From Zwartia panacis (GTDB lineage Bacteria > Pseudomonadota > Gammaproteobacteria > Burkholderiales > Burkholderiaceae_B), in NCBI RefSeq assembly GCF_030410395.1, contig NZ_JAUHHF010000010.1, positions 1-64,000 of the forward strand: a stretch of 64,000 nucleotides of DNA. Direction: 5' to 3'. The position numbers and the translations under genes are program-made. Within the stretch, counting starts at the first letter, position 1; each line of letters starts with the position of its first letter. The notes below the pieces were generated by a model. It was not told the DNA's origin. It saw only the letters and a list, made by a program, of their open reading frames with translations, and did no database searches. Positions 1-64,000 of the stretch are shown one piece after another.

Positions 1-125
1 TTCTCGGCGAATTCCATCAGGGTCAGCAGGCTTCGCGTCTGCACAAACAGACCGGATATAAGACTGCAACCACCTTAACTGTCGAAATCAAATATTTCTT
101 GCCAAACCGGGAGGCGTCCATATAA
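1..125 (+). CDS. 3' end of an unidentified gene, cut by the window edge
   Basis: The third forward frame is open from the window edge to a TAA at 123-125 and encodes about 40 residues ending in KYFLPNREASI. The next gene begins 6 bases later on the same strand, which is the spacing expected inside an operon, and the composition looks like coding sequence. I do not recognise the family from this short C-terminal piece. An open frame of 40 codons can occur by chance, so this is a moderate call resting mainly on its position. Confidence 0.45.
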   Translation, partial: LGEFHQGQQASRLHKQTGYKTATTLTVEIKYFLPNREASI

Positions 126-131
126 GAAACA

Positions 132-932
132 ATGAACCTGCCCAAGTATGAAATTTATGCGTTGCGCTATGCGACGATTCAGCAACGCATGCGCCGCGAA
201 AACTTCATCGCTCAGGATCCGCACGATGAGTCGATGCCGATGGATTATTTTGTCTGGCTGATCCGCGATGGGCAGCGCAATATTTTGGTGGATACGGGTT
301 TCAATGCGCGACAGGCCAAAGAGCGTGGTCGCACGCTCTTGCGTTGTCCCATTGGTGCTTTGTCGTTGTTGGGGCTGGCACCCACGGATATCGAAGACGT
401 CGTGCTGACGCACTTGCATTATGACCATGCGGGCAATATCGATTTGCTTCCGAACGCGCGTTTTCATGTGCAGGAAGACGAGTTGGACTATGCCTGCGGC
501 AAGCACATGTGTCATGGGTTGTTTCGCCATGCTTATGATGTAGAGGATGTGGTCAGTCTGGTGCGTCGCGTGTATGCCGAGCGTGTGCATTTTCATCAGG
601 GGCGGGTTGAGCTCGCACCGGGTATTGAGTTGATGAAAATCGGCGGACATACCAAAGGGCTGCAATCTTTACGCGTCCATACCGCCCGTGGCTGGGTCGT
701 GCTGGCTTCGGATGCCAGTCATTATTACGAAAACATGGAACGTCCCTCGCCCTTTCCGATCGTGTTTCATGTGGGTGACATGGTGGCTGGATATGCGACG
801 CTGCGCGCGGCGGCCGCCTCGCCCGAACACATCATTCCGGGACATGATCCCCTGGTACGTGCGCGTTACCCGTTCCATGGTGATCCGGCCAACGATATTG
901 TGGCGTTACATTTTCCACCACTAAAGGCTTAG
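132..932 (+). CDS. Metallo-beta-lactamase-fold hydrolase (N-acyl-homoserine-lactonase-like)
   Basis: The 266-residue protein has the metal-binding signature of the metallo-beta-lactamase fold: LTHLHYDHAGN (HxHxDH) in the first half, a later His in IGGHTKG, an Asp in LASDASHYY, and a final His in IPGHDPL. These are the ligands of a dinuclear metal site. The order and spacing resemble the AHL-lactonase/AttM branch, whose known members open lactone rings, but the branch also contains unrelated hydrolases, so the substrate is not predicted. No signal peptide is visible, so it should be cytoplasmic. The ATG lies 6 bases after the stop of the preceding partial gene, suggesting co-transcription; only a weak purine-rich stretch (AAGAAAC) precedes it. 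The gene ends 62 bases before the ahcY riboswitch. Confidence 0.82.
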   Translation: MNLPKYEIYALRYATIQQRMRRENFIAQDPHDESMPMDYFVWLIRDGQRNILVDTGFNARQAKERGRTLLRCPIGALSLLGLAPTDIEDVVLTHLHYDHAGNIDLLPNARFHVQEDELDYACGKHMCHGLFRHAYDVEDVVSLVRRVYAERVHFHQGRVELAPGIELMKIGGHTKGLQSLRVHTARGWVVLASDASHYYENMERPSPFPIVFHVGDMVAGYATLRAAAASPEHIIPGHDPLVRARYPFHGDPANDIVALHFPPLKA

Positions 933-958
933 CTTTTTCAGGGTTGCCGGGTTAACCC

Positions 959-987
959 TGTCCATGTGTCGGAAAACGGGCTACAAT
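959..987 (+). promoter_or_regulatory. Candidate promoter of the ahcY riboswitch transcript
   Basis: TACAAT at 982-987 is a good -10 element, and TGTCCA at 959-964 is a weak -35 at 17-base spacing. The predicted start of transcription (about 994) coincides with the first base of the riboswitch P1 stem, which supports the assignment. A 7-bp inverted repeat (939-945 with 954-960) overlaps the -35. Confidence 0.5.
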
Positions 988-994
988 GGCTGTG

Positions 995-1086
995 CTTTTG
1001 AGGAGCGTTGCGACGGGATCACCCGCCAGGCTCAAAAGCTTCTACGTTACCGTCGGCCATTTGTCGACCTTAACGGCGCTCACCCA
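995..1086 (+). ncRNA. S-adenosylhomocysteine (SAH) riboswitch aptamer upstream of ahcY
   Basis: The region carries the conserved core of the SAH riboswitch: GAGGAGCGTTGC, then CCAGGCTC, then AACGGCGCTCACC. P1 is a perfect 8-bp stem (995-1002 with 1031-1038). The H-type pseudoknot is visible as GAGCG (1003-1007) pairing with CGCTC (1077-1081). A small P4-like hairpin (GTCG 1052-1055 with CGAC 1065-1068) lies between. In characterised examples SAH binding raises expression of the gene that removes SAH, and here the next gene is ahcY. The family identification is firm; the direction of control is taken from the family. Confidence 0.9.
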
Positions 1087-1139
1087 ATCCTGCCCGGCAG
1101 CGATTGCGGTGGTGCTCAATACACAGCCGTTCAATTGTT

Positions 1140-1160
1140 GCTCCGCGGGCTTACCGGAGC
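1140..1160 (+). promoter_or_regulatory. Hairpin occluding the ahcY ribosome binding site (expression platform)
   Basis: GCTCCG (1140-1145) pairs perfectly with CGGAGC (1155-1160). The second strand contains the GGAG Shine-Dalgarno element of ahcY, about 10 bases before its ATG. The anti-SD strand GCTCC is also complementary to GGAGC at 1002-1006 in the aptamer, and GCCGTT (1126-1131) is complementary to AACGGC (1072-1077). Alternative pairings between aptamer and platform are therefore possible. Control at translation initiation is inferred; no terminator is seen. Confidence 0.6.
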
Positions 1161-1169
1161 CTAAACACT

Positions 1170-2585
1170 ATGAACGCAATCAAAGAGAAATTCACGGATT
1201 ACATCGTCGCCGATATCGGACTTGCCGATTTTGGTCGTCGGGAAATCGCCATTGCTGAAACAGAAATGCCCGGCCTGATGGCCACACGCGAAGAGTTCGC
1301 GAAAACCAAACCTCTGAAAGGCGCCCGTATCACAGGCAGCCTGCATATGACGATCCAGACAGCTGTGCTGATCGAAACACTGCAGGCACTTGGTGCCGAA
1401 GTGCGTTGGGCGTCGTGCAACATTTTCTCGACCCAGGATCATGCCGCTGCCGCGATCGCAGCAATGGGCACACCTGTTTTTGCCAAGAAAGGCGAAACAC
1501 TGGTTGAGTACTGGGACTACACGCACAAGATTTTTGAATGGCCAGGCGACAAGCAGGCCAACATGATTCTGGACGATGGTGGCGATGCAACGCTGTTGCT
1601 GCACCTCGGCACCAAAGCCGAGACAGACCTTTCGGTGTTGAATAGCCCGAGCTCCGAAGAAGAAGTCGTATTGTTTGCCGCGATCAAAGCGCAACTCAAA
1701 AAAGATCCAAAGTGGTACTCCACACGTCTGGCCCAGATCAAGGGCGTGACCGAGGAAACCACCACAGGCGTGCTGCGTCTGTATCAGATGTCGAAGAAAG
1801 GCGAACTGGCTTTCGCGGCCATCAACGTGAATGACTCCGTCACCAAGTCCAAGTTTGACAACTTGTATGGCTGCCGTGAGTCGCTGGTTGACGCCATCAA
1901 GCGCGCGACCGATGTCATGATCGCTGGCAAGATCGCTGTGGTTGCAGGTTACGGCGATGTGGGCAAGGGTTCTGCCCAGGCGCTCGCAGCCCTGCGCGCC
2001 CAGGTCTGGGTCACCGAGATCGATCCTATCTGCGCACTGCAGGCATCGATGGAAGGCTTCAAAGTGGTCACCATGGAAGAAGCGGCTGACAAGGCAGATA
2101 TTTTTGTCACAGCCACCGGTAACTACAACGTCATCACGCGCGCCCACATGGATCGCATGAAGGATCAGGCCATTGTTTGTAATATCGGCCACTTCGACAA
2201 CGAAATCGATGTCGTCGGGATCGAAGATTTGCAGTGGGAAGAAATCAAGCCACAAGTCGACCACGTGATTTTCCCTGACGGTAAGCGCATCATCTTGCTG
2301 GCAAAGGGTCGTCTCGTGAACCTCGGCTGCGGTACGGGTCACCCCTCGTTTGTGATGTCGTCATCGTTCACGAACCAGACGATTGCCCAGATCGAATTGT
2401 TCTCGCGCAATGATCAGTACAAGGCTGGCCAGGTCTATGTATTGCCCAAGCATCTGGACGAAAAAGTCGCCCGTTTGCATCTCAAGAAAATTGGTGCGAA
2501 CTTGACGACGTTGACCCCTCAGCAAGCGGCTTACATCAGCGTCAAGCAAGAAGGTCCTTTCAAGTCCGATCACTACCGTTATTGA
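1170..2585 (+). CDS. ahcY: Adenosylhomocysteinase (S-adenosyl-L-homocysteine hydrolase)
   Basis: This 471-residue enzyme reversibly hydrolyses S-adenosylhomocysteine to adenosine and homocysteine, relieving product inhibition of methyltransferases and feeding the methionine cycle. The Rossmann motif [15 protein letters not shown] starts near residue 257, [16 protein letters not shown] marks the N-terminal substrate domain, and the C-terminus KSDHYRY is the NAD-contacting tail typical of the family. The ATG at 1170 is chosen over an upstream in-frame start (1104), which would lie inside the riboswitch leader; [20 protein letters not shown] matches the usual family N-terminus. It is preceded by an SAH riboswitch and followed by a holin-fold gene and metF, whose product makes the 5-methyl-THF needed to re-methylate homocysteine. 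Confidence 0.97.
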
Positions 2586-2612
2586 TCGGTTTGAGTGGAA
2601 AGACAGAGTCGT

Positions 2613-2633
2613 CTAGCCGGATGTTCCGGCTAG
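2613..2633 (+). other. Strong hairpin in the ahcY 3' region
   Basis: CTAGCCGGA (2613-2621) and TCCGGCTAG (2625-2633) form a perfect 9-bp stem with a 3-base loop between ahcY and the holin-fold gene. No T-run follows, so it is not a classical intrinsic terminator. It could stabilise the ahcY 3' end or separate expression of the two genes. Confidence 0.55.
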
Positions 2634-2664
2634 CGGCTCAAAGCAGTGCTCACCGGAGATTGTC

Positions 2665-3003
2665 ATGGCTTTATTGTTGGTCTGGATATTAAATGCGGTG
2701 ACACTGCTGATCGTCGCTTACGTGTTGCCCGGCATCGTGGTGTCCAGTTTCTGGTCTGCCATGCTCGCGGCTGTTGTGCTTGGTTTGATCAATATGCTGG
2801 TCAAACCAATTCTCATATTATTGACCTTGCCCATCACGATCGTGACGCTGGGTCTGTTTTTACTCGTGATCAATGCGCTGATGTTCTGGCTCGCCGGCTC
2901 GATTCTGAAAGGTTTTCAGGTCAACGGTTTCTGGTGGGCGGTGGGTGGTGCGCTGCTCTACAGCGTGATCTCCGGGTTTTTGACAAGTCTGATTAATCAA
3001 TGA
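2665..3003 (+). CDS. Small four-helix membrane protein, phage_holin_4_2 (YvlD) family
   Basis: The 112-residue protein consists almost entirely of four hydrophobic segments (about residues 3-24, 27-47, 52-75 and 85-108) with short polar turns. The family hallmark INMLVKPILILLTLPITIVT is present. Pfam calls these proteins holin-like, but they are ordinary chromosomal inner-membrane proteins of unknown function and do not indicate a prophage. Its stop codon overlaps the metF start (ATGA), so translation of the two is probably coupled. That places an uncharacterised membrane protein between two methyl-cycle enzymes. Confidence 0.85.
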   Translation: MALLLVWILNAVTLLIVAYVLPGIVVSSFWSAMLAAVVLGLINMLVKPILILLTLPITIVTLGLFLLVINALMFWLAGSILKGFQVNGFWWAVGGALLYSVISGFLTSLINQ

Positions 3004-3845
3004 CCTCACAAGTAACGCCGGCTTTCAGCCTCGAATTTTTCCCTCCCCGCGACGCTGCCGCCCAGCAGCGACTCGTTGATGGCGCTAAACAAATGTTGGT
3101 GATCGAGCCTCATTACGTCAGCGTGACGTTTGGCGCGGGTGGTTCGACCCGAGACGGTACGCTTGATACCGTTCGCACGATGCGCGGGCTCGGCTGCGAT
3201 GCTGCTCCGCATCTGTCGTGTATTGGTTCGTCACGCGACGATCTCAAGGCCTTGTTGCAGCGCTATCGTGACGAAGGCGTGCGTCGCATCGTTGCATTGC
3301 GCGGCGATATGCCTTCGGGAATGGGGGCGAGTGCGGCCGGTGCCTTGCATCATGCAAGCGATTTGGTCGAATTCATCCGTCAGGAAACTGGCGACTGGTT
3401 TCATATCGAGGTTGCCGCCTATCCCGAGATGCATCCCCAGGCCTCAGGACCTGAAAAAGATCTCGCGCATTTTGTTCACAAAGTCCGTGCGGGCGCCAAT
3501 AGTGCGATCACCCAGTATTTTTTCAATGCCGACGCGTATTTCGATTTTGTCGATCGTGTTCAAGCCAAAGGCGTCAATATCCCGATCGTGCCGGGCATTA
3601 TGCCCATCACCAACTACACACAGTTGATGCGGTTTTCGGAAATGTGCGGCGCCGAGGTGCCGCGCTGGATCCGTTTGCGTCTCGCCGAGATGGGTGATGA
3701 CAAGGAGTCGATCCGTGCGTTTGGCGCTGACGTTGTGACCAGTCTGTGCGAAACGCTTTTGGACAATGGCGTGCCCGGTTTGCACTTTTACACACTCAAT
3801 AATGCCGAAGCCACGCTGTCGATCTGGCGTGGACTGGGCCGTTAA
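3000..3845 (+). CDS. metF: Methylenetetrahydrofolate reductase
   Basis: MetF reduces 5,10-methylene-THF to 5-methyl-THF with FAD and NADH, supplying the methyl group for methionine synthesis. The 281-residue length fits the bacterial single-domain enzyme. Signature segments include FSLEFFPPRD at the N-terminus (catalytic Glu in the first strand), VSVTFGAGGSTRDGT, IVALRGDMP, AAYPEMHPQ, and ITQYFFNADAYFDFV. The ATG overlaps the stop of the upstream membrane-protein gene by 4 bases. Together with ahcY this forms a homocysteine-handling operon. Its stop lies just before a 15-bp tandem repeat separating it from a convergent gene. Confidence 0.96.
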   Translation: MTSQVTPAFSLEFFPPRDAAAQQRLVDGAKQMLVIEPHYVSVTFGAGGSTRDGTLDTVRTMRGLGCDAAPHLSCIGSSRDDLKALLQRYRDEGVRRIVALRGDMPSGMGASAAGALHHASDLVEFIRQETGDWFHIEVAAYPEMHPQASGPEKDLAHFVHKVRAGANSAITQYFFNADAYFDFVDRVQAKGVNIPIVPGIMPITNYTQLMRFSEMCGAEVPRWIRLRLAEMGDDKESIRAFGADVVTSLCETLLDNGVPGLHFYTLNNAEATLSIWRGLGR

Positions 3846-3854
3846 ATCGGGCTG

Positions 3855-3889
3855 AGTTGCTTCGCGCTAAGTTGCTTCGCGCTAAGTTG
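3855..3889. repeat. 15-bp tandem repeat at the metF / cyclo-ligase convergent junction
   Basis: AGTTGCTTCGCGCTA occurs at 3855-3869 and exactly again at 3870-3884, followed by a partial third copy (AGTTGC). The units lie between the metF stop (3843-3845) and the stop of the opposing gene (3892-3894). Each unit junction contains TAA. It is one of several stop-proximal duplications in the window. Confidence 0.85.
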
Positions 3890-3891
3890 CA

Positions 3892-4512
3892 TCAGGCGGG
3901 TGGCATGTCTGGCGTCCAGCCTGAGGGCGTCAGCACGGCGTCGAGTGGATAGTCGTGTGCCTCGGGTTCGTAACCCTCTTCTTTGTGGATCATCCCCTGA
4001 TCCCAGGCGATGCCAATCGTCGTGAAGGGCTGACCGGTCTGGCTAAGCTGAGCGAGCGTGCGATCGTAATATCCGCCACCGTAGCCGATGCGCGCGGCTT
4101 GCTCGGTAAATCCCAGCGTCGGCACCAGCAGTATCGTGGGCTGCAACACCTCACCCCGAACAGGTTCCATGACGCCAAAGTTTCCAGGAATGAGAGGATC
4201 ATCCGGGCGCCAGACATGAAATTCGAGCGGGTGGTCTTTTTTGATCATCAGAGGCAAGGCGACGACGGTGCCTTGCGAATGGAGATGACGGAGCAAGGGC
4301 CGCAAATCCGGCTCGTCTGCTAACGGCCAAAAACCCGCAACTATTTCCGGTTCTGAATGTCCGATCAAAGGGCGGGCCAAAAGCCTTGCCTCAAACCATT
4401 CTTGCAGTTTGGCGCAAAGCTGGACGCTCAGTTGTTGGCGTTCGGCAACAGGAATGGTCTGTCGTATGCTGCGAAGCCGCATACGGAGCAGGTCTGCGCT
4501 ATTCTTTAACAT
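3892..4512 (-). CDS. 5-formyltetrahydrofolate cyclo-ligase
   Basis: The enzyme uses ATP to convert 5-formyl-THF into 5,10-methenyl-THF, returning the storage folate to the one-carbon pool. Family features are VALPLMIKKDHPLEFHVW, GVMEPV, and the nucleotide-binding segment LLVPTLGFTEQAARIGYGGG followed by YYDRTL. The ATG at 4512 gives 206 residues starting MLKNSADLLRMRLRSIRQ, which fits the family. A longer frame runs to 4587 but overlaps the divergent slt start and has no ribosome binding site. It converges with metF, so two folate enzymes sit back to back. Confidence 0.9.
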   Translation of the reverse strand: MLKNSADLLRMRLRSIRQTIPVAERQQLSVQLCAKLQEWFEARLLARPLIGHSEPEIVAGFWPLADEPDLRPLLRHLHSQGTVVALPLMIKKDHPLEFHVWRPDDPLIPGNFGVMEPVRGEVLQPTILLVPTLGFTEQAARIGYGGGYYDRTLAQLSQTGQPFTTIGIAWDQGMIHKEEGYEPEAHDYPLDAVLTPSGWTPDMPPA

Positions 4513-4581
4513 ATACCGTGGCAGTGAGTCGCAAATCGTTGCGAATGTTGAATGGTTGAGCAAGTCGTCTAAAGGCATTGT

Positions 4582-6729
4582 ATGCACACAAGCGCAAAGT
4601 ATCAGAATATCCGGGTTCAGGTTCGCGTCTTGGTGGCCGCACTGGCCTGTAGTGGCACAGTGACGATGTCCCTACCTGCGCACGCGCAGGCGCAGCCTGC
4701 GGCTGAGCAATATGTACTGAAGGCCGACGGCAGCATGGCGCCTGTTGGTGCTACTGCTCAGACTCCATCTTTGTCGACATCCGCACTCAAACCAAATAGC
4801 TCCGCGCCTGCGACCGCTAGTGCCGCGCCCACTGTTAAAGAAACCATCGCTGCCCCGGATGCGACAGCTGCGGCTCAAGCCGTCGCGGCCGCCCGTCAGG
4901 CTCTCAACAGTAAACAATATGGTCAGCTTGCCAGTTATGTGCCGCAAGCGCGTGGCGATGTCTTGGCGACCTATCCCGAATATTGGTATCTGCGCACCCA
5001 GTTGGGCCTGTACCGCACGCCCAATGTCGCGCAAAGTCTTGAACAGTTTCTCGAAAAAAATAATGGTTCTTATCTCGCGGACCGTTTGCGCGGGGAGTGG
5101 GTGTTGACCGCTGCGCGCAGTGGAGATTTTGTCACCGTGCGAAATCTCGGGCAGGTGCTGAACCCGAGCAATCAAGTCTTGTGCGCGCAACTTGAAGCCA
5201 GACACATGGGCGGTCAGCGTGCAACAGCTGCCGAAGCGATGAAGATTTTTGTCCCGTTCGGGGCCTGTTGGAAGCTGTTCGATCAGTTGGTCGCTGATCG
5301 TGTCTTGACGAATGCGGAGCTGATTCCTTATTTGCATGAGGCGATTGAAAATAACAAATTACCGGATGCGCGTCGGTTTGCGGCGTATGTCTTTGATACC
5401 AAAGAATTGACGGCCTATGACGCGATGATCAAGGCTCCGGCGGCCTGGTTAGCGACACAAACCGCGCTGGGTTCGGTCGAGCGCAATGAGATCATTGCGA
5501 TTGGTCTTGCGCGCGTGGCGCGTACGGATTTGGCAGCGGCCGATTCGTTGATGAACAGACAGTGGAAGAATTTGCTGCCCAAGAAGTACTCGCAATGGGT
5601 CTATGGCCAGATGGCATTGGTCGCAAGCATGAACCTCGATCCACGCGCGTATCAGTGGTATCGCGAGTCGGGCACGGTACGTTTGTCTGATAACAACGAG
5701 GCCTGGCGCGTTCGGATTGCGTTGCGTCAACCCAAAATCGACTGGAAGTGGGTCATGCAAGGGATCGATACGATGCGCGAGCCGCAGCGCAGCGATCCGA
5801 CCTGGGTGTATTGGAAAGCCCGTGGTTTGGCTGCGACGGGTAAAAAAGCCGATGCCGAAAAAGCCTATGCCTCGATTGCGGCGGACTATAGTTTTTATGG
5901 TCAGCTCGCAGCCGAAGAGTTGGGCCGCACGATCACCGCGCCGAAACGACCTGATCCGGTGACTGAGCAAGAGTTGGCGCAGGCGCGTGCCAATCCTGGT
6001 TTGCAACGCGCGGTCACTTTATTCAAGCGAGGCTGGCGTCCGGAGGCGGTCCCCGAGTGGAATTTTGCGATTCGCGGGATGACGGATCGTCAGTTGCTGG
6101 CGGCGTCTGAGCTCGCGCGTCGCGAGAGTATTTACGACCGTGTGGTGGTGACTTCGGGTCGCACCAAGAGCGAGGTGGATTTTACGCAGCGTTTTGTCGC
6201 GCCTTTTGAGGGACGTGTCAGCGCGCAGGCGCGTGAAGTCAATGTCGAACCAGCGTGGGTGTATGGGCTGATCCGTCAAGAGTCTCTGTTCATCATGGAT
6301 GCGCGTTCACATGTGGGCGCTTCGGGCTTGATGCAATTGATGCCGGCGACGGCTAAATGGATGGCCAAGAAAATCGGTTTGACGGATTTCACACCCAGCA
6401 GCGTGAATGATTTCGATACCAACACCAAGCTGGGAACGAGTTATCTGAGTATGGTGCAAGCCGATCTGGGTGGCTCGCAGGTGCTCGCCAGCGCGGGCTA
6501 TAACGCGGGTCCGGGACGTCCCATGCTGTGGCGTTCCAAACTCGACGCGCCTGTCGAAGGTGCGATTTTCGCTGAAACGATTCCGTTCAATGAAACGCGT
6601 GATTACGTCAAAAAAGTGATGTCCAATGCGACATACTATGCTGCGGTCTTTACGGGCAACCCTCAGTCGCTCAAACAGCGTCTGGGTCAAATCGAGCCTC
6701 GACCCTACGGTCGTTCGCCTCTGCCGTGA
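4582..6729 (+). CDS. slt: Soluble lytic murein transglycosylase (Slt70-type)
   Basis: This periplasmic enzyme cleaves the MurNAc-GlcNAc bond of peptidoglycan to give 1,6-anhydro-MurNAc ends. The 715-residue protein has a basic start, a hydrophobic segment near residues 14-32 and a cleavage-like ALPAHAQA-type site (SLPAHAQA). A long alpha-helical superhelix of tetratricopeptide-like repeats follows, then a C-terminal SLT domain. The catalytic Glu is E567 in GLIRQESLF, followed by [13 protein letters not shown] and [10 protein letters not shown], the classic SLT motifs. AAAGG about 10 bases upstream can serve as ribosome binding site. Its stop overlaps the GTG start of cca (GTGA). Confidence 0.93.
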
Positions 6730-7841
6730 CAAAGGATGCGGATGCCGCCTTGCGTGGTTTGCAGGTCTACATCGTGGGTGGAGCTGTACGCGATGCGTTG
6801 TTAGGTCGTCCGGCGGGTGACCGTGACTGGGTGGTGGTGGGCGCGACGCCCGAGGAAATGCTCTCGCGAGGATTTATTCCTGTGGGTGGCGACTTTCCTG
6901 TTTTTTTACATCCTCAATCCAAAGAAGAATATGCCCTGGCACGCACCGAACGAAAATCGGGCCGTGGATACAAAGGTTTTACCTTTTACACAGGCGCGGA
7001 TGTCACGCTTGAAGAGGATTTAAAACGTCGGGATTTGACGATCAACGCGATGGCGCAGACCATGACGGGCGAGCTTGTCGATCCTCTCAATGGTGTGGCG
7101 GACTTGCAATCACACTTGTTTCGTCACGTGGGTCCCGCGTTCGAGGAAGATCCCGTTCGGATTTTGCGACTGGCGCGTTTTGCCGCGCGGTTTACTGATT
7201 TTTCAGTCGCGCCTGAAACCTTGGCACTCTGTCGCCGGATGGTCGCGACGGGCGAAGTCGATGCGCTGGTGCCCGAGCGTGTCTGGCAGGAATTGTCGCG
7301 CGGCTTGATGAGTGAAAAACCGTCGCGCATGCTGGCTGTTTTAGTGGATACGGGGGCGAGTGTGCGCATCATGCCCGAGTGGCACTACAGTGCGCGGGTC
7401 GCGCAGCTTATCGATGCGGCAGCCGCCGCGACGGTGTCCTTGCCGTTGAGTGCGCGTTATGCGTTGCTTTGTCTGGATACAGACGCGCGTGCCGAACTGG
7501 CCAAGCGTTTACGTGTTCCGACCGAGTGTATCGATCTGGCGCGTTTGTTGCCTCTTGTTTTGGTCAGTGTGCAACAGCCAGCCGCGTCCAATGCCGCGGG
7601 GCACAATACTGCTGAACACGTGATGTCGTTGTTAGAAACGTGTGATGCAATCAGGAAACCCGAGCGCTTCGGTGTGTTGCTCGAAACGGCCAAGCTGGTG
7701 CAAAACGTGGATGTCGTCTGGTGGCGCAAGCGGCTGGATGCTGTATTAGCCGTTGATGCGGGTGCTGCGGCAAGAACGGCCTCTGAGCCCGCGCAAATCA
7801 AACAAGCGGTACGTGCCGCGCGATTAGCTGCGTTGAATTAA
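6726..7841 (+). CDS. cca: CCA tRNA nucleotidyltransferase, short form without HD motif
   Basis: Cca adds and repairs the CCA end of tRNAs. The N-terminal nucleotidyltransferase domain is clear: [20 protein letters not shown] contains the GGxVRD motif and the DxD metal pair. [49 protein letters not shown] and the following helix are class II Cca motifs. At 371 residues it is shorter than the roughly 410-residue gammaproteobacterial enzyme, and I see no HD metal motif in the C-terminal part. It should therefore lack the phosphohydrolase activity of E. coli Cca. It starts with GTG, translationally coupled to slt. Confidence 0.93.
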
Positions 7842-7878
7842 CTGCTTTGAATTAACTGCTTTGAATTAATTGCTTTGA
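7833..7878. repeat. 14-bp tandem repeat across the cca stop and the convergent methyltransferase stop
   Basis: TTGAATTAACTGCT is repeated at 7833-7846 and 7847-7860, then with one change at 7861-7874, and starts a fourth time at 7875. The first copy holds the cca TAA (7839-7841) and the third holds the stop of the opposite-strand gene (TTA at 7866-7868). The low-GC units contrast with the flanking genes and look like replication-slippage duplications. Confidence 0.9.
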
Positions 7879-9146
7879 ACGAGTTGTCCTGAGCGATCGC
7901 TTTGGGTAAAGCCGCTCAGTGGTGCTTGAACGCCACGACCGAGTGCGATCACTTTAAAAAGCTCACCCATTTCCGCCTCAGAAATCAGTTTTTGAACAGC
8001 GGCATAGGTACGTGCGCGAGCTTTTGGATCAGGGTGCTCGATCTGTTGCTGGGCATAGGCCTCAAGGACTTGGGGCAAGCCTGCATTCAATAAAAAACGT
8101 GCTTGCGAGGTGTAACCCAGCACGCTTAAGCCGCTGTCTTGCGCGGCCTCGGCAATGGCAGTGAAGTCCACGTGTGCGGTGATGTCCTGGAGACCCGGTG
8201 CGAGAAAAACATCGTCGTGCGTGCGATGCTGGATATGACACATCAAGGTGCCACGTTGACGCTGAGGATGGTAGTACTCATGACGCGGAAAACCGTAATC
8301 GATCAACAAGGCCGCGCCGCGAGTCAACCAGTGGCCAAGATCACGGATCCAGGCTTCTGCTTGCAGATTGATTTCAGAGGTGTAGCCGGGCAAGGCAGGC
8401 ATACGTGCCTGGACCGTGGCGGCGAGTTGCGGCGCGGCGGGTCTGTCTTGAAAGGCGAATCCTGGGAAAAAGCCTTCAGAGTCGGCATCTGTTGTCTGGT
8501 TTGTTGTCTGATTGGGTGCTTGATCGGGTGCCTGAACCGGTGCGAGCGACACGACACCGCGCTCCAGCACTTCGCCTTGTTCAGACCAGACAAAGAGCTC
8601 GACTGGCATGGCATCGAGTAGTTCATTGCCAATCACACAGCCGCTAAAACTTGTAGGAAGTGTCTCGAGCCAAGTCACCCGCTCGCCCCAGGCAGCCAGT
8701 CGTTGTTGCTGGCGTTGTCTAAGATCGGCGGACACTTCGAGGATGTTGTAGCGGACATGGAGTCCCATCTCGTTCAGTGCGCTCAGGATATCGTGCGCAA
8801 GCGCGCCGCTGCCCGCACCGAACTCCAGCACATCAAGCGTGTCCGTTTGATGCAGTATCTCCGCGACTTGTCGCGCGAGAGTTTGTCCGAACAAGGGGGT
8901 GAGCTGGGGCGCCGTGACAAAGTCACCACTCAGTGCAGTGGCGTGATGGCTTGGCGTTTCAGCCAGTTTGGTGTTGCCTGCCGCGTAGTAGCCGAGTCCG
9001 GGGGCGTACAGGACATGATGCATCCAGACGCTAAAGGGTAGCCAACCACCAGCCTGCTGGATTTGTTGATGCAAAAAAGCGCGGACGCGCTGACTATGAG
9101 CCAGTGCGTCCGCGCTGATGGGGATCGCTTGATTAGCGGCGACCAC
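7866..9146 (-). CDS. SAM-dependent methyltransferase, MidA/NDUFAF7 family (COG1565)
   Basis: The protein has the family N-terminus (GGWLPFSVWMHHVLYAPGLG) and the SAM-binding motif VLEFGAGSGALAHDIL, followed by GNELLDAMPVELF and DYGFPRHEYYHP. The mitochondrial relative NDUFAF7 methylates an arginine of complex I during assembly; bacterial substrates are unknown. No ATG precedes the domain. GTG at 9146 (426 residues) is preferred, giving a 14-base overlap with the end of rhlE; GTG at 9164 is an alternative. The open frame continues upstream to 9713, but only as the antisense of the repetitive rhlE tail, so that extension is rejected. Overlap suggests co-transcription with rhlE. Confidence 0.85.
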   Translation of the reverse strand: MVAANQAIPISADALAHSQRVRAFLHQQIQQAGGWLPFSVWMHHVLYAPGLGYYAAGNTKLAETPSHHATALSGDFVTAPQLTPLFGQTLARQVAEILHQTDTLDVLEFGAGSGALAHDILSALNEMGLHVRYNILEVSADLRQRQQQRLAAWGERVTWLETLPTSFSGCVIGNELLDAMPVELFVWSEQGEVLERGVVSLAPVQAPDQAPNQTTNQTTDADSEGFFPGFAFQDRPAAPQLAATVQARMPALPGYTSEINLQAEAWIRDLGHWLTRGAALLIDYGFPRHEYYHPQRQRGTLMCHIQHRTHDDVFLAPGLQDITAHVDFTAIAEAAQDSGLSVLGYTSQARFLLNAGLPQVLEAYAQQQIEHPDPKARARTYAAVQKLISEAEMGELFKVIALGRGVQAPLSGFTQSDRSGQLVQSN

Positions 9147-10887
9147 CGTCAAAGTTGAAGCCACGTCGTGCGCCTGCCGCAGCGCGAGGCGCACCAGGAC
9201 GTGCCGCACCAGGTGCGCGTGCAGGACCATCACCGCGTGGGGCGAAAGTCTTGCCGCCTGGCGCAGCTGAGCGAGGCGCGAAATCGCGACCGGGGCGGGC
9301 GGCAGGTTTACCTGCGTAGGCTGGACGGTCTGACGGTGCGCGATCGCCGCGGTGCTCGAAAGGACGACCTTCACCGCGTGTGCTGGCGAAAGGATTGTCG
9401 CTGCGCGCACCTTGTGGACGATCACCGCGAGGTGCGTAAGCGGGTTTGTCACCGCGTGGCGCGAATGTGCGCTCGCGATCACCGAAAGGCTTGTCACCGC
9501 GTGGTGCATAGGCGGGCTTGTCGCCACGTGGAGCAAATGGTCTGTCACCGCGAGGCGCGAAAGATTTCTCGCCGCGATCCGCATAGGGCTTGTCACCGCG
9601 AGGTGCAAAGGTACGTGGCTCGCTGCGACCAGCGGAATAACGGTCGTTGCTGCTTCCAAAGCGGTCACCGCTGCGATCATTGCTCCAGCGGTTAGGCTTT
9701 TTGCCGCCCGCACCGCGCGATGCGCCTTCGGGGCGTGAGCTTGGTGTGCGCTGTGGCTCGAGACCTGCGATCACGCCAGGCGGAATGGTGTTGCCGATGA
9801 AGTGTTCGATGCGGCGCACTTTATGACGCTCGCTGTGGACAGCAAGCGTAAAGGCTGCGCCATCGCGACCGGCGCGACCGGTGCGGCCAATACGGTGGAC
9901 GTAATCTTCGGGCTGCATCGGCAAGTCGTAGTTGATGGCGTGGCTGATGGCCTGCACATCAATGCCGCGTGCGGCGACGTCGGTCGCGACCAGGACACGG
10001 ACACGGCCGTCTTGAACTTCGGACAAGGTGCGTGAACGCTGGCGCTGATTCATGTCGCCATGCAGAGCCATCGCTGAGAAGCCGCTATCCGAGAGGTGTT
10101 CGGCCAGATCATCCGCGCCACGCTTGGTGGCGGTAAAAATAATGGCCTGGTCCATCGAGACATCGCGCAACAGATGATCGAGCAGGCGCAGTTTGTGGCC
10201 GGCATCATCTGCATACAAAAGTGTTTGTGTAATGTTGGCGTGACGATCTGACTGCGAGGTCATTTCGATGCGTTGTGGATCTCGCATCATGCGAGCGGCC
10301 AGCTTGGCAACCGTGCCGTCCAGCGTTGCCGAGAACAGCAAGGTTTGGCGTGATTCGGGGCAACGGTCCACGATGGTGTTGATGTCGTCGATAAAACCCA
10401 TGTCGAGCATGCGGTCGGCTTCGTCGAGTACGAGCGTATGAACGGTCGACAAATCAACGCGGCGGGCCTGGAGGTGATCGAGCAGACGGCCAGGTGTGGC
10501 CACCAGCACGTCAACGCGGCGCGAGAGGGCTTTGAGCTGTGCGCCGTAGGGCATACCGCCGACAACGGTCGCGACACGCAGATCATCGAGATTGCTGCCG
10601 TACATTTCGGTGGCTTCGCTCACCTGCATGGCGAGTTCGCGGGTGGGGGTCAGCACCAGCACTTGTACGCCACGGCCTTTGTTGGCAGGCTTGTGTGCGA
10701 TTTTGTTCAGTGCGGGAAGCATAAAGGCCGCGGTTTTGCCGCTACCTGTCTGGGCGGACACCATCAAATCGGCACCGGCCAGCGCTGCTGGAATCGCAGA
10801 CATTTGCACGGGTGTCGGCGTGGTGAAGCCGGTACGTTCAATGGAAGACAAAAAAGCGGGGGCAAGCCCCAACGAATCGAAGGACAT
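9133..10887 (-). CDS. rhlE: DEAD-box ATP-dependent RNA helicase RhlE-type with long RGD-repeat tail
   Basis: All core motifs are present: Q-motif TPTPVQ, Walker A AQTGSGKT (46-53), PTREL, DEAD (155-158), SAT (186-188), and HRIGRTGRAG (about 331-340). RhlE proteins unwind short RNA duplexes in ribosome maturation and RNA decay. From about residue 380 to 584 the protein is a low-complexity basic tail built on repeats of APRGDKP, APRGDRP and DRGEKSF, ending in GFNFDGGRR; such tails bind RNA non-specifically. The ATG at 10887 has an AGGAAAG ribosome binding site; the longer frame to 10986 lies in the leader. A leader of about 220 bases with a candidate promoter precedes it. Confidence 0.95.
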   Translation of the reverse strand: MSFDSLGLAPAFLSSIERTGFTTPTPVQMSAIPAALAGADLMVSAQTGSGKTAAFMLPALNKIAHKPANKGRGVQVLVLTPTRELAMQVSEATEMYGSNLDDLRVATVVGGMPYGAQLKALSRRVDVLVATPGRLLDHLQARRVDLSTVHTLVLDEADRMLDMGFIDDINTIVDRCPESRQTLLFSATLDGTVAKLAARMMRDPQRIEMTSQSDRHANITQTLLYADDAGHKLRLLDHLLRDVSMDQAIIFTATKRGADDLAEHLSDSGFSAMALHGDMNQRQRSRTLSEVQDGRVRVLVATDVAARGIDVQAISHAINYDLPMQPEDYVHRIGRTGRAGRDGAAFTLAVHSERHKVRRIEHFIGNTIPPGVIAGLEPQRTPSSRPEGASRGAGGKKPNRWSNDRSGDRFGSSNDRYSAGRSEPRTFAPRGDKPYADRGEKSFAPRGDRPFAPRGDKPAYAPRGDKPFGDRERTFAPRGDKPAYAPRGDRPQGARSDNPFASTRGEGRPFEHRGDRAPSDRPAYAGKPAARPGRDFAPRSAAPGGKTFAPRGDGPARAPGAARPGAPRAAAGARRGFNFDGGRR

Positions 10888-11218
10888 GACTTTCCTTTTG
10901 GCCAGATAGTGGCCATATGACGCAGCCCGGAGAATTGGTAGACCGGCGGTAGTCGGTTGAATCGAGCATCGTGCCGACCGAATCAACCGAACGTCTGGGC
11001 TGGAGATCCATCTATCTGGATCACACTAGCTGCCCACGAAAGGAAAGGAGGTCAGGAATCGATGATGTGAAGCCGAAGTTCAGGTTGTTTGCCTGTTTTC
11101 GGACATATGCACTTATATGCAAAGCACTGCTTATGTGAAGACTGTGCTGAAACACTTTTAATGCAGAGCCCGAATACTAACCTATTTTTTGGTTGGGGTA
11201 AACCCTTTATGCGAAAAA
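10888..11218 (-). promoter_or_regulatory. Long leader and candidate promoter of rhlE
   Basis: No gene is visible in this 331-base gap. On the minus strand TTCACA (11134-11139) and TATAAG (11112-11117), spaced by 16 bases, form a good sigma-70 promoter candidate. This would give a 5' untranslated region of about 218 bases. That leader contains a stem of 12 pairs with one mismatch (10953-10964 with 10979-10990). Long structured leaders are common on RNA helicase genes under cold or autogenous control; that role is inferred here. Confidence 0.5.
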
Positions 11219-11959
11219 TTATGCTTTCCAGTCAATTACTTGGATATTGTGTTGCGCCAACCAGTCATTCGCCTGTCGAAAATGACCGCATCCGACAAAG
11301 GGTGTCGGGGGTCTGCGCGCAGAGAGCGGAGAGGGGTGGTTGGACATCAAAATCAGGTGCTCTCCATGCCCCGCGATCAAGGCGCGCTTGGCCTGGGCGT
11401 GAGCGCCCCACAGCATAAACACTTTGGGACCCGGATCGCGGGCGACGTCTGCGATCAGCGCGTCTGTCACGGTTTCCCAGCCTGCGCGCGCGTGCGAGGC
11501 GGGTTGTCCGTCCTCGACGGTGAGGCTGGTATTCAGGAGCAGTACGCCTTGCTCAGCCCAGCGTGACAAGTCATTTTTAAGCAGATCGGACTCGAGCGTG
11601 AGCGTGCCGTGATCAGTAGGAAACTCAAGTTCGATTTCTTGGAAAATGTTTCTCAGGCTGGGTGGGCGTTTAAAACCGTCCGGCACGGAAAAGGCGAGAC
11701 CCTGTGCTTGTCCCGGACCGTGATAGGGATCTTGACCAAGGATCACAACCTTGACGGCGTGGGGTTCCAGCGATTCCAGCGCGCGAAAGGGCCGCGCTGG
11801 ATAGATGATGACGCCCTGGGAAAGGCGGGCTTGCAGCATCGCGTTGAGACTGTCGAGCGCGGTACGTACAGGCGATGCTTCAAAGCAGGGACGCCAAGAT
11901 TGCGGCAGGCAATCGATATGCGTCCAGAGTGAAGCGTGCTCGAGCTGGTTGCTCTTCAA
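11219..11959 (-). CDS. ung: Uracil-DNA glycosylase (family 1)
   Basis: Ung excises uracil from DNA as the first step of base-excision repair. The 246-residue protein has the water-activating motif VVILGQDPYHGPGQAQGLAF, the uracil-binding LLNTSLTVEDGQ segment, LWGAHAQAK, and the minor-groove intercalation loop HPSPLSA. The frame begins with a TTG at 11959, 8 bases after the trpC stop; no ATG lies upstream of the conserved domain, so TTG is the probable start. It is the last gene of the trpEGDC transcription unit and may be co-transcribed with it. Confidence 0.94.
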   Translation of the reverse strand: MKSNQLEHASLWTHIDCLPQSWRPCFEASPVRTALDSLNAMLQARLSQGVIIYPARPFRALESLEPHAVKVVILGQDPYHGPGQAQGLAFSVPDGFKRPPSLRNIFQEIELEFPTDHGTLTLESDLLKNDLSRWAEQGVLLLNTSLTVEDGQPASHARAGWETVTDALIADVARDPGPKVFMLWGAHAQAKRALIAGHGEHLILMSNHPSPLSARRPPTPFVGCGHFRQANDWLAQHNIQVIDWKA

Positions 11960-11967
11960 AACAAGAC

Positions 11968-12756
11968 TCAGGCAAAGAGTCTGGCGAGCTCTGCACCGGG
12001 GTTTGGCGCACGCATGAAGGCCTCTCCCACCAGGAAAGCATTGACGTCGTTGTCACGCATCAGTTTGACATCCTCGGGCGCCAGAATACCGCTCTCGGTG
12101 ATGACGAGTTTGCCGATGGGGATACGCTGCAACAAGTCGAGTGTGTTTTGCAGGGATGTTTCAAAAGTGCGCAGGTTGCGATTATTGATACCCAGCAAAG
12201 AAGTATTCATTTCCAGCGCAATCTCAAGCTCCTCGGCATCGTGGACCTCGACGAGGACGTCCATGCCAAGCTCGAACGCGCATTGTTCAAACTCGGCAAG
12301 CTGCGCCGGGCTGAGTGCTGACACGATCAACAGGATGCAGTCCGCGCCCATCGCGCGCGCGGCGATGATTTGATAGGGGTCGACAATGAAGTCTTTGCGC
12401 AAGACGGGCAGCACACAAGCTTCGCGAGCCTGGCGCAGATAGTCATCGTCGCCCAGAAAAAACTGTTTGTCAGTGAGCACTGACAGGCAAGCCGCACCAT
12501 GCTCGGCATACGACTGGGCGATTTCAGCGGGCAGAAAAATTTCCCGCAGCACGCCTTTGGAGGGAGAGGCCTTTTTAATTTCCGCGATCACACCAGGTAA
12601 GCCAGCCGCGATCTTTGCCTCGAGGGCTTTACCAAAACCGCGGACATCTTTGCGCGCTTTGGCTTCCTTTAACAGCTCGGCTTCGCTGCGCGCCTGGCGC
12701 TCGGTCGCGACTTCTTGGGCTTTGACGGCGAGGATTTTTTTCAGGATGTCGCTCAT
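11968..12756 (-). CDS. trpC: Indole-3-glycerol-phosphate synthase
   Basis: TrpC converts carboxyphenylamino-deoxyribulose phosphate to indole-3-glycerol phosphate in tryptophan synthesis. The 262-residue TIM barrel begins [16 protein letters not shown]. It has the family segments [15 protein letters not shown] (catalytic Lys), [27 protein letters not shown] (catalytic Lys) and [12 protein letters not shown]. It is monofunctional, without a fused TrpF. The ATG overlaps the trpD stop by 4 bases (ATGA); a longer frame to 12783 lies inside trpD and is rejected. Confidence 0.97.
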
Positions 12757-13781
12757 GCTGCATATTTCCGTGTGTGTGCACAAAAGGCTTCGAGTTTGTC
12801 GCGTGCGGCACCGCTCGCGATGGCTTCAAAAGCCATCTTAATCCCATCCTGGATCGTCGCGGCATGATTGCCGACATAAATCGCCAGTCCGGCGTTGTAG
12901 GCCACAATATCCCGGGCGGTACCGGGCGTGTTACCCAGCGCTTCGAGTACGTAATCACGAGACTCTTCCTTGCTCGCGACTTTGATGCTGCGATTGGAGG
13001 CCATGTTCAGTCCAAAGTCCTCGGGATGGATTTCGTATTCGTGAATGACACCGTCTTTGAGCTCGCCGACCAGCGTGCCGGAGCCCAGCGAGGCCTCGTC
13101 CATGCCGTCCTTGCCATGCACGATCATGACATGTCGCGAACCCAAGAGTTGTAATACGCGCACCTGGATGCCCACCAGATCGGCGTGAAAAACGCCCATC
13201 AGCTGATTGGCCGCGCCTGCGGGGTTGGTCAGAGGCCCGAGGATATTGAAAATCGTGCGCACACCCAGTTCTTTGCGGATCGGGGCGATGTTTTTCATCG
13301 CGCCATGATGGGCGGGGGCAAACATGAAACCAATACCAGTTTCCGCGATGCATGCGGAGACTTGCTCGGGTGTCAGTGAAAGATTGGCGCCGAGCGCCTC
13401 GAGCACGTCCGCACTGCCGGAGGATGAGGAGGCGCTGCGCCCGCCGTGTTTGGCAATGGGCACGCCTGCGGCCGCGGCGACAAACATGGCTGTTGTGGAG
13501 ATATTGAACGTGTTGCTGCCATCGCCGCCTGTGCCGCACATATCCACCATATCTTGCGGGTTGGCGACATGCACGGGCGTGGCGAACTCGCGCATGACTT
13601 GCGCGGCAGCCGTAATTTCACCAATGGTTTCTTTTTTTACGCGCAGACCCATCAACAAGGCCGCAGCGATGGTGGGCGACATTTCGCCACGCATCAGCAT
13701 GCGCATGAGGTGCAGCATTTCGTCATGAAAGATTTCACGATGTTCGATGCAGCGGTGCAGTGCTTCGCTAGGTGTGATCAT
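12753..13781 (-). CDS. trpD: Anthranilate phosphoribosyltransferase
   Basis: TrpD transfers phosphoribose from PRPP to anthranilate. The 342-residue protein has the PRPP-binding loop [16 protein letters not shown], the [21 protein letters not shown] stretch split between substrate contacts, and [19 protein letters not shown]. The length is normal for the family. It lies 11 bases downstream of trpG and overlaps trpC, consistent with a trpE-G-D-C operon in which glutamine amidotransferase and phosphoribosyltransferase are separate proteins. Confidence 0.97.
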
Positions 13782-13792
13782 GGTGCGCAGTC

Positions 13793-14383
13793 CTATTTGG
13801 TCGAGGCGATTGTGGTGACAGGCAGCTCGAGAAAATTACGCAACAGGGCGTGACCGTGTTCGCTCAAAATGGATTCGGGGTGAAACTGCACGCCGTATAT
13901 CGGCAGTGTTTTGTGACGTACGCCCATGATTTCTCCGTCCGCAGTTTGCGCGGTGATTTCGAGGCAGTCCGGGATCGTCGCACGCTCAATCGCCAGGGAG
14001 TGATAGCGGATCACCGTAAAGGGAGAAGGCAGGCCTTTGAACACATCCGAACCTGTGTGCGTAATCTCCGAGGTTTTGCCGTGCATGATTTGTTGGGCAC
14101 GGACAATCTTGCCGCCAAAGGCGGCGCCAATTGCCTGATGTCCCAGGCATACGCCGAGAATGGGCACTTTGCCAGCGTAGCGTTTGATCACGTCGACAGA
14201 CACACCCGCCTCGGCAGGCGAGCAGGGGCCGGGCGAAATGCAGATGTGATCTGGCTTGAGCGCGTCGATTTCGTCGAGGGTAATCTGGTCGTTGCGGTAG
14301 ACGCGCACGTCCTCGCCGAGCTCGCCAAAATACTGCACCAGGTTGTAAGTAAACGAGTCGTAGTTGTCGATCATCAATAACAT
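13793..14383 (-). CDS. trpG: Anthranilate synthase component II (glutamine amidotransferase)
   Basis: TrpG releases ammonia from glutamine for TrpE. The 196-residue class-I amidotransferase shows [19 protein letters not shown] at its start, the nucleophile elbow [12 protein letters not shown] with the catalytic Cys, and the QFHPES segment with His and Glu of the triad. It sits 23 bases downstream of trpE. Betaproteobacterial TrpG proteins can also serve p-aminobenzoate synthase (PabA role); the sequence cannot exclude that. Confidence 0.96.
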
Positions 14384-14406
14384 GTCATCAGTCCTGTTTT
14401 GGCGAG

Positions 14407-15945
14407 TTAGAACGGATCATCCAGACCGTTTTGCACTTGTTCGGCGGCGCGCAAAACAGCGCGCGCTTTGGCTTCGGTTTCGAGCCATTCCATTTCGGGA
14501 TCTGAGTCGGCCACGATGCCGGCAGCAGCTTGCACATACAGCATGCCGTCCTTGATGATGCCCGTGCGAATCGCGATGGCGACATCCATTTCTCCGCCGT
14601 AGCTCAGGTAGCCAGCCGCGCCGCCATAAATGCCGCGGCGAACGGGCTCGAGCTCATCGATCATTTCCATGGCGCGCACTTTAGGCGCCCCGGTCAGCGT
14701 GCCAGCGGGGAAGGACGCGCGCAGCACATCCATGTTGCTCATGCCTGCTTCGAGCGTGCCGGTGACGTTGGACACAAGGTGCATGACGTGCGAATAGCGT
14801 TCGATCACCATGGTGTCGGTGACTTTGACCGAGCCAATTTTGGCCACGCGACCGACGTCATTGCGCGCGAGGTCGATCAGCATGACGTGTTCGGCGCGCT
14901 CTTTGGGATCGGCGAGCAGCTCTTGTGCCAACGCCGCATCCTCCTCGGGGGTGGCTCCGCGCTTGCGCGTACCGGCCAGCGGGCGGATCGTGATCTCTGT
15001 TTCGGGTTGCGTGCCTGCGGGAGCATCTTCGGCAACAGGCAGAGCTTCTTGGCGCACCAGAATCTCGGGCGAGGCGCCGACGACCTGGAAATCACCAAAA
15101 TTCCAGAAGTACATATACGGCGAGGGATTAAGCGAGCGCAAGGCGCGGTAAAGCGACAGGGGCGAATCGCTGAAAGGCTTAGTGATGACTTGTCCGACCT
15201 GGACTTGCATCAGATCGCCCGCAGCGATGTATTCCTTGGCGCGTCGCACGGCTGCCAGATAGTCCGCCTTGGCGAAACTGCGCTCTTCCTTGGTGACCAC
15301 GCTGGAGTGGCTGTAGGGGATTTCGACGGGTTTGCGCAGTTTGATACGCAGTTCTTTGAGACGCTGTTGCGCGCGGTTAAAGGCTTCGGGCTCGGCAGGG
15401 TCCGCGTAAACCATCAAGTAAATACGACCGGCCAGATTGTCGACGATCACGAGCTCGTCGGTTTGCAGTAACAGGATGTCCGGTGGTCCTTCACCCATGC
15501 CTGCAGGATAGGGTTTCACTGCAGGACCTAGCTTGGGCTCGATGTTGCGGACGGTGTCATAGCCAAAATAGCCCGCCAGCCCCCCCGCAAAACGTGGCAG
15601 GCCAGGCCGCAAGGCTACCTTGAAGCGGCTCTGATACTCGGAGATAAAGCTGAGCGGGTCGCCTTCGTGTGTTTCGACGATTTTGTCATCGCGCAGCAGA
15701 ACGGTTTTGGTGCCACGCGCCTGAATGACATTGCGCGCGGGCAGACCAATAAAGGAATAGCGACCAAAGCGTTCGCCACCCACCACGGATTCGAGCAGGC
15801 AGGTGTTTTTTCCGCCCTGAGGTCCGCTATGGGCGAGTTTGAGATAAATCCCGAGAGGGGTGTCCAGATCGGCATAGGTTTCGGCGATCAGCGGGATTCG
15901 GTTGTAGCCTTGGGCGGCAAGCGCTTTGAATTCGATTTCAGTCAT
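14407..15945 (-). CDS. trpE: Anthranilate synthase component I
   Basis: TrpE converts chorismate to anthranilate using ammonia from TrpG, the committed and feedback-inhibited step. Visible features are the N-terminal regulatory part with [18 protein letters not shown] (the LLES allosteric tryptophan element), and the catalytic domain with [48 protein letters not shown], and [16 protein letters not shown]. The ATG at 15945 (512 residues, [18 protein letters not shown]) fits relatives. A TTG at 15987 extends the frame into the attenuator T-run and is rejected. The ribosome binding site is weak. Expression is predicted to respond to tryptophan through the upstream leader. Confidence 0.96.
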
Positions 15946-15988
15946 CTGTTTGGGCGGTTCTCGCAGTTTGCAGACCGGGTTGTCCAAT

Positions 15989-16018
15989 AAAAAAGCCCGG
16001 CCATGGTTGGACGGGCTT
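15989..16018 (-). terminator. trp operon attenuator (intrinsic terminator)
   Basis: On the minus strand AAGCCCGTCCA (16018-16008) pairs with TGGCCGGGCTT (16003-15993), giving 10 pairs with one mismatch, followed by six T. It lies between the trpL stop and the trpE start, 44 bases before the trpE ATG. GGCCGG in its descending arm (16002-15997) is complementary to CCGGCC at 16059-16054, one possible antiterminator pairing. Confidence 0.9.
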
Positions 16019-16073
16019 GGTTTGTATCGTTGGCTTTGAGGTTACAGCCTCGCGGCCGGAGTCAGACGAACCG

Positions 16074-16145
16074 TCACCCGGAACACAAACGCCACCAGCG
16101 CCACGAGGCGCGGGGAATGGCTTGTATGTGAGCGGGTGTATTCAT
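16074..16145 (-). CDS. trpL: trp operon leader peptide (23 residues, W-R-W-W)
   Basis: An ATG at 16145 opens a 23-codon frame (MNTPAHIQAIPRAS, then WRWW, then RLCSG) with tryptophan at positions 15, 17 and 18, ending at TGA 16074-16076. The Trp codons lie directly after GCCTCG (16109-16104), which pairs with CGAGGC (16052-16047) beyond the stop codon. A ribosome stalled at the Trp codons would therefore block that pause hairpin. The attenuator terminator starts 55 bases after the stop. This is the classical layout of ribosome-mediated trp attenuation; it is too short for standard gene callers. Confidence 0.92.
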   Translation of the reverse strand: MNTPAHIQAIPRASWRWWRLCSG

Positions 16146-16194
16146 CTGTATATCTAAATCTCAAGTACTTAATCTTCTGGCTAAATCTTTCGAA

Positions 16195-16878
16195 CTAGCG
16201 TGCTGCGACCCAAAGGGCTGCTGCATCAATGGAGTCTACTATAGCATCGACATCCAGAGTGTGCACGCTCTGGCCCTCGTTGTAGCCATAGGGTACGGCT
16301 AGGACCGAGCACCCGGCAGCGCGCGCCGATAAGGCGTCGTTAATCGAATCGCCCACCGCACAGGTACGAACGGGCTGGGAGCCCAGAAGCGAGCAGGCGT
16401 GGAGCATCGGCGCCGGATGGGGTTTTCGCTCAGGCAGGGTGTCACCGCAGACGACGCCGTCCATGAAGCGCAACAGTCCGGTTCGCTCCAGCAGCGGCAT
16501 GGTGAACTCGGTGTTTTTGTTGGTCACGACGGCCATTTTCAGGCCCATGCTCTGGATGCGTTCGAGCCCGGGGATCACGCCGTCAAAAATGATGGCGTTG
16601 TCGCCGTTGATCTTGTGATACTCGGCGTAGTAAATGTCGCGGCCACGTAAAAACAACTCTTCGGAGGCGGGCTTGCCACCCTGGGCGGTTGCCAGGATGC
16701 GGCGCATCAGGTTGTCAGAGCCTTTGCCGATATAGGTCGAAATCTCGGCTTGCGGCATGGTGGCAAAGTCAAGCTGCGTCAGCATGGCGTTGACTGCGAT
16801 CGCCAGGTCGGGGATGGTGTCCATCAATGTACCGTCAAGATCCAGCAAGACGGCGTCGTAGGATTTGGATGCGGGCAT
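16195..16878 (-). CDS. gph: Phosphoglycolate phosphatase
   Basis: Gph removes phosphate from 2-phosphoglycolate, a DNA-repair by-product. The 227-residue HAD protein has motif I LLDLDGTLMDT, motif II AVVTNKN, and motif III/IV around GDTLPERKPHPAPM and CAVGDSINDALSARAAG. The helical cap between motifs I and II is that of the Gph subfamily. It lies 9 bases after rpe and directly upstream of the trp leader, an arrangement (rpe-gph-trpE) conserved in beta- and gammaproteobacteria. Confidence 0.93.
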   Translation of the reverse strand: MPASKSYDAVLLDLDGTLMDTIPDLAIAVNAMLTQLDFATMPQAEISTYIGKGSDNLMRRILATAQGGKPASEELFLRGRDIYYAEYHKINGDNAIIFDGVIPGLERIQSMGLKMAVVTNKNTEFTMPLLERTGLLRFMDGVVCGDTLPERKPHPAPMLHACSLLGSQPVRTCAVGDSINDALSARAAGCSVLAVPYGYNEGQSVHTLDVDAIVDSIDAAALWVAAR

Positions 16879-16887
16879 TTATTTTTA

Positions 16888-17598
16888 CTACCTAGGTTGT
16901 TGATCGGCGAGAGCGATTTGAGTGCGCATTTCCTGAATGACGCGGGCATAGTCTGGTTGACCAAAAATTGCTGAGCCTGCGACAAAGGTATCCGCGCCGG
17001 CGGCACGAATGGCGCCAATATTATCGGTTTTCACGCCGCCATCGACTTCGAGCGCGATCGGTTGTCCACCTGCTCGCGTATGGGCATCGATCAGCGCGCG
17101 TGCCTGGCGAAGCTTGGCGAGTGTCCCGGGGATAAAACTTTGGCCGCCAAAGCCTGGATTCACGGACATCAGCAAAATAATGTCGACCTTGTGCATCACA
17201 TGAGCGAGGCACTCCAGCGGGGTGGCGGGATTAAAAACCAGCCCTGCCTGACAACCTTGGTCGCGGATCAGCGAGAGGGTGCGATCGACGTGGCGGGAGG
17301 CTTCCGGATGAAAAGTGATCACATTGGCGCCCGCCTTGGCGAACATCGGGATCAGGCTATCGACTGGTTCGACCATAAGATGCACGTCGATGGGAACCTG
17401 CACATGGGGGCGAATAGCCTCACAAACCATCGGGCCAATCGTCAGGTTGGGAACGTAATGGTTGTCCATGACGTCAAAATGGATCCAGTCAGCACCGGCA
17501 GCCACAACATTTCTAACTTCTTCTCCCAGTCGGGCGAAGTCCGCAGATAAAATACTGGGCGCGAGGCGGGCGTTCGGTAAAGTGTGAGTTTCTGGCAT
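16888..17598 (-). CDS. rpe: Ribulose-phosphate 3-epimerase
   Basis: Rpe interconverts ribulose 5-phosphate and xylulose 5-phosphate in the pentose phosphate pathway. The 236-residue TIM barrel has [30 protein letters not shown] with metal-binding His and Asp, [27 protein letters not shown], and [11 protein letters not shown]. The ATG at 17598 ([15 protein letters not shown]) is chosen; the frame extends to 17631, but those codons lie near the divergent apaG start. It forms an operon with gph. Confidence 0.96.
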
Positions 17599-17657
17599 GA
17601 TGGTCGAGCACCGAGTCTGGGTGACCCTCATTATTGCAGTTTTCTTTGGATGTGCTT

Positions 17658-18032
17658 GTGAAACCTTTTGAGCTCTCAGTCGCGGTTGAACCGCATTTTG
17701 TGCCGGAGCAGTCTGATCCGGGCAAACAACAGTTTGTGTTCGCCTATAAAGTCCGGATCACCAATACTGGTGAGCGTCCGGCACAAGTCATCAGTCGCCA
17801 CTGGATCATCACGGATGGTGAACAGGGCGAGCACGAAGTGCGCGGCTTGGGTGTGGTGGGACAACAACCTTTGCTGGGACCTGGCGAGACCTTTGAGTAC
17901 ACCAGTGGCTGCCCGCTTAAAACACCGGTAGGTACGATGCGTGGCAGCTACCATTGCGTGGGTGAAAACGGCGTGCCCTTTGAGGTGGATATTCCTGAGT
18001 TCGTGTTGGCCATGCCCAGAACCCTGCATTGA
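17658..18032 (+). CDS. apaG: ApaG protein (Co2+/Mg2+ efflux-associated, DUF525)
   Basis: ApaG is a small fibronectin-III-like beta protein first linked to cobalt and magnesium sensitivity in enterics; its biochemical role is unsettled. The sequence shows [19 protein letters not shown], the RxW motif [27 protein letters not shown] and [10 protein letters not shown], all typical. The GTG at 17658 gives 124 residues, the usual length; a TTG at 17634 would add eight. It is divergent from rpe. The stop region is duplicated: CTGCATTGA occurs at 18024-18032 and again at 18035-18043. Confidence 0.93.
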
Positions 18033-18105
18033 CACTGCATTGAGCATCGACGCGTTCAGTTGTCTTGCGGTAACCGTTGCATTAAACATTGATTGAGATA
18101 GAGCA

Positions 18106-19386
18106 ATGCAAAAAAGAGCTTTTCGTCTGGGTTTGGCTGCGATCGTTGTCCTGATTGCAGGATGTTCGACGGTGTCGACGCCACCGGAATCAGCCGAGCC
18201 AGGTGTGGCCACCCCGGATGCGCCGCTCACGGTCCCCGGCATCGGTGCGTTGCCAGATAGCGCTCCCCGTGCTTTGCAGGGAAAGTTTGTGGCGGCGAGC
18301 TGGTCTGATTTGCCAGGCTGGAATAATGACGATCTGCGTAATGTCTGGACAACCTTTGTGCGAAATTGCCGGGGGCTGATGCGTCCGACCTCCACCAATC
18401 TGGCCGGACCGACCCGTGCGACTCCGCGAGCCTGGCAGCCAGTGTGCGCCGCGGCACTTGATCCCAAGCGTGCGCCTGCCGCCAATGATCCTCAGGCAGT
18501 GCGCCGTTTCATTCAGACATGGCTTGCGCCCTGGCGTTTGCAGGGGCCTGATGGCAAGCCAGCGTCCAATATCGTCACGGGGTACTACGAGCCTCTTGTT
18601 AAGGGCTCACGCACAAAAGGGGGCGCCTATCAGTGGCCGCTGTATACCGTACCTGCCGATCTGCTGACGATTGATCTGGGACGGGTGTATCCCGAGCTCG
18701 CTGGCAAACGCGTGCGCGGCAAACTCGAGGGTAAACGCGTGGTGCCCTATGACAGCCGCGCCGCACTTGAGTCCTCAGGTCGACGCCCCCCTGCGATCGT
18801 CTATGTGGACGACCCCGTGGATAATTTCTTTTTGCAGGTTCAGGGCTCGGGCCGTGTGCAGCTCCCTGACGGAAAAACCATACGTGTGGCGTATGCCGAT
18901 CACAACGGGCATCCATACGTGTCGATCGGAAAGTGGTTAGCCGACAAGGGCGAGGTCCCCCTCGCGCAGACTTCGATGCAAAACATTCGTGCCTGGGCCA
19001 AACGCAATCCTAATCGTGTCCAGGAAATGTTGAATGCCAACCCCGCACTGGTTTTTTTCCAGGAAGAGCCTGTCACGGATCCGGAGATCGGACCAAAGGG
19101 TGCCTACGGTATCCCGCTCATGGCGCAGCGATCGATTGCGATCGACACGAATTTCGTGCCGCTCGGAACACCAGTATTTTTGGCAACCACCATGCCGTCT
19201 TCAAAAGATCCCCTCAACCGACTGGTTTTTGCCCAGGATACGGGAACGGCGATCCGCGGTCCCGCGCGTGCGGATTTTTATTGGGGATTTGGCGAGGCGG
19301 CTGGCAATATGGCAGGACGCATGAAGCAGCAGGGTCAAATGTGGGTGTTGTGGCCCAAACAAGCCGGCCAACCTTCGGCGCGATGA
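18106..19386 (+). CDS. mltA: Membrane-bound lytic murein transglycosylase A (lipoprotein)
   Basis: MltA cleaves peptidoglycan glycan strands from the outer membrane side of the periplasm. The 426-residue protein begins with a lipoprotein signal peptide ending in the lipobox LIAGC (Cys20). It contains the MltA domain segments TGYYEPLVKGSR, VDDPVDNFFLQVQGSGRV and DHNGHPYVSIGKWL, then the 3D domain with AIDTNFVPLGTPVF and QDTGTAIRGPARADFYWG, where D378 corresponds to the catalytic Asp region. It is followed 12 bases later by a UbiH-type gene. Confidence 0.94.
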   Translation: MQKRAFRLGLAAIVVLIAGCSTVSTPPESAEPGVATPDAPLTVPGIGALPDSAPRALQGKFVAASWSDLPGWNNDDLRNVWTTFVRNCRGLMRPTSTNLAGPTRATPRAWQPVCAAALDPKRAPAANDPQAVRRFIQTWLAPWRLQGPDGKPASNIVTGYYEPLVKGSRTKGGAYQWPLYTVPADLLTIDLGRVYPELAGKRVRGKLEGKRVVPYDSRAALESSGRRPPAIVYVDDPVDNFFLQVQGSGRVQLPDGKTIRVAYADHNGHPYVSIGKWLADKGEVPLAQTSMQNIRAWAKRNPNRVQEMLNANPALVFFQEEPVTDPEIGPKGAYGIPLMAQRSIAIDTNFVPLGTPVFLATTMPSSKDPLNRLVFAQDTGTAIRGPARADFYWGFGEAAGNMAGRMKQQGQMWVLWPKQAGQPSAR

Positions 19387-19398
19387 GATGAACATTTT

Positions 19399-20565
19399 AT
19401 GAGCGACCCAATCGTCGTCTGCGGGACAGGCATCGTTGGTCTGGCGACCGCTCTGGCGTTTGCCCGTCGGGGCGAGCGTGCGACATTGCTCGGACCCAAG
19501 CGCAGCTTCGAGCCCGCACGCGCTGAGGAATTTCACGCGCGCGTGTATGCGATTTCTCCGTCCAGTCAGCGATTCCTTGCTGAGTTGGGCGTTTGGGGAT
19601 TGTTGGATGCCAAGCGGCTGACTGCGGTCGAGGCGATGGAAATTCATGGCGATGGCGATGGTTTGCTGAATTTAAACGCCTGGCAGACGGCGCAGACCGA
19701 ACTCGCCTGGATCGTCGAGTCGCTTGAGATCGAGCGCGTCCTGACGCAAGCGGTTCAGATGTTTGGGGTGTCCTGGGTGCCTGAAAAATTTGCCACCTAT
19801 GCGCCAGGGCGGATCACGACTGAGCAGGGCTCTGTACTGGAGGCGGAGTTGTTTGTGGCGGCTGATGGTGCGCAATCGCCTTTGCGCGCTGCGGCAGGCG
19901 CGCCTGTGACGGTCCGACCCTACGGCGCGACCGGGCTGGTGGCGCATTTCAACTGTCAACTCCCGCATCAGGGGACGGCGCTGCAGTGGTTTACCTCTGA
20001 GGGGGTGTTGGCGTTGTTGCCCATGCCCACGACAACGCAGGGACCCCAAGTCTCGATGGTGTGGTCCGCGAAAGAGTCCATGGCGAACGAAGTGTTGTCG
20101 ATGTCCGCGCCAGAGCAGTCCAAGTATTTGAGTGCGAAACTCAATGAAATGACGGCATCGCGTCTTGGCGCGCTGACCATGCGCAGTCCCTTGCATGGTT
20201 TTCCCTTGAGTTTGAATCAGTCTCCGATGATCGCCGAGGGTTTGGCGCTTGCGGGCGATGCGGCTCACCGCCTGCACCCCTTGGCAGGCCAGGGTTTAAA
20301 CCTCGGTTTGGGGGATGTCGAGGCGCTTGTTGATACCATAGTGGGTCGCGAGTCTTTTCGCAGTCCTGGTGATGCGATGCTCTTGAGGCGTTATCGCCGC
20401 GCGCGCGCCGAGCCTGTGCTGGCCATGCGCTTGGTGACCGATGGTTTGTTTCGTTTGTTTGATGCCCGGCAAGCACCCGTAGTCTGGTTGCGCAATGCCG
20501 GTATGAATGTGGTTGAAAAACTGCCTTTTATCAAGCGCCAGTTAATTGAAGGTGCCTCTCGTTAG
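19399..20565 (+). CDS. UbiH/UbiF/VisC/COQ6-family FAD-dependent hydroxylase
   Basis: The 388-residue flavoprotein has the N-terminal FAD Rossmann motif (VVCGTGIVGLATALAFARRG), and the C-terminal motif LALAGDAAHRLHPLAGQGLNLGLGD split over two FAD contacts, which is the signature of aromatic-ring hydroxylases of ubiquinone synthesis. Which ring position it hydroxylates cannot be read from sequence; betaproteobacteria use varied sets of UbiF, UbiH, UbiI, UbiL and UbiM. It is likely co-transcribed with mltA upstream and dsbC 8 bases downstream. Confidence 0.88.
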   Translation: MSDPIVVCGTGIVGLATALAFARRGERATLLGPKRSFEPARAEEFHARVYAISPSSQRFLAELGVWGLLDAKRLTAVEAMEIHGDGDGLLNLNAWQTAQTELAWIVESLEIERVLTQAVQMFGVSWVPEKFATYAPGRITTEQGSVLEAELFVAADGAQSPLRAAAGAPVTVRPYGATGLVAHFNCQLPHQGTALQWFTSEGVLALLPMPTTTQGPQVSMVWSAKESMANEVLSMSAPEQSKYLSAKLNEMTASRLGALTMRSPLHGFPLSLNQSPMIAEGLALAGDAAHRLHPLAGQGLNLGLGDVEALVDTIVGRESFRSPGDAMLLRRYRRARAEPVLAMRLVTDGLFRLFDARQAPVVWLRNAGMNVVEKLPFIKRQLIEGASR

Positions 20566-20573
20566 GAGCAGTC

Positions 20574-21311
20574 ATGATTAAGCGTTTTTTGTTAGGGTTG
20601 ACCGTGCTGTGCGCGACGTCTTTTACGGCGTCTTCCTTCGCTCAAGGCGCGCCTTCCGCAGCGGGCGCAGGGACCACGGATGCCAAGTCCAAGGCCGTGC
20701 AAAAACTGTTCGAGCAACGTTTTGACAATCCGTCGATTACGGCGGTGCGGCCGACGCCTTATGGTTTGTATGAAGTTCAGCTGGGCCCCGATCTTGTTTA
20801 CACAGACGAAAAAGTGACCTTTGTATTTGATGGCACGTTGATTGATGCAAAAACGCGTCAGGACTATACGCGAGAGCGTCTGGACGCGATTTCACGCGTG
20901 CCCTTTGATCAGCTGCCCTTCGAGCTAGCGATGAAGCAAGTCAAGGGTGATGGTTCGCGCAAGCTTGCCATTTTCGAAGATCCTAATTGCGGCTATTGCA
21001 AACTCTTGCGAAAGTCCCTGGGTGAAATTGATAATCTGACGGTTTACACTTTCCCGTTCCCGATTTTGTCACCCGACTCGACCCAAAAAGTGAAAAATGT
21101 CTGGTGCGCAAGCGATCGCGCAGCCACTTGGGATGCTTGGATGCTCAAGGGTCAAGTTCCGCCTAAAGCGGATTGCGAGGTGCCGATCGATGAGATGGTC
21201 GCCTTGGGTAAAAAGCTCATGGTGCGTGGCACGCCCGCTTTGTTTTTTGCCGACGGCAGTCGGGTGGGTGGAGCAATCCCGAAAGATGAAATTGAAAAGC
21301 GTTTGAAGTAA
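20574..21311 (+). CDS. dsbC: Thiol:disulfide interchange protein DsbC
   Basis: DsbC is a periplasmic homodimeric disulfide isomerase kept reduced by DsbD. The 245-residue protein has a signal peptide ending near SFTASSFAQ, an N-terminal dimerisation domain, and a thioredoxin-like domain with FEDPNCGYCKLL (C139, C142), the CGYC active site of DsbC. The cis-Pro loop is VRGTPALFF. A clear AGGAG ribosome binding site precedes the ATG. It follows the ubiquinone hydroxylase gene closely. Confidence 0.94.
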   Translation: MIKRFLLGLTVLCATSFTASSFAQGAPSAAGAGTTDAKSKAVQKLFEQRFDNPSITAVRPTPYGLYEVQLGPDLVYTDEKVTFVFDGTLIDAKTRQDYTRERLDAISRVPFDQLPFELAMKQVKGDGSRKLAIFEDPNCGYCKLLRKSLGEIDNLTVYTFPFPILSPDSTQKVKNVWCASDRAATWDAWMLKGQVPPKADCEVPIDEMVALGKKLMVRGTPALFFADGSRVGGAIPKDEIEKRLK

Positions 21312-21360
21312 ACCAAATCATATTGAACATTCATCCAATTAGATTCAACCGGAGATAGAC

Positions 21361-22308
21361 ATGCGTATTGCCGTACTCGATGATTACTTGAAAGTGGCCA
21401 AAGGGATGGCCAACTGGGACTCTCTTAAGGCTGAGATCACTTTTTTCAATGAATTCATTCAACCCGAAAAAATGGCTGCCACGCTTGCGCCCTTTGATGT
21501 TGTGGTCGCGATGCGTGAGCGCTCGGCTTTCCCGGCTTCACTGATCGAGGCGTTACCCAATCTCAAACTGTTGGTGACAACGGGTCTGCGTAATAACTCG
21601 ATCGACCTGGACGCTTGCCGTAAGAAAGGCGTGGTGGTTTCGGGCTCACCCGGCGACCCACTGAGCACAGGGGCGACCGCCGAGTTGTCCTGGGCGTTAC
21701 TGCTGGCCTTGTTTAAAAAGATTCCCCAGGAAGATGCCAACATGAGAAAGGGGTTGTGGCAGACTTCGATGCCGCCAACGATCAAAGGCAAGCGTCTCGG
21801 ATTGTTGGGTGTCGGCAATCTGGGTCAGCAGGTTGGTCGCGTGGGTCTCGCTTTCGGAATGGATGTCGTGGCCTGGAGCCCCAATCTGACTGCGGAGCGT
21901 GCCGCCGAGGCGGGTGTGAAACTGGTGAGCAAAGAAGAGCTCTTTAAAACATCAGATGCGATCAGTATCCATCTCGTGCTAAGCGAGCGCACGCGCAAGA
22001 TCGTGGATGCGGCTTGTATTCAGTCAATGAAACCGACTGCGTATCTGGTGAACACTTCGCGCGCGGGCCTGGTGGATCTGGATGCCCTGAAAGCCGCGCT
22101 TGAACAAGGCAAGATTGGTGGTGCCGGTCTGGATGTATACGCCTCAGAGCCTGTGACGGCCAATGATCCCTGGCGCCAAGTGCCGCGTACAGTGCTGACA
22201 CCACATTTGGGTTACGCGACACCTGAGAACTTTGCGGTGTTTTACAAGAACGTCGTGGCCAATATCGGGGCCTTTGCAGCCGGTGCTCCCACCCGTGTGC
22301 TGACCTGA
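21361..22308 (+). CDS. D-2-hydroxyacid dehydrogenase (NAD-dependent)
   Basis: The 315-residue protein is a member of the formate/glycerate dehydrogenase-like family that reduces 2-oxoacids to D-2-hydroxyacids. Visible are the dinucleotide motif GLLGVGNLGQQVGRVG and the catalytic Arg in VNTSRAGLVD. The Glu/His pair region with LTPHLGYATPENF closes the domain. The specific substrate is not determinable; the N-terminal MRIAVLDDYLKVAKGMANW resembles enzymes annotated as phosphoglycerate-dehydrogenase-like. GGAG precedes the ATG, and the stop overlaps the next start by one base. Confidence 0.88.
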   Translation: MRIAVLDDYLKVAKGMANWDSLKAEITFFNEFIQPEKMAATLAPFDVVVAMRERSAFPASLIEALPNLKLLVTTGLRNNSIDLDACRKKGVVVSGSPGDPLSTGATAELSWALLLALFKKIPQEDANMRKGLWQTSMPPTIKGKRLGLLGVGNLGQQVGRVGLAFGMDVVAWSPNLTAERAAEAGVKLVSKEELFKTSDAISIHLVLSERTRKIVDAACIQSMKPTAYLVNTSRAGLVDLDALKAALEQGKIGGAGLDVYASEPVTANDPWRQVPRTVLTPHLGYATPENFAVFYKNVVANIGAFAAGAPTRVLT

Positions 22309-23381
22309 TGCAACCCGTTCTGCCGGTCCATATCGTCGCGCGCATTCTGCTGGTTTTATTGCTGGCGGCAGGCGTTTATTTTTTTAGTGGCTTTGTGGTG
22401 CCGGTGCTGGCAGCCCTGATTGTGGGGTTTGCCAGCTGGCCGCTTTACTCGCGCTGGGTGGATGTGTGCGGCGGGCGCACAACGCTTGCCGCAAGCGGTG
22501 CACTTGTTTTTATTACGCTCGTGTTGATCATCCCGCTCTCGGCCGCACTTTATTTTGCGATCAATGAGGTCAGTCACTTGTTGAGCTGGTTGATCGCTGC
22601 GAACAAAGATGGCGTGAGCGCGCCGGCCTGGATTTCGGCCCTGCCTTTGGTGGGTGAGCGTTTGGGGGGGTACTGGGACGAATATCTGGGGCAGCCGCAT
22701 GCCTTGGGCAGCATGATCGAGATGGTGAGCGGTCAGCATATCGGCAACATTTATCGTCTGATCTTGTCCACGACCGGCAATGTGTTCCATATTCTGCTGA
22801 CGCTGCTTTTCATGTTGATCACACTTTTGTTTGTCTATAAAGACGGACACCGCATGGTCGGTCAGCTGGATATTCTGGGCGAGCGTGTGTTGCCGCAACG
22901 GTGGCAGCATTTTTCGCGGGTGATTCCTGCCACGATTAGTGCGACAGTCACAGGCATGGGTTTAATCGCGATTGGCGAAGGTGTAGTCCTTGGCGTGGCG
23001 TACTGGATCGCCGACGTCCCCTCGCCCGTGTTGCTGGGTGTGATCACTGCTGTGATGGCGATGATCCCGGGTGGTGCGCCCCTGTCTTTTACGCTTGTTT
23101 CGCTTTATCTGGTGGGTTCGGGTGAACCTTTGACCGGGGCCGCGTTGTTTGCGTGGGGCTCCATCGAGTTATTCATCGTCGATAAGACCTTGCGCCCCCG
23201 ACTCGTGGGCGGACCGGTCAAATTGCCGTTTTTACCGACGTTTTTTGGTTTGGTGGGTGGCGTCACGACAATGGGTTTTGTCGGACTGTTTATTGGCCCG
23301 GTTTTGATGGCCCTGATCGTCGCATTGTGGCGGGAGTGGGTATCTGAGGTGCAGTCAAGCACCGAACAACCGCCTAGCTGA
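22308..23381 (+). CDS. AI-2E family transporter (YdiK-like)
   Basis: The 357-residue inner-membrane protein has about eight hydrophobic segments, with a soluble stretch after the third, and ends in the family C-terminal bundle (VLLGVITAVMAMIPGGAP, FIVDKTLRPRLVGGPVKLP, GLFIGPVLMALIVALWREW). AI-2E family proteins include the proposed AI-2 exporter TqsA and Na+/H+ antiporters; YdiK-type members have no settled substrate. Its ATG overlaps the TGA of the dehydrogenase gene (TGATG). Its tail overlaps the convergent response-regulator gene by 8 bases. Confidence 0.88.
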   Translation: MQPVLPVHIVARILLVLLLAAGVYFFSGFVVPVLAALIVGFASWPLYSRWVDVCGGRTTLAASGALVFITLVLIIPLSAALYFAINEVSHLLSWLIAANKDGVSAPAWISALPLVGERLGGYWDEYLGQPHALGSMIEMVSGQHIGNIYRLILSTTGNVFHILLTLLFMLITLLFVYKDGHRMVGQLDILGERVLPQRWQHFSRVIPATISATVTGMGLIAIGEGVVLGVAYWIADVPSPVLLGVITAVMAMIPGGAPLSFTLVSLYLVGSGEPLTGAALFAWGSIELFIVDKTLRPRLVGGPVKLPFLPTFFGLVGGVTTMGFVGLFIGPVLMALIVALWREWVSEVQSSTEQPPS

Positions 23382-24012
23382 CACTTTTAATCGGGGGCAG
23401 GAGATCCGTGCCCTCGAACATGGCGATCAGGTCGCTCAAAGACTTGGCTTGCATCTTGCTCAATACGCGTGCGCGGTGAAGTTTGATCGTTGCGGCCGCC
23501 GAACCACTCATCTCCGCGATTTCTTTGTTCGAGCGACCCGAGATGATTTCGCTGCAGACTTCTTTTTCTCGAGGTGTCAGCAGCTCGTAGCGTTGCTGGA
23601 TGTTGAGCGAGCGCAGCAACAAAGCGTGTTGCTCGGCATCTTTGGCAAGACCGCTATCCACGGCGCGCAGCAAAGATTCCATTGAAAAAGGCTTGAGCAG
23701 GAAATCCGCTGCGCCTTGCTTCATCGCGCGAACGATTTGTGCAGGCAAGCTTTCGCCGCTGATAAAAATAATCGGCGTGCGCCATTTGTTGGCGATGAGC
23801 TCGGCTTGTACCTCGACCCCAGATTTTCCAGGCATGCGCATATCGAGCAGAACGACGGCCGGTGAGATCGGCACAGCACCTTTTAAAAAATCATCTGGTG
23901 CCTCGTAGACGCTGACCGTATAGCCCAAGCGCTCCAATGTGCCAGAAAGTGCGCGTCGAATGGACGCATCATCATCAATTAAATAGATATGACCTGAGCC
24001 TGTAGTATCCAC
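23374..24012 (-). CDS. Two-component response regulator, FixJ/NarL type (receiver + LuxR HTH)
   Basis: The 212-residue protein has an N-terminal receiver domain: acidic residues in IYLIDDDASIRRAL, phosphoacceptor Asp in VVLLDMRMPGKSG, Thr/Ser in FISGES and Lys in FLLKPF. A C-terminal LuxR-type HTH follows (LLTPREKEVCSEIISGRSNKEIAEMSGSAAAT split over its helices). The start is taken as GTG at 24012; a TTG 39 bases upstream is the only longer option. No histidine kinase is adjacent. An orphan kinase of the FixL-like type lies at 44003-45379 and could be a partner, but nothing in the sequence proves it. Confidence 0.88.
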   Translation of the reverse strand: MDTTGSGHIYLIDDDASIRRALSGTLERLGYTVSVYEAPDDFLKGAVPISPAVVLLDMRMPGKSGVEVQAELIANKWRTPIIFISGESLPAQIVRAMKQGAADFLLKPFSMESLLRAVDSGLAKDAEQHALLLRSLNIQQRYELLTPREKEVCSEIISGRSNKEIAEMSGSAAATIKLHRARVLSKMQAKSLSDLIAMFEGTDLLPPIKSVS

Positions 24013-24222
24013 GCTGCACCAAAAATAGTGTGATGACTCTGAGTAGAGCAATCGACGAAAGCGGAGAGTGCTAACGCCGTTTGATCCTTGCGCTTACATC
24101 TTGCAGCTGAACATTACAAAACTTTTCAATTCGTGGATATACGCCATTCAGGGTATTCAATTGCAAAAGGGCTCGATCCTTTTCTTTTTTGTAAACGTTT
24201 AATCAGGCATTTTCTCTGCTGG

Positions 24223-25830
24223 TTAGAGGGTCTGTACCTCTGGGCGACCTGTGTCGACACCAAACTTGCGCAAAGTAAAGACCTCTGAATTTGGATCGCG
24301 AATATTTTTAACCGCACGTAATGTGGTGGTCAGAGTGTGTTGCTGCACGTCCACAACACCGTAGCCTCGATACTCAGCATTGGCATATAAGAAATAAGGA
24401 CTGTTTTGCAGGATCTTTGCCAGCTCAGCCTCGGTCGCGCGGTTGCGGGAGGTGATGCTGGTTCCGCAAAACTCCACGCCAACAGTCTGACTGTCTGGGC
24501 GGGCGTAGTCCGACAGTATCCGACCCACCCAGTTTTGGTGCACATCGCCACCGAGAACCACGGGATTTTTCAGACGTGTCGTGCGGATGGAATCAATGAG
24601 TCGCTGCCGCGCCGCAGGGTAGCCACCCCAGCCGTCATTCCAGACACTTGGTGTGGCGCCCCCCATGTTGCGCGGCCCGAGCAGACTTTGCTGACCGATG
24701 AGATTCCAATGGGTTTGACTGCGTTCGAACTGGCGCTTGAGCCAACCCTCTTGTTGTTCGCCCAGAAGCGTGCGGTATTCCTGGTTCAAGAGCGCACATT
24801 GATCCGGATTGATCCTTCCTCCGCCTGCTCGATCGCCCGGGGTACATGCCTGGCGGTGTCTGTACTGGCGGTTGTCCAAGTTGTAGAGGGTGGCTAAGCG
24901 ACCGAATTGAGTGCTTCCAAAGACCGTTACCTGATCCCCTTGCTGCTTAAGGAGCTGCGCGAAATCAGCGTGGCGAACAGGCATATTTTCATAAAAGGCC
25001 TGATAGGCTGATCGTCTGCGGGCTGCAAAGTCCGGCACAGGGGCGCCTGAAAAACCAGCGTGCAACTCCGCATAATCGTTCTGCACTTCGTGGTCATCCC
25101 AGGTCACAATCCATGGGCATGCTGCATGCATGGCTTGCAGGTGGGGATCGGACTTGTGCAGGGCATAGCGCGCGCGATAATCGTCCAGGGTGAGCACCCA
25201 TCCGCCCGTGGTGACTCTCACGTCGCGAGACGGCGAAGCAGGGTATTCGTAAATGTAGTCTCCCAGAAATATGACGACATCGAGATTTTGTCCCCGCATG
25301 TCCCGGTATGCAGAATAGAAACCATCGCCCCAGCGTTGGCAGGAAGCATAGGCCAGTCGCAGGCGAGAGGCGGCCTGGTCGGGAGCGGGAAATGTACGGG
25401 TCCTTCCGGTTGGACTCGTGACGTCGCCCGCGATGAACCGATAGAAGTACTCCCGGGCGGGTGAAAGTCCTGAAACTTCGGCGTGCAGGGAGTGACCCAG
25501 CTCAGGCGTGGCGGTCAGCTGACCTTGTTGTGCGATTCGAGTGAATTGTTCGTCGTGAGCGAGCTGCCAAGCTACCGGGACGTGCGCGTGCGCTCTGCCT
25601 GTTTGTGCCAGCGCTTCGGATCCCAAGCGCGTCCAGAGCACCATGGAGTCGCTGGTGGGAGAGCCGCTCGCGACCCCGAGCGTAAAGGGATCGGTCGACC
25701 AGCGATCGGTAGAGTGGTGTTTGCCTGAAGCGGAACCGGCTGATACGCTCCCCCTCCCCCAGCTCGCACTGGGCAAGCTGATCAGTGCCGCCGAGGCGGC
25801 ACCCAGGCCGAGTAGTTGGCGGCGTCGCAC
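24223..25830 (-). CDS. phoD: Alkaline phosphatase D (PhoD) family phosphodiesterase/phosphatase
   Basis: PhoD enzymes release phosphate from phosphodiesters and monoesters outside the cytoplasm using Ca and Fe. The 535-residue protein starts with a twin-arginine type signal (RRRQLLGLGAASAALISLP), fitting Tat export of a metal-loaded enzyme. An N-terminal fibronectin-like PhoD_N domain follows (FTLGVASGSPTSDSMVLWTR), then the metallophosphatase domain with VVIFLGDYIYEYPA, TWDDHEVQNDY, and VLGGDVHQNW. The start is GTG with AAGGA in front. It lies 39 bases downstream of the yqhA-like gene. No Pho box was recognised. Confidence 0.9.
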   Translation of the reverse strand: MRRRQLLGLGAASAALISLPSASWGRGSVSAGSASGKHHSTDRWSTDPFTLGVASGSPTSDSMVLWTRLGSEALAQTGRAHAHVPVAWQLAHDEQFTRIAQQGQLTATPELGHSLHAEVSGLSPAREYFYRFIAGDVTSPTGRTRTFPAPDQAASRLRLAYASCQRWGDGFYSAYRDMRGQNLDVVIFLGDYIYEYPASPSRDVRVTTGGWVLTLDDYRARYALHKSDPHLQAMHAACPWIVTWDDHEVQNDYAELHAGFSGAPVPDFAARRRSAYQAFYENMPVRHADFAQLLKQQGDQVTVFGSTQFGRLATLYNLDNRQYRHRQACTPGDRAGGGRINPDQCALLNQEYRTLLGEQQEGWLKRQFERSQTHWNLIGQQSLLGPRNMGGATPSVWNDGWGGYPAARQRLIDSIRTTRLKNPVVLGGDVHQNWVGRILSDYARPDSQTVGVEFCGTSITSRNRATEAELAKILQNSPYFLYANAEYRGYGVVDVQQHTLTTTLRAVKNIRDPNSEVFTLRKFGVDTGRPEVQTL

Positions 25831-25853
25831 GTGTCCTTGAGCGCGTGAGTGGG

Positions 25854-25877
25854 TGCGTCAGTGAGCGCGTCAGTGAT
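25854..25877. repeat. Short direct repeat at the yqhA-like gene end
   Basis: GCGTCAGTGA occurs at 25854-25863 and 25868-25877 with a 14-base offset, and related GCGCGTGAGTG sequence lies just before. The second copy spans the stop codon of the gene ending at 25870. It is a further example of the stop-proximal duplications in this window. Confidence 0.6.
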
Positions 25878-26391
25878 CCGAGCGCAGCAGCTTTTCGGTG
25901 TAAGCGATCGCGAGCGCGGACAATACAAAAGCGAGGTGAATAATCGTCTGCCACATCATGGTTGAGTCTTCCATGCTCGGGGCATTGATAAAAGTTTTCA
26001 GCAAATGAATCGACGAGATCCCGATAATGGCTGTGGCGAGCTTGACCTTGAGAACGCCCGCATTGACATGCGAGAGCCATTCAGGCTGATCAGGATGGTC
26101 TTTGAGGTCGAGCCTCGAGACAAAGGTTTCCCAGCCTCCCACGATCACCATGACCAGCAGGTTTGAAATCATCACAACGTCAATCAGACCGAGCACGATG
26201 AGCATGAGCTCGGTCTCTGTCACGGTTTTTTCAATGGCCATCATGCCAATGAGGTGAATCAATTCTTTCCAGAACTGCCAGACGTAGATGCCTTGGGCAA
26301 CGATCAGGCCAAGATAGAGTGGGGCCTGAAGCCAGCGGCTCATGAAAATCCAGCGTGGCAGGGTACGCATCGTGCTTTGTTTCTGAGTCAT
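25870..26391 (-). CDS. UPF0114 (YqhA) family inner-membrane protein
   Basis: The 173-residue protein has four hydrophobic segments (about 16-38, 60-84, 108-130 and 145-163) and the family pattern [40 protein letters not shown] and [21 protein letters not shown]. The function of this widely conserved family is unknown. It is on the same strand as phoD downstream and the 2-hydroxyacid dehydrogenase upstream. ATG start is unambiguous by length. Confidence 0.88.
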
Positions 26392-26458
26392 TTTTTGTGA
26401 GGTTAAAAGGAATAAGCGGCGAGAATTAAATCATATTTCAATGCTGAAATTGCGATGT

Positions 26459-27613
26459 TCAAGTCGGAAAAGTCCCGGGTAAAAGAATGCTTTTGTCGAC
26501 TGTCTCAATGTCCGTTCGACCGCAAAACGCCATCGTCAGGTCGAGTTCTTTATGGATCATTTCAAGCACTTTGGTGACGCCAGGACCACCCATGGCGCCT
26601 AGACCGTACAAAAAGGCTCGCCCAATGTAGCAACCCTGCGCACCAAGCGCACGGGCCTTGAGCACATCCTGGCCGCTTCGAATGCCGCCGTCCATGTGGA
26701 CCTCGATTTGCTTACCGACGGCATCGACAATCGCGGGCAGACACTGGATGCTGGACTCCGCACCGTCCAGTTGCCGACCGCCGTGGTTACTGACGATCAA
26801 TGCGTCAGCGCCACTATTCAGGGCCAGACGCGCATCCTCGGGGTCCTGGATGCCTTTCAGGATGAGTTTGCCGCCCCATAATTTTTTGATCCATTCAACA
26901 TCATTCCAATTCAGCGCGGGATCAAACTGAGACGCGGTCCACTCGCTGAGTTTGCTCATATCGGAGACACCTTTGACATGGCCGACAATATTGCCAAACT
27001 GGCGGCGGGGGGTGCCCAGCATGCCAAGTGCCCAACGCGGTTTAGTGGCGATGTCGAGGATATTGGCGAGTGTCATTTTCGGAGGGGCGCTCAGACCGTT
27101 TTTGAGGTCTTTGTGACGCTGACCGAGAATTTGAAGATCCAGTGTCAGGACGAGCGCGGAGCAATTGGCGCGTTTAGCCCGCTCGATCAGGCGCTCGATG
27201 AAGTCCCGGTCTTTCATGACGTAAAGCTGGAACCAGAAGGGATGATGATTGGTGCCCTCGGCGACATCCTCGATCGAACAAATACTCATGGTCGAAAGGG
27301 TGAAGGGTACGCCAAAGTCTCTGGCTGCCCGGGCGGCCAGAATCTCGCCGTCCGCATGTTGCATGCCTGTCAGACCCGTGGGGGCGATCGCGACCGGCAT
27401 GGCGACCTGTTGACCAATCATGGTTGTCGCGGTTGAACGATTCTCCATGTTGACCAAAATGCGTTGACGCAGTTTGATTTTTTGGAAATCGCTCTCGTTG
27501 GCACGATACGTGCTCTCAGTCCAAGAGCCCGAGTCCGCGTAATCGTAAAACATGCGTGGCACACGTTTTTTAGCCAGAACGCGTAGATCTTCGACGTTGG
27601 TAATCACAGCCAT
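26459..27613 (-). CDS. FMN-dependent alpha-hydroxyacid dehydrogenase (LldD/lactate dehydrogenase family)
   Basis: Members oxidise L-2-hydroxyacids such as L-lactate, glycolate or mandelate and pass electrons to quinone or oxygen. The 384-residue protein shows RVPRMFYDYADSGSWTE, the FMN-binding PVAIAPTGLTGMQHADGE, WFQLYVMKDRDF, the Lys in LILKGIQDPEDA, and the active-site VSNHGGRQLDG (His, Arg) followed by VHMDGGIRSGQDVLKA and GAQGCYIGRAFLYGLGAMG. ATG at 27613 with GGAGACC in front is chosen; the frame to 27847 would run across the divergent gene's promoter. Lactate is the most probable substrate, not proven. Confidence 0.9.
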   Translation of the reverse strand: MAVITNVEDLRVLAKKRVPRMFYDYADSGSWTESTYRANESDFQKIKLRQRILVNMENRSTATTMIGQQVAMPVAIAPTGLTGMQHADGEILAARAARDFGVPFTLSTMSICSIEDVAEGTNHHPFWFQLYVMKDRDFIERLIERAKRANCSALVLTLDLQILGQRHKDLKNGLSAPPKMTLANILDIATKPRWALGMLGTPRRQFGNIVGHVKGVSDMSKLSEWTASQFDPALNWNDVEWIKKLWGGKLILKGIQDPEDARLALNSGADALIVSNHGGRQLDGAESSIQCLPAIVDAVGKQIEVHMDGGIRSGQDVLKARALGAQGCYIGRAFLYGLGAMGGPGVTKVLEMIHKELDLTMAFCGRTDIETVDKSILLPGTFPT

Positions 27614-27767
27614 GGTGCATGGTCTCCGGACATGAGTGCATGAATGAACCAAAGTGGTGCATGCGTTGAGTGATTCAGCGCAGTAGCTAGAGTTTAACGG
27701 GCGCGGATTGTTTCTGCAGGTTATTTTCAACAACTCCCGCCAGGGATGTGTTTTCAAGGAGTGTTTG

Positions 27768-27962
27768 ATGGGAAAGAAAAAATTAGGACTTTTAGGCGTG
27801 ATCGCCGCATCGAGTGCGCCGGCGCACGCGCATCCGGGCCATGGCACGAGTCTGCTGGAGGATCTTTTTCATACGATGACTTCCGCGGATCATTTTCCAA
27901 TCACAATGATTGCGGTGATTGCGCTCGTCACGGGCCTTTTGATTTGGCAGAGCCGACGCTAA
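27768..27962 (+). CDS. Small secreted or membrane-anchored protein with HPGHG motif
   Basis: An ATG at 27768 with an AAGGAG ribosome binding site opens 64 codons. The product has a short signal peptide (MGKKKLGLLGVIAASSAPAHA), then HPGHGTS, a short acidic/His stretch (LLEDLFHTMTSADH), and one C-terminal transmembrane segment (about 45-60) ending in QSRR. The HAHPGHG start resembles the mature N-terminus of HupE/UreJ nickel or cobalt permeases, which suggests a remnant or a miniature relative that may bind metal. No function can be assigned. An in-frame start at 27708 has no ribosome binding site. Confidence 0.65.
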   Translation: MGKKKLGLLGVIAASSAPAHAHPGHGTSLLEDLFHTMTSADHFPITMIAVIALVTGLLIWQSRR

Positions 27963-27982
27963 CACAGCCGCGCAGTCAGAAT

Positions 27983-28876
27983 TCAGGTCTGGGTGGAGGC
28001 GCGACGTTTCAGCCAGTCTGGCCAGGAAGCCTGGTTGATGATGAGTACGCCAAGCATGGTGATAAAAATCCCCATGAGGACGGTGGGTGTCATGGGCTCG
28101 TCAAACAAGATCCAGGCCATGATCGCGGTGGTGGGCGGCACAAGATACATCATGCTGCTGACTTTGGTGGCGTCTCCACGACGCAGCAAAATAAACCAAA
28201 GACTCATGGCGCCAATCGAGATTGCGAGGATTCCCCATAGCATCGCACCAATCATGGGTACGGTCCATTGAATCTCGCGCGTTTCGAAAAGAAACATCAT
28301 GATCACGCACAACAGCGTGCTGATTGAAAACTGAATGACGGACCCTGTGCGCAGATCAAATGACGGGCAAAAACGCTTTTGATAGAGCGTGCCTGAGGTA
28401 ATCGCGAACATGCCGCCAAAAGCCAGGAGGATACTTGCGAGAGACAGGCCTTCGAGGCGGATATTGGTGAATAGCACCAGGGCCACACCCGTCAGGCCCA
28501 GAAACAAACCCAACCACTGCCGCGGTGTGACGTGTTCGGAGACAAAGGAGGCGAGCAGTCCTGTCAAAATGGGTTGCAGGCCGATGATCAGCGCGGCCAG
28601 TCCCGCGGGCATGCCAAGTTTGACGGCGGCCCATACGCCACCGAGGTAACCAAACTGGAAAAGCGCTCCGGCAATCGCGATGTGCCAGACTTGACGGCCT
28701 CGCGGCCAGGGGGCTTTAAGCCACAGCACGATCGGGATCATGCAAAGCACGACCGCGCCAAAGCGGATTGCTAAAAAGGTCATCGGCTCGGAATAGGGCA
28801 TACCGTAGCGGGCGATGATGAAGCCGGTGCTCCAGATCAGGATAAAAACCGGGGTAAACCAAAAGGTGCTTGTCAT
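27983..28876 (-). CDS. EamA/DMT-superfamily transporter
   Basis: The 297-residue protein has ten predicted membrane segments arranged as two EamA repeats. The first begins FWFTPVFILIWSTGFIIARYGMPYSEP, read in two parts, and the second begins near ASILLAFGGMFAITSGTLYQKRF. It ends in a basic tail. DMT proteins export amino acids, nucleosides or other metabolites; this one cannot be assigned. The ATG at 28876 is preferred over a TTG two codons upstream. It converges with the small HPGHG gene. Confidence 0.88.
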   Translation of the reverse strand: MTSTFWFTPVFILIWSTGFIIARYGMPYSEPMTFLAIRFGAVVLCMIPIVLWLKAPWPRGRQVWHIAIAGALFQFGYLGGVWAAVKLGMPAGLAALIIGLQPILTGLLASFVSEHVTPRQWLGLFLGLTGVALVLFTNIRLEGLSLASILLAFGGMFAITSGTLYQKRFCPSFDLRTGSVIQFSISTLLCVIMMFLFETREIQWTVPMIGAMLWGILAISIGAMSLWFILLRRGDATKVSSMMYLVPPTTAIMAWILFDEPMTPTVLMGIFITMLGVLIINQASWPDWLKRRASTQT

Positions 28877-28958
28877 AGGCAAGAGTGTACGTCCAGATGA
28901 CGATCTGTCGAGACGGTTTGAGTCATGTTACGCTGCCTGTACCTTCTGAACGCTCCCC

Positions 28959-30209
28959 ATGAACAATACACCGGCCCCTGCAGAACTGATTGACTCGCGT
29001 TATGCGTTTTGGCGCCTTGTGATCGCATTGCTTGCGATGTTGATGGGCAGCAGCTCCATGTTCGTGGTGGCAGTCGTTTTACCTGAAGTGCAGGCCGAGT
29101 TCGGTGTTTCACGCTCGGATGCCTCGTTGCCCTACACCTTGATGATGATCGGGTTCGGCGTTGGTGGCGTCTACATGGGCAAAATCGCGGATCGTTTCGG
29201 GGTCACGATTTCCCTGCTAATCGGTTCAGCAGGTATTTTGATCGGTTTTACGTGGGCGGGCTTGAGCACAAGCATCATGGGATTTGCGCTGGCGCACGGT
29301 CTTTTCTTGGGTTTGCTGGGGACATCTTCGACTTTTGCGCCTTTGGTGGCGGATACCTCCTTGTGGTGGAACAAAAGACGCGGCATCGCTGTCGCGGTCT
29401 GCGCGAGCGGCAATTACGTAGCCGGCGCTGTGTGGCCTTATCTCGCGCAATGGGGCGTGACCACGATTGGCTGGCGTGAAACTTATCTCTGGATGGGGGT
29501 GGTGTGTGGTGTCGGGATGGGTATTTTGGCCCTGTTTTTGAGAAGGCGTCCCCCACTGAACGTGCCGTCGACCTCGGCGGCGTCTAACGTTTTTTCCTCG
29601 ACGCGACCTTTTGGATTGAGTATGGGTCAGGCCCAGACACTCCTGATTATTGCGGGTCTCGCCTGCTGCGTCGCCATGTCCATGCCCCAGGTGCATATCG
29701 TCGCCTATTGTGTGGATCTCGGTTACGGGGCGGCCCGCGGTGCGGAGATGCTGTCGCTGATGTTGGCGTGTGGTGTCGTGAGCCGACTGATTTCGGGTGT
29801 TATTTGCGATAGGATCGGTGGGATCCGGACGTTGTTGCTGGGCTCATCGTTGCAGGGGATCGCGCTGCTGATGTTTTTGCCCTTTGATGGTCTGGTATCG
29901 CTGTATCTGATCGCGGCAACGTTTGGCTTGTTTCAAGGTGGAATCGTCCCGTCTTACGCGATCATTATCCGTGAGCACTTTCCCGCAGCTGAAACAGGAA
30001 AACGCGTGGGGTCGGTCATCATGGCCACCATGCTCGGGATGGCGTTAGGCGGCTGGATGTCTGGAAAAATATTTGACATCACGGGGTCTTACAAGGTCGC
30101 CATGATCAATGGTTTGATCTGGAACGCGCTCAATCTTTCGATCGCCGTCTGGCTGTTCTGGCGCTTGAGACGCCAGACTATCAGTCTGTCAGGTAAATCG
30201 TTTGGCTAG
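28959..30209 (+). CDS. Major facilitator superfamily transporter
   Basis: The 416-residue protein has twelve hydrophobic segments and the MFS loop motif after helix 2 (GKIADRFGVT), with a weaker repeat in the second half (GVICDRIGGIRT). The pattern FWRLVIALLAMLMGSSSMF and WWNKRRGIAVAVCASGNYVAGA resembles the oxalate/formate and monocarboxylate-type MFS group, but the substrate is not predictable. It is divergent from the EamA gene and its last 21 bases overlap the convergent carbonic anhydrase gene. Confidence 0.88.
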   Translation: MNNTPAPAELIDSRYAFWRLVIALLAMLMGSSSMFVVAVVLPEVQAEFGVSRSDASLPYTLMMIGFGVGGVYMGKIADRFGVTISLLIGSAGILIGFTWAGLSTSIMGFALAHGLFLGLLGTSSTFAPLVADTSLWWNKRRGIAVAVCASGNYVAGAVWPYLAQWGVTTIGWRETYLWMGVVCGVGMGILALFLRRRPPLNVPSTSAASNVFSSTRPFGLSMGQAQTLLIIAGLACCVAMSMPQVHIVAYCVDLGYGAARGAEMLSLMLACGVVSRLISGVICDRIGGIRTLLLGSSLQGIALLMFLPFDGLVSLYLIAATFGLFQGGIVPSYAIIIREHFPAAETGKRVGSVIMATMLGMALGGWMSGKIFDITGSYKVAMINGLIWNALNLSIAVWLFWRLRRQTISLSGKSFG

Positions 30210-30869
30210 GACCAGCTGGTAGCGCTGTTCGAGTTCATCGGGTGAGGCGACACTCACGCCGAGGTCGCGCGCCAAGCCGTCTTCGACACCGTAGACCCAT
30301 CCATGCACCGTGACGGGTTGGTTTCGATGCCAAGCATCCTGGACGCTGGTGGTTTGGCAAACGTTGACGACCTGTTCGATCACGTTGAGTTCGCACAGGC
30401 GATTGAGTCTCTCGGTGTGGTTGGTGAGTCGACCGAGATAGGTGCCATGTTTGTCGTGGACATCTTTGACATGACGGATCCAGTTGTCGGCCAGACCGAT
30501 ACGAAAATTTTCCATCGCGGCTCGCACGCCACCACAGCCGTAATGACCGACGACGATGATGTGTTTGACCTTGAGCTGGTCAATCGCGAACTGAATGACT
30601 GAAAGCGCGTTGAGATCCGTATGGACGACAACGTTGGCGATGTTTCTGTGGACAAACACTTCGCCTGGCGCGAGACCCGTGATCTGGTTGGCGGGCACGC
30701 GAGAGTCCGAGCAGCCGATCCACAGGTACTCGGGTGATTGTTGGTTAGCCAAGCGATTGAAAAAGTCAGGATCGCTTTTGATGACGGACGCGACCCATTC
30801 CCTGTTATTCTCAAAAAGCTGGGTGAGTTCGTGCGGGTTGCTCGCTTTGGTGGTCGTTGGATTCGTCAT
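30189..30869 (-). CDS. can: Beta-class carbonic anhydrase
   Basis: The enzyme interconverts CO2 and bicarbonate, supplying bicarbonate for carboxylases and carbamoyl phosphate. The 226-residue protein has the zinc ligands in WIGCSDSRVPAN (Cys, with the Asp-Arg dyad) and VVGHYGCGGVRAAM (His and Cys). VFVHRNIANVV and the C-terminal YGVEDGLARDLGV are also typical. It starts at ATG 30869. The 3' end overlaps the MFS gene on the other strand. Confidence 0.95.
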   Translation of the reverse strand: MTNPTTTKASNPHELTQLFENNREWVASVIKSDPDFFNRLANQQSPEYLWIGCSDSRVPANQITGLAPGEVFVHRNIANVVVHTDLNALSVIQFAIDQLKVKHIIVVGHYGCGGVRAAMENFRIGLADNWIRHVKDVHDKHGTYLGRLTNHTERLNRLCELNVIEQVVNVCQTTSVQDAWHRNQPVTVHGWVYGVEDGLARDLGVSVASPDELEQRYQLVLAKRFT

Positions 30870-30904
30870 AGAGATAGGCGTTGTTTATGTCGCGTCAGGC
30901 GTTT

Positions 30905-31429
30905 TCAAGGCTTCATGTCACTGGCTTGCTTGACTACCGCTTCCAGCATTGAAAACGACTCATTGTCGCGCAAATTGACGCGCGTAATTTTGACGCCTGC
31001 ATCGATTTCGATTCCAAGTGGCGAAGCGAACTGAACATAGGCATTCCCTACGACTCGCACGTCACGCTCCTCCGGTGTCAGAACAAACTTGATGTTGTCC
31101 GTCATGTTTCTCGCGTAATCGTCGTTGATCAGTGTGAGCAACATTTGTTCTCTGCGAGAGTCGAGATTGTGGCGTATGCAAACGACTTCGTCGCGATCAG
31201 GAACAACACGTAAACGGCTTTGCGAACATGCGCTCATGAGATTGTTTTTGACCTGTACCGTGGACATGTTTTTGAAAACAACTTCTACTGGCCGTTCAGG
31301 GATCACGACCCGAGTCTCTTTTTTCTTTTCGCTGTCGGTCGAACTACAACCGATCGCCAGAGAGAGGAGCGTTGCGCCAAGAACGGATTGAAAAAGTACG
31401 CGAAGAGAGGATCGCAGTGTGCGTGGCAT
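30905..31429 (-). CDS. Putative lipoprotein of unknown function
   Basis: The 174-residue product starts MPRTLRSSLRVLFQSVLGA and has a hydrophobic core ending in the lipobox LAIGC, followed by a Ser/Asp/Lys linker (SSTDSEKKKETR), so it should be lipid-anchored. The remainder is a mixed alpha/beta region (VVFKNMSTVQVKNNLMSACS, VRVVGNAYVQFASPLGIEI) without a motif I know. ATG at 31429 is chosen because GGAAC precedes it at 8 bases; an ATG 12 bases upstream is possible. It lies 15 bases downstream of the SDR gene, so the two are probably co-transcribed. Confidence 0.75.
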   Translation of the reverse strand: MPRTLRSSLRVLFQSVLGATLLSLAIGCSSTDSEKKKETRVVIPERPVEVVFKNMSTVQVKNNLMSACSQSRLRVVPDRDEVVCIRHNLDSRREQMLLTLINDDYARNMTDNIKFVLTPEERDVRVVGNAYVQFASPLGIEIDAGVKITRVNLRDNESFSMLEAVVKQASDMKP

Positions 31430-31444
31430 AAGGTGTTCCATGAA

Positions 31445-32194
31445 CTAGAGTGTTTGTCCACCGTCTACGACGATGGTTTGCCCGGTGATCCAGGCGCCCA
31501 GGTCACTCACGAGGAAAGCAACAACCTGACCGATTTCCTCAGGTTTTCCATAGCGACCAAAAGGAATTTTGGCCAGCGTGGCTTCGTATAGTTTCGGGTT
31601 GTCGCGTTTAGCTTTGTCCCAGTTGCCGCCTTCGAAAATGACTGATCCTGGTGCGATACAGTTTACGCGTATGTTTTTCTTGGCGTAGGACAACGCTTGT
31701 GTTTGCGTATATTCCATCATCGCGGCTTTGATCGCACCATAAGGCACCGAGCGCACGGTCGCCTTGAGGCCGGAAATTGACGAAATATGAATGATATTTC
31801 CGCCCTGTTTTTCAAGGAAAGGCAGGGCTGCGGCACTGGCGCGCACGGCCGCCATCAGGTCGATTTGCACGCTTGCCGCCCAGTCCTCTTCATTATCCTG
31901 GCGACCAAAGGCTGAGGCATTATTCACCAGAATATCGATGCCACCGAGCTCGGAGGCAGAGTGATTGACCCAGGATTTGATCGCATTGGCATCGCCCAAG
32001 TCGCATGCGGTTGTCAGGACGCGACCGCCATACTGGGAGAGTGTTTGTTGCGCCTCGGCTAGGGAGCTTGGTGTGCGGGCGCATATGGAGACATCCGCCC
32101 CGGCTTTCGCAAAGCATTGAGCGATTCCAAAACCGATACCCCGACTTCCGCCGGCGATTAGCGCTCTTTTGCCTTTCAAATCGATCTGCATCAT
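31445..32194 (-). CDS. Short-chain dehydrogenase/reductase (SDR)
   Basis: The 249-residue classical SDR has the cofactor motif GGSRGIG (15-21), NNAS (91-94), the catalytic Ser region HISSISG, Y152xxxK156 in PYGAIK, and the C-terminal WITGQTIVVDGG. Arg at the end of the second strand (ICARTP) suggests NADP(H) preference. The substrate is unknown. It lies downstream of a strong terminator that isolates it from the broken gene at 32305, so it must have its own promoter in the 50-100 bases before the start. Confidence 0.9.
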   Translation of the reverse strand: MMQIDLKGKRALIAGGSRGIGFGIAQCFAKAGADVSICARTPSSLAEAQQTLSQYGGRVLTTACDLGDANAIKSWVNHSASELGGIDILVNNASAFGRQDNEEDWAASVQIDLMAAVRASAAALPFLEKQGGNIIHISSISGLKATVRSVPYGAIKAAMMEYTQTQALSYAKKNIRVNCIAPGSVIFEGGNWDKAKRDNPKLYEATLAKIPFGRYGKPEEIGQVVAFLVSDLGAWITGQTIVVDGGQTL

Positions 32195-32240
32195 GACAAT
32201 TTCCTAGTTCAAATGTACTTGGGCAGTGTAATCGCTGCAG

Positions 32241-32269
32241 AAAAAAAATGGCCCCCGAAGGGGCCATTT
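32241..32269 (-). terminator. Strong intrinsic terminator of the truncated minus-strand gene
   Basis: On the minus strand a perfect 10-bp stem (32269-32260 with 32255-32246) closed by a TTCG tetraloop is followed by a run of eight T (32248-32241). It lies 35 bases after the stop of the reading-frame remnant at 32305. A terminator of this quality shows that the remnant was once a real transcription unit. Confidence 0.92.
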
Positions 32270-32304
32270 GGCAGTGACAGAACGGGTTGGTTGTTCTGTG
32301 ACTT

Positions 32305-32427
32305 TTAGTGTGCTTCGGCGGCGGCTTTGGCTTTCTTGGCTTTTGCGTTGCCAACCAGCAGGACGCCCACGATGGCGATAATAATCACACCCCAATACAG
32401 AATGGTGGAGGTGCTGTTACCAGCATG
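32305..32427 (-). pseudogene. C-terminal remnant of a membrane protein gene, 5' part missing
   Basis: Reading toward the terminator, a 40-codon frame encodes HAGNSTSTILYWGVIIIA followed by more hydrophobic residues, then a Lys/Ala-rich tail (NAKAKKAKAAAEAH) and TAA. That is one transmembrane helix and a charged cytoplasmic end, typical of the C-terminus of a permease or small membrane protein. Beyond about 32427 the same frame runs into the antisense of the neighbouring symporter gene and has no start codon. The upstream part of this gene has evidently been lost. The family is not recognisable from the remnant. Confidence 0.65.
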
Positions 32428-33408
32428 GACGTGATTTCCATGACGCAGGGTATGTTGATTGGCGCTGCCGTCGTGGTGCTTTACACAATGTTTGGTGGTA
32501 TGTGGTCTGTGGCACTCACGACTTTTGTCCAGATGATTGTCATCATTATCGGACTGTTGCTAGTCACCAACTTTGCAACCGAGCAAGCCGGTGGTTTATC
32601 CAATGTGCTTGCGAAAGCATCGGCTGAGGGCAAATTTGAATTTTTGCCTTCTTTCGAGATCTGGGACATGCTGGGGTGGATGGCGGCACTGGTGACGATG
32701 GCTTTGGGTTCCATTCCACAGCAAGATGTTTTTCAGCGCGTGAATTCTTCGCGCAACGAGCAGATTGCCGTGTGGGCGACGACCTTGGGCGGAGTTTCAT
32801 ATTTCTTTTTCGCGTCTGTTCCATTGCTGCTTGCCTATACGGCCAACATCATCGATCCGAAGATGGTTGCTGATTTGATCAACACGGATTCGCAGTTGAT
32901 CTTGCCAACCTTGATCATGAATCACATGCCGTTTTATATGCAGGTGATTTTTTTTGGTGCATTGATCTCTGTCATCATGAGTACAGCCTCGGGCACCTTG
33001 CTCGCACCTTCGATCACATTTACTGAAAATATTTTGAAGGGCTTTGCGCCACACATGACCGACAGGCAGTTGTTGTGGTCGACTCGGATCACTGTGCTGG
33101 TCTTTAGCTGTATGGTGACCTTTTATGCTGTGGCAACGGAAGCCACCATTCACACAATGGTAGAAAATGCTTACCGGATCACGCTCGCAGGCGCATTCGT
33201 ACCACTTGCGGCAGGTCTGTTCTGGAAGCGCGCCAGTAACCTGGGTGCTGCGTTTGCCATTTTGTTTGGTCTATCGACATGGATCATTTTGGAAATTACA
33301 GGCGTTGATGTGCCCGTGCCTCCTCAGCTCTTCGGTCTGTTCGCGAGCTTGGGCGGAATGATCCTGGGTTCATACATCACACCGAATAAAAAACATTTGC
33401 ATACATAG
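32425..33408 (+). pseudogene. Sodium:solute symporter, N-terminally truncated
   Basis: From the first residues (MTQGMLIGAAVVVLYTMFGG) the sequence is a sodium:solute symporter (SSS) read from the middle: VALTTFVQMIVIIIGLL, MALGSIPQQDVFQRV, and the C-terminal helices GAFVPLAAGLFWKRASNLGA are typical. SSS proteins need about 11-13 helices and 450-500 residues; only about 327 residues with eight or so helices remain, and helices 1-4, including part of the sodium site, are gone. The longer frame to 32308 is antisense to the neighbouring remnant. No ribosome binding site precedes any candidate start. A TAG-containing decamer at its end is duplicated 21 bases later. Confidence 0.85.
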
Positions 33409-33494
33409 TTTGCATCTTGCAAGAAATAGTTTGCAGCACGTGCGCAGTGATACCGTTACAATGAGTGCCGAATGAAACCACGTGGGAGTCAACC

Positions 33495-35015
33495 ATGGGG
33501 ACACATTTTGCGCGACTGTGGCGCTCAATCAATTACAGTTTTCGGCAGTTCTTGCGACGTACGCATTTAAGCAGGCTGCCAAATACATTCTCAACGTCTG
33601 ACCAGGCTGTCAATCCAAGCATTGCAAATGATGCGTTGGCAACAGTGATCATTCCTGCGCTGAATGAAGAGAAAGCGATCGCTTCTGTGATTCAGTATGC
33701 GTTGAGCGATCCCGCGACGGGCGAAGTGCTTGTGATCGATGATAGTTCGATTGATCGAACAGTCGAAATCGCGCGCGCCGCAGGCGCAACAGTGATGACC
33801 AGTACGATGCTTGGCAAGGGTATGTCCATGCGAGATGGCGTGGGCGCGGCGCGTCATGAATTTGTTGTGTTTTTAGATGGCGATTTGTCAGGCTTGCAGC
33901 CCGGCATCATTTCTGACATGGTCGCACCACTCAGAAAAAATGAAGCCGATTTCGTGAAAGCAAAGTTTGGGCGAGGTGGTGGGCGCGTCACAGAGTTGAC
34001 GGCCAAGCCGATGCTCAAAGTTTTTTTCCCGGAGCTTGCACATTTTTCCCAACCCTTGGGGGGCATTATTTCTGGTCGCGTGAGCTTGTTCAGAAATTTG
34101 ACTTTCGAAGCAGGTTACGGCGTGGATATTGGTTTGCTGATTGATGCGTTTCGCAAGGGCGCAAGGCTTGCCGAGGTCGATATCGGCTCTTTAGAGCATG
34201 AGAGTCAGGCCCTTGCTGACTTGACCTCCATGGCGTTTGAGGTCTCTCGGGTCATTCATCATTATTCGCGCGAGGCGGGTCGACTGCATGTCGAGCAGAT
34301 TAATGAAATGTACGAGAATCAACGCCAGGCGATTGCGTCTTTTGAGTACGTGTTGACGCGCCAAAAGGATCGCACCAAGTTGCTCTTGCTCGATATGGAT
34401 GAAACGATTTGCGAAGAACGTTACATCGACATGCTTGCGCAAGCGGCGGGTGTCGAGAGTGAATTGCGCGCGATCAGTCATGAGAGCGATCTGAGCGATC
34501 GGGAGCGTTGTCAGCGTATCGCTGCCTTATTCAAGTTTGTTCATCGCAGTCAGTTCGAAAAAATTGCGATGGGGTTGACACTGAAACCCGGTGTGATTGA
34601 ATGTGTCAATCAGATGCGGCGAGAGGGTTTCATGGTGGGTTTGCTTTCGAATCAATTTTTCGCAGGCACTGAAATCATGAGAAAGCGAATTTTTGCAGAC
34701 TTTGCGCTCGCGCATGTCTTACAGTTTCAAAATGATATTTGCATGGGACATGTGCTGCTGAACGAAGCATTTTTAAACGATCATGACCGAACGGATGACT
34801 CTGTGCGTCAAGTGAATGTGCTCGTTCAGTTCAGGGCTAAAACAAGTGCGCCCTTCTTTAAAGAAATCTGGGTGATTAGTAGCGGGAATGATCACATCGA
34901 TTTATTGACGCGTGCAGATCGTGCTTTTGTGATTGAGCCTGTGAGTCATGATTATTCGAGTTGTCCCACTATTCAGCAGGTCCGGTCATTTTCCGAGATA
35001 CAGCTAACTGTCTAG
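33495..35015 (+). CDS. GpgS-like glycosyltransferase (GT81) fused to a HAD phosphatase
   Basis: The 506-residue protein joins two enzymes. Residues about 48-260 are a GT-A glycosyltransferase: VIIPALNEEKAIASVI, IDDSS, the metal-binding DGD (128-130) in VVFLDGDLSG, then GRGGGRVTELTAKPM and AGYGVDIGLLID. The last two are characteristic of glucosyl-3-phosphoglycerate synthase. Residues about 295-500 are a HAD domain: nucleophile motif LLLLDMDETICEE (300-304), VGLLSNQ, and GNDHIDL. The predicted reaction is transfer of a sugar from NDP-sugar to 3-phosphoglycerate or a similar phosphorylated acceptor, then dephosphorylation to glucosyl- or mannosylglycerate, a compatible solute. ATG at 33495 has GGGAG; a GTG lies 30 bases upstream. 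Its TAG stop is shared on both strands with the MATE gene. Confidence 0.82.
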   Translation: MGTHFARLWRSINYSFRQFLRRTHLSRLPNTFSTSDQAVNPSIANDALATVIIPALNEEKAIASVIQYALSDPATGEVLVIDDSSIDRTVEIARAAGATVMTSTMLGKGMSMRDGVGAARHEFVVFLDGDLSGLQPGIISDMVAPLRKNEADFVKAKFGRGGGRVTELTAKPMLKVFFPELAHFSQPLGGIISGRVSLFRNLTFEAGYGVDIGLLIDAFRKGARLAEVDIGSLEHESQALADLTSMAFEVSRVIHHYSREAGRLHVEQINEMYENQRQAIASFEYVLTRQKDRTKLLLLDMDETICEERYIDMLAQAAGVESELRAISHESDLSDRERCQRIAALFKFVHRSQFEKIAMGLTLKPGVIECVNQMRREGFMVGLLSNQFFAGTEIMRKRIFADFALAHVLQFQNDICMGHVLLNEAFLNDHDRTDDSVRQVNVLVQFRAKTSAPFFKEIWVISSGNDHIDLLTRADRAFVIEPVSHDYSSCPTIQQVRSFSEIQLTV

Positions 35016-36394
35016 TGTTTAAACCACCTGCGCGGATTGGTGGTTGCCAGGATCACGCTGCCATAGGCGGCCATCGCAAGAGCCGAGGCAGCGAAAAACC
35101 AGGTGAGTGATGATGTCGTGTGCAGGATGGCCCAGCCACCGAGCACGGCGATGATCAGGCGCAGTACGCCCGAGGCGAGTGGCCAGACAAGTTTTCTGGC
35201 ACCTTGCGCCGCGAAATACAGTGTGAAACCCATGCCGAAAAAGCCAAAAAAAGGTCCGACAATCTGAAGGTAGGCCGCACCCGCTGCGATCATTTCAGGG
35301 TCTTCGCCGAACAGACGCATCCAGCTGTGTGGCCAGATGGCAGCGGCCAGTCCGACTGACTCTGCAACGACAAAAGCCATCGCGCCGCCTGTCAGTGCAA
35401 TGCGCAAAGCGCGCTCGGGCTGTTTGGCGCCCAGGTTGGAGGCCACCATCGCGACAAGCGGCGCACCAATTCCAAATGCTACCGGGAAAATCAGGTATTC
35501 GAGTCTGGCGGCGGTGCCATAGCCTGCGAGTGCCGCCGTGCCGAGATAAGCACCGACCAGCGCGGTGGTGGAAGCGATCAGTCCATTGGTGAGAAGTGGG
35601 TTGAGGGTGGCTAAGCCACCCACGCCCAGGATATTGCGCATCGGTGACCAGCTCAGCGGCCCTTTTTGAAGGCGTGCCAGATTGCGACCTGAAACAACAT
35701 ACCAAAATAAAATTGCGGTGCCGCTTGCGTAATAGACCACCAGAGCCCACCCAGCGCCTGCGATGCCAAGCGCGGGCAAGGGCCCCCACCCAAATATCAG
35801 CAGAGGAGAAATCGGAACCAGCAATAAGGCCCCACCAGAGATCACAATGCCTGGAGTGAACATATTTCCGGAGCCGCGGATGATGCTGGCCAGGGCATTC
35901 ATGATCCACATGAGAATCAGTCCAGGAAAGGCGATATTTGCGTAGGCCATTGCCGCCGCGAGTGATGCGTCTTTGGCGCCCATCAGTTCAAAAAGAGGTT
36001 TGCTGAAGGTGACCAGTAGCGCCGAACAAATGATACCAAGCGCAGTGTTGAGCACCACTGCGTGCAGGGCGAGACTATTTGCTTGAGCGTGACTGTTTGC
36101 GCCAAGCGCTCGTGCAACCGCCGATGAAATCCCCCCTCCCATCGCACCCTGTGACATGCTTTGCATCAGCATCAGGATGGGCAGAACCAGAGCGGCACCC
36201 GCCAAGGCGTCGATGCCAAGTTTGGACAGGAACCATGCCTCGATAAACCCGGTGCTTGACTGAGCGAGCATCATGACCAGGTTGGGCCAGGCCAGGCTCA
36301 GTAGGGTGAGGAAGATCGGTCCCTTTAGCATCGCTTCCAGCCGCGCATTGCCAGGTTTGGGAGTCGGGGAAGTATTGCTCGCTGTGTTGCTCAC
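35012..36394 (-). CDS. MATE family efflux transporter
   Basis: MATE proteins export drugs and organic cations in exchange for Na+ or H+. The 460-residue protein has twelve hydrophobic segments in two halves, with family segments SLAWPNLVMMLAQSSTGFIE, GAALVLPILMLMQSMSQGAM and VAFGIGAPLVAMVASNLGA. The frame starts with GTG at 36394; ATG at 36331 with GGAAG in front is a good alternative that removes 21 polar residues. The stop codon lies in a CTAG palindrome that also supplies the stop of the opposite gene. Confidence 0.9.
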   Translation of the reverse strand: MSNTASNTSPTPKPGNARLEAMLKGPIFLTLLSLAWPNLVMMLAQSSTGFIEAWFLSKLGIDALAGAALVLPILMLMQSMSQGAMGGGISSAVARALGANSHAQANSLALHAVVLNTALGIICSALLVTFSKPLFELMGAKDASLAAAMAYANIAFPGLILMWIMNALASIIRGSGNMFTPGIVISGGALLLVPISPLLIFGWGPLPALGIAGAGWALVVYYASGTAILFWYVVSGRNLARLQKGPLSWSPMRNILGVGGLATLNPLLTNGLIASTTALVGAYLGTAALAGYGTAARLEYLIFPVAFGIGAPLVAMVASNLGAKQPERALRIALTGGAMAFVVAESVGLAAAIWPHSWMRLFGEDPEMIAAGAAYLQIVGPFFGFFGMGFTLYFAAQGARKLVWPLASGVLRLIIAVLGGWAILHTTSSLTWFFAASALAMAAYGSVILATTNPRRWFKH

Positions 36395-36456
36395 GGTAAG
36401 TTCTGTGTTGTCCGCTTGTTATTTTGAATGTGTGCTTGAGCGAGCATACTAGATAT

Positions 36457-37851
36457 CTAAAAATTCCCGAAAAAAGTCGCCAGTGTTAGTACAACGCCTA
36501 GAGTGATGAGTGGAAAGACAAGTGTGACCATCGCAATATGCGAATAGGCTTGGCGGTGAGTTAGTTGGCAGATGCCCAGCAAGGTGATCACGGCTCCATT
36601 ATGAGGCAAGGTATCCATGCAGCCCGATGCCATGACGGCGATACGGTGCAAAAGCTCGGGGCTCATACCAAGCGCAAGCGCACGGGCCAGATAGTCAGAA
36701 CCGAGTGTCTGCAGCGCGATAGAGAGCCCTCCTGAAGCCGAGCCGGTGATGCCGGCCAGTACGTTGACCGCAACGGCTTCGCTAATGAGAGGGTTACCAG
36801 GTGCGATGCTGAGGACAAACTCCCGAATCAGCAAGAAGCCACTCAAGCTGGCGATGACTGAACCATAGCCCACCTCTGAGGCGGTGTTCAGGATCGGCAG
36901 CATTGATCCCTTGGCACCTTCGTTGAGTGCCTCGTTGGCCTGAGTAAACGTAAGCGAGTTGAGCACTTGGGTAGCATACAAGTACAGCACGCCAGCGCTC
37001 AGTGCGATGATGATGGCCCAGAGGCCGGACACGGAGCTCAGGGTCGTCAGCCCGAAGCTGGCGTGTGTGAGGAATTCTGGTTGCCACGCAGGTAGCCACC
37101 ATTTGGCCATCAGGAGGTTGGTGCCGGCCATGAGCAGGATGGGTATCAAGGCAACAGTCAGCCTGGTGGACGGGACCATAGCAGGGGTGGATGCTTGGAG
37201 CGTGGTGGTGTCGGATGTTGGCGAGGGCTCGTTGGATCGCTTGCTTTGCCGGGTAAGCCACCACATGCCCAGCGAGGCCATCAACAGGCTGCCGATGATG
37301 CCGAGTCCAGGGGCGGCAAACGCATCGGTACCGAAAAAGGGGCTGGGGATTGAGTTCTGTACCGAAGGTGTCCCGGGCAGGGCGGTCATGGTGAAAGTAA
37401 ACGCGCCCAGCGCGATCGCGCCCGGGAGTAAGTTTTTAGAGATCTGCGCACGCTCAAACAGTGATTTGCCGATGGGGAACATCATGAAGGCAACAACGAA
37501 CAGTGAAACGCCCCCGTATGTCAAAAGGGCGCAGGCAACCACCACGGCAAGAATAGCCCTGCGCGGGCCGAGTTTCTCTGTGATGGCATTGGCGAGCGCA
37601 AGCGCGTAGCCTGTAGTCTCCATGAGCCGTCCGAAGACTGAGCCAAGCAAAAAAAGCGGAAAGTACTGAATCAGGTAGCCACCCATCGCCTTCATGAAGA
37701 CCTGGGTATAGACAGGGAGAAGGGACTGAATATCGCCATTGAGCACGACTGCGAGAAGCGCCATGGTAGGTGCCAAAATGAGCACACTCATGCCTCGATA
37801 CGCCAGATACATCAGCAAACCGAGAGAAAGCAAAATCGAGAGCAGTTCCAT
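36457..37851 (-). CDS. GntP-family permease
   Basis: The 464-residue inner-membrane protein has about twelve helices and the GntP/CitMHS-type sequence: LLGSVFGRLMETTGYALALA, LTYGGVSLFVVAFMMFPIG, ALPGTPSVQNSIPSPFFGTD, and GITGSASGGLSIALQTLG. GntP members import gluconate or other hydroxy acids with protons. ATG at 37851 with AAAGGG upstream is used; the frame extends six codons further. It is divergent from a LysR gene, the usual layout of regulator and target. A hairpin with T-run sits 80 bases before its start. Confidence 0.86.
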   Translation of the reverse strand: MELLSILLSLGLLMYLAYRGMSVLILAPTMALLAVVLNGDIQSLLPVYTQVFMKAMGGYLIQYFPLFLLGSVFGRLMETTGYALALANAITEKLGPRRAILAVVVACALLTYGGVSLFVVAFMMFPIGKSLFERAQISKNLLPGAIALGAFTFTMTALPGTPSVQNSIPSPFFGTDAFAAPGLGIIGSLLMASLGMWWLTRQSKRSNEPSPTSDTTTLQASTPAMVPSTRLTVALIPILLMAGTNLLMAKWWLPAWQPEFLTHASFGLTTLSSVSGLWAIIIALSAGVLYLYATQVLNSLTFTQANEALNEGAKGSMLPILNTASEVGYGSVIASLSGFLLIREFVLSIAPGNPLISEAVAVNVLAGITGSASGGLSIALQTLGSDYLARALALGMSPELLHRIAVMASGCMDTLPHNGAVITLLGICQLTHRQAYSHIAMVTLVFPLITLGVVLTLATFFGNF

Positions 37852-37931
37852 GGAGACCCTTTGCAACAAAAGTTCTTGAGCCTAGCATGGGGATGTTTCG
37901 CCGAGACTCTGTGGCATGAAACATATGTAAC

Positions 37932-37970
37932 AAAAAACAAGGTGATCAACCGAAGGATTGATCACCTTTT
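37932..37970 (-). terminator. Bidirectional terminator-like hairpin in the gntP leader
   Basis: AAGGTGATCAA (37939-37949) and TTGATCACCTT (37958-37968) form a perfect 11-bp stem with an 8-base loop. On the minus strand it is followed by a T-rich run (37938-37932), on the plus strand by TTTTA. It stands between two divergent genes, where no upstream transcript needs to end, so either it attenuates the gntP transcript or it is left over from a lost gene. Confidence 0.7.
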
Positions 37971-38122
37971 ATCCATCTTCTGGTAAGAAGAATCGGCCTT
38001 GATGTGCGGGCCGCTCTGAAGATACGGCGACCTGTTAACGGTAATCAACAGTTACACATGAACAACCTGTAGATCGATTAGAGTCTTTTTTTACCTATCT
38101 GCATAATATTGATTTAATCTAT

Positions 38123-38145
38123 ATCCATCTATTAAACAGATGGAT
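38123..38145. promoter_or_regulatory. Candidate LysR operator (perfect 8-bp dyad)
   Basis: ATCCATCT and AGATGGAT are separated by 7 bases, a perfect interrupted palindrome ending 7 bases before the LysR start at 38153. LysR proteins bind T-N11-A dyads between divergent genes and usually repress themselves. The position fits autoregulation, and the gntP promoter lies on the other side. Confidence 0.55.
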
Positions 38146-38152
38146 GTGGATG

Positions 38153-39088
38153 ATGGAGCTCAGGCAACTTAGATATTTTGTCGCGATCGCAGAGCATGGC
38201 ACGTTTTCCAAAGCAGCCAGCAAGGTTCATATTGCCCAGTCCGCGCTGAGTCATCAGCTTGCCCAGCTCGAAGAAGAACTGGGCGCAGCACTTTTTCTGC
38301 GTTCGCGTCGAGGCGTGACGTTAACCGAAGCGGGGGCGCTTTTTCATGTACATGCGCTCTCAATCCTCAGGCAGGTCGCAGATGCGCAGGCAAGCGTATC
38401 CAGCTTGCTCAAAGCGCCCTCAGGACGCGTGATTTTTGGATTGCCCCACAGCGTGTCTCACGCACTGGCTTTGCCACTGATCGCAGCGGTCCGTCAGTCA
38501 TTGCCAATGGTGAATCTGGAGTTAACCGAAGAGTTGACCGGGAATCTGACCCAGCAGCTGCAGGCGGGCTCATTGCATTTGTCCATTTTGTTTGATGATG
38601 GGCAGCTCGATGATTTTTTATCCGAGGTGCTGGTGTCAGAGCGCATGTCCCTGATTTATCCGACGACTGATAAAGCTCGGCGAGGTAAAACGTCGGTATC
38701 GTTTAAAGAGGCCTTGAGTCAGCCCCTGATCTTGCCCGCCCAACCACATGGCGTGCGTCCCATCATCGAAGATGCTGCTCTGAAAGCCGGTCTGCAACCT
38801 CCCAACGTATTGGCTGACATCAGTTCCATCAGTATTTTGCGAAATTCTTTGCTGGCTGGTATGGGACAAACCATTTTGCCGGTCATGCCACTCAAGGCAG
38901 AAATAGAAAGTGGCTTACTGTCGAGTCTGCCGATTCGCTCGCCCGAGGTGACGCGTCGGGTCGCACTGTGTCGAGCCCGTCACATTCCTTTGTCAACGGC
39001 TGCGCAAGCCGTCAGTGAAGTCGCCAAGCGTGTCATGAAAGAGTTGTGCCAGAAAAAAATCTGGGTGGATGCGACGTTTATTGGGTGA
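38153..39088 (+). CDS. LysR-type transcriptional regulator
   Basis: The 311-residue protein has the N-terminal winged HTH (MELRQLRYFVAIAEHGTFSK, then AASKVHIAQSALSHQLAQLE) and a C-terminal inducer-binding domain (VIFGLPHSVSHALALPLIAA). The chosen ATG is the last of three near 38144-38155 because family members begin MELRQLRYF. It is divergent from the GntP permease and probably controls it. The C-terminal 25 residues are longer than in typical family members. Confidence 0.9.
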   Translation: MELRQLRYFVAIAEHGTFSKAASKVHIAQSALSHQLAQLEEELGAALFLRSRRGVTLTEAGALFHVHALSILRQVADAQASVSSLLKAPSGRVIFGLPHSVSHALALPLIAAVRQSLPMVNLELTEELTGNLTQQLQAGSLHLSILFDDGQLDDFLSEVLVSERMSLIYPTTDKARRGKTSVSFKEALSQPLILPAQPHGVRPIIEDAALKAGLQPPNVLADISSISILRNSLLAGMGQTILPVMPLKAEIESGLLSSLPIRSPEVTRRVALCRARHIPLSTAAQAVSEVAKRVMKELCQKKIWVDATFIG

Positions 39089-39098
39089 AATGACTCGG

Positions 39099-40046
39099 TC
39101 AGAACGACGTCATGTAACGCAGCAAGACTCTGCGCGTCTCTGCAAAACCGAATTGAGTATCCAGATTCGTGCCGTATTGCAGCATGAAGCGGCCTTTGTT
39201 CGTGGTGGCCACAGCGCTGAGCAGATAGCGATGTGTTTGCAGGGCATTGTTGTTGCTCAGGCCGTTTACCGCAGTCTCTGCACCCCACATGTAGAGGTAG
39301 GTCGCGGCAAAGGAGAACGTGTTGTTGAGATGATAAATTGGGCCGATCTGGGCGGTATATAAGGGTTTTTGGGTCAGCTGGGCGTTATTAGGGCCGACTT
39401 GATTATTCGGACCAAACCACATCGTATCGAAGCCGACCATGCCATCAAAACTTTTGCTGAGCGCTGTTTGATAAGCGAATTGGATATCCCCCACAACGCG
39501 TTTGCCGCCGATATTGAATAATTGCTGATTGGAGTAGCTACCAGTTGGTAACGTGAGATACCCAGCCATTCCAAAATAGGTGCGAGTCTGACGATTGGCA
39601 TGTAGCCAAAGCGCGGTGGCCAGTGTGAGATCTCCAAGGCCGTAGTCTGTTGGCTGGCTTGAGGCTGAGCCACCAGGTTTTAACTCCCCCATCGGCAGCT
39701 GCACAAACGAAAGCCCGGTCAAACCCCCGATGCTGTAGGATCGTCCTAGACGCAGCTGGAGCTGATTACTGGACAAGGTGGGCGTATCGCGAGATTTATT
39801 TCCGTCGGTGTAGTTGCCTTTGAGTTCAGAGTTGACCAAGGCGGCGGAAAAAAAGTTTCTATCTGGTGGTGGCGCGACCGCATCAAAGGGGTTGAGATCG
39901 ATGGCGTGGCTGCTGAGAGAAACAAAAAAGAGGGAAACAAAGAAGACAACAAGCAAAGCAGGTTGACTCATAGGGCCTGTCGAACGCAATGAAACACTGC
40001 GGGCAAACTGCCTCTTCGCCATCTGCAGTATTTTTTTGATGTTCAT
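39099..40046 (-). CDS. Outer-membrane channel-like protein, MetA-pathway (PF13557) family
   Basis: Members of this family are often encoded beside aromatic catabolism genes and are thought to be outer-membrane beta barrels. The sequence has a hydrophobic export signal (LLVVFFVSLFFVSLSSHA), alternating amphipathic strands (RTYFGMAGYLTLPTGSYSN, FSFAATYLYMWGAETAVNG, FMLQYGTNLDTQFGF) and a C-terminal Phe in YMTSF as needed for barrel insertion. The full frame gives 315 residues with a long basic N-terminus; ATG at 39971 (MSQPALLVV) would give a conventional signal peptide and may be the true start. It converges with the LysR gene. Confidence 0.78.
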   Translation of the reverse strand: MNIKKILQMAKRQFARSVSLRSTGPMSQPALLVVFFVSLFFVSLSSHAIDLNPFDAVAPPPDRNFFSAALVNSELKGNYTDGNKSRDTPTLSSNQLQLRLGRSYSIGGLTGLSFVQLPMGELKPGGSASSQPTDYGLGDLTLATALWLHANRQTRTYFGMAGYLTLPTGSYSNQQLFNIGGKRVVGDIQFAYQTALSKSFDGMVGFDTMWFGPNNQVGPNNAQLTQKPLYTAQIGPIYHLNNTFSFAATYLYMWGAETAVNGLSNNNALQTHRYLLSAVATTNKGRFMLQYGTNLDTQFGFAETRRVLLRYMTSF

Positions 40047-40182
40047 TGGTTGGAATATGTAAATTTATACCTAAAAATACTATTTATAACTTTGTGTATA
40101 GTCAAAATGGCAATCGTAGATTACCTCTTAACCCGTGCAAGCTCAACAGATTGCTTGTTTTTTCGTGAGTCGGAGTCAAAAA

Positions 40183-40815
40183 ATGGATGTTTCGGTCTTT
40201 ACTACGGCTCAACTGGTGATTGAGATCGTCGGGATTGTGGCCTTTGCTCTTTCGGGGGTGATCGAGGCTGCTCGCAGGCGACTGGATGTGGTTGGGGTAT
40301 CGGCAGTAGCCATACTCGCATCGTTTGGCGGAGGGACGCTTCGGGACGTCTTGCTGGATAGACGCCCCTTTTTCTGGGTAGAAAATCATTCTTTGCTCTG
40401 GCTCGTGGTGGTGTTGGCCAGCGCAGCCATTTTGTTTATGCGTGGCAAGCATTTCGAGCCGACCGAACGGGCGATGCAATGGCCTGATGCGCTTGGAATG
40501 GGTCTATTCTGCGCGGGCGGCACTCAGATCGCGCTGAGCATGGAGATGCCGGCACTTGTGGCGGTCATGATGGGCATGATTACCGCGGTGTTTGGCGGGG
40601 TATTGCGAGATGTCGTGTGTAATGAAATCCCACGAGTCTTTAATGACCACCGGCCTTATGCGTTGTGCGCGTTTGCCGGTGGGTGGGTCTTGGTCCTGGC
40701 GCATCATCTGGGTTTGCCCCAGTGGACTTGCCTGTTTCTCTCAGCCGCGAGCGCTTCCGCGCTGCGCGTGCTGGCGATGGTGTTTGACTGGAAACTTCCC
40801 ACGTGGAGGACTTAG
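40183..40815 (+). CDS. TRIC cation channel family protein (UPF0126, YicG-like)
   Basis: The 210-residue protein has seven membrane helices in two repeats, each with the family Gly-rich motif: ASFGGGTLRDVLLDR and AVFGGVLRDVVCNEIP. Bacterial relatives form trimeric K+-permeable channels; glycine import has also been proposed for some. ATG at 40183 has CGGAG 8 bases upstream; an in-frame start at 40135 adds a polar stretch and is rejected. Its stop region GGACTTAG is duplicated in tandem (40808-40825), and the second copy holds the stop of the convergent gene. Confidence 0.9.
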   Translation: MDVSVFTTAQLVIEIVGIVAFALSGVIEAARRRLDVVGVSAVAILASFGGGTLRDVLLDRRPFFWVENHSLLWLVVVLASAAILFMRGKHFEPTERAMQWPDALGMGLFCAGGTQIALSMEMPALVAVMMGMITAVFGGVLRDVVCNEIPRVFNDHRPYALCAFAGGWVLVLAHHLGLPQWTCLFLSAASASALRVLAMVFDWKLPTWRT

Positions 40816-40825
40816 CGGACTTAGT
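40808..40825. repeat. 9-bp tandem duplication spanning both convergent stops
   Basis: GGACTTAGC (40808-40816) is followed directly by GGACTTAGT (40817-40825). The first unit contains the TAG that ends the TRIC gene (40813-40815). The second unit contains TTA (40821-40823), the stop of the minus-strand Bug gene. Confidence 0.8.
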
Positions 40826-41790
40826 CGGCTTTCAGGTTGGCCTTTTTGATCACATCACCCCATTTCACAACTTCGGCGTCCACAAAGGCGCTCCAGTCTT
40901 TGGCTCCACGAGGATCGGGAATCGCGCCGCGGGCAATGATTTTTTCCTGAAACTCAGGATCGCGCAGCAGTTTTTGTACGTCGGGCACTGATTTTTGCGA
41001 CGATAGCAGGAGGTGTGCCTGCAGGCACCACGAGACCACCCCAGCCGCTACCGTCAAAACCGGGCAGTCCCGCCTCGGCGACAGTCGGCACGTCGGGAAG
41101 TTGCGGGACACGCTGCGCGCTCGTCATGGCGATGGCTTTGATTTTGCCGGCCTTGACGTGGGGCAACGCCGAGGCCAGGCTATCAACCAGGACAGGAATT
41201 TGACCGCCTAGTAAGTCGGTCATCGCTGGGCCGCTGCCCTTGTAATTGACGCCAGTCATTTCAATATTGGCGCTCGATTTGAAAAGCTCTCCGGTCAAGT
41301 GCTGGGAAGTCCCTGTGCCCGCATAACCAATATTGATTTTGTTGGGTTCCTTTTTTGCCGCGGCAATCAGCTCGGTTGCTGTGTTGTAAGGGAATGAGGG
41401 ATGCGCCACGATCATCAGCGGCACAATAAAGACGCCATTGACCATTTCAAAGTCTTTCGGGCTGTAAGGCAGTTTGGAATAGAGGCTGGGATTGACGCCC
41501 AGTGTGCCACTCGTACCGAACGTAATTGTGTAGCCGTCAGCGGGCGCTGTTTTGCCAGCCAGCATGCCAACGATCGTATTGCCACGATTATCCACAATCA
41601 CTTGCTGGCCCCACTCTTTGGTGAGTCCGTCCGCGAGCAGTCGCCCGACAATATCAGTGGCCTGACCGGGCGGGAAGGGCACGATCAATTTGACGGGTTT
41701 ATTCGGATAGGCATCCTGCGCAAAGGCAGTCAGGCCTGTTGTGGTGGCCGCAACGGCGACCATCATGGAGAGCAGTTTTTTAATCAGCAT
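40821..41790 (-). pseudogene. Tripartite tricarboxylate (Bug) binding protein, broken by a one-base frameshift
   Basis: The first 260 or so residues are a normal Bug protein: signal peptide (MLIKKLLSMMVAVAATTTGL, cleaved near AFAQDAYP), PVKLIVPFPPGQATDIVGR, GYAGTGTSQHLTGELF, and DVPTVAEAGLPGFDGSGWGG. At about 40985 the frame shifts: with one C removed from the CCC run (GGG on the plus strand, 40983-40985) the sequence continues AKISADVQKLLRDPEF and ends normally at 40821 with VVKWGDVIKKANLKAD. As it stands the protein ends early in a wrong-frame tail. It may be a real recent inactivation or a sequencing error. Confidence 0.88.
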
Positions 41791-41924
41791 ATGTGCTCGC
41801 TTAAAAGAATAGTCATTCGTGAAATACTCAAGGTGTCTCAGCATAAGTCGATCCCCTGAAAATGAAATCGGGGAAGTCCCTTGGGTATGCAAGTAAAGTA
41901 TGAAGAATGTGTTCTCGCATCCAC

Positions 41925-42803
41925 CTATGGTTTGGCTGCGAGGAGGGCCTGTACGGCCGGGTTGTTGAGTTTGGGTTTGTCCACCAGCGCGTAGTAGTTC
42001 TCATACACGTCTTCCACTTGACCCACCTGGGTGACTTGGAATTGAGCGGTGATGTCAGACGGATCGATAAAAGGCGCTGGGAAGAATCCCTCTCCGTGCA
42101 TGCCGAACGTTTTCATGAGCGCACCGTCATCGAATTCGGCCACGACGCTGACTTGGACGCGATGCTGGGTCAACCAGTCATCAATCTGGGCGCGCAATAC
42201 GCTGCCGTGGGTGGGTAACAACATAGGTTTGCCATTGAGACATTTTGGAAAGGGTCCTTTCAGTTGTGACACGAGCGCAGCACTACCGAATATCGCGACC
42301 GGACTTTTTCCCAGAAGGTGTGAACGAATCTGTTGCGGACCGCCCTGGGCATACGGTCGGTCTGAGAGCACAAGGTCCAGTCTATGCAGGAGCAATGAGG
42401 GCAGTAGTTCTTCGAAGCGACCTTCGATGCACTCGATTTTGACTTGCAGATTGCCGTGTAAAACGGGCGCGAGCAGTCGATAAGAAGCTGTCTTGGGTAA
42501 AACGTCGGAGACTCCGATGGTGAGCCGGAGTGTTCGCTCGAGGGATTCATCGGCAAGGCTATCCAGCATTTGTTCGCCCAGGCGGAAAATCTCATCCGCG
42601 TAGCGTCGTGCGACACGGCCCGCCTCAGTCAGTACAAGGCGGCGACCTTCGAGCTGGAACAAAGTCCGGCCAAGATCACCCTCGAGTTTGGTGATTTGGC
42701 CGCTGACTGTTTGAATGCTGACGCCGAGCTTTTCAGCCGCGCTCGCCAGGTTGCCCTCGGTTGCGACGGCCCAGAAATAGCGTAAATGATGGTAATTAAG
42801 CAT
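41925..42803 (-). CDS. LysR-type regulator, NhaR-like
   Basis: The 292-residue protein begins MLNYHHLRYFWAVATEGNLA and continues SAAEKLGVSIQTVSGQITKL, close to NhaR, the Na+-responsive activator of nhaA and other envelope genes. The HTH (about 18-37) and effector domain are complete. It is divergent from terC across 142 bases and could regulate it. Nothing in the sequence says what ligand it senses. Confidence 0.87.
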   Translation of the reverse strand: MLNYHHLRYFWAVATEGNLASAAEKLGVSIQTVSGQITKLEGDLGRTLFQLEGRRLVLTEAGRVARRYADEIFRLGEQMLDSLADESLERTLRLTIGVSDVLPKTASYRLLAPVLHGNLQVKIECIEGRFEELLPSLLLHRLDLVLSDRPYAQGGPQQIRSHLLGKSPVAIFGSAALVSQLKGPFPKCLNGKPMLLPTHGSVLRAQIDDWLTQHRVQVSVVAEFDDGALMKTFGMHGEGFFPAPFIDPSDITAQFQVTQVGQVEDVYENYYALVDKPKLNNPAVQALLAAKP

Positions 42804-42945
42804 TTATTAGTTCGAATAATTCATAATAACAATCAGCTTATATACCATTTTAATTGAGATGAATAGTCTTTAGTCTCTCGCCTGTGTTTGAACGAATTGG
42901 TGATGCGAGTCTCGCGTCCAATTGAAAGGCTTAGGGAGAAGTGAG

Positions 42946-43923
42946 ATGGAAACGATTGGTAGTTGGTGGATGTGGACCGGCTTCGCTGTGTTTGTAGTGG
43001 TCGCCTGCGCAGTCGATCTCTTGGTGTTGCAGAAAAAAGGCGATGACAAGGTGTCGGTGGGTCAGGCGCTACGTTGGTCGGCCCTCTGGGTCGCTTTGGC
43101 ATTGATTTTCAACGCACTGCTCTGGTGGTATCTGGACGGGCAGGCTGGGCGCGAGGTCGCAAACGTCAAGGCTTCGGAGTTTCTGACCGGATATCTGATT
43201 GAAAAGTCACTCGCCGTGGACAACATTTTCGTATTTTTGATGTTGTTTACATTTTTTGCGGTGCCACCTCATCTGCAAAAGCGAGTCCTGATCCTCGGTG
43301 TGATCGGCGCAATTGTGTTGCGCGCTGTGATGATCTTGATCGGAGCGTGGCTGATTAAAGAGTTCCACTGGATTCTTTATGTTTTCGGTCTGTTCCTGTT
43401 GGTCACCGGTATCAAGATGCTTGTTTTCGCTGAGGCGGATTCGGATCTCGAAAAAAATCCTATCCTCAAATGGATGCGCGGCCATATGAATATATTGCCG
43501 CACTTCGAGGGAGAGCAATTCTGGGTCTACAAGAATGGTGTCCGTTTCTTCACACCCTTGTTTGTGGTGGTCATCATGATTGGTATTACCGACATCATTT
43601 TTGCTGTCGATAGTATCCCGGCGATTTTCGCGATCACCGAAGATCCGTTCATTGTGATGACTTCCAATATCTTCGCGATTCTGGGTTTGAGAGCGATGTA
43701 TTTCTTGTTGGCAGATCTCAAGGACCGTTTCCACCTGTTGACTTACGGTCTGGGCTTTATCCTGGTGTTCGTCGGTACGAAGATGTTGATCGTGGACTGG
43801 TACAAGATCCCGGTGGGCATCTCGCTGATGGTAGTAGGCGCGATCTTGCTGACATCAATCATTGCCAGCTTGCTCATCCCCAACAAGGGAGCTCAGTCAG
43901 GAACGGCGACTGAAAGCAAGTAA
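42946..43923 (+). CDS. TerC family integral membrane protein (Alx-like)
   Basis: The 325-residue protein has nine hydrophobic segments and the TerC signature: conserved acidic and Asn residues in membrane helices (EKSLAVDNIFVFLMLFTFF and ITDIIFAVDSIPAIFAITED). Relatives include Alx, a Mn2+ exporter with a pH- and Mn-responsive leader, and TerC of tellurite resistance. ATG at 42946 has GGGAGAAG. I could not recognise a yybP-ykoY riboswitch in the 142-base leader. A perfect terminator follows the stop. Confidence 0.9.
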   Translation: METIGSWWMWTGFAVFVVVACAVDLLVLQKKGDDKVSVGQALRWSALWVALALIFNALLWWYLDGQAGREVANVKASEFLTGYLIEKSLAVDNIFVFLMLFTFFAVPPHLQKRVLILGVIGAIVLRAVMILIGAWLIKEFHWILYVFGLFLLVTGIKMLVFAEADSDLEKNPILKWMRGHMNILPHFEGEQFWVYKNGVRFFTPLFVVVIMIGITDIIFAVDSIPAIFAITEDPFIVMTSNIFAILGLRAMYFLLADLKDRFHLLTYGLGFILVFVGTKMLIVDWYKIPVGISLMVVGAILLTSIIASLLIPNKGAQSGTATESK

Positions 43924-43948
43924 TCTGTCGATACTTTCGATGCTGTTG

Positions 43949-43986
43949 ATGCCCGCGAGATGAACGTTGAATCTCGCGGGCATTTT
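43949..43986 (+). terminator. Intrinsic terminator of terC
   Basis: ATGCCCGCGAGAT (43949-43961) pairs perfectly over 13 bases with ATCTCGCGGGCAT (43971-43983), followed by TTTT. It lies 26 bases after the terC stop and protects the convergent histidine kinase gene from read-through. Confidence 0.9.
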
Positions 43987-44002
43987 CATGTGAGAGGTCC
44001 GT

Positions 44003-45379
44003 CTAGCTGACCTCACCTGGTAGACGTATTGAAAATTGAGCCCCACCTGTCGGAATATCTTCGTAAGTAATCGTCCCCTTGTTTCTCGTGACGATTTGTT
44101 TGCAGAGCCATAGTCCAAGACCCATGCCGCTTCGTTTGCCACTCGAGGCCAGCTCAAATATCTTCTCTTTACGCTCGGGTGAAATACCTGGGCCATTGTC
44201 TGAAATCGTGATCGTGGCACCGTCCTTCACGCGGGCAATCTCGATTGTGATCTCTTTGTCCGCGCGCTCAACGCTTGCGAGGGCATGAATCGCGTTGTTC
44301 AAAAGGTTGAGAAGGACTTGTTGAATTTCGGGGGCGTTGATTTTGCAAATGGTTTTCGAAGCGAGGCGTAATTTGACGTGAATGTTGCGTCGGGATAACT
44401 CGGGATTGGTGATCTGGAGGACCGACTGCACGATATCGCCGAGATCAATCGCATTGGCATTGGGTTGATCCTCATTGAAAATCGAACGCAGCGACTGAAT
44501 GATGCTGCCGGCCCGCAAATTGTCCTGGACGATTTTCTCAGCGAGATCTTTCAGTAAAGCTTCGTCGAAGCGACCATTCGATAATTGAAGCTTCATGAAT
44601 TCGCTGTTGATTTGAACGGCGCCTAGCGGTTGATTCAGCTCGTGCGCAATTGACGCGGAGAGGGCGCCGGTCGCGGCGGTTTTATTGGCCCACACCAGAC
44701 TATCGATGAGTAGTTTTTCTTTTTCGTTTTCCGCGATTTTGAGTAGAAAAATCGGGAAAATCATGTAGCGAAAAATGCCCAGTAAAAATAAAGCGATAAA
44801 AATCACTGTGTTGATGATGTTTGTATCAAACGCAATCGTCGCGATGTCCAGCATCACCAGGACAATGCGACCACCCCAGAGTAAAGCGGTCGCAAAAAAC
44901 AGAATCCCGTATACCTTGACGAGATCTATGCCGTTTTTCTTGAAAGCTTTGAGCGATAAAAAGCCGCTTTCTGTCGTGACGTAAACCATGGCAAGACAGA
45001 CGTAAATAGTTTGATAACCTGGATTAAACAGAATCCCAGTCGCGTAAAGACCAAGTGAATACAGTGTGAATACTGTCAGATTGCGCAAAAACGAAGGTTT
45101 AAGGTTTGGTTGCTCACCGATCAGATTGATGAGCGAATAGTTAAAGTATTGATAAGCCAGAAAAGCGAGCGCGTTCGCTCCGACATATGAAATGAGTGTG
45201 TGCAGTTCTGTTCTGAAAACAGTGATGATTCCAGCAGTGCCGAGCAAGAAAGCGCCGAGCGCACAGTTTTCAATCGCGCGATTCTTCTGTTTGGCGAAAT
45301 AGAACAGCAGAGTTAAGGAATAGGCGATCGACAATATTCCAAAGAATATGAAGATCGCCGGGATCAGGCTCAATTGCAT
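44003..45379 (-). CDS. Sensor histidine kinase with seven-helix N-terminal membrane domain
   Basis: The 458-residue protein has about seven hydrophobic helices in residues 1-215, with almost no periplasmic loops, then a HisKA dimerisation helix with the phosphoacceptor His in IAHELNQPLGAVQINSE and an ATPase domain (N box LLNLLNNAIHAL, G1 DNGPGIS, G2 GMGLGLWLC). The H-box type HELNQPL is that of FixL/DctB kinases. The sensor input is therefore probably intramembrane or membrane-proximal. No response regulator is adjacent. The stop is 2 bases after the hydrolase gene upstream, so the two form an operon. Confidence 0.9.
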   Translation of the reverse strand: MQLSLIPAIFIFFGILSIAYSLTLLFYFAKQKNRAIENCALGAFLLGTAGIITVFRTELHTLISYVGANALAFLAYQYFNYSLINLIGEQPNLKPSFLRNLTVFTLYSLGLYATGILFNPGYQTIYVCLAMVYVTTESGFLSLKAFKKNGIDLVKVYGILFFATALLWGGRIVLVMLDIATIAFDTNIINTVIFIALFLLGIFRYMIFPIFLLKIAENEKEKLLIDSLVWANKTAATGALSASIAHELNQPLGAVQINSEFMKLQLSNGRFDEALLKDLAEKIVQDNLRAGSIIQSLRSIFNEDQPNANAIDLGDIVQSVLQITNPELSRRNIHVKLRLASKTICKINAPEIQQVLLNLLNNAIHALASVERADKEITIEIARVKDGATITISDNGPGISPERKEKIFELASSGKRSGMGLGLWLCKQIVTRNKGTITYEDIPTGGAQFSIRLPGEVS

Positions 45380-45381
45380 TT

Positions 45382-46137
45382 TTAGCTGATTCTATTGCGT
45401 TGCCGCGCTAAAAAAGCACGCGCTTGCGCAACAGCTTCAGGCACGCGCTCTTTTGGCTCCTTCCAGGGATAGATACTGACTTCGGCATTGGGCGCCAGAT
45501 CAACCACTTCTTTAGCCACCGCGTAAGGGTGCGGGGCGGTGTCGTCTGGCATGACAAATATCGGTGTTTGACACTGCCGGACAAAGTCGCGTGAGACTGT
45601 AAAAACAAAATCGGGATTGGCGCGATACATTTTTTCCAGAAAATGATGCACTGTTTCCATGTCGAGATCGGGACGGCGCGCGCACAATGCGGGACCCCAG
45701 TCTTTGATGTTGTTGGCATAAAACTGGTCGGGTAGCTCAGGGCGATAGCCGCTTGGCTGCACCATGACTGCGGCAATAATCCGCTCGGGCGCACGCTTTA
45801 ACAGATTCCAGATGAACGGACCGCCAATGCAGAAACCCATCACCAGGAATTTATCGATCCCCAGGTGATCCATCAGTCCAAGTTGGTCATCGGCATATGC
45901 GTCCCAGGGGCGCTCGATTTCCAGGGGGCCTGAGGACTCGCCGCCATTGGCGTTGCGAAGATCCATGGTGATGCAGCGATATTCGTTCTTGAATTCCTCA
46001 ACAGCATCAAAAGGTGAGCGCGTGTTGAAAAAAGACATCGTCGCGTTGAGTCCGCCACCTGGCAAAATCAGGAGCGGGATGCCTGAGCCGGCTTCTTTGT
46101 ATTGGATCCGGACGGAACCTTTTTCGTACATGGGCAT
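45382..46137 (-). CDS. Alpha/beta hydrolase with Cys nucleophile elbow
   Basis: The 251-residue alpha/beta hydrolase has the oxyanion segment LLILPGGGLNATMS and a nucleophile elbow VMGFCIGGPF with Cys103 where Ser is normal. An acidic residue (MPDDTAPHP) follows. A Cys in this place is known from dienelactone hydrolases (GYCLGG), but the rest resembles general esterase/lyase-type hydrolases, so the reaction is open. No clear catalytic His motif such as GH is seen near the C-terminus, which makes the triad uncertain. It precedes the histidine kinase by 2 bases in the same operon. Confidence 0.8.
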   Translation of the reverse strand: MPMYEKGSVRIQYKEAGSGIPLLILPGGGLNATMSFFNTRSPFDAVEEFKNEYRCITMDLRNANGGESSGPLEIERPWDAYADDQLGLMDHLGIDKFLVMGFCIGGPFIWNLLKRAPERIIAAVMVQPSGYRPELPDQFYANNIKDWGPALCARRPDLDMETVHHFLEKMYRANPDFVFTVSRDFVRQCQTPIFVMPDDTAPHPYAVAKEVVDLAPNAEVSIYPWKEPKERVPEAVAQARAFLARQRNRIS

Positions 46138-46186
46138 AATGTCTCTCTTTGAGTCTAATTAGTTTCTTAAATTATAGGTTGCTCAG

Positions 46187-46477
46187 ATGTCAGGCAAATC
46201 AGACGATTATCAGATTGATATATCCGAGGGTGTCGTACTGATCAAAAATCAAAATACGACGATTGGTTATAGCCGCTTTAATGATTTGGGTGAGGTTGAG
46301 TACATTTATGTCAATCCTCTTTATCGTCGTCAAGGGTTCGGGACGCTGCTGATTAACGAAATCAAGAAAATAAAAGGACCGATTGCCAAAGTACATGACC
46401 CGATCTCCCCATTAGGCGCGCAGTTTTTTCAAGGCATCGGTTTGGGCGATACTTTGAACAAGGACAAGGAATCCTGA
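46187..46477 (+). CDS. Small GNAT-family N-acetyltransferase
   Basis: The 96-residue protein contains the central GNAT elements: beta-strand EVEYIYVNPLYRRQGFGTLL with the acetyl-CoA binding signature RRQGFGT, followed by a helix and KVHDPISPLGAQFFQGIGL. It is near the minimum size for the fold. The substrate is unknown. It is divergent from the hydrolase-kinase operon and followed by the promoter of the aspartate carbamoyltransferase gene. Confidence 0.78.
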   Translation: MSGKSDDYQIDISEGVVLIKNQNTTIGYSRFNDLGEVEYIYVNPLYRRQGFGTLLINEIKKIKGPIAKVHDPISPLGAQFFQGIGLGDTLNKDKES

Positions 46478-46511
46478 GTTAAATATTTCTCGCCGATTTA
46501 CGCAATGTGCA

Positions 46512-46517
46512 TATAAT
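46512..46517 (+). promoter_or_regulatory. Candidate -10 element of the pyrB promoter
   Basis: TATAAT, a perfect -10 hexamer, lies 38 bases before the aspartate carbamoyltransferase ATG. No convincing -35 is seen at 16-18 bases upstream, so strength or activator dependence is uncertain. Confidence 0.45.
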
Positions 46518-46554
46518 TACGTCATTCATGCCAACTTTTGTGTATAGGTGAGCT

Positions 46555-47817
46555 ATGGCAATCGCAACACAGGCGCTGCTTAGGGACGCAATGCGCCGAT
46601 TAAATATGACTCGTGATGCGTTTGCCGAAAGAATCGGCTGCCGGCGTCGCACTCTGGACAGCTGGCTCTTGCCTGACGAATCCAGCGAGTATCGCGCGAT
46701 GCCAGAGGTCGCCCGTCGGTATGTCACTGAGATTTTGGATAATTTGCCTGATAGTCCGCAGAGTGGAGTGGGTGGCTCTGGCTTGTCGGCGAACCATCTG
46801 CTGTCCGTGGATCAGCTGTCTCGCGAGTCGGTCGAGGAGTTGTTCTGGCTGGCCGATGTGATGCAGCCGATCGCCAGGCGTCAAAAAGTCACTCGTGTAC
46901 TCGAAGGCGCTGTATTGGCGAATCTGTTTTTCGAGGCGAGTACCCGTACCCGCATCAGTTTCGGAGCTGCCTTTTGCCGACTGGGCGGATCGGTTTGCGA
47001 CACGACCGGATTTACTTTTTCCTCGATGGCCAAAGGCGAGTCTATTTACGACACCAGCCGTGTGGTGAGTGGCTACGTTGATGCGATGGTGATCCGTCAC
47101 CCTGAAAAGGGTGCCGTCGCCGAGTTTGCGCGCGCCACGAATATCCCTGTGGTGAACGGTGGTGATGGTCCGGGCGAGCACCCGAGCCAGGCTTTGCTTG
47201 ATTTATATACGATCCAGCGCGAATTTTCCCGACTTGGCAAGCTCATCGATGGCGCGCATATCGCGATGGTGGGCGATTTGAAATATGGGCGCACCGTACA
47301 TTCGCTGATCAAGTTGTTGTCCCTCTATCGAGGTTTGACATTCACGCTCATCGCGCCTCAGTCTTTGGAAATGCCTGCAGAGATTGTCGACGTCGTGAGC
47401 CGCAACGGTCATGTTGTCGAGTTCAGTGATTCGCCGGCAAATGGTCTGGCCAAAGCCGATATCTTGTATGCCACGCGTATTCAAAAAGAGCGCTTTGGAG
47501 AGGAAGCGATCGATGGCTATGGCGCCGAGTTTGAAATCAATCAAAAGCTTGTGAATCAGGCGTGCAAGAGTGATGTGGTGATCATGCATCCTTTGCCAAG
47601 AGATGGTCGTCCGGGCTCCTACGATTTGAGCATTGATTTGAACGCGGATCCGCGTCTGGCGATTTTCCGTCAGACGGATAACGGCATTCCGATCCGCATG
47701 GCGATCTTTGCCAAGCTCTTGGGCGTGGACAAGCTCGTGCAACGGTCGATGAAGGATGTCACCTGGGTGACGCCCGCGCACATCGGTCCCGACGACGCGC
47801 TGCCTGATTTCGAATAA
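46555..47817 (+). CDS. pyrB: Aspartate carbamoyltransferase with N-terminal HTH-like extension
   Basis: The enzyme condenses carbamoyl phosphate with aspartate in pyrimidine synthesis. The catalytic part starts near residue 80: the phosphate loop LFFEASTRTRISFG, GGDGPGEHPSQALLDLYTI, AMVGDLKYGRTVHSL and VIMHPLPRDGRPG are all present. At 420 residues it is about 110 longer than E. coli PyrB (311). The first 65 residues (ALLRDAMRRLNMTRDAFAER, then IGCRRRTLDSWLLPDES) read like a phage-repressor-type helix-turn-helix. An AGGTGAG ribosome binding site precedes the ATG. No regulatory chain (PyrI) gene is nearby. The catalytic assignment is firm; DNA binding is inference. Confidence 0.92.
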   Translation: MAIATQALLRDAMRRLNMTRDAFAERIGCRRRTLDSWLLPDESSEYRAMPEVARRYVTEILDNLPDSPQSGVGGSGLSANHLLSVDQLSRESVEELFWLADVMQPIARRQKVTRVLEGAVLANLFFEASTRTRISFGAAFCRLGGSVCDTTGFTFSSMAKGESIYDTSRVVSGYVDAMVIRHPEKGAVAEFARATNIPVVNGGDGPGEHPSQALLDLYTIQREFSRLGKLIDGAHIAMVGDLKYGRTVHSLIKLLSLYRGLTFTLIAPQSLEMPAEIVDVVSRNGHVVEFSDSPANGLAKADILYATRIQKERFGEEAIDGYGAEFEINQKLVNQACKSDVVIMHPLPRDGRPGSYDLSIDLNADPRLAIFRQTDNGIPIRMAIFAKLLGVDKLVQRSMKDVTWVTPAHIGPDDALPDFE

Positions 47818-47856
47818 TCGCTTGCGGGTGTGGCGCAAGGTCAGATCTGAAGCAGG

Positions 47857-48699
47857 TTAGATGCTGACCTTGCCCTCAATCAGGATGTGCACCTGTCCGC
47901 CAATCCAAGCGGTCTCGCTGCCTTCAGGGGTCACCATCACGCGACCCGTTCGTCCGATTGAGGTGCCTTGCGCGACAAGATAGGGTTGTTTCAAACGATT
48001 TTGCGCCAGTAGCCATTTCGCTATCGCCGCATTGAGAGATCCCGTGATGGGATCCTCGCTCATCCCGCTCGAGGGGGCAAGCATCCTCACCTCATAGTCG
48101 CATTCGTGACCCGATGTGTGCGGTGCGATGAGGCCGATCGATTTAAATTGTGGCCATCTCACGCGAGAGGAGTCCAAGGCAAGGACTTGATCGGCGTGTT
48201 TCAGTTCAAACAATTGCCACACAGGGCCGTTACAAAGTTCTGCTGTGTGAATGACTGATTCAGGTGGGATATCCAGCACACGCATGATTTCGCTGCGATG
48301 GGCAGGATCCATCTCTTTGATTGTGGTTGGGGGCGCGGCAAACGAAAGTGTGGGCTGTCGAGAGACATCCACTTCAACGATACCAACGCCGCACTCTTGT
48401 CTGACAAGACCTTTTGTTTTTGGGATGCCACCACAGTGCAGCCACGAGGCGCATGTCCCGAGTGTCGGGTGGCCCGCAAACAGCATCTCGCGGCTCGGCG
48501 TGAAGATTCTCACGCGATAGTCGGCGCTTGGATCGGTGGGCGTCAAGAGGAAGGTGGTTTCTGCAAGGTTTGTCCATGCGGCAAAACGTTGCATCTGTTC
48601 GGCCGTCAAACCATCCGCGTCCACGACAACAGCCAAGCCATTACCTTGATATGGGATGGGGCTAAAGACATCACATTGAATGAAACGGCGGATATTCAT
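47857..48699 (-). CDS. PhzF family phenazine-biosynthesis-like isomerase
   Basis: PhzF proteins have a diaminopimelate-epimerase fold; most are of unknown function outside phenazine producers. The 280-residue protein has FIQCDVFSPIPYQGNGLAVV at the start, NLAETTFLL with the catalytic Glu, the phosphate loop FAGHPTLGTC, and EDPITGSLNAAIAKWL. No phenazine genes are present, so phenazine synthesis is not implied. It lies downstream of the TMEM175-like gene by 12 bases. Confidence 0.9.
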   Translation of the reverse strand: MNIRRFIQCDVFSPIPYQGNGLAVVVDADGLTAEQMQRFAAWTNLAETTFLLTPTDPSADYRVRIFTPSREMLFAGHPTLGTCASWLHCGGIPKTKGLVRQECGVGIVEVDVSRQPTLSFAAPPTTIKEMDPAHRSEIMRVLDIPPESVIHTAELCNGPVWQLFELKHADQVLALDSSRVRWPQFKSIGLIAPHTSGHECDYEVRMLAPSSGMSEDPITGSLNAAIAKWLLAQNRLKQPYLVAQGTSIGRTGRVMVTPEGSETAWIGGQVHILIEGKVSI

Positions 48700-48711
48700 A
48701 AGCGAACCTGA

Positions 48712-49320
48712 TTAGGTGAGTCGACGGCGTTTTAAAAGAAATGGTACCAGTATGGTCGGTAGCAACATCGCCAGCATATTCCATCCAGGATAGAAAAACG
48801 CCAAGGCAAAGGTTGCCGACGCGCACCACAGTCTGGTCCATACGCCAATCGACAATGCTACCTTGTATGAGGATAGAATCTGATTTTCATGTAGCTCGGT
48901 ACGATTGAGAACGTGCGTTGTTCTGAGTAATGAAAGTGCGGAAATGCCCACCAGATTCAAACTGTAAATCGCTGCGGCCGCGACGTGGTCTCCGTGCTCG
49001 CCGATCAGGGAGGTCGAAAAGGGCAAAAGACTGATGAGTGCGAGCTCTCCAAAAGCAAACCGCACCATCGCATGATCGACGTCTTTGGTGAGTCGGTAAA
49101 GCTTGACTTGCGCGAGCCAGTAAATAGACAACACCCAAAAGCTGAGTAGCCAGGTCAGTAAATTGGGCAACAAACCCTCTAGTGCATTTAAAAAAGCACC
49201 TTCATCACCGCCAAAAGACTGTGATGGTAATTTCAAATCGAGCACGAGTATCGTGAGTGCGACCGCATAAATGCCGTCGGAGAGCGCTTCCAACCGCTGC
49301 TTACTGACTTCGCTCGCCAT
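48712..49320 (-). CDS. TMEM175 (DUF1211) family putative potassium channel
   Basis: The 202-residue protein has six helices and begins with the family motif RLEALSDGIYAVALTILVLDL, equivalent to the FSD pore-lining signature of TMEM175. Bacterial TMEM175 proteins form tetrameric K+-leak channels with a hydrophobic filter of Leu/Ile. The ATG at 49320 has GGAA at a better distance than the one at 49326. It is divergent from the ABC transporter operon. Confidence 0.87.
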   Translation of the reverse strand: MASEVSKQRLEALSDGIYAVALTILVLDLKLPSQSFGGDEGAFLNALEGLLPNLLTWLLSFWVLSIYWLAQVKLYRLTKDVDHAMVRFAFGELALISLLPFSTSLIGEHGDHVAAAAIYSLNLVGISALSLLRTTHVLNRTELHENQILSSYKVALSIGVWTRLWCASATFALAFFYPGWNMLAMLLPTILVPFLLKRRRLT

Positions 49321-49410
49321 ATTCATTTTCCATATGTAAATAAGAAAACAATCGTTTGAGGCTTTATGCCTTTTGGATACGATTTGGTTACATCTTAATA
49401 CTGTTTGGTT

Positions 49411-50274
49411 ATGAATAGCTTATATACAAATTACTCAAAGTTAGTACTGAGCGCACACAATGTGGGCCTGGCTTATGGCGCGGGTCGTCCGCTCATTGCT
49501 GACTTTTCCCTCGCTGTCGAGGCGGGTGAAATTGTGACGGTGCTCGGGCCAAGCGGTATCGGCAAATCGAGTCTGTTACGTGTATTTGCGGGACTGCAGC
49601 CTTCGAATGGAGGTCGGGTATTCGCAGGTGATGAGGAAGTGACGGGTGCGCATCCTCGTGTCGCCATGGCATTTCAAGACCCGAGCTTGCTACCTTGGCT
49701 GACGCTGGAACAAAACGTGGCGTTTGGATTGGATTTCAAGCATCAGCCCAAGCTCAGTGCCAAAGAGCGTCAAGCACGCGTTGATTTGGCGATCCGTGAA
49801 GTAGGACTTGAGCATGCGCGCGAGCTTTACCCGAAGGCGTTATCCGGAGGCATGGCACAACGCACGGCGCTTGCGCGGTGCATCGCTCGGCAGCCGTCGG
49901 TGCTGCTGCTGGATGAACCTTTTGGCGCTCTGGATGAAGTCACACGTGAATCGATGCAGCAATTGCTCTTGCGCGTACGGGATGACTTTGGCACGGCAGC
50001 TGTGCTGATCACGCATGATATTGATGAAGCCCTGCTTGTATCAGACCGAATCGTATTGCTGGGCGGGTCGCCTGCGCATGTGTTTGGTCAGTGGACGCTT
50101 GGACGCTCTCAATCAAGAGACTTGCTTGACCCGATGCTTCAGGCAACACGGGTGGAGATTCTGCAAGCTTTGCGTGGATCAATCGAGGGTAAGAGGACAT
50201 CGCAACCGCCGGCATTTGATTTCAACATATTGCGTCACGCGTACCCGCATCAGGAACTCTCGAATGTGCACTGA
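49411..50274 (+). CDS. ABC transporter ATPase, NitT/TauT/SsuB type
   Basis: The 287-residue ATPase has Walker A GPSGIGKSSL, Q-loop MAFQDPSLLPWLT, signature LSGGMAQR, Walker B VLLLDEPFGALD and H-loop ITHDIDEA. It belongs to the group that energises uptake of nitrate, taurine, sulfonates and other small organic anions. A 40-residue C-terminal tail is unassigned. The ATG at 49411 is preferred to a TTG two codons upstream. It is the first of six tightly packed genes; its stop overlaps the next start by 11 bases. Confidence 0.93.
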   Translation: MNSLYTNYSKLVLSAHNVGLAYGAGRPLIADFSLAVEAGEIVTVLGPSGIGKSSLLRVFAGLQPSNGGRVFAGDEEVTGAHPRVAMAFQDPSLLPWLTLEQNVAFGLDFKHQPKLSAKERQARVDLAIREVGLEHARELYPKALSGGMAQRTALARCIARQPSVLLLDEPFGALDEVTRESMQQLLLRVRDDFGTAAVLITHDIDEALLVSDRIVLLGGSPAHVFGQWTLGRSQSRDLLDPMLQATRVEILQALRGSIEGKRTSQPPAFDFNILRHAYPHQELSNVH

Positions 50275-51463
50275 ATACACCACACGTCGCGATCTGCTTA
50301 AACTCGCGAGTCTGTTTACTGTCGCAGGCGCAGCGCCTTTGCTGTCGGCGGCGAATGCGGTTGCGCAGAGCAACCCGGATCAGCCAGTCAAGATTGGTTA
50401 TCTGCCGATCACTGATGCCGCGCCTTTACTGATCGCCCATCACAATGGCTATTTTCAGGACGCAGGTGTCAAGGTCGAAAAGCCAACATTGTTCCGAAGC
50501 TGGGCGCAGTTGGCGGAGTCTTTCATTGCCGGGCAAACAAACGTCGTGCATCTGTTGTCACCAATGACAGTATGGGCGCGTTTTGGCAGCAAGGTTCCCG
50601 CCAAAGTCGTCGCCTGGAACCATATCAATGGTTCGGCATTGACTGTGGCACCAAAGATTAATCAATTAAAAGACTTGGGCGGCACGACAGTTGCCATTCC
50701 GTTCTGGTATTCGATTCATAACATCGTGCTCCAGGACATGCTGCGCGCTGAGGGGCTCAAACCTGTTGCGCGACGTGTCGGCAAGGTCGAGGCAGACGAA
50801 GTCAGCCTGGTGGTGATGCCGCCTTCGGACATGTTGCCTGCACTTTCTGCCGGAAGTATTTCCGGTTATATCGTGGCGGAGCCATTCAATGCCGCGGCAG
50901 AATTGATGGGCGTGGGTAAAGTGTTGCGCTTTACAGGTGATGTCTGGCGCAATCACGCATGTTGCACAGTGTTCATGCACGAGCGTGATTTAAATGGTCG
51001 TCCTCAGTGGTCTCAGGGTGTTGTTGATGCGATCGTACGCGCACAGCTCTGGATTTTGGAAAACAGAGCCGAGGCCGCAAAAATACTGGCACGTGAAAGC
51101 GGCAAACAATATACACCCCACGGCTTGGCTGCACTCACCAAAGTTCTCGCACCGCCTGCCAGTGACACACAAAGTTATCTGGCCTCGCGCGCTATCCGTC
51201 ACAGTGACTGGAAGGAAGAAAGGATTGGATTTCAGCCCTACCCCTATCCAAGTTACACAGAAGAGCTGGTGACACGCTTGAAAAATACAGCCGTCGAGGC
51301 AGAGCGCGGTTTTTTAACTGATCTAGACCCAGTGTTTGCGGCGAAAGATCTGGTGGATGACCGTTTTGTCAAAAAATCCATCGAAGCAGTCGGCGGATTA
51401 AAGAAATTCGGTGTCGAGGGATCTTATTCGCGCCAAGAAACAATCGACCTGACAAAGGCTTAA
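50264..51463 (+). CDS. ABC transporter substrate-binding protein (NitT/TauT/NMT1-like) with Tat signal
   Basis: The 399-residue protein starts with a twin-arginine signal (TTRRDLLKLASLFTVAGAAP, cleaved near ANAVAQS), then the binding-protein fold: KIGYLPITDAAPLLIAHHNG, LAESFIAGQTNVVHLL, GGTTVAIPFWYS and SGYIVAEPFNAAAE. The family binds nitrate, taurine, sulfonates, bicarbonate or pyrimidine precursors; the ligand is not predictable. Tat export fits ligands or cofactors bound before export. ATG at 50264 lies inside the end of the ATPase gene; an in-frame longer version to 50015 is rejected. Confidence 0.91.
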   Translation: MCTEYTTRRDLLKLASLFTVAGAAPLLSAANAVAQSNPDQPVKIGYLPITDAAPLLIAHHNGYFQDAGVKVEKPTLFRSWAQLAESFIAGQTNVVHLLSPMTVWARFGSKVPAKVVAWNHINGSALTVAPKINQLKDLGGTTVAIPFWYSIHNIVLQDMLRAEGLKPVARRVGKVEADEVSLVVMPPSDMLPALSAGSISGYIVAEPFNAAAELMGVGKVLRFTGDVWRNHACCTVFMHERDLNGRPQWSQGVVDAIVRAQLWILENRAEAAKILARESGKQYTPHGLAALTKVLAPPASDTQSYLASRAIRHSDWKEERIGFQPYPYPSYTEELVTRLKNTAVEAERGFLTDLDPVFAAKDLVDDRFVKKSIEAVGGLKKFGVEGSYSRQETIDLTKA

Positions 51464-51466
51464 GCA

Positions 51467-52222
51467 GTGAGTCTGAAATCCATCCATGCATTGCGTGGCA
51501 TATCTGGCTTGATCTTACTGGTTGCCTTATGGTGGCTCTTGACTGTCCCGTTTTCAGAGGGCACGGGTATGGTGCGCAGGTTCGCGCCCGGTCCTGCTTT
51601 GATCACGCTGGTTGAGATGCTTGGCGGAGCAGAGATCTGGACGCATATCGGTGTCAGTTTGCAGCGTGTATTTGTCGGTCTTGGATTTGCTTTAGTCATC
51701 GGTGTGCCGTTGGGACTGTTGCTGGGAGGATCTGCGCGTCTGAACGCGACGTTCTCTCCGGCATTTCAGTTTTTACGTATGGTCTCGCCTCTGTCATGGA
51801 TGCCGATTGCTGTCATTGCCTTTGGTGTGGGGAATCAACCTGTTTATTTTCTATTGGCTTTTGCCGCAGTGTGGCCAATCATGCTCAATACGATCGCTGG
51901 CGTGCGCGCTCTTGATCCACGTTGGTTGCAACTCTCCAAGAGTTTGGCCGCGACGAAATGGGAAACTTTGCGCGGAGTGATCTTGCCTGGCGTGCTCGGT
52001 CATGTACTGACCGGCGCACGTTTGGCGATTGGAATTGTGTGGATCGTGTTGGTGCCGTGTGAAATGCTCGGCGTCACAGCGGGCTTGGGATATTTCATTC
52101 TGGATACGCGAGATCGACTGGCGTATCACGAATTGATGGCGACGATCGTTTTGATCGGAATACTCGGATTTATTCTCGACTGGATTTTCAGAGAAGTTTG
52201 TCAATTATGGAGCAAGGCATGA
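51467..52222 (+). CDS. ABC transporter permease (BPD_transp_1, SsuC/TauC type)
   Basis: The 251-residue permease has six helices and the EAA-type coupling loop near QLSKSLAATKWETLRGVILPG, read in two parts. It follows the binding-protein gene by 3 bases, starts with GTG, and its TGA overlaps the next start (ATGA). It completes an importer with the ATPase and the binding protein. Confidence 0.92.
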   Translation: MSLKSIHALRGISGLILLVALWWLLTVPFSEGTGMVRRFAPGPALITLVEMLGGAEIWTHIGVSLQRVFVGLGFALVIGVPLGLLLGGSARLNATFSPAFQFLRMVSPLSWMPIAVIAFGVGNQPVYFLLAFAAVWPIMLNTIAGVRALDPRWLQLSKSLAATKWETLRGVILPGVLGHVLTGARLAIGIVWIVLVPCEMLGVTAGLGYFILDTRDRLAYHELMATIVLIGILGFILDWIFREVCQLWSKA

Positions 52223-52770
52223 GCAATACACAGCAAGCAGAAACAGTGAACGTTTATCTGCGTCCGATCGATGCAGCCGGTCTCGCCGCATTTGCTGAAA
52301 AAGGGCGAGCAAATCCCGCCTCAAAGGGAACCAACAAAGTTCATACCGTTCTGGAGGGTCAGTACAGATCTTTGAACTATGTGGGTGATCATGAGCCTGT
52401 GATTGTCGACGAGCCTTTGCATTTGTTTGGTCAAAATACAGCGCCAGCACCGGGCGAAATCGTCCTCTCGGGTTTAGGTGGTTGCTTGGCGGTAGGTATA
52501 CAGGCAGTCGCCACCTGGAAACAAGTCAAGCTCACGAAGCTTGAGATTTTTCTGGAGGGTGATATTGGTAATTCAGCCGCGTGGGGTGCCGGAGGCGCCT
52601 TGGACAAACAGCCTGCACAGATGGGCTTTCAGGCCGTACGCGTCAAGGTCAATGTAGAGGGCGATGCTTCGCAGGAAGTTCTCGATGAAATCGTCAAGCA
52701 TGCCAATTATTACTCACCTGTGGCGAACAGTATTCGCAATCCGATTCCCTTTGAAATCACGACCGCTTAG
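52219..52770 (+). CDS. OsmC family protein lacking the second redox Cys
   Basis: OsmC/Ohr proteins reduce organic peroxides with a Cys pair. The 183-residue protein keeps the fold and the first Cys (C89 in LSGLGGCLAVGIQAVA), but where the second Cys (in a CP motif) should be it has HANYYSPVANS. It also has Gly-rich and Lys-rich insertions. It may therefore bind ligands or act as a one-Cys enzyme rather than a normal peroxidase. ATG at 52219 overlaps the permease stop and has GGAG. Its location in the operon suggests protection against, or chemistry on, a product of the neighbouring flavoenzyme. Confidence 0.85.
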   Translation: MSNTQQAETVNVYLRPIDAAGLAAFAEKGRANPASKGTNKVHTVLEGQYRSLNYVGDHEPVIVDEPLHLFGQNTAPAPGEIVLSGLGGCLAVGIQAVATWKQVKLTKLEIFLEGDIGNSAAWGAGGALDKQPAQMGFQAVRVKVNVEGDASQEVLDEIVKHANYYSPVANSIRNPIPFEITTA

Positions 52771-52784
52771 TCAGAGACATTGAC

Positions 52785-53903
52785 ATGAAACCGTTCGAGG
52801 CAGGCAAAGAATCTTTAATTGGGATGGTGCGTACGATCGCGCAGAATGAATTGGCGCAATCCGTGCAGGCTATTGACCAACAGGGCCTCTATCCGGAGGC
52901 TGTTCTGCGTCAGCTCGCGGCCGCAGGTGGGATGAGTGCGCATCTTAGAGCTCCTCACGGTTTCAATGACTTTGGTTTGGCGATACAGTCGATTGCAGAA
53001 GTGGCTCGTGTCTGTGGCTCGACGGGTTTCATGATGTGGTGTCAGGCGGTTTGCGGTCTTTACATGCAAGAGGCTTCATCGACTGTACTGCAGGGTGCGC
53101 CGCTTTTGTCGCATGTTTCAGGTGAGCGCCTGGGTGGCACGGCATTATCGAATCCGATGAAAACCTACGCCAAGATTGAATCCTTCATGCTCAAGGCTGT
53201 ACCTGCCGATGGCGGGTACAGGGTGACAGGAAGCTTGCCTTGGGTCAGCAACCTCGGACCTGACCATTATTGTGGCGCGATTGCTTCAATCGCGGATGAA
53301 AGTGGATCACGCGAGCTGATGTTCTTGCTTCGCTGCGATGCCGCAGGTGTGACCCTGAGAGAGTGTCCCAGCTTTTCCGGGATGGAGGGCACAGGGACTT
53401 ATGCATTGCATCTCAATGACTGTTTTGTGTCCCCGGATGACGTGATCGCAGACCCCGCCAGACCCTTGATTAAAAAAATCAGAGCAGCATTTGTCATGTT
53501 GCAGTGTGGCATGGCGGCTGGAGTCATACAAGGTGCGATTGACTCGATGTGGGCGGTTGAAGATCAACTGGGACATGTGAACTGTTATCTTGAAGATAGA
53601 CCGCAGGACTTGCAGAGTGAGCTCGATGAATTGTTGGCTCGAATCATGCGGCTTGCAGAGACCCCTTATGACGACAGTGACGCATTTTTCATTCAAGTCC
53701 TGGATGCGCGCGCCCATGGTGCGGAATTGAGCCTCAGGGCTGCGCAGTCTGCGTTGTTGCATCAGGGCGCGCGGGGCTATCTCATGAGCTCTGAAGTACA
53801 GCGTCGTGTGCGTGAATCTCATTTCGTCGCGATTGTCACACCTGCGATCAAGCATTTGCGCAGTGAAATGGCCAGACTGAGTCAGGAGACGATGCCGGCA
53901 TGA
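52785..53903 (+). CDS. Acyl-CoA-dehydrogenase-fold flavoprotein without the C-terminal Glu motif
   Basis: The 372-residue protein has the ACAD fold: N-terminal helices, a middle beta-barrel (TGSLPWVSNLGPDHYCGAIA, FSGMEGTGTYALHLNDCFV) and a C-terminal helix bundle (SLRAAQSALLHQGARGYLMS). The usual C-terminal (Y/I)EGT segment, with catalytic Glu in several dehydrogenases, is replaced by HFVAIVTPAIKHLRSE. That pattern is closer to ACAD-related, FMNH2-using monooxygenases (DszC/SfnC-like), so an oxygenase role is possible. It lies 14 bases after osmC and overlaps the rubredoxin-reductase gene by 4 bases (ATGA). Confidence 0.85.
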   Translation: MKPFEAGKESLIGMVRTIAQNELAQSVQAIDQQGLYPEAVLRQLAAAGGMSAHLRAPHGFNDFGLAIQSIAEVARVCGSTGFMMWCQAVCGLYMQEASSTVLQGAPLLSHVSGERLGGTALSNPMKTYAKIESFMLKAVPADGGYRVTGSLPWVSNLGPDHYCGAIASIADESGSRELMFLLRCDAAGVTLRECPSFSGMEGTGTYALHLNDCFVSPDDVIADPARPLIKKIRAAFVMLQCGMAAGVIQGAIDSMWAVEDQLGHVNCYLEDRPQDLQSELDELLARIMRLAETPYDDSDAFFIQVLDARAHGAELSLRAAQSALLHQGARGYLMSSEVQRRVRESHFVAIVTPAIKHLRSEMARLSQETMPA

Positions 53904-55153
53904 GTACGCAAGAAGCCTGGAGAGAATATCTCTGTCATGCCTGTGGCTATGTTTATCGTGAGCGTGACGGCGATGTGGATAGCGGCTTGGCGCCAGGTAC
54001 GCGTTTCGAGGATATTCCCGAGGATTGGTACTGCCCGATATGCGGAGTGACCAAAGCGGATTTCGTGTTGGTGGAGCAACGACAGACCCTTCCATCCGAA
54101 TCAAAAAAGCGTCTTGAAATCAGTTTTGTAAAGGGCTCTCGTCCTGGTGTCAGATCGAATGTTCGTCATTTTGATGTTGTGATCGTAGGGGGCGGCACTG
54201 CTGCCTGGAAGGCTGTTGAATCATTGCGTAGCTTGTCAGAGAAGCATTCAATCGCGATGATTTCTCAATGCGAAGCCAATCGATACGATAAACCGCTTTT
54301 ATCTGTTGCGATGGCACGAAATTTTTCCTTGTCTGAATTGGTCAAGGAAACGGGTATGGATGCAGCAAAAAGATTCAACGTTTCACTTTTTTCCAAGACA
54401 ATGGCTATTAGTGTGAATCCATCCAGACATATTGTCCGGACAACACTGGGCAGTGTGCACTATAAACAGCTGATCATTGCCCAGGGCGCTCAGTCTGTCT
54501 TGCCCGAGCACTTGCCTGCCGAGTATTGCTGGCGCATCAATCATTTGAGTCAGTATGTCCGATTTCGCGAGTCATTGGGTGCCCATTCGAGCCGTGTGCT
54601 GGTGATCGGAGCAGGACTCATTGGTTCAGAGCTCTCTAATGATCTGGCTTTGGGTGGGCATTCGGTCACGCTGATTGATGTCGCGCGCAGACCGCTTGAG
54701 CGTTTGTTGACTGAGTCTCAGCGCTCTGAGGCGTTGTTGAAAGCCTGGGAATGTTTGCCAATCCAGTTCTTTGGTAATACCCAAGTATCAGAGGTTAAAA
54801 AATCTCTATCGGGCGACTTGAACGTCAAGATGAGTGACGGCCAAACGTTATGCGTGGATACGATCGTTGTGGCAGCCGGTTTAAAAACGTGTGATCGCCT
54901 GGCTCGCAGTGCAGGTCTGGCGTGGAACAACGGCATTGTTGTGGATCCTGTTTCTCTTGAGGCAAGCGTCTCAGATATTTATGCTCTCGGTGATTGTGTC
55001 TCGATCGGTGGGGAAACATGCCGCTATATTGAACCGATCGCACGACAAGCCACGACCATTGCGAGTCAGATTATTGGAGACACGTTGATCCCTTACGCGA
55101 ATCAGCGTGTACCTGTACGGATCAAGACGACTTCGTTACCGATGACGATCTAA
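53900..55153 (+). CDS. Rubredoxin domain fused to FAD/NAD(P)-dependent rubredoxin reductase
   Basis: The 417-residue protein begins with a complete rubredoxin: iron ligands C12, C15, C45 and C48 (LCHACGYVY and YCPICGV) with the GDVDSGLAPGT loop. From residue 91 follows a pyridine-nucleotide oxidoreductase: FAD motif FDVVIVGGGTAAWKAVESLR, NAD(P) motif VLVIGAGLIGSELSNDLALG (233-252) and the second FAD motif DIYALGDC. Separate rubredoxin and reductase feed AlkB-type oxygenases in alkane degraders; here they form one electron-transfer chain in a single protein. The probable electron acceptor is the ACAD-like flavoprotein encoded just before, but that is inference. Confidence 0.92.
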   Translation: MSTQEAWREYLCHACGYVYRERDGDVDSGLAPGTRFEDIPEDWYCPICGVTKADFVLVEQRQTLPSESKKRLEISFVKGSRPGVRSNVRHFDVVIVGGGTAAWKAVESLRSLSEKHSIAMISQCEANRYDKPLLSVAMARNFSLSELVKETGMDAAKRFNVSLFSKTMAISVNPSRHIVRTTLGSVHYKQLIIAQGAQSVLPEHLPAEYCWRINHLSQYVRFRESLGAHSSRVLVIGAGLIGSELSNDLALGGHSVTLIDVARRPLERLLTESQRSEALLKAWECLPIQFFGNTQVSEVKKSLSGDLNVKMSDGQTLCVDTIVVAAGLKTCDRLARSAGLAWNNGIVVDPVSLEASVSDIYALGDCVSIGGETCRYIEPIARQATTIASQIIGDTLIPYANQRVPVRIKTTSLPMTI

Positions 55154-55173
55154 TAGTCACGAACGCAGGCGCA

Positions 55174-55995
55174 TCAGTGTGACGAATAGACTTTGCTGGC
55201 AAAGTCTGCAATGGCCTGACTCATCGCGACAGGTTGTTCGGGTGCCATGGAGTGACCAGCATTTTTAATCACCTGCACCGTGACACGATCCCCGAGATAT
55301 GGCTTCATCACGTTTGGTACGACAACGGCATCAAACTCAGCCTGTAAGTCCAGAATCGGGACGACTTCACCGGCAGAAAAATATTCATCGATGTTGGTGA
55401 ATATGCGCGCATGGCTCTGCGCATGATGCGCTTCTTGGTACCAGCCATCCAGCCAGACACTGGGATCACTGCCCGGAGCAAAAAATGCTTTTCTGAGATT
55501 TTCAAGTCTGACTTCGGTTGACAACTCAGGGTTGCCTGCACCGTCGATTTCTGCACGCAAGCGGCTGTAGGGCTTTTCTGTGGATCCGGGAGGAAGTTTT
55601 CCCGCTGAGGCGGCAGCCATGACCACACCACATACCAGATCAGGTCGATCTGCAGCCAGCATGCGTGCCGGTTGACTGCCCCATGCGTGTCCGACCACGA
55701 CGATTGGCCCGGTTTTTTCCTGATCCAGGACGGCTGCAACATCCGCTGCAAAATCGTGAAGGTCCAGATCCTTCATTGGTCCGGTACTCCCTCTTATGCC
55801 CCGTGGTTCAGGACGAATGACGCGAAAGCCTTTATTGGCTAAGAGTTCTGCAACTTCATCGTAATCTCTGCCTGAGCGTGCAAGGGAAGGCAGCATGACG
55901 ATGATGCGACCAGATCCCTGGTCACTATATTCAATCGTGATGGCTTGTTGATCTTTTGGCGACTGATAGGTGACCGATCGGGTGGAGAATGTCAT
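55174..55995 (-). CDS. Alpha/beta hydrolase with Ala in place of the nucleophile
   Basis: The 273-residue protein has the alpha/beta hydrolase order: RVIRPEPRGIRGSTG, a nucleophile elbow VVVGHAWGSQPARML, and a C-terminal NAGHSMAPEQP carrying the catalytic His. The elbow is GHAWG: Ala104 stands where haloalkane dehalogenases and epoxide hydrolases have Asp (GHDWG) and esterases have Ser. No covalent nucleophile is visible. The gene is otherwise intact and starts at ATG 55995. It converges with the rubredoxin-reductase gene and lies downstream of a LysR gene on the same strand, separated by a repeat-rich 119-base gap. Confidence 0.83.
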   Translation of the reverse strand: MTFSTRSVTYQSPKDQQAITIEYSDQGSGRIIVMLPSLARSGRDYDEVAELLANKGFRVIRPEPRGIRGSTGPMKDLDLHDFAADVAAVLDQEKTGPIVVVGHAWGSQPARMLAADRPDLVCGVVMAAASAGKLPPGSTEKPYSRLRAEIDGAGNPELSTEVRLENLRKAFFAPGSDPSVWLDGWYQEAHHAQSHARIFTNIDEYFSAGEVVPILDLQAEFDAVVVPNVMKPYLGDRVTVQVIKNAGHSMAPEQPVAMSQAIADFASKVYSSH

Positions 55996-56065
55996 GCTTG
56001 GTTCTTCTTCGAATCAGAAAATTAAAGTTTCACGCTTTTCTTTTAAACCGTGAAGGACATCTTGT

Positions 56066-56095
56066 CTATAACAGGTATAGGCGAGTGCTATAACA
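56066..56095. promoter_or_regulatory. Operator-like repeat upstream of the hydrolase gene
   Basis: CTATAACA occurs at 56066-56073 and 56088-56095, 22 bases apart (about two helical turns). Between and overlapping them TATAG (56076-56080) and CTATA (56088-56092) form a dyad with 7 intervening bases. The half-site resembles the ATAG/CTAT dyad at 57008-57027 on the other side of the LysR gene. Confidence 0.5.
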
Positions 56096-56114
56096 AAGGG
56101 GTCTTGAGCAATAC

Positions 56115-56996
56115 TCAGGCGCGAAAGTCCAGTTCTCTCAATAGTTTTGCGGTTTCCTGATGCAGCCTGTTGATCGGACGAGATTTGGGCGTGGCGAGTA
56201 CTAACAGGTTGCGCATGGCTGGAGGACCAATCTGTGCGTATTTGATGTTTGGATTGTGTTTATGCTTCAAGGCGCTTTCAGGCAAAATCGAACAGCCCAC
56301 ACCGTTTTCAACAAGTTTGAGCGCCGTGTATACAGCACCTACCTCGGCGATGACATTCAAACTAATATTTTGTGGAAGTAACACTGCATCCACCAGATTT
56401 CTGATTGGATTGGGCTGCCCTGGCAAAATCATCGGAAAGTGGGCCAGCTCTGCGAGGCTGACCTGATTTTTTAGCTGATATTGGTCCGGTGCAATCAAGA
56501 TCAAGCGTTCGCGCATCATTTTTTCATAAGATAGCAAGGGCGTGGGTGGTGGATCGAAGAGTACGGCAAGATCGATGCGCCCGTTAATGAGACCTTCGCG
56601 AAGAGAAACGCTCAGTCCCTCCACAACAGAAATCATGGCATGTGGCATGCGTTTTCTGAATTCTTGCACTAAAGGTACACACAGGCCTTCGGCGACACGA
56701 TGCGGTAAACCAACCACGACTTTTCCGGAAACTGCGGTGCTCATTTCCTTGATCTGAAATGCCGCGGTCGCTGCGGTATCGAGCATCAGTTTTGCATGCG
56801 CGAGCAAAGTCTGACCTGCGTCGGTGGTTTTGACCCCACGCCCGGTTCTCTCCAGCAGCCTTTGACCTAACTCCTCCTCCAACAAGGCGACTTTACGGCT
56901 GATGCTGGGTTGCGCAAGATTTAAAAAAATAGCTGCTTTGCTAAAGCTGCCTTTTTCCACCACAGCAATAAAGTATTCAAGCTGTTTCAGATCCAT
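56115..56996 (-). CDS. LysR-type transcriptional regulator
   Basis: The 293-residue regulator has the winged HTH (MDLKQLEYFIAVVEKGSFSK, AAIFLNLAQPSISRKVALLE) and the effector-binding domain (VVVGLPHRVAEGLCVPLVQE). It is divergent from the SDR-lactonase-Bug operon and on the same strand as the downstream alpha/beta hydrolase. The sequence type is that of regulators of aromatic and organic-acid catabolism. Confidence 0.9.
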   Translation of the reverse strand: MDLKQLEYFIAVVEKGSFSKAAIFLNLAQPSISRKVALLEEELGQRLLERTGRGVKTTDAGQTLLAHAKLMLDTAATAAFQIKEMSTAVSGKVVVGLPHRVAEGLCVPLVQEFRKRMPHAMISVVEGLSVSLREGLINGRIDLAVLFDPPPTPLLSYEKMMRERLILIAPDQYQLKNQVSLAELAHFPMILPGQPNPIRNLVDAVLLPQNISLNVIAEVGAVYTALKLVENGVGCSILPESALKHKHNPNIKYAQIGPPAMRNLLVLATPKSRPINRLHQETAKLLRELDFRA

Positions 56997-57007
56997 AGCG
57001 TAATCGT

Positions 57008-57027
57008 ATAGCTGATATAGGAGCTAT
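57008..57027. promoter_or_regulatory. Candidate LysR operator between the divergent LysR and SDR genes
   Basis: ATAGCT (57008-57013) and AGCTAT (57022-57027) form a perfect 6-bp dyad 12 bases beyond the LysR start, in the 119-base divergent region. A nested ATAG-N3-CTAT is also present. The half-site matches that upstream of the hydrolase. Confidence 0.55.
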
Positions 57028-57115
57028 GTAGTTTACATGATGGGTCATTATGCCGAAACTGATGGCATGTCATAGCAGTCGTTTGAGTGCAAGATTAAAA
57101 AGGATTAGGGTATTC

Positions 57116-57913
57116 ATGAACAGGTTTCATCAGAAAGTCGCCATTGTCACTGGTGCTGGTTGTGTCGGAGAGGGGTGGGGAAATGGTCGTGCGATGGCAG
57201 TCAGGCTCGCAGAAGAGGGCGCTCGCGTATTTGCGGTGGACCGTGACGAGGCAACTTTGGCAGAAACACTGGCGCGTGCTGGCCATGCCGCACCGTCAAT
57301 TCAAACGCATATATGCGATGTGACAAATGCGGCGAGCGTCGAGGCCATGGTGAAGGCATGTATCGATACATACGGAACGGTTGATATATTAATCAACAAC
57401 GTTGGAGGATCGGCTGCGGGAGGACCGACAGAAATGACGGAGGAGTCTTGGGACCGGCAGATGGCGGTCAATCTTAAGAGCGTATTTCTGACATCAAAAT
57501 TCGTACTGCCGATCATGATGGCTAAAAACAGTGGCGCGATTGTCAATATGGCATCCACATCGGGTATGCGGTGGACTGGAAGCGCCCAGGTTGCTTACGC
57601 GGCATCCAAGGCTGGCGTGATTCAAATGTCAAAAGTCATGGCTGTCCAGTACGCGAGTTCTGGTATTCGGGTGAACACTGTTGTGCCGGGTCAACTACAT
57701 ACGCCTATGGTTGAGGTCAGGCTCGCGAAACAGCGTTCGGGGGGCGATGTAGATGTATTGCTGGCGCAGAGACTCAAACGAATCCCGCTTGGTTTCATGG
57801 GAGATGGACGTGACTCGGCAAGTGCGGCATTATTTCTTGCGAGTGACGATGCCCGATTCATTACGGGAACTGAAATTGTTGTCGATGGCGGGATGACCGC
57901 ACGTTGCGATTAA
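57116..57913 (+). CDS. Short-chain dehydrogenase/reductase (SDR)
   Basis: The 265-residue SDR has the cofactor motif TGAGCVGEGWGNGRA, which is longer than the usual GxxxGxG by a few residues. NNVGG, the catalytic Ser region NMASTSG, Y161xxxK165 in YAASK, and the C-terminal FITGTEIVVDGG complete it. An Asp at the end of the second strand (AVDRDE) favours NAD(H). ATG at 57116 is preferred; the frame extends to 57050 without a ribosome binding site. It is the first gene of an operon with a LigI-like lactonase and two Bug binding proteins. Confidence 0.9.
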   Translation: MNRFHQKVAIVTGAGCVGEGWGNGRAMAVRLAEEGARVFAVDRDEATLAETLARAGHAAPSIQTHICDVTNAASVEAMVKACIDTYGTVDILINNVGGSAAGGPTEMTEESWDRQMAVNLKSVFLTSKFVLPIMMAKNSGAIVNMASTSGMRWTGSAQVAYAASKAGVIQMSKVMAVQYASSGIRVNTVVPGQLHTPMVEVRLAKQRSGGDVDVLLAQRLKRIPLGFMGDGRDSASAALFLASDDARFITGTEIVVDGGMTARCD

Positions 57914-57930
57914 TGTATAGCGAGAAGACA

Positions 57931-58842
57931 ATGACAGCAACAACCAACCAAGAGGCGCAGATACCGATTCGAACATACTTGGAGTCGCCGAGCTCACCTG
58001 GAATTAAATTGCCAAGATTTGCATGTGATAGTCATGTGCATGTGTTTGGACCTACCGGTCGATTTCCGTATTCAACCGATCGGAAGATCACCCCAGTCGA
58101 AGCACCGAAAGAAAAACTCTTTGCTTTGCATAAACAGTTGGGTATCGAAAGGTGCGTGATTGTGCAGTCTGTCATCCACGGATTCGACAATAGCGTGGTT
58201 GAGGATGCGATTCTCGCGGGAAAGGGAGCTTATCTCGGTGTAGCGCTCGTACCGGCAACAGTCACTGACAAGGAGCTGCACAGACTGGCGGATGTGGGGT
58301 TCAGAGGCGTTCGATTCAACTTTATGCGTCATTTATTGAATGATGCCTCGATCCAGCAAGTCATTGATATGACGCCTCGGTTAAAAGCGGTGGGCATGCA
58401 TCTGCAGGTTCATTTCGAAAGTTCACTGATTCACGATCTCGGACCATTGCTTGCAAAAAGTCAGGTACCTGTCGTGATTGATCATATGGGACGAGTCGAT
58501 GCGAGGAAAGGAAACGATCATGAAGATATTCAAGTCCTCTTTCGTTTACTTGAAAATAAATTATTCAATGTCAAGGTAAGTGGTATAGACCGTATCGACG
58601 CACAAGCATTTATCGAAAATCCATACGCATCCGGGATCGCCATTGCCCGAAGTCTTGTCGAACGCTATCCAGAGCAGTGTGTATGGGGGACGGATTGGCC
58701 GCATCCAAATCACACGCATATTCCAGATGACGGTATCTTGGTGGATGCGTTGACGCGCATGGCTCCGGATCCAAAACTTTTAGAACAAGTACTTGTGTTG
58801 AATCCGCAGAGACTTTATCGCTTTTCCAGTCAAGTTTCATAG
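57931..58842 (+). CDS. Amidohydrolase-2 family lactonase, LigI-like
   Basis: The 303-residue protein has the metal-binding start FACDSHVHVFGPTGRFPY, LGIERCVIVQSVIHGFDN, VRFNFMRHLL, VVIDHMGRVD and the final Asp in WGTDWPHPNH. This pattern is close to 2-pyrone-4,6-dicarboxylate lactonase (LigI), which opens a pyrone ring in lignin-aromatic breakdown, and to sugar lactonases such as galactarolactone isomerase. ATG at 57931 with GCGAGAAG is preferred to the ATG at 57913 overlapping the SDR stop. With an SDR before it, an oxidise-then-hydrolyse pair is suggested: alcohol to lactone, then lactone to acid. Confidence 0.86.
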   Translation: MTATTNQEAQIPIRTYLESPSSPGIKLPRFACDSHVHVFGPTGRFPYSTDRKITPVEAPKEKLFALHKQLGIERCVIVQSVIHGFDNSVVEDAILAGKGAYLGVALVPATVTDKELHRLADVGFRGVRFNFMRHLLNDASIQQVIDMTPRLKAVGMHLQVHFESSLIHDLGPLLAKSQVPVVIDHMGRVDARKGNDHEDIQVLFRLLENKLFNVKVSGIDRIDAQAFIENPYASGIAIARSLVERYPEQCVWGTDWPHPNHTHIPDDGILVDALTRMAPDPKLLEQVLVLNPQRLYRFSSQVS

Positions 58843-58871
58843 ACTAATAAACGAGTGAACGAGAGACATTT

Positions 58872-59843
58872 ATGAAAAAAATAATTTTGAGCGCGATGGT
58901 TGCTGTATTGACTTCAGCACTAGCGGGACCCGTGATTGCACAAACATATCCTGTACGATCAATTCGATTGATTGTCCCGTACACGCCGGGTGGATCAATC
59001 GATACGACCGCTCGTATCGTGGCCGATCAGTTGCAAAAGCAGCTCGGTCAGCCGATTGTGATTGAAAATAAGCCGGGTGCTTCTGGGTTGATTGGCTCAC
59101 TTGAGGTCGCTAAAGCTAAGCCTGATGGTTACACCCTTTTGTTTAATGCTTCCGCGCAAGTGTATTTGCCTCTTGTGATGGAAGGTAAGACATATGACGC
59201 TGAAAAGGACTTCACGCCGATTGCTCAGGTGGGCTATGTGCCCCTGGCAATCGTTGTTTCGGCAAATGAAAAGATCAATTCGCTGAAAGAGTTGGTCGCA
59301 CAAGCGCAAGCGAATCCAAATAAATATACCTGGGCCACTTCAGGCTTTGGCACCACGAGCCACCTTTCAGAAGAGATCCTCACTCGGGAGCTTAAGCTGA
59401 ATATGGAGATCATCCCTTACAAGGGTGCAAGCCCTCAACTGACCGATGTGATGGGCGGACATGTGACCGCGGCGATTTCGCCCTTGCCCGGCGCAACGCC
59501 TTTCATTGAAAGCAAGAGGATGAAAGTTCTCGCCATTACAAGCAAGGAGCGTGTGCGGACCATGCCTGATGTCCCCACGGTCTCCGAAACCGTATTGCCG
59601 GGATTTGAGATCAAATCTTGGTACGGACTCTGGGGGCCAGCAAATTTACCGCCAGAAATTGTCTCGACTTTATCCAGAGAAGTGAACAAGGCGACTCAAG
59701 ATCCAACAGTGTTGGCCAAGTTTGAAAAACTTTCTTTCCAGACGCAGCCCAATACACCAGACGAGTTCAAGAAAATCATTACTGATGAAATCGCAGTCGT
59801 CGGCAAGGTTGCGCGCGAGGCGAATATTCTGATTAAACGTTAG
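58872..59843 (+). CDS. Tripartite tricarboxylate transporter (Bug) substrate-binding protein
   Basis: The 323-residue protein has a signal peptide cleaved after PVIAQ, then IRLIVPYTPGGSIDTTARIV, GQPIVIENKPGASGLIGSLE, the ligand-contact regions WATSGFGTTSHLSEE and IPYKGASPQLTDVMGGHV, and DVPTVSETVLPGFEIKSW. Bug proteins bind organic acids (citrate, glutamate, aromatic acids) for TctAB permeases. No TctA or TctB is in the window, so the membrane part must be elsewhere. It follows the lactonase gene by 29 bases. Confidence 0.92.
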   Translation: MKKIILSAMVAVLTSALAGPVIAQTYPVRSIRLIVPYTPGGSIDTTARIVADQLQKQLGQPIVIENKPGASGLIGSLEVAKAKPDGYTLLFNASAQVYLPLVMEGKTYDAEKDFTPIAQVGYVPLAIVVSANEKINSLKELVAQAQANPNKYTWATSGFGTTSHLSEEILTRELKLNMEIIPYKGASPQLTDVMGGHVTAAISPLPGATPFIESKRMKVLAITSKERVRTMPDVPTVSETVLPGFEIKSWYGLWGPANLPPEIVSTLSREVNKATQDPTVLAKFEKLSFQTQPNTPDEFKKIITDEIAVVGKVAREANILIKR

Positions 59844-59934
59844 GATTTGGATGCCATCTTTGAACCCGTTGTGCTTAATGCTACATTCAATGAAATAAAT
59901 AATGACGATGTAGCAAGATACACGGAGACAATGG

Positions 59935-60906
59935 ATGATTAAAAAAATTTCGACTTTGATTTCAGGTAGTCTGATCGGACTTGGTTTGATGTTTGGCTCG
60001 ACCGCTGTCGCGAGCTATCCCGACAAGCCAATCCGGATGATTGTTACTTTTGTCCCCGGTGGTGGCGCTGATGTGTTGGCGCGCTATATGGCCAAAGAGA
60101 TGGCCGATATTTTGGGTCAGCCTGTCGTCGTTGAAAACCGGACTGGCGCAGGCGGTTTGATTGGTGTCGAAGCAGGCCTTGCCGCCGCACCTGACGGCTA
60201 TACAGTGACATTGATTTCTTCGAGTTATACCGTCAACCCCAGTCTCTACAAGCTCAAATTCGATCCCGTGCGGGATATCACGCCCATTGTAAAAATGAGC
60301 GCGGGACCGATGCTCGCCGTCACATCAAACAAAAGTGGGATCAAAACGGTGGCAGAGTTGATTGCCGCAGCGAAAAAAAATCCCGGTTCTATTAACTTTG
60401 CTTCCTCAGGTCAGGGGAGTGTGATTCATCTCGCGAACGAGTTATTTAATCAGCGAGCGGATATCAAGATGACTCATATTCCATACAAAGGAGGTGGAAA
60501 CGCTTTGGTGGATTTGATCGCGAATCAAGTCGATCTTTATTTTGCTGCGACAGCCAGTGCATTACCGCACGTGCGTTCTGGAAAGATCAATGCCGTGGCA
60601 GTCACCACCCCCAATCGTATTCAAGCCTTGCCGAACGTGCCCACTATCGCTGAGAGCGGTTTCCCCAACTATGAAGCGACCCTTTGGTATGGTCTGATCG
60701 GTCCCAAAGGAATGCCTGTCGAGGTTGTCGACAAATTAAACGCAGTTGTGAACAAGATCCTTCAGACACCGTCTGCGCGTGAAAAGATACAGGCTGATGG
60801 CGCAGAGCCCGCCGGTGGGACGGCTGCTGAATTTAGAGAATCAATTTCGAATGAAATTCAAATTTGGGGAAAAGTTGTCAAGGATATTGGCATCACGCCT
60901 CAGTAA
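59935..60906 (+). CDS. Second tripartite tricarboxylate (Bug) substrate-binding protein
   Basis: The 323-residue protein has a signal peptide (ISGSLIGLGLMFGSTAVAS) and the Bug pattern: IRMIVTFVPGGGADVLARYM, GQPVVVENRTGAGGLIGVEA, NFASSGQGSVIHLANELF, IPYKGGGNALVDLIANQV and NVPTIAESGFPNYEATLWYG. It is the same length as its neighbour 91 bases upstream but clearly divergent in sequence, so a tandem pair with different ligands is likely rather than a recent copy. Confidence 0.92.
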   Translation: MIKKISTLISGSLIGLGLMFGSTAVASYPDKPIRMIVTFVPGGGADVLARYMAKEMADILGQPVVVENRTGAGGLIGVEAGLAAAPDGYTVTLISSSYTVNPSLYKLKFDPVRDITPIVKMSAGPMLAVTSNKSGIKTVAELIAAAKKNPGSINFASSGQGSVIHLANELFNQRADIKMTHIPYKGGGNALVDLIANQVDLYFAATASALPHVRSGKINAVAVTTPNRIQALPNVPTIAESGFPNYEATLWYGLIGPKGMPVEVVDKLNAVVNKILQTPSAREKIQADGAEPAGGTAAEFRESISNEIQIWGKVVKDIGITPQ

Positions 60907-60931
60907 GCTTCCCATTTAAAACAATTCAAAT

Positions 60932-61717
60932 TCAGCCCCAGACATAAGACTCCATCGATAACATCCCATGGCGGACTTCTGTTTCAAGCACTCGAAAAGA
61001 GTCTACATCCGTAGTTGCGCCGAACGCCACGAAGAGTGGTAAAAAGTGCTCGTCGGTCGGATGTGCTCTCACCGCATGCGGTGCTTGTGCTCGATAATGC
61101 AGGAGTTTTGTGAGATCGCGTTTTTGAACGGCTGATCGAATCCAGTCGGAAAACTCAGTGACATAAGTTTCTGGAGCCGCATTTTGAGCTCCCCGGAACT
61201 CATACAAGTTATGCGTCATGCTGCCTGAGCCGATAATGGCCAAGCCTTCTGCGCGGAGTGAAGCCAGTGCATGACCCAATGCCAACGCAGATTCAGGTGT
61301 TGTGTTTTCAGGTAGGGAAACTGGAATAACCGGAATGTCTGCTTGAGGTCGCAAGTGTAAAAGTGGAACCCAAACACCGTGATCCAGGCCTTGCTCTGCA
61401 TCGAGCTCGGCTTGAATTCCTGCGGCCTCGAGCGAGCGTTGAACCCGCCAAGATAAATCCTGAGAGCCAGCTGCTGGATAGTTTAGGGTGTACAGCACTC
61501 TGGGGAACCCGCCGAAATCGTGGATCGTTTCTGGTCGAGGATGATGACCAATCTTTTGCCCCTTGGTTTGCCAGTGAGGCGAAACCACCACGATTCCGCG
61601 TACGCCATCCCAGTGATTACCAAGTTCAGCTAACTTTGCGCCGACTGCACCGGGCTCGATCGCCAGCATTGGTGAACCATGCGAAACGAAAAGCACAGGT
61701 GCGAGGGGCGTGTTCAT
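60932..61717 (-). CDS. 4,5-DOPA-dioxygenase-like extradiol ring-cleavage enzyme (LigB superfamily)
   Basis: The 261-residue protein has the non-haem iron ligands of the DODA group: SHGSPM (His), VVSPHWQ (His), GLDHGVWVPLLHL (His-Gly-Val-W), and GSGSMTHNLYEF. Bacterial YgiD homologues cleave L-DOPA extradiolically in vitro, but the natural substrate is unknown. It ends convergently 25 bases from the second Bug gene. DoxX is encoded 30 bases upstream on the same strand, and both start MNTPL. Confidence 0.9.
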   Translation of the reverse strand: MNTPLAPVLFVSHGSPMLAIEPGAVGAKLAELGNHWDGVRGIVVVSPHWQTKGQKIGHHPRPETIHDFGGFPRVLYTLNYPAAGSQDLSWRVQRSLEAAGIQAELDAEQGLDHGVWVPLLHLRPQADIPVIPVSLPENTTPESALALGHALASLRAEGLAIIGSGSMTHNLYEFRGAQNAAPETYVTEFSDWIRSAVQKRDLTKLLHYRAQAPHAVRAHPTDEHFLPLFVAFGATTDVDSFRVLETEVRHGMLSMESYVWG

Positions 61718-61747
61718 AAAAGTCTTCTGCTGTTTGAGTGCGTGAAT

Positions 61748-62167
61748 TTAAGCTGTCGCCTGATTGCGTTTTGCACCAAGCGCCCAAGCGCCGGCGCCGT
61801 GAGCGGCCAAGACGAGCAAGCCCCCCACAATTCCAACGTTTTTGTAGAACATCAGCTGTTGCATGAATGCTTGCTCGGCAGGAACTGCCCAGTAAGCATG
61901 AAAGGTCATGGAAGCAATGGCGGTAAATCCTGCGAGCACCAGGGCTGCCAGACGGGTAAAGAGACCTGTGATGAGGGCAAGTCCACCACCGACTTCAATC
62001 AAAATCGCAATCACAGCTGCGACGGAGGCCAGGGGAAGGCCTGCGGAGTTGATGTAGCCAACTGTGCCTTCAAAGCCACTGATTTTTGATAAGCCGGCGG
62101 GTAAAAACAGTGCCGCAAGCGCGAGACGACCCAGGAGTGTCAGACCATTTTGGAGAGGGGTGTTCAT
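61748..62167 (-). CDS. DoxX family membrane protein
   Basis: The 139-residue protein has four helices with the DoxX pattern: LGRLALAALFLPAGLSKISG, AAVIAILIEVGGGLALITG, RLAALVLAGFTAIASMTFHA and VGIVGGLLVLAAHGAGAWAL. Family members occur in quinone oxidoreductase and stress-response settings, without a fixed function. It is divergent from a LysR gene and precedes the DODA gene, a common combination in proteobacteria (LysR / doxX-ygiD). Confidence 0.9.
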   Translation of the reverse strand: MNTPLQNGLTLLGRLALAALFLPAGLSKISGFEGTVGYINSAGLPLASVAAVIAILIEVGGGLALITGLFTRLAALVLAGFTAIASMTFHAYWAVPAEQAFMQQLMFYKNVGIVGGLLVLAAHGAGAWALGAKRNQATA

Positions 62168-62283
62168 AAAAAATCCATTGAAATTGATGAAAGGAGGTAT
62201 GTCTAAACAGATGACAGTCTATTGATGATTATTAAATAGATAAATATAGTAAAAAATGATTAATTGTCTTTAAAATAGAAACA

Positions 62284-63183
62284 ATGGATAAATTTGATGC
62301 AATGCGTGCCTTTGTGGCGGTGGTGGATGCCGGCAGTTTTGTTGGTGCAGCCGAGCGTTTGCAGATTTCCAAGGCGGTGGTCTCGCGTCTGGTCGCTGAG
62401 CTCGAAGAGAATTTGGGCGTGCGATTGCTCCACCGCACGACCCGTAAACTTTCGCTGACTCCCGAAGGGGATACTTTTGTCGGTCGTTGCCGCAGCGTAT
62501 TGTTCGAACTGCAAGAGGCCGAGGACGACGTGAGTCATCGGAGCGCGCAAGCCCGTGGTTTATTGCGTGTGAATGTTCCAGTGAGCTATGGACTCTCGCA
62601 CCTGGCTGCGCTGTGGCCAGGTTTTATGCAAGAGCATCCTGAGGTGACTTTGGACGTCACGTTGTCAGATCGGGTCGTTGACTTGGTTGAAGAGGGCTAC
62701 GATATGGCTGTCCGTATTGGAAAACTGGAGTCTTCGACACTTGTCAGTCGTCGTTTGAGTCGCACCAGGATGGTTTTGTGCGCCTCGCCAGGCTATGTGC
62801 GCGCGAATCCGGGTCCAAACATTCCGGGTGATCTGGTTCATCATCGCATCCTTGCGTACAGTTTATTGTCTTCTGGAGATCAGTGGTTTTTTACTTCTTC
62901 AACGGATGCGAAGCAGCAAGTGTCGGTGCGTATTGCCCCAGTCATGCGAACCAATAATGGAGACACATGCCGCGCTGCAGCCTTGCAGGATCAAGGTATC
63001 GTGTTACAGCCTGATTTTCTGATTGGTGAGGATATCAAGGCGGGACGATTGGTCGAGTTGATGCCTGATTGGCGAGCGGGAGAGTTGGGGATTTTCGCTG
63101 TCTATCCAAGTCGACGTTACTTGTCGGCGAAAGTGCGATTATTAGTCGAGTATCTGGCCGAACGGTTACATCCATCAATTTAA
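62284..63183 (+). CDS. LysR-type transcriptional regulator
   Basis: The 299-residue regulator begins MDKFDAMRAFVAVVDAGSFV, with the HTH in AAERLQISKAVVSRLVAELE, and a full effector domain (GLLRVNVPVSYGLSHLAALW). It is of the large AaeR/DsdC-like group in which the first residues read DAMRAFVAVV. It is divergent from doxX across 116 AT-rich bases and most likely controls doxX-DODA. The downstream RidA gene is 15 bases away on the same strand. Confidence 0.9.
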   Translation: MDKFDAMRAFVAVVDAGSFVGAAERLQISKAVVSRLVAELEENLGVRLLHRTTRKLSLTPEGDTFVGRCRSVLFELQEAEDDVSHRSAQARGLLRVNVPVSYGLSHLAALWPGFMQEHPEVTLDVTLSDRVVDLVEEGYDMAVRIGKLESSTLVSRRLSRTRMVLCASPGYVRANPGPNIPGDLVHHRILAYSLLSSGDQWFFTSSTDAKQQVSVRIAPVMRTNNGDTCRAAALQDQGIVLQPDFLIGEDIKAGRLVELMPDWRAGELGIFAVYPSRRYLSAKVRLLVEYLAERLHPSI

Positions 63184-63198
63184 ATTTTTAAATATCAA

Positions 63199-63573
63199 AT
63201 GAAACTTATACAGTCTCCTCATACACCCGCACCAGCAGGTCACTACAGCCATGCTGTTGAATCCGGCAGCTTGATCTTTGTTTCTGGTGTCTTGCCAGGT
63301 CAACCCGCAGAAGGCGAAACCGACAGTTTTGAACGTCAGGTACGCGCCTCCTTTAGACACTGTGCGAATATTCTTAAAGCGACAAACAATACGCTCAATG
63401 ACGTGGTTCAGTGCACGGCATACATTGTGGGCGTATCGAACTGGCCAGAGTTCAATGCTATTTATGCGGATATTTTTGGTGACCATAAGCCCGCACGTGC
63501 AGTCGTTCCTGTGCCGGAGCTGCATTATGGGTTTATGGTTGAAATCCAGTTGGTGGTTGAGAAAAAGACCTGA
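63199..63573 (+). CDS. RidA (YjgF/YER057c) family enamine/imine deaminase
   Basis: The 124-residue protein has the RidA strands HYSHAVESGSLIFVSGVLPG, the helix QVRASFRHCANILKATNNTL and the signature KPARAVVPVPELHYGFMVEI with the substrate-binding Arg and C-terminal Glu. RidA hydrolyses 2-aminoacrylate and similar enamines to keto acids. The sequence is a variant member (PELHYG instead of LPxG/VEI type), so the precise substrate may differ. It follows a LysR gene closely. Confidence 0.88.
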   Translation: MKLIQSPHTPAPAGHYSHAVESGSLIFVSGVLPGQPAEGETDSFERQVRASFRHCANILKATNNTLNDVVQCTAYIVGVSNWPEFNAIYADIFGDHKPARAVVPVPELHYGFMVEIQLVVEKKT

Positions 63574-63575
63574 TG

Positions 63576-63607
63576 CAGTTGCGTTTCAACAGGGAAAAAC
63601 GCAACTG
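63576..63607. other. Perfect 11-bp hairpin between convergent genes
   Basis: CAGTTGCGTTT (63576-63586) pairs with AAACGCAACTG (63597-63607) around a 10-base loop. It lies immediately after the RidA stop and just before the end of the opposing gene. No T-run follows on either strand, so efficient intrinsic termination is doubtful, but the position fits a shared transcription barrier. Confidence 0.6.
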
Positions 63608-63617
63608 CTGACGGGCG

Positions 63618-64000
63618 CTATCTTTTCAGATCGTGCAGTGCGTTTTTCATCAAGTCTTTGACATCGCTGATCCTGCCGCTTAACAAAGCTTTTGCGCTAT
63701 AGGTCGCCATTCCCACGACGTTTTGGGCGGTGACTGTTGGCGGCATGACAAGTTCATAGCGATTCGTGTGCACATCCAATAATGCAGGGCCGGGATGAGA
63801 CAAAAAGTCTTGTACTGCTAGTTCCAGGTCTTCACTGCGCTTGACTTCAAATCCTTTCAATCCAACCGCCTCGGCAATTTTCGCGAAACTTGGATTTTTC
63901 AGATCTGTATAGTTATTCAGCAAGCCCTCGGTTTTCATTTCCATCTCGACAAAATTCAGGGCACCATTATTGAGCACAGCAATTTTGATGGGTAGGTTTT
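63618..64000 (-). CDS. C-terminal part of a thiamine-diphosphate enzyme, PoxB-like
   Basis: The frame is open to the window edge and encodes about 126 C-terminal residues, so the N-terminal part lies outside. IKIAVLNNGALNFVEMEMKT, NPSFAKIAEAVGLKGFEV and HPGPALLDVHTNRYELVMPP align by eye with the C-terminal third of pyruvate:ubiquinone oxidoreductase (PoxB). The NNG at its start belongs to the ThDP diphosphate/Mg2+ motif. The C-terminal tail ends in SGRISDVKDLMKNALHDLKR, the region that binds membranes in E. coli PoxB. Substrate (pyruvate or another 2-oxoacid) is not certain. Confidence 0.85.
   Translation of the reverse strand, partial: NLPIKIAVLNNGALNFVEMEMKTEGLLNNYTDLKNPSFAKIAEAVGLKGFEVKRSEDLELAVQDFLSHPGPALLDVHTNRYELVMPPTVTAQNVVGMATYSAKALLSGRISDVKDLMKNALHDLKR

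Follow-up and report, generated by a model that had tools for sequence, protein, structure and literature searches.

A six-gene operon of Zwartia panacis is likely to be a thiocyanate-utilisation unit, in which an NrtA-like importer, an ACAD-fold flavoprotein, a rubredoxin fused to its reductase, and an OsmC-family thiol protein would cooperate. Thiocyanate arises in natural and industrial processes, for example in gold-mine and coking effluents. Its use as a nitrogen source has been reported for heterotrophs, and the enzymes named for thiocyanate in the excerpts of the literature considered here are one hydrolase and one copper dehydrogenase, both from sulfur-oxidising specialists. If our assignment is true, the operon would offer a route from thiocyanate to cyanate distinct from both known bacterial ways of breakdown, and a thiocyanate enzyme for ordinary aerobes with marker genes for surveys. 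It would also add an oxygenase of the ACAD fold that draws its electrons from an iron protein, and hint at what an ACAD-importer block of a well-studied cyanobacterial plasmid does.

Layout and conservation of the operon

The six ORFs lie on the + strand of the window, i.e. the whole stretch of 64,000 nucleotides that was analysed, and an ORF check of its sequence found all frames intact. The features are:

49411..50274, +, ABC transporter ATP-binding subunit (NitT/TauT, nitrate-importer-like; Pfam ABC_tran)
50264..51463, +, substrate-binding protein, NrtA-like, with the Tat-type signal TTRRDLLK (NMT1_2)
51467..52222, +, ABC transporter permease (Pfam BPD_transp_1)
52219..52770, +, OsmC-family protein with one conserved Cys (Pfam OsmC)
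52483..52485, +, codon of the sole conserved OsmC cysteine (Cys column in relatives)
52785..53903, +, ACAD-fold flavoprotein, proposed thiocyanate-oxidising monooxygenase (Pfam Acyl-CoA_dh_N)
53838..53840, +, codon of Thr352, at the usual ACAD catalytic Glu position (alignments)
53900..55153, +, rubredoxin fused to a NorW-like NADH:rubredoxin reductase (Pfam Rubredoxin and Pyr_redox_2)
53927..54064, +, rubredoxin domain, CxxCG ... CPxCG (Pfam Rubredoxin)

The ATPase gene starts with ATG 49411 (TTG 49405 is a possible alternative) and overlaps by 11 bases with the gene of the binding protein, whose sequence opens MCTEYTTRRDLLK...; a gap of 3 bases leads to the permease gene, which overlaps the OsmC gene by 4 bases. 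The ACAD-like gene follows after a gap of 14 bases and overlaps the rubredoxin-reductase gene by 4 bases. An earlier note on this DNA had described six tightly packed genes with overlaps or gaps of at most 14 bases, a full NitT/TauT-type importer with a Tat-type binding protein, and a rubredoxin-reductase fusion; the coordinates hold, and the Pfam matches listed above agree with both assignments.

All six genes occur in the same order in three close relatives (L004, L005 (Zwartia vadi), and L069), and because these keep the complete order, the set is not due to chance. In the ACAD scan, an OsmC or AhpD-family gene adjoins the ACAD gene in 78 of 80 loci; in the remaining two (L013 and L056) the contig stops at that point. 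The set, whose lack of conservation would have counted against the earlier note, is thus conserved. In 79 of the 80 loci, a single ORF carries both a rubredoxin motif and a long stretch of reductase, and at L066 the ORF has the rubredoxin motif and extends past the contig end. Among 33 drawn loci, 26 carry a rubredoxin, fused or separate; none was detected above the filter in the other seven, two of which (L148, L152) lie on cut contigs. The conserved core consists of a small thiol protein, followed by the ACAD-fold flavoprotein and rubredoxin.

Flavoprotein, electron supply and thiol protein

The flavoprotein is predicted to adopt the ACAD fold: a PDB search with its AlphaFold2 model (pLDDT 88) ranked ACADs first, with a TM value of about 0.84 to short-chain ACADs, a result compatible with both an ACAD and an ACAD-fold monooxygenase. 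The best score with NCBIfam acyl-CoA dehydrogenase models was 47.3 bits at a cut-off of 650; for the monooxygenase models SfnB and HsaA it was 21.9 (cut-off 430.9) and 20.2 bits (cut-off 450), and the DszC model was matched by one relative only (25.8 bits, cut-off 850). Threonine occupies the position of the catalytic glutamate in 91 of 93 family members. The (Y/I)EGT motif, which the earlier note had reported missing, is indeed lost, as YEGT aligns with V-T-P-A in the window protein. To the extent covered by family scores and the active-site alignment, a firm grouping with ETF-using ACADs, named in the earlier note as a refuting outcome, did not emerge. DszC, HsaA, and SfnB represent families of ACAD-fold flavin monooxygenases and have the fold in common with the window protein; however, they depend on a free flavin reductase, whereas the window offers an adjoining rubredoxin, and the matches are far below the NCBIfam cut-offs. 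Sequence and gene linkage make rubredoxin the probable electron donor of the ACAD-fold protein, as had been proposed before. The best NCBIfam match of the reductase is NorW, under the cut-off.

Two-cysteine OsmC/Ohr peroxidases possess a second functional cysteine. In an alignment of 104 relatives of the OsmC-like protein, the column of the first cysteine is occupied by Cys in all 104, every other column contains Cys in at most 10, and no conserved column for a second cysteine exists, in agreement with the absence noted earlier. In other loci, OsmC is exchanged for AhpD- or SCO4226-like thiol proteins. This replacement, in combination with the invariant cysteine, suggests a thiol capture step, and the protein may handle a reactive sulfur product, which is in line with the role assigned to it in the earlier note. 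On a tree of 93 out of 143 ACADs (from 146; length at least 338 aa) the OsmC and AhpD labels were grouped, yet exchanged 5 to 7 times (root not used).

Importer family and neighbouring genes

The binding protein reached 165.8 bits with NMT1_2 (gathering score 24.7) and is accompanied by a permease and an ATPase (best NCBIfam match ntrCD, under the cut-off), which indicates an NrtA-like small-anion importer. Its solved relatives include NrtA and CmpC, and most of them are nitrate or bicarbonate transport components. The family is rare, as it was found in 14 of 399 genomes of the host's order (E<=1e-60); ten of these loci carry an ACAD of the window's family, and four are thiocyanate hydrolase (scnABC) clusters. 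A draw of 398 genomes of the host's phylum (E<=1e-50) added 12 loci, and among the pooled 26 loci the binding protein is encoded 20 times beside a same-family ACAD, four times inside scnABC clusters, and twice beside hybrid sensor kinases. From 46 matched plasmid records, 16 loci were examined, of which 14 were obtained via the binding protein and two via the ACAD; all 16 possess the ACAD.

The scn gamma subunits of all four importer-linked clusters score above the TIGR03887 cut-off, and that of one cluster matches PDB 2dd4 with an E-value of 3.5e-160. In the host genome, the best match of this subunit reaches 218 bits, below the cut-off of 291. Like the window, Thiobacillus scnABC clusters have a NitT/TauT importer; in four of the seven clusters seen, the binding protein is of the window's family, and the other three show no such importer. 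Identity between the window's binding protein and the scnABC-linked ones is 46-47 percent, and the latter form a sister set to the window's clade on a tree of 82 out of 109 sequences (from 112; length at least 360 aa), where the set containing the window protein has weak SH-aLRT support (97/63). A shift in specificity could separate the two.

Many ACAD relatives adjoin genes for a cyanase, a two-domain rhodanese, and a sigma-54 regulator. Within the fetched stretches, cyanase occurs in 40 of 80 loci of the ACAD scan and in 11 of 33 drawn loci; for the rhodanese, the numbers are 49 of 80 and 6 of 33. Importer, OsmC, ACAD, electron-transfer protein, and cyanase are united at one locus in L205 and L084. 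On the level of genomes, cyanase was found in 19 of 33 with the ACAD vs 71 of the remaining 366 (Fisher p 5e-6, a value that ignores kinship). A -24/-12 (sigma-54) element precedes 82 of 94 OsmC-type loci vs 0 of 15 AhpD-type loci (shuffle rate 0.35 percent), although many of the loci counted are closely related to one another. The window operon contains neither cyanase nor rhodanese, and sigma-54 control of it was rejected, as the 300 bases upstream hold no such element. Elsewhere in the host genome, a separate cynABDS-like cluster combines cyanase with a sigma-54 promoter element.

Many OsmC-type relatives adjoin a CynABD-like importer, cyanase, a sigma-54/GAF regulator, and a -24/-12 element, features shared with the cynFABDS cyanate-utilisation cluster; none of these four elements belongs to the window operon. 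Cyanase is absent from all 11 AhpD-type genomes and from three of 21 OsmC-type genomes, whose locus in two cases (L125, L127) includes a CynA-like importer. A Moraxella locus of the AhpD type likewise has a CynA-like importer, with no cyanase nearby. Genomes without cyanase count against the thiocyanate reading, which does not account for their cyanate, as does the lack of both cyanase and rhodanese in the window operon.

Proposed route, alternatives and known systems

The evidence on the substrate is gene context throughout, and it points to thiocyanate as the probable one. Uptake of a small compound, as postulated in the earlier note, stands; the cargo, organic in that note, is probably an inorganic anion. 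The gene set, its conservation and neighbourhoods, the loss of the usual ACAD base, and the single cysteine can be read from the sequences; direction of electron flow, chemistry, and the role of OsmC are what the thiocyanate reading suggests. In this reading, SCN- would be imported by the NrtA-like ABC importer, and electrons of NADH would pass via the reductase part and the fused rubredoxin to the ACAD-fold protein. Its flavin, once reduced, would activate O2 and oxygenate thiocyanate at the sulfur, probably to hypothiocyanite. This reactive product would be captured by the single OsmC cysteine; hydrolysis would release cyanate and leave a persulfide on OsmC, the sulfur of which would be handed on, perhaps to the rhodanese adjoining in many relatives. 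Cyanate would be removed by cyanase, supplied in the host by the separate cynABDS-like cluster.

A broader proposal, for which we see somewhat less than an even chance, is a third thiocyanate enzyme system. Its O2-dependent flavin monooxygenase of the ACAD fold would receive electrons from rubredoxin or ferredoxin, and the thiol protein that takes the sulfur as persulfide would be interchangeable (OsmC, AhpD-like, or SCO4226-like). As part of the same tentative proposal, the system would come in two physiological variants, one scavenging nitrogen (OsmC, sigma-54, cyanase) and one scavenging sulfur (AhpD- or SCO4226-like, without cyanase), and would span Proteobacteria as well as cyanobacteria, Deinococcus, Thermomicrobium, and an actinobacterium. 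The earlier note knew of no characterised pathway with the same set, and text searches of an open-licence library found none matching.

Cyanase and rhodanese among the neighbours would also suit a cyanide monooxygenase, i.e. a flavoprotein oxidising HCN to cyanate, for which both enzymes would act as the classical sinks. Since HCN crosses membranes, it should require no importer; yet the importer is a constant partner across phyla and is shared with thiocyanate hydrolase clusters, and the sulfur-gene setting on the plasmid pANL (see below) is left unexplained. We therefore regard this reading as unlikely, even though a cyanide monooxygenase yielding cyanate is listed in the part of a review available to us. 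Scavenging of sulfonates or similar organosulfur compounds, by an S-oxygenating or desulfonating ACAD of the SfnB/DszC kind and an organic-sulfur importer, appears improbable as well: a flavin monooxygenase and sulfur genes are close to some relatives, and besides the weak SfnB match of the ACAD there is one of the binding protein to SsuA_fam (94 bits, cut-off 163.5), but cyanase, sigma-54 regulator, and the scnABC link would have no explanation, and the solved binding-protein relatives mostly serve nitrate or bicarbonate.

The flavoprotein might instead take electrons from thiocyanate and pass them to rubredoxin, with the reductase working in reverse towards NAD+. According to the literature excerpts, the copper enzyme TcDH turns SCN- into cyanate and sulfur and passes the electrons to cytochrome c. 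Donation to cytochrome c, however, suggests that the potential is too high for NAD+, and the reductase resembles NADH:rubredoxin reductases, which makes this direction very improbable. We give equally little credence to a genuine role in acyl-CoA or acyl-thioester metabolism, next to an importer that serves another purpose. It would fit the predicted fold and the fatty-acid or acyl-CoA genes near two relatives (L088 and L195). Moreover, 7p98, a solved cyclohexenecarboxyl-CoA dehydrogenase, likewise has threonine at the glutamate position, so that the missing glutamate alone does not exclude acyl-CoA chemistry. However, Val89 of the window protein aligns with Asp91 of 7p98, the base of that enzyme; the usual glutamate is missing family-wide, the NCBIfam scores are low, and the pairing of the ACAD with an anion importer is conserved. 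Finally, the Sao (Sec-assisted organometallic) system was rejected. SaoX, SaoP, SaoA, and OsmC_like_Se rank with the better NCBIfam matches, all of them under the cut-off, and Sao is a selenoprotein operon according to the accessible part of a review; the matches were thus taken as distant importer kinship.

Returning to thiocyanate, the scnABC enzyme is a nitrile-hydratase-like hydrolase forming COS and ammonia, whereas the window encodes an unrelated ACAD-fold flavoprotein. In the portion of PMC5328954 that we drew on, a cyanase gene and sulfur carriers are located near scnABC clusters. For TcDH of Thioalkalivibrio, the excerpted source proposes cyanate and zero-valent sulfur as products, as we do for the window operon; TcDH donates to cytochrome c, whereas the window flavoprotein would accept from rubredoxin.

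A Synechococcus cysR mutant reportedly fails on thiocyanate. The plasmid pANL of S. elongatus PCC 7942 carries a block with a same-family ACAD and importer in the order ACAD-ATPase-binding protein-permease, for which the literature excerpts at hand state no thiocyanate function; its ACAD gene is SYNPCC7942_RS13440. It differs from the window in having an SCO4226-like thiol protein in place of OsmC and no rubredoxin match in the stretch. On pANL, the SCO4226-like protein, the ACAD, and the importer are encoded near cysteine-synthesis and encapsulin genes.

Operon layout and its conservation in other genomes

The tight packing of six genes described in the earlier note was borne out: none of the six reading frames is interrupted, and neighbouring genes either overlap (by 11, 4 and 4 bases) or are separated by 3 or 14 bases. 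The operon and two features upstream of it are:

46555-47817: aspartate carbamoyltransferase-like reading frame with an extra N-terminal helix-turn-helix-like stretch (judged by eye)
48712-49326, - strand: gene for a TMEM175-family potassium channel, oriented away from the operon and also found upstream of it in Zwartia vadi (L005)
49411-55153, + strand: six genes, first three for an importer (NitT/TauT-type ATPase, binding protein with twin-arginine signal, permease), then those for an OsmC-family protein, an ACAD-fold protein and a rubredoxin with a NorW-like reductase fused to it

The fusion of rubredoxin and reductase in one gene is as previously claimed, and the identical order of six genes is kept in three relatives' loci (L004, L005 from Zwartia vadi, and L069). 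When a named genome collection was scanned with the ACAD, 117 stretches were confirmed. Among the best 80 of these 117 loci, the gene adjacent to the ACAD encodes an OsmC protein in 74 and an AhpD/CMD-family protein in four, while two end at a contig border. As to the proposed check of co-occurrence of the ACAD-like and rubredoxin-reductase genes, 79 of these 80 loci have a single reading frame that contains both a rubredoxin motif and a long reductase stretch, the exception being L066, where the frame runs off the contig. A pirin-like gene, recognized by eye, lies downstream of the operon at many Hydrogenophaga loci (L009, L012, L024, L026, L030, L050 and others). The contig of L051 is titled Akkermansia muciniphila; its ACAD clusters with that of Limnohabitans L083 (support 100/100, in a tree with poor outgroups), and the contig is probably mislabelled.

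With Zwartia vadi as the nearest relative that has a name, the order is assumed to be Burkholderiales. Of 399 genomes drawn evenly from this order, 33 possess the ACAD at E<=1e-60; this number is a lower bound, because in four further genomes of the draw a more divergent ACAD adjoins the importer. At the 33 drawn loci, OsmC is adjacent in 21 and AhpD/CMD in ten; AhpD/CMD is nearby in one (L152), and one locus is cut (L148). Rubredoxin was found at 26 of the 33 loci, as seven long fusions and 19 stand-alone proteins, all 19 of which have two CxxC motifs; at the other seven none passed the filter. A DUF302 gene lies between the ACAD and a stand-alone rubredoxin at ten drawn loci (L131, L139-L141, L143, L145-L147, L149, L151). 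Near one OsmC-ACAD-importer locus, a cysteine-dioxygenase domain is fused to an FAD-NAD(P)-binding domain according to Pfam (L204:12299-14227).

The importer and its link to thiocyanate hydrolase

The binding protein of the window has matches at E<=1e-60 in 14 of the 399 genomes of the order. Ten of these 14 loci contain an ACAD of the window's family, and four lie inside scnABC clusters, which encode thiocyanate hydrolase. The gamma subunits of all four clusters exceed the TIGR03887 cut-off (two were also scanned against NCBIfam), and one of them matches the solved thiocyanate hydrolase 2dd4 with E 3.5e-160. Conversely, seven of the 399 genomes have a hydrolase gamma subunit above the cut-off. 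None of these is among the 33 ACAD genomes, and four possess an importer of the window's family; in the remaining three, the importer queries had no match in the stretch read. A draw of 398 genomes from the phylum (E<=1e-50) gave binding protein matches in 17 genomes and added 12 new loci, with an ACAD beside ten and hybrid histidine kinases beside two. Of 46 matching plasmid records, 16 loci were read (14 found via the binding protein, two via the ACAD), the others being mostly repeats of the same genera; the ACAD is present at all 16.

In a midpoint-rooted tree of 82 binding proteins, 36 CynA-like sequences are split from the other 46. The latter comprise a set of 33 that includes the window's protein (support 97/63, weak) and a set of 13 (98/96) consisting of four scnABC-linked, seven OsmC-ACAD-linked and two kinase-linked proteins; the scnABC-linked proteins are thus sisters of the window's set. 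Solved relatives of the window's binding protein are mostly components of nitrate or bicarbonate transport. The earlier note had suggested uptake of a small organic compound; gene context points instead to a small inorganic anion, with thiocyanate as the simplest reading of what the importer carries. Cyanate is probably not its substrate, as the window's genome has a separate cynABDS-like cluster, whose binding protein is only about 28 percent identical to that of the window, which makes the importer of the window a second one.

At the two kinase-linked loci (L206:4195-9254 and L208:4175-9155), where the binding protein adjoins a hybrid kinase with GAF, HAMP, HisKA, HATPase and response regulator domains, the permease queries had no match in the stretch. 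Binding protein and kinase could possibly act there as sensors for the same anion.

The ACAD-fold enzyme, thiol proteins and a proposed scheme

The nearest matches of the structure model of the window's ACAD (pLDDT 88) are acyl-CoA dehydrogenases, with 16-21 percent identity among the 50 matches listed. The C-terminal (Y/I)EGT motif is indeed missing: in alignments reaching it, V-T-P-A stands opposite Y-E-G-T, placing Thr352 at the usual catalytic glutamate. This position is threonine in 91 of 93 family members, and the following proline, as well as Trp85, Trp153, Arg343, Glu344 and Phe347, is invariant in all 93. Cyclohexenecarboxyl-CoA dehydrogenase (7p98) also has threonine at this position, which counts against an argument from glutamate loss; however, Asp91 of 7p98, which we take to be the catalytic base of that enzyme, is aligned with Val89 of the window's protein. 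From the sequence, an acyl-CoA dehydrogenase reaction is therefore considered unlikely.

The OsmC protein has a single cysteine column, occupied in 104 of 104 relatives, in agreement with the reported lack of a second cysteine. The AhpD-type replacement keeps CxxC and a following histidine (29/29), and the SCO4226-like replacement two cysteines (4/4). That three different thiol-protein families take the same place suggests that these loci require thiol chemistry.

Hypothiocyanite is reactive towards thiols. In the scheme that we consider probable, electrons would pass from NADH via reductase and rubredoxin to the flavin, and the reduced flavin and O2 would oxygenate SCN- at sulfur. The product would be taken by the OsmC cysteine, and hydrolysis would then yield cyanate and a persulfide, whose sulfur may be passed to rhodanese or other carriers, the cyanate being consumed by cyanase. 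Uptake and cyanate formation are proposed because of gene linkage, the flavin and thiol steps because of the reactivity of hypothiocyanite. A text search of an open-licence library gave no joint mention of 'thiocyanate degradation' and 'acyl-CoA dehydrogenase'; for thiocyanate, rubredoxin and cyanate together it gave a single paper, which deals with picocyanobacterial ecology.

Cyanase, rhodanese and the sulfur setting

Of the best 80 of the 117 loci, 40 have cyanase within the fetched stretch, 49 a two-domain rhodanese and 55 a sigma-54 activator that contains a GAF domain; the corresponding numbers for the 33 drawn loci are 11, 6 and 15. Genome-wide, cyanase occurs in 19 of the 33 ACAD genomes versus 71 of the 366 others (Fisher p 5e-6, uncorrected for kinship). 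It is found in 18 of 21 OsmC-type genomes, the other three having none, in the genome with the cut locus, and in none of the 11 AhpD-type genomes. A sigma-54 promoter element (-24/-12) lies ahead of the first gene at 82 of 94 OsmC-type and 0 of 15 AhpD-type loci, which are not independent of each other; the background in shuffles is about 0.35 percent. A motif search found no such element upstream of the window's operon and those of three close relatives; in the genome's cynABDS-like cluster, which contains its cyanase, one lies 55 bases before the binding-protein gene.

A Marinobacter plasmid (L084) and a locus from another class of the phylum (L205) combine importer, OsmC and ACAD with cyanase and a protein for electron transfer; in L205 the place of the rubredoxin fusion is taken by a 2Fe-2S ferredoxin, together with a weak match to a reductase. 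A related block on plasmid pANL of Synechococcus elongatus PCC 7942 (L187:9531-13990) encodes an SCO4226-like protein, ACAD, ATPase, binding protein and permease. According to PMC8049743, pANL encodes many sulfur-related genes, and sulfur starvation induces SrpI. The thiocyanate reading would provide a candidate function for the ACAD-importer part of this well-known plasmid, where two cysteine synthases, a serine acetyltransferase and the SrpI encapsulin with its cysteine desulfurase are encoded near the block.
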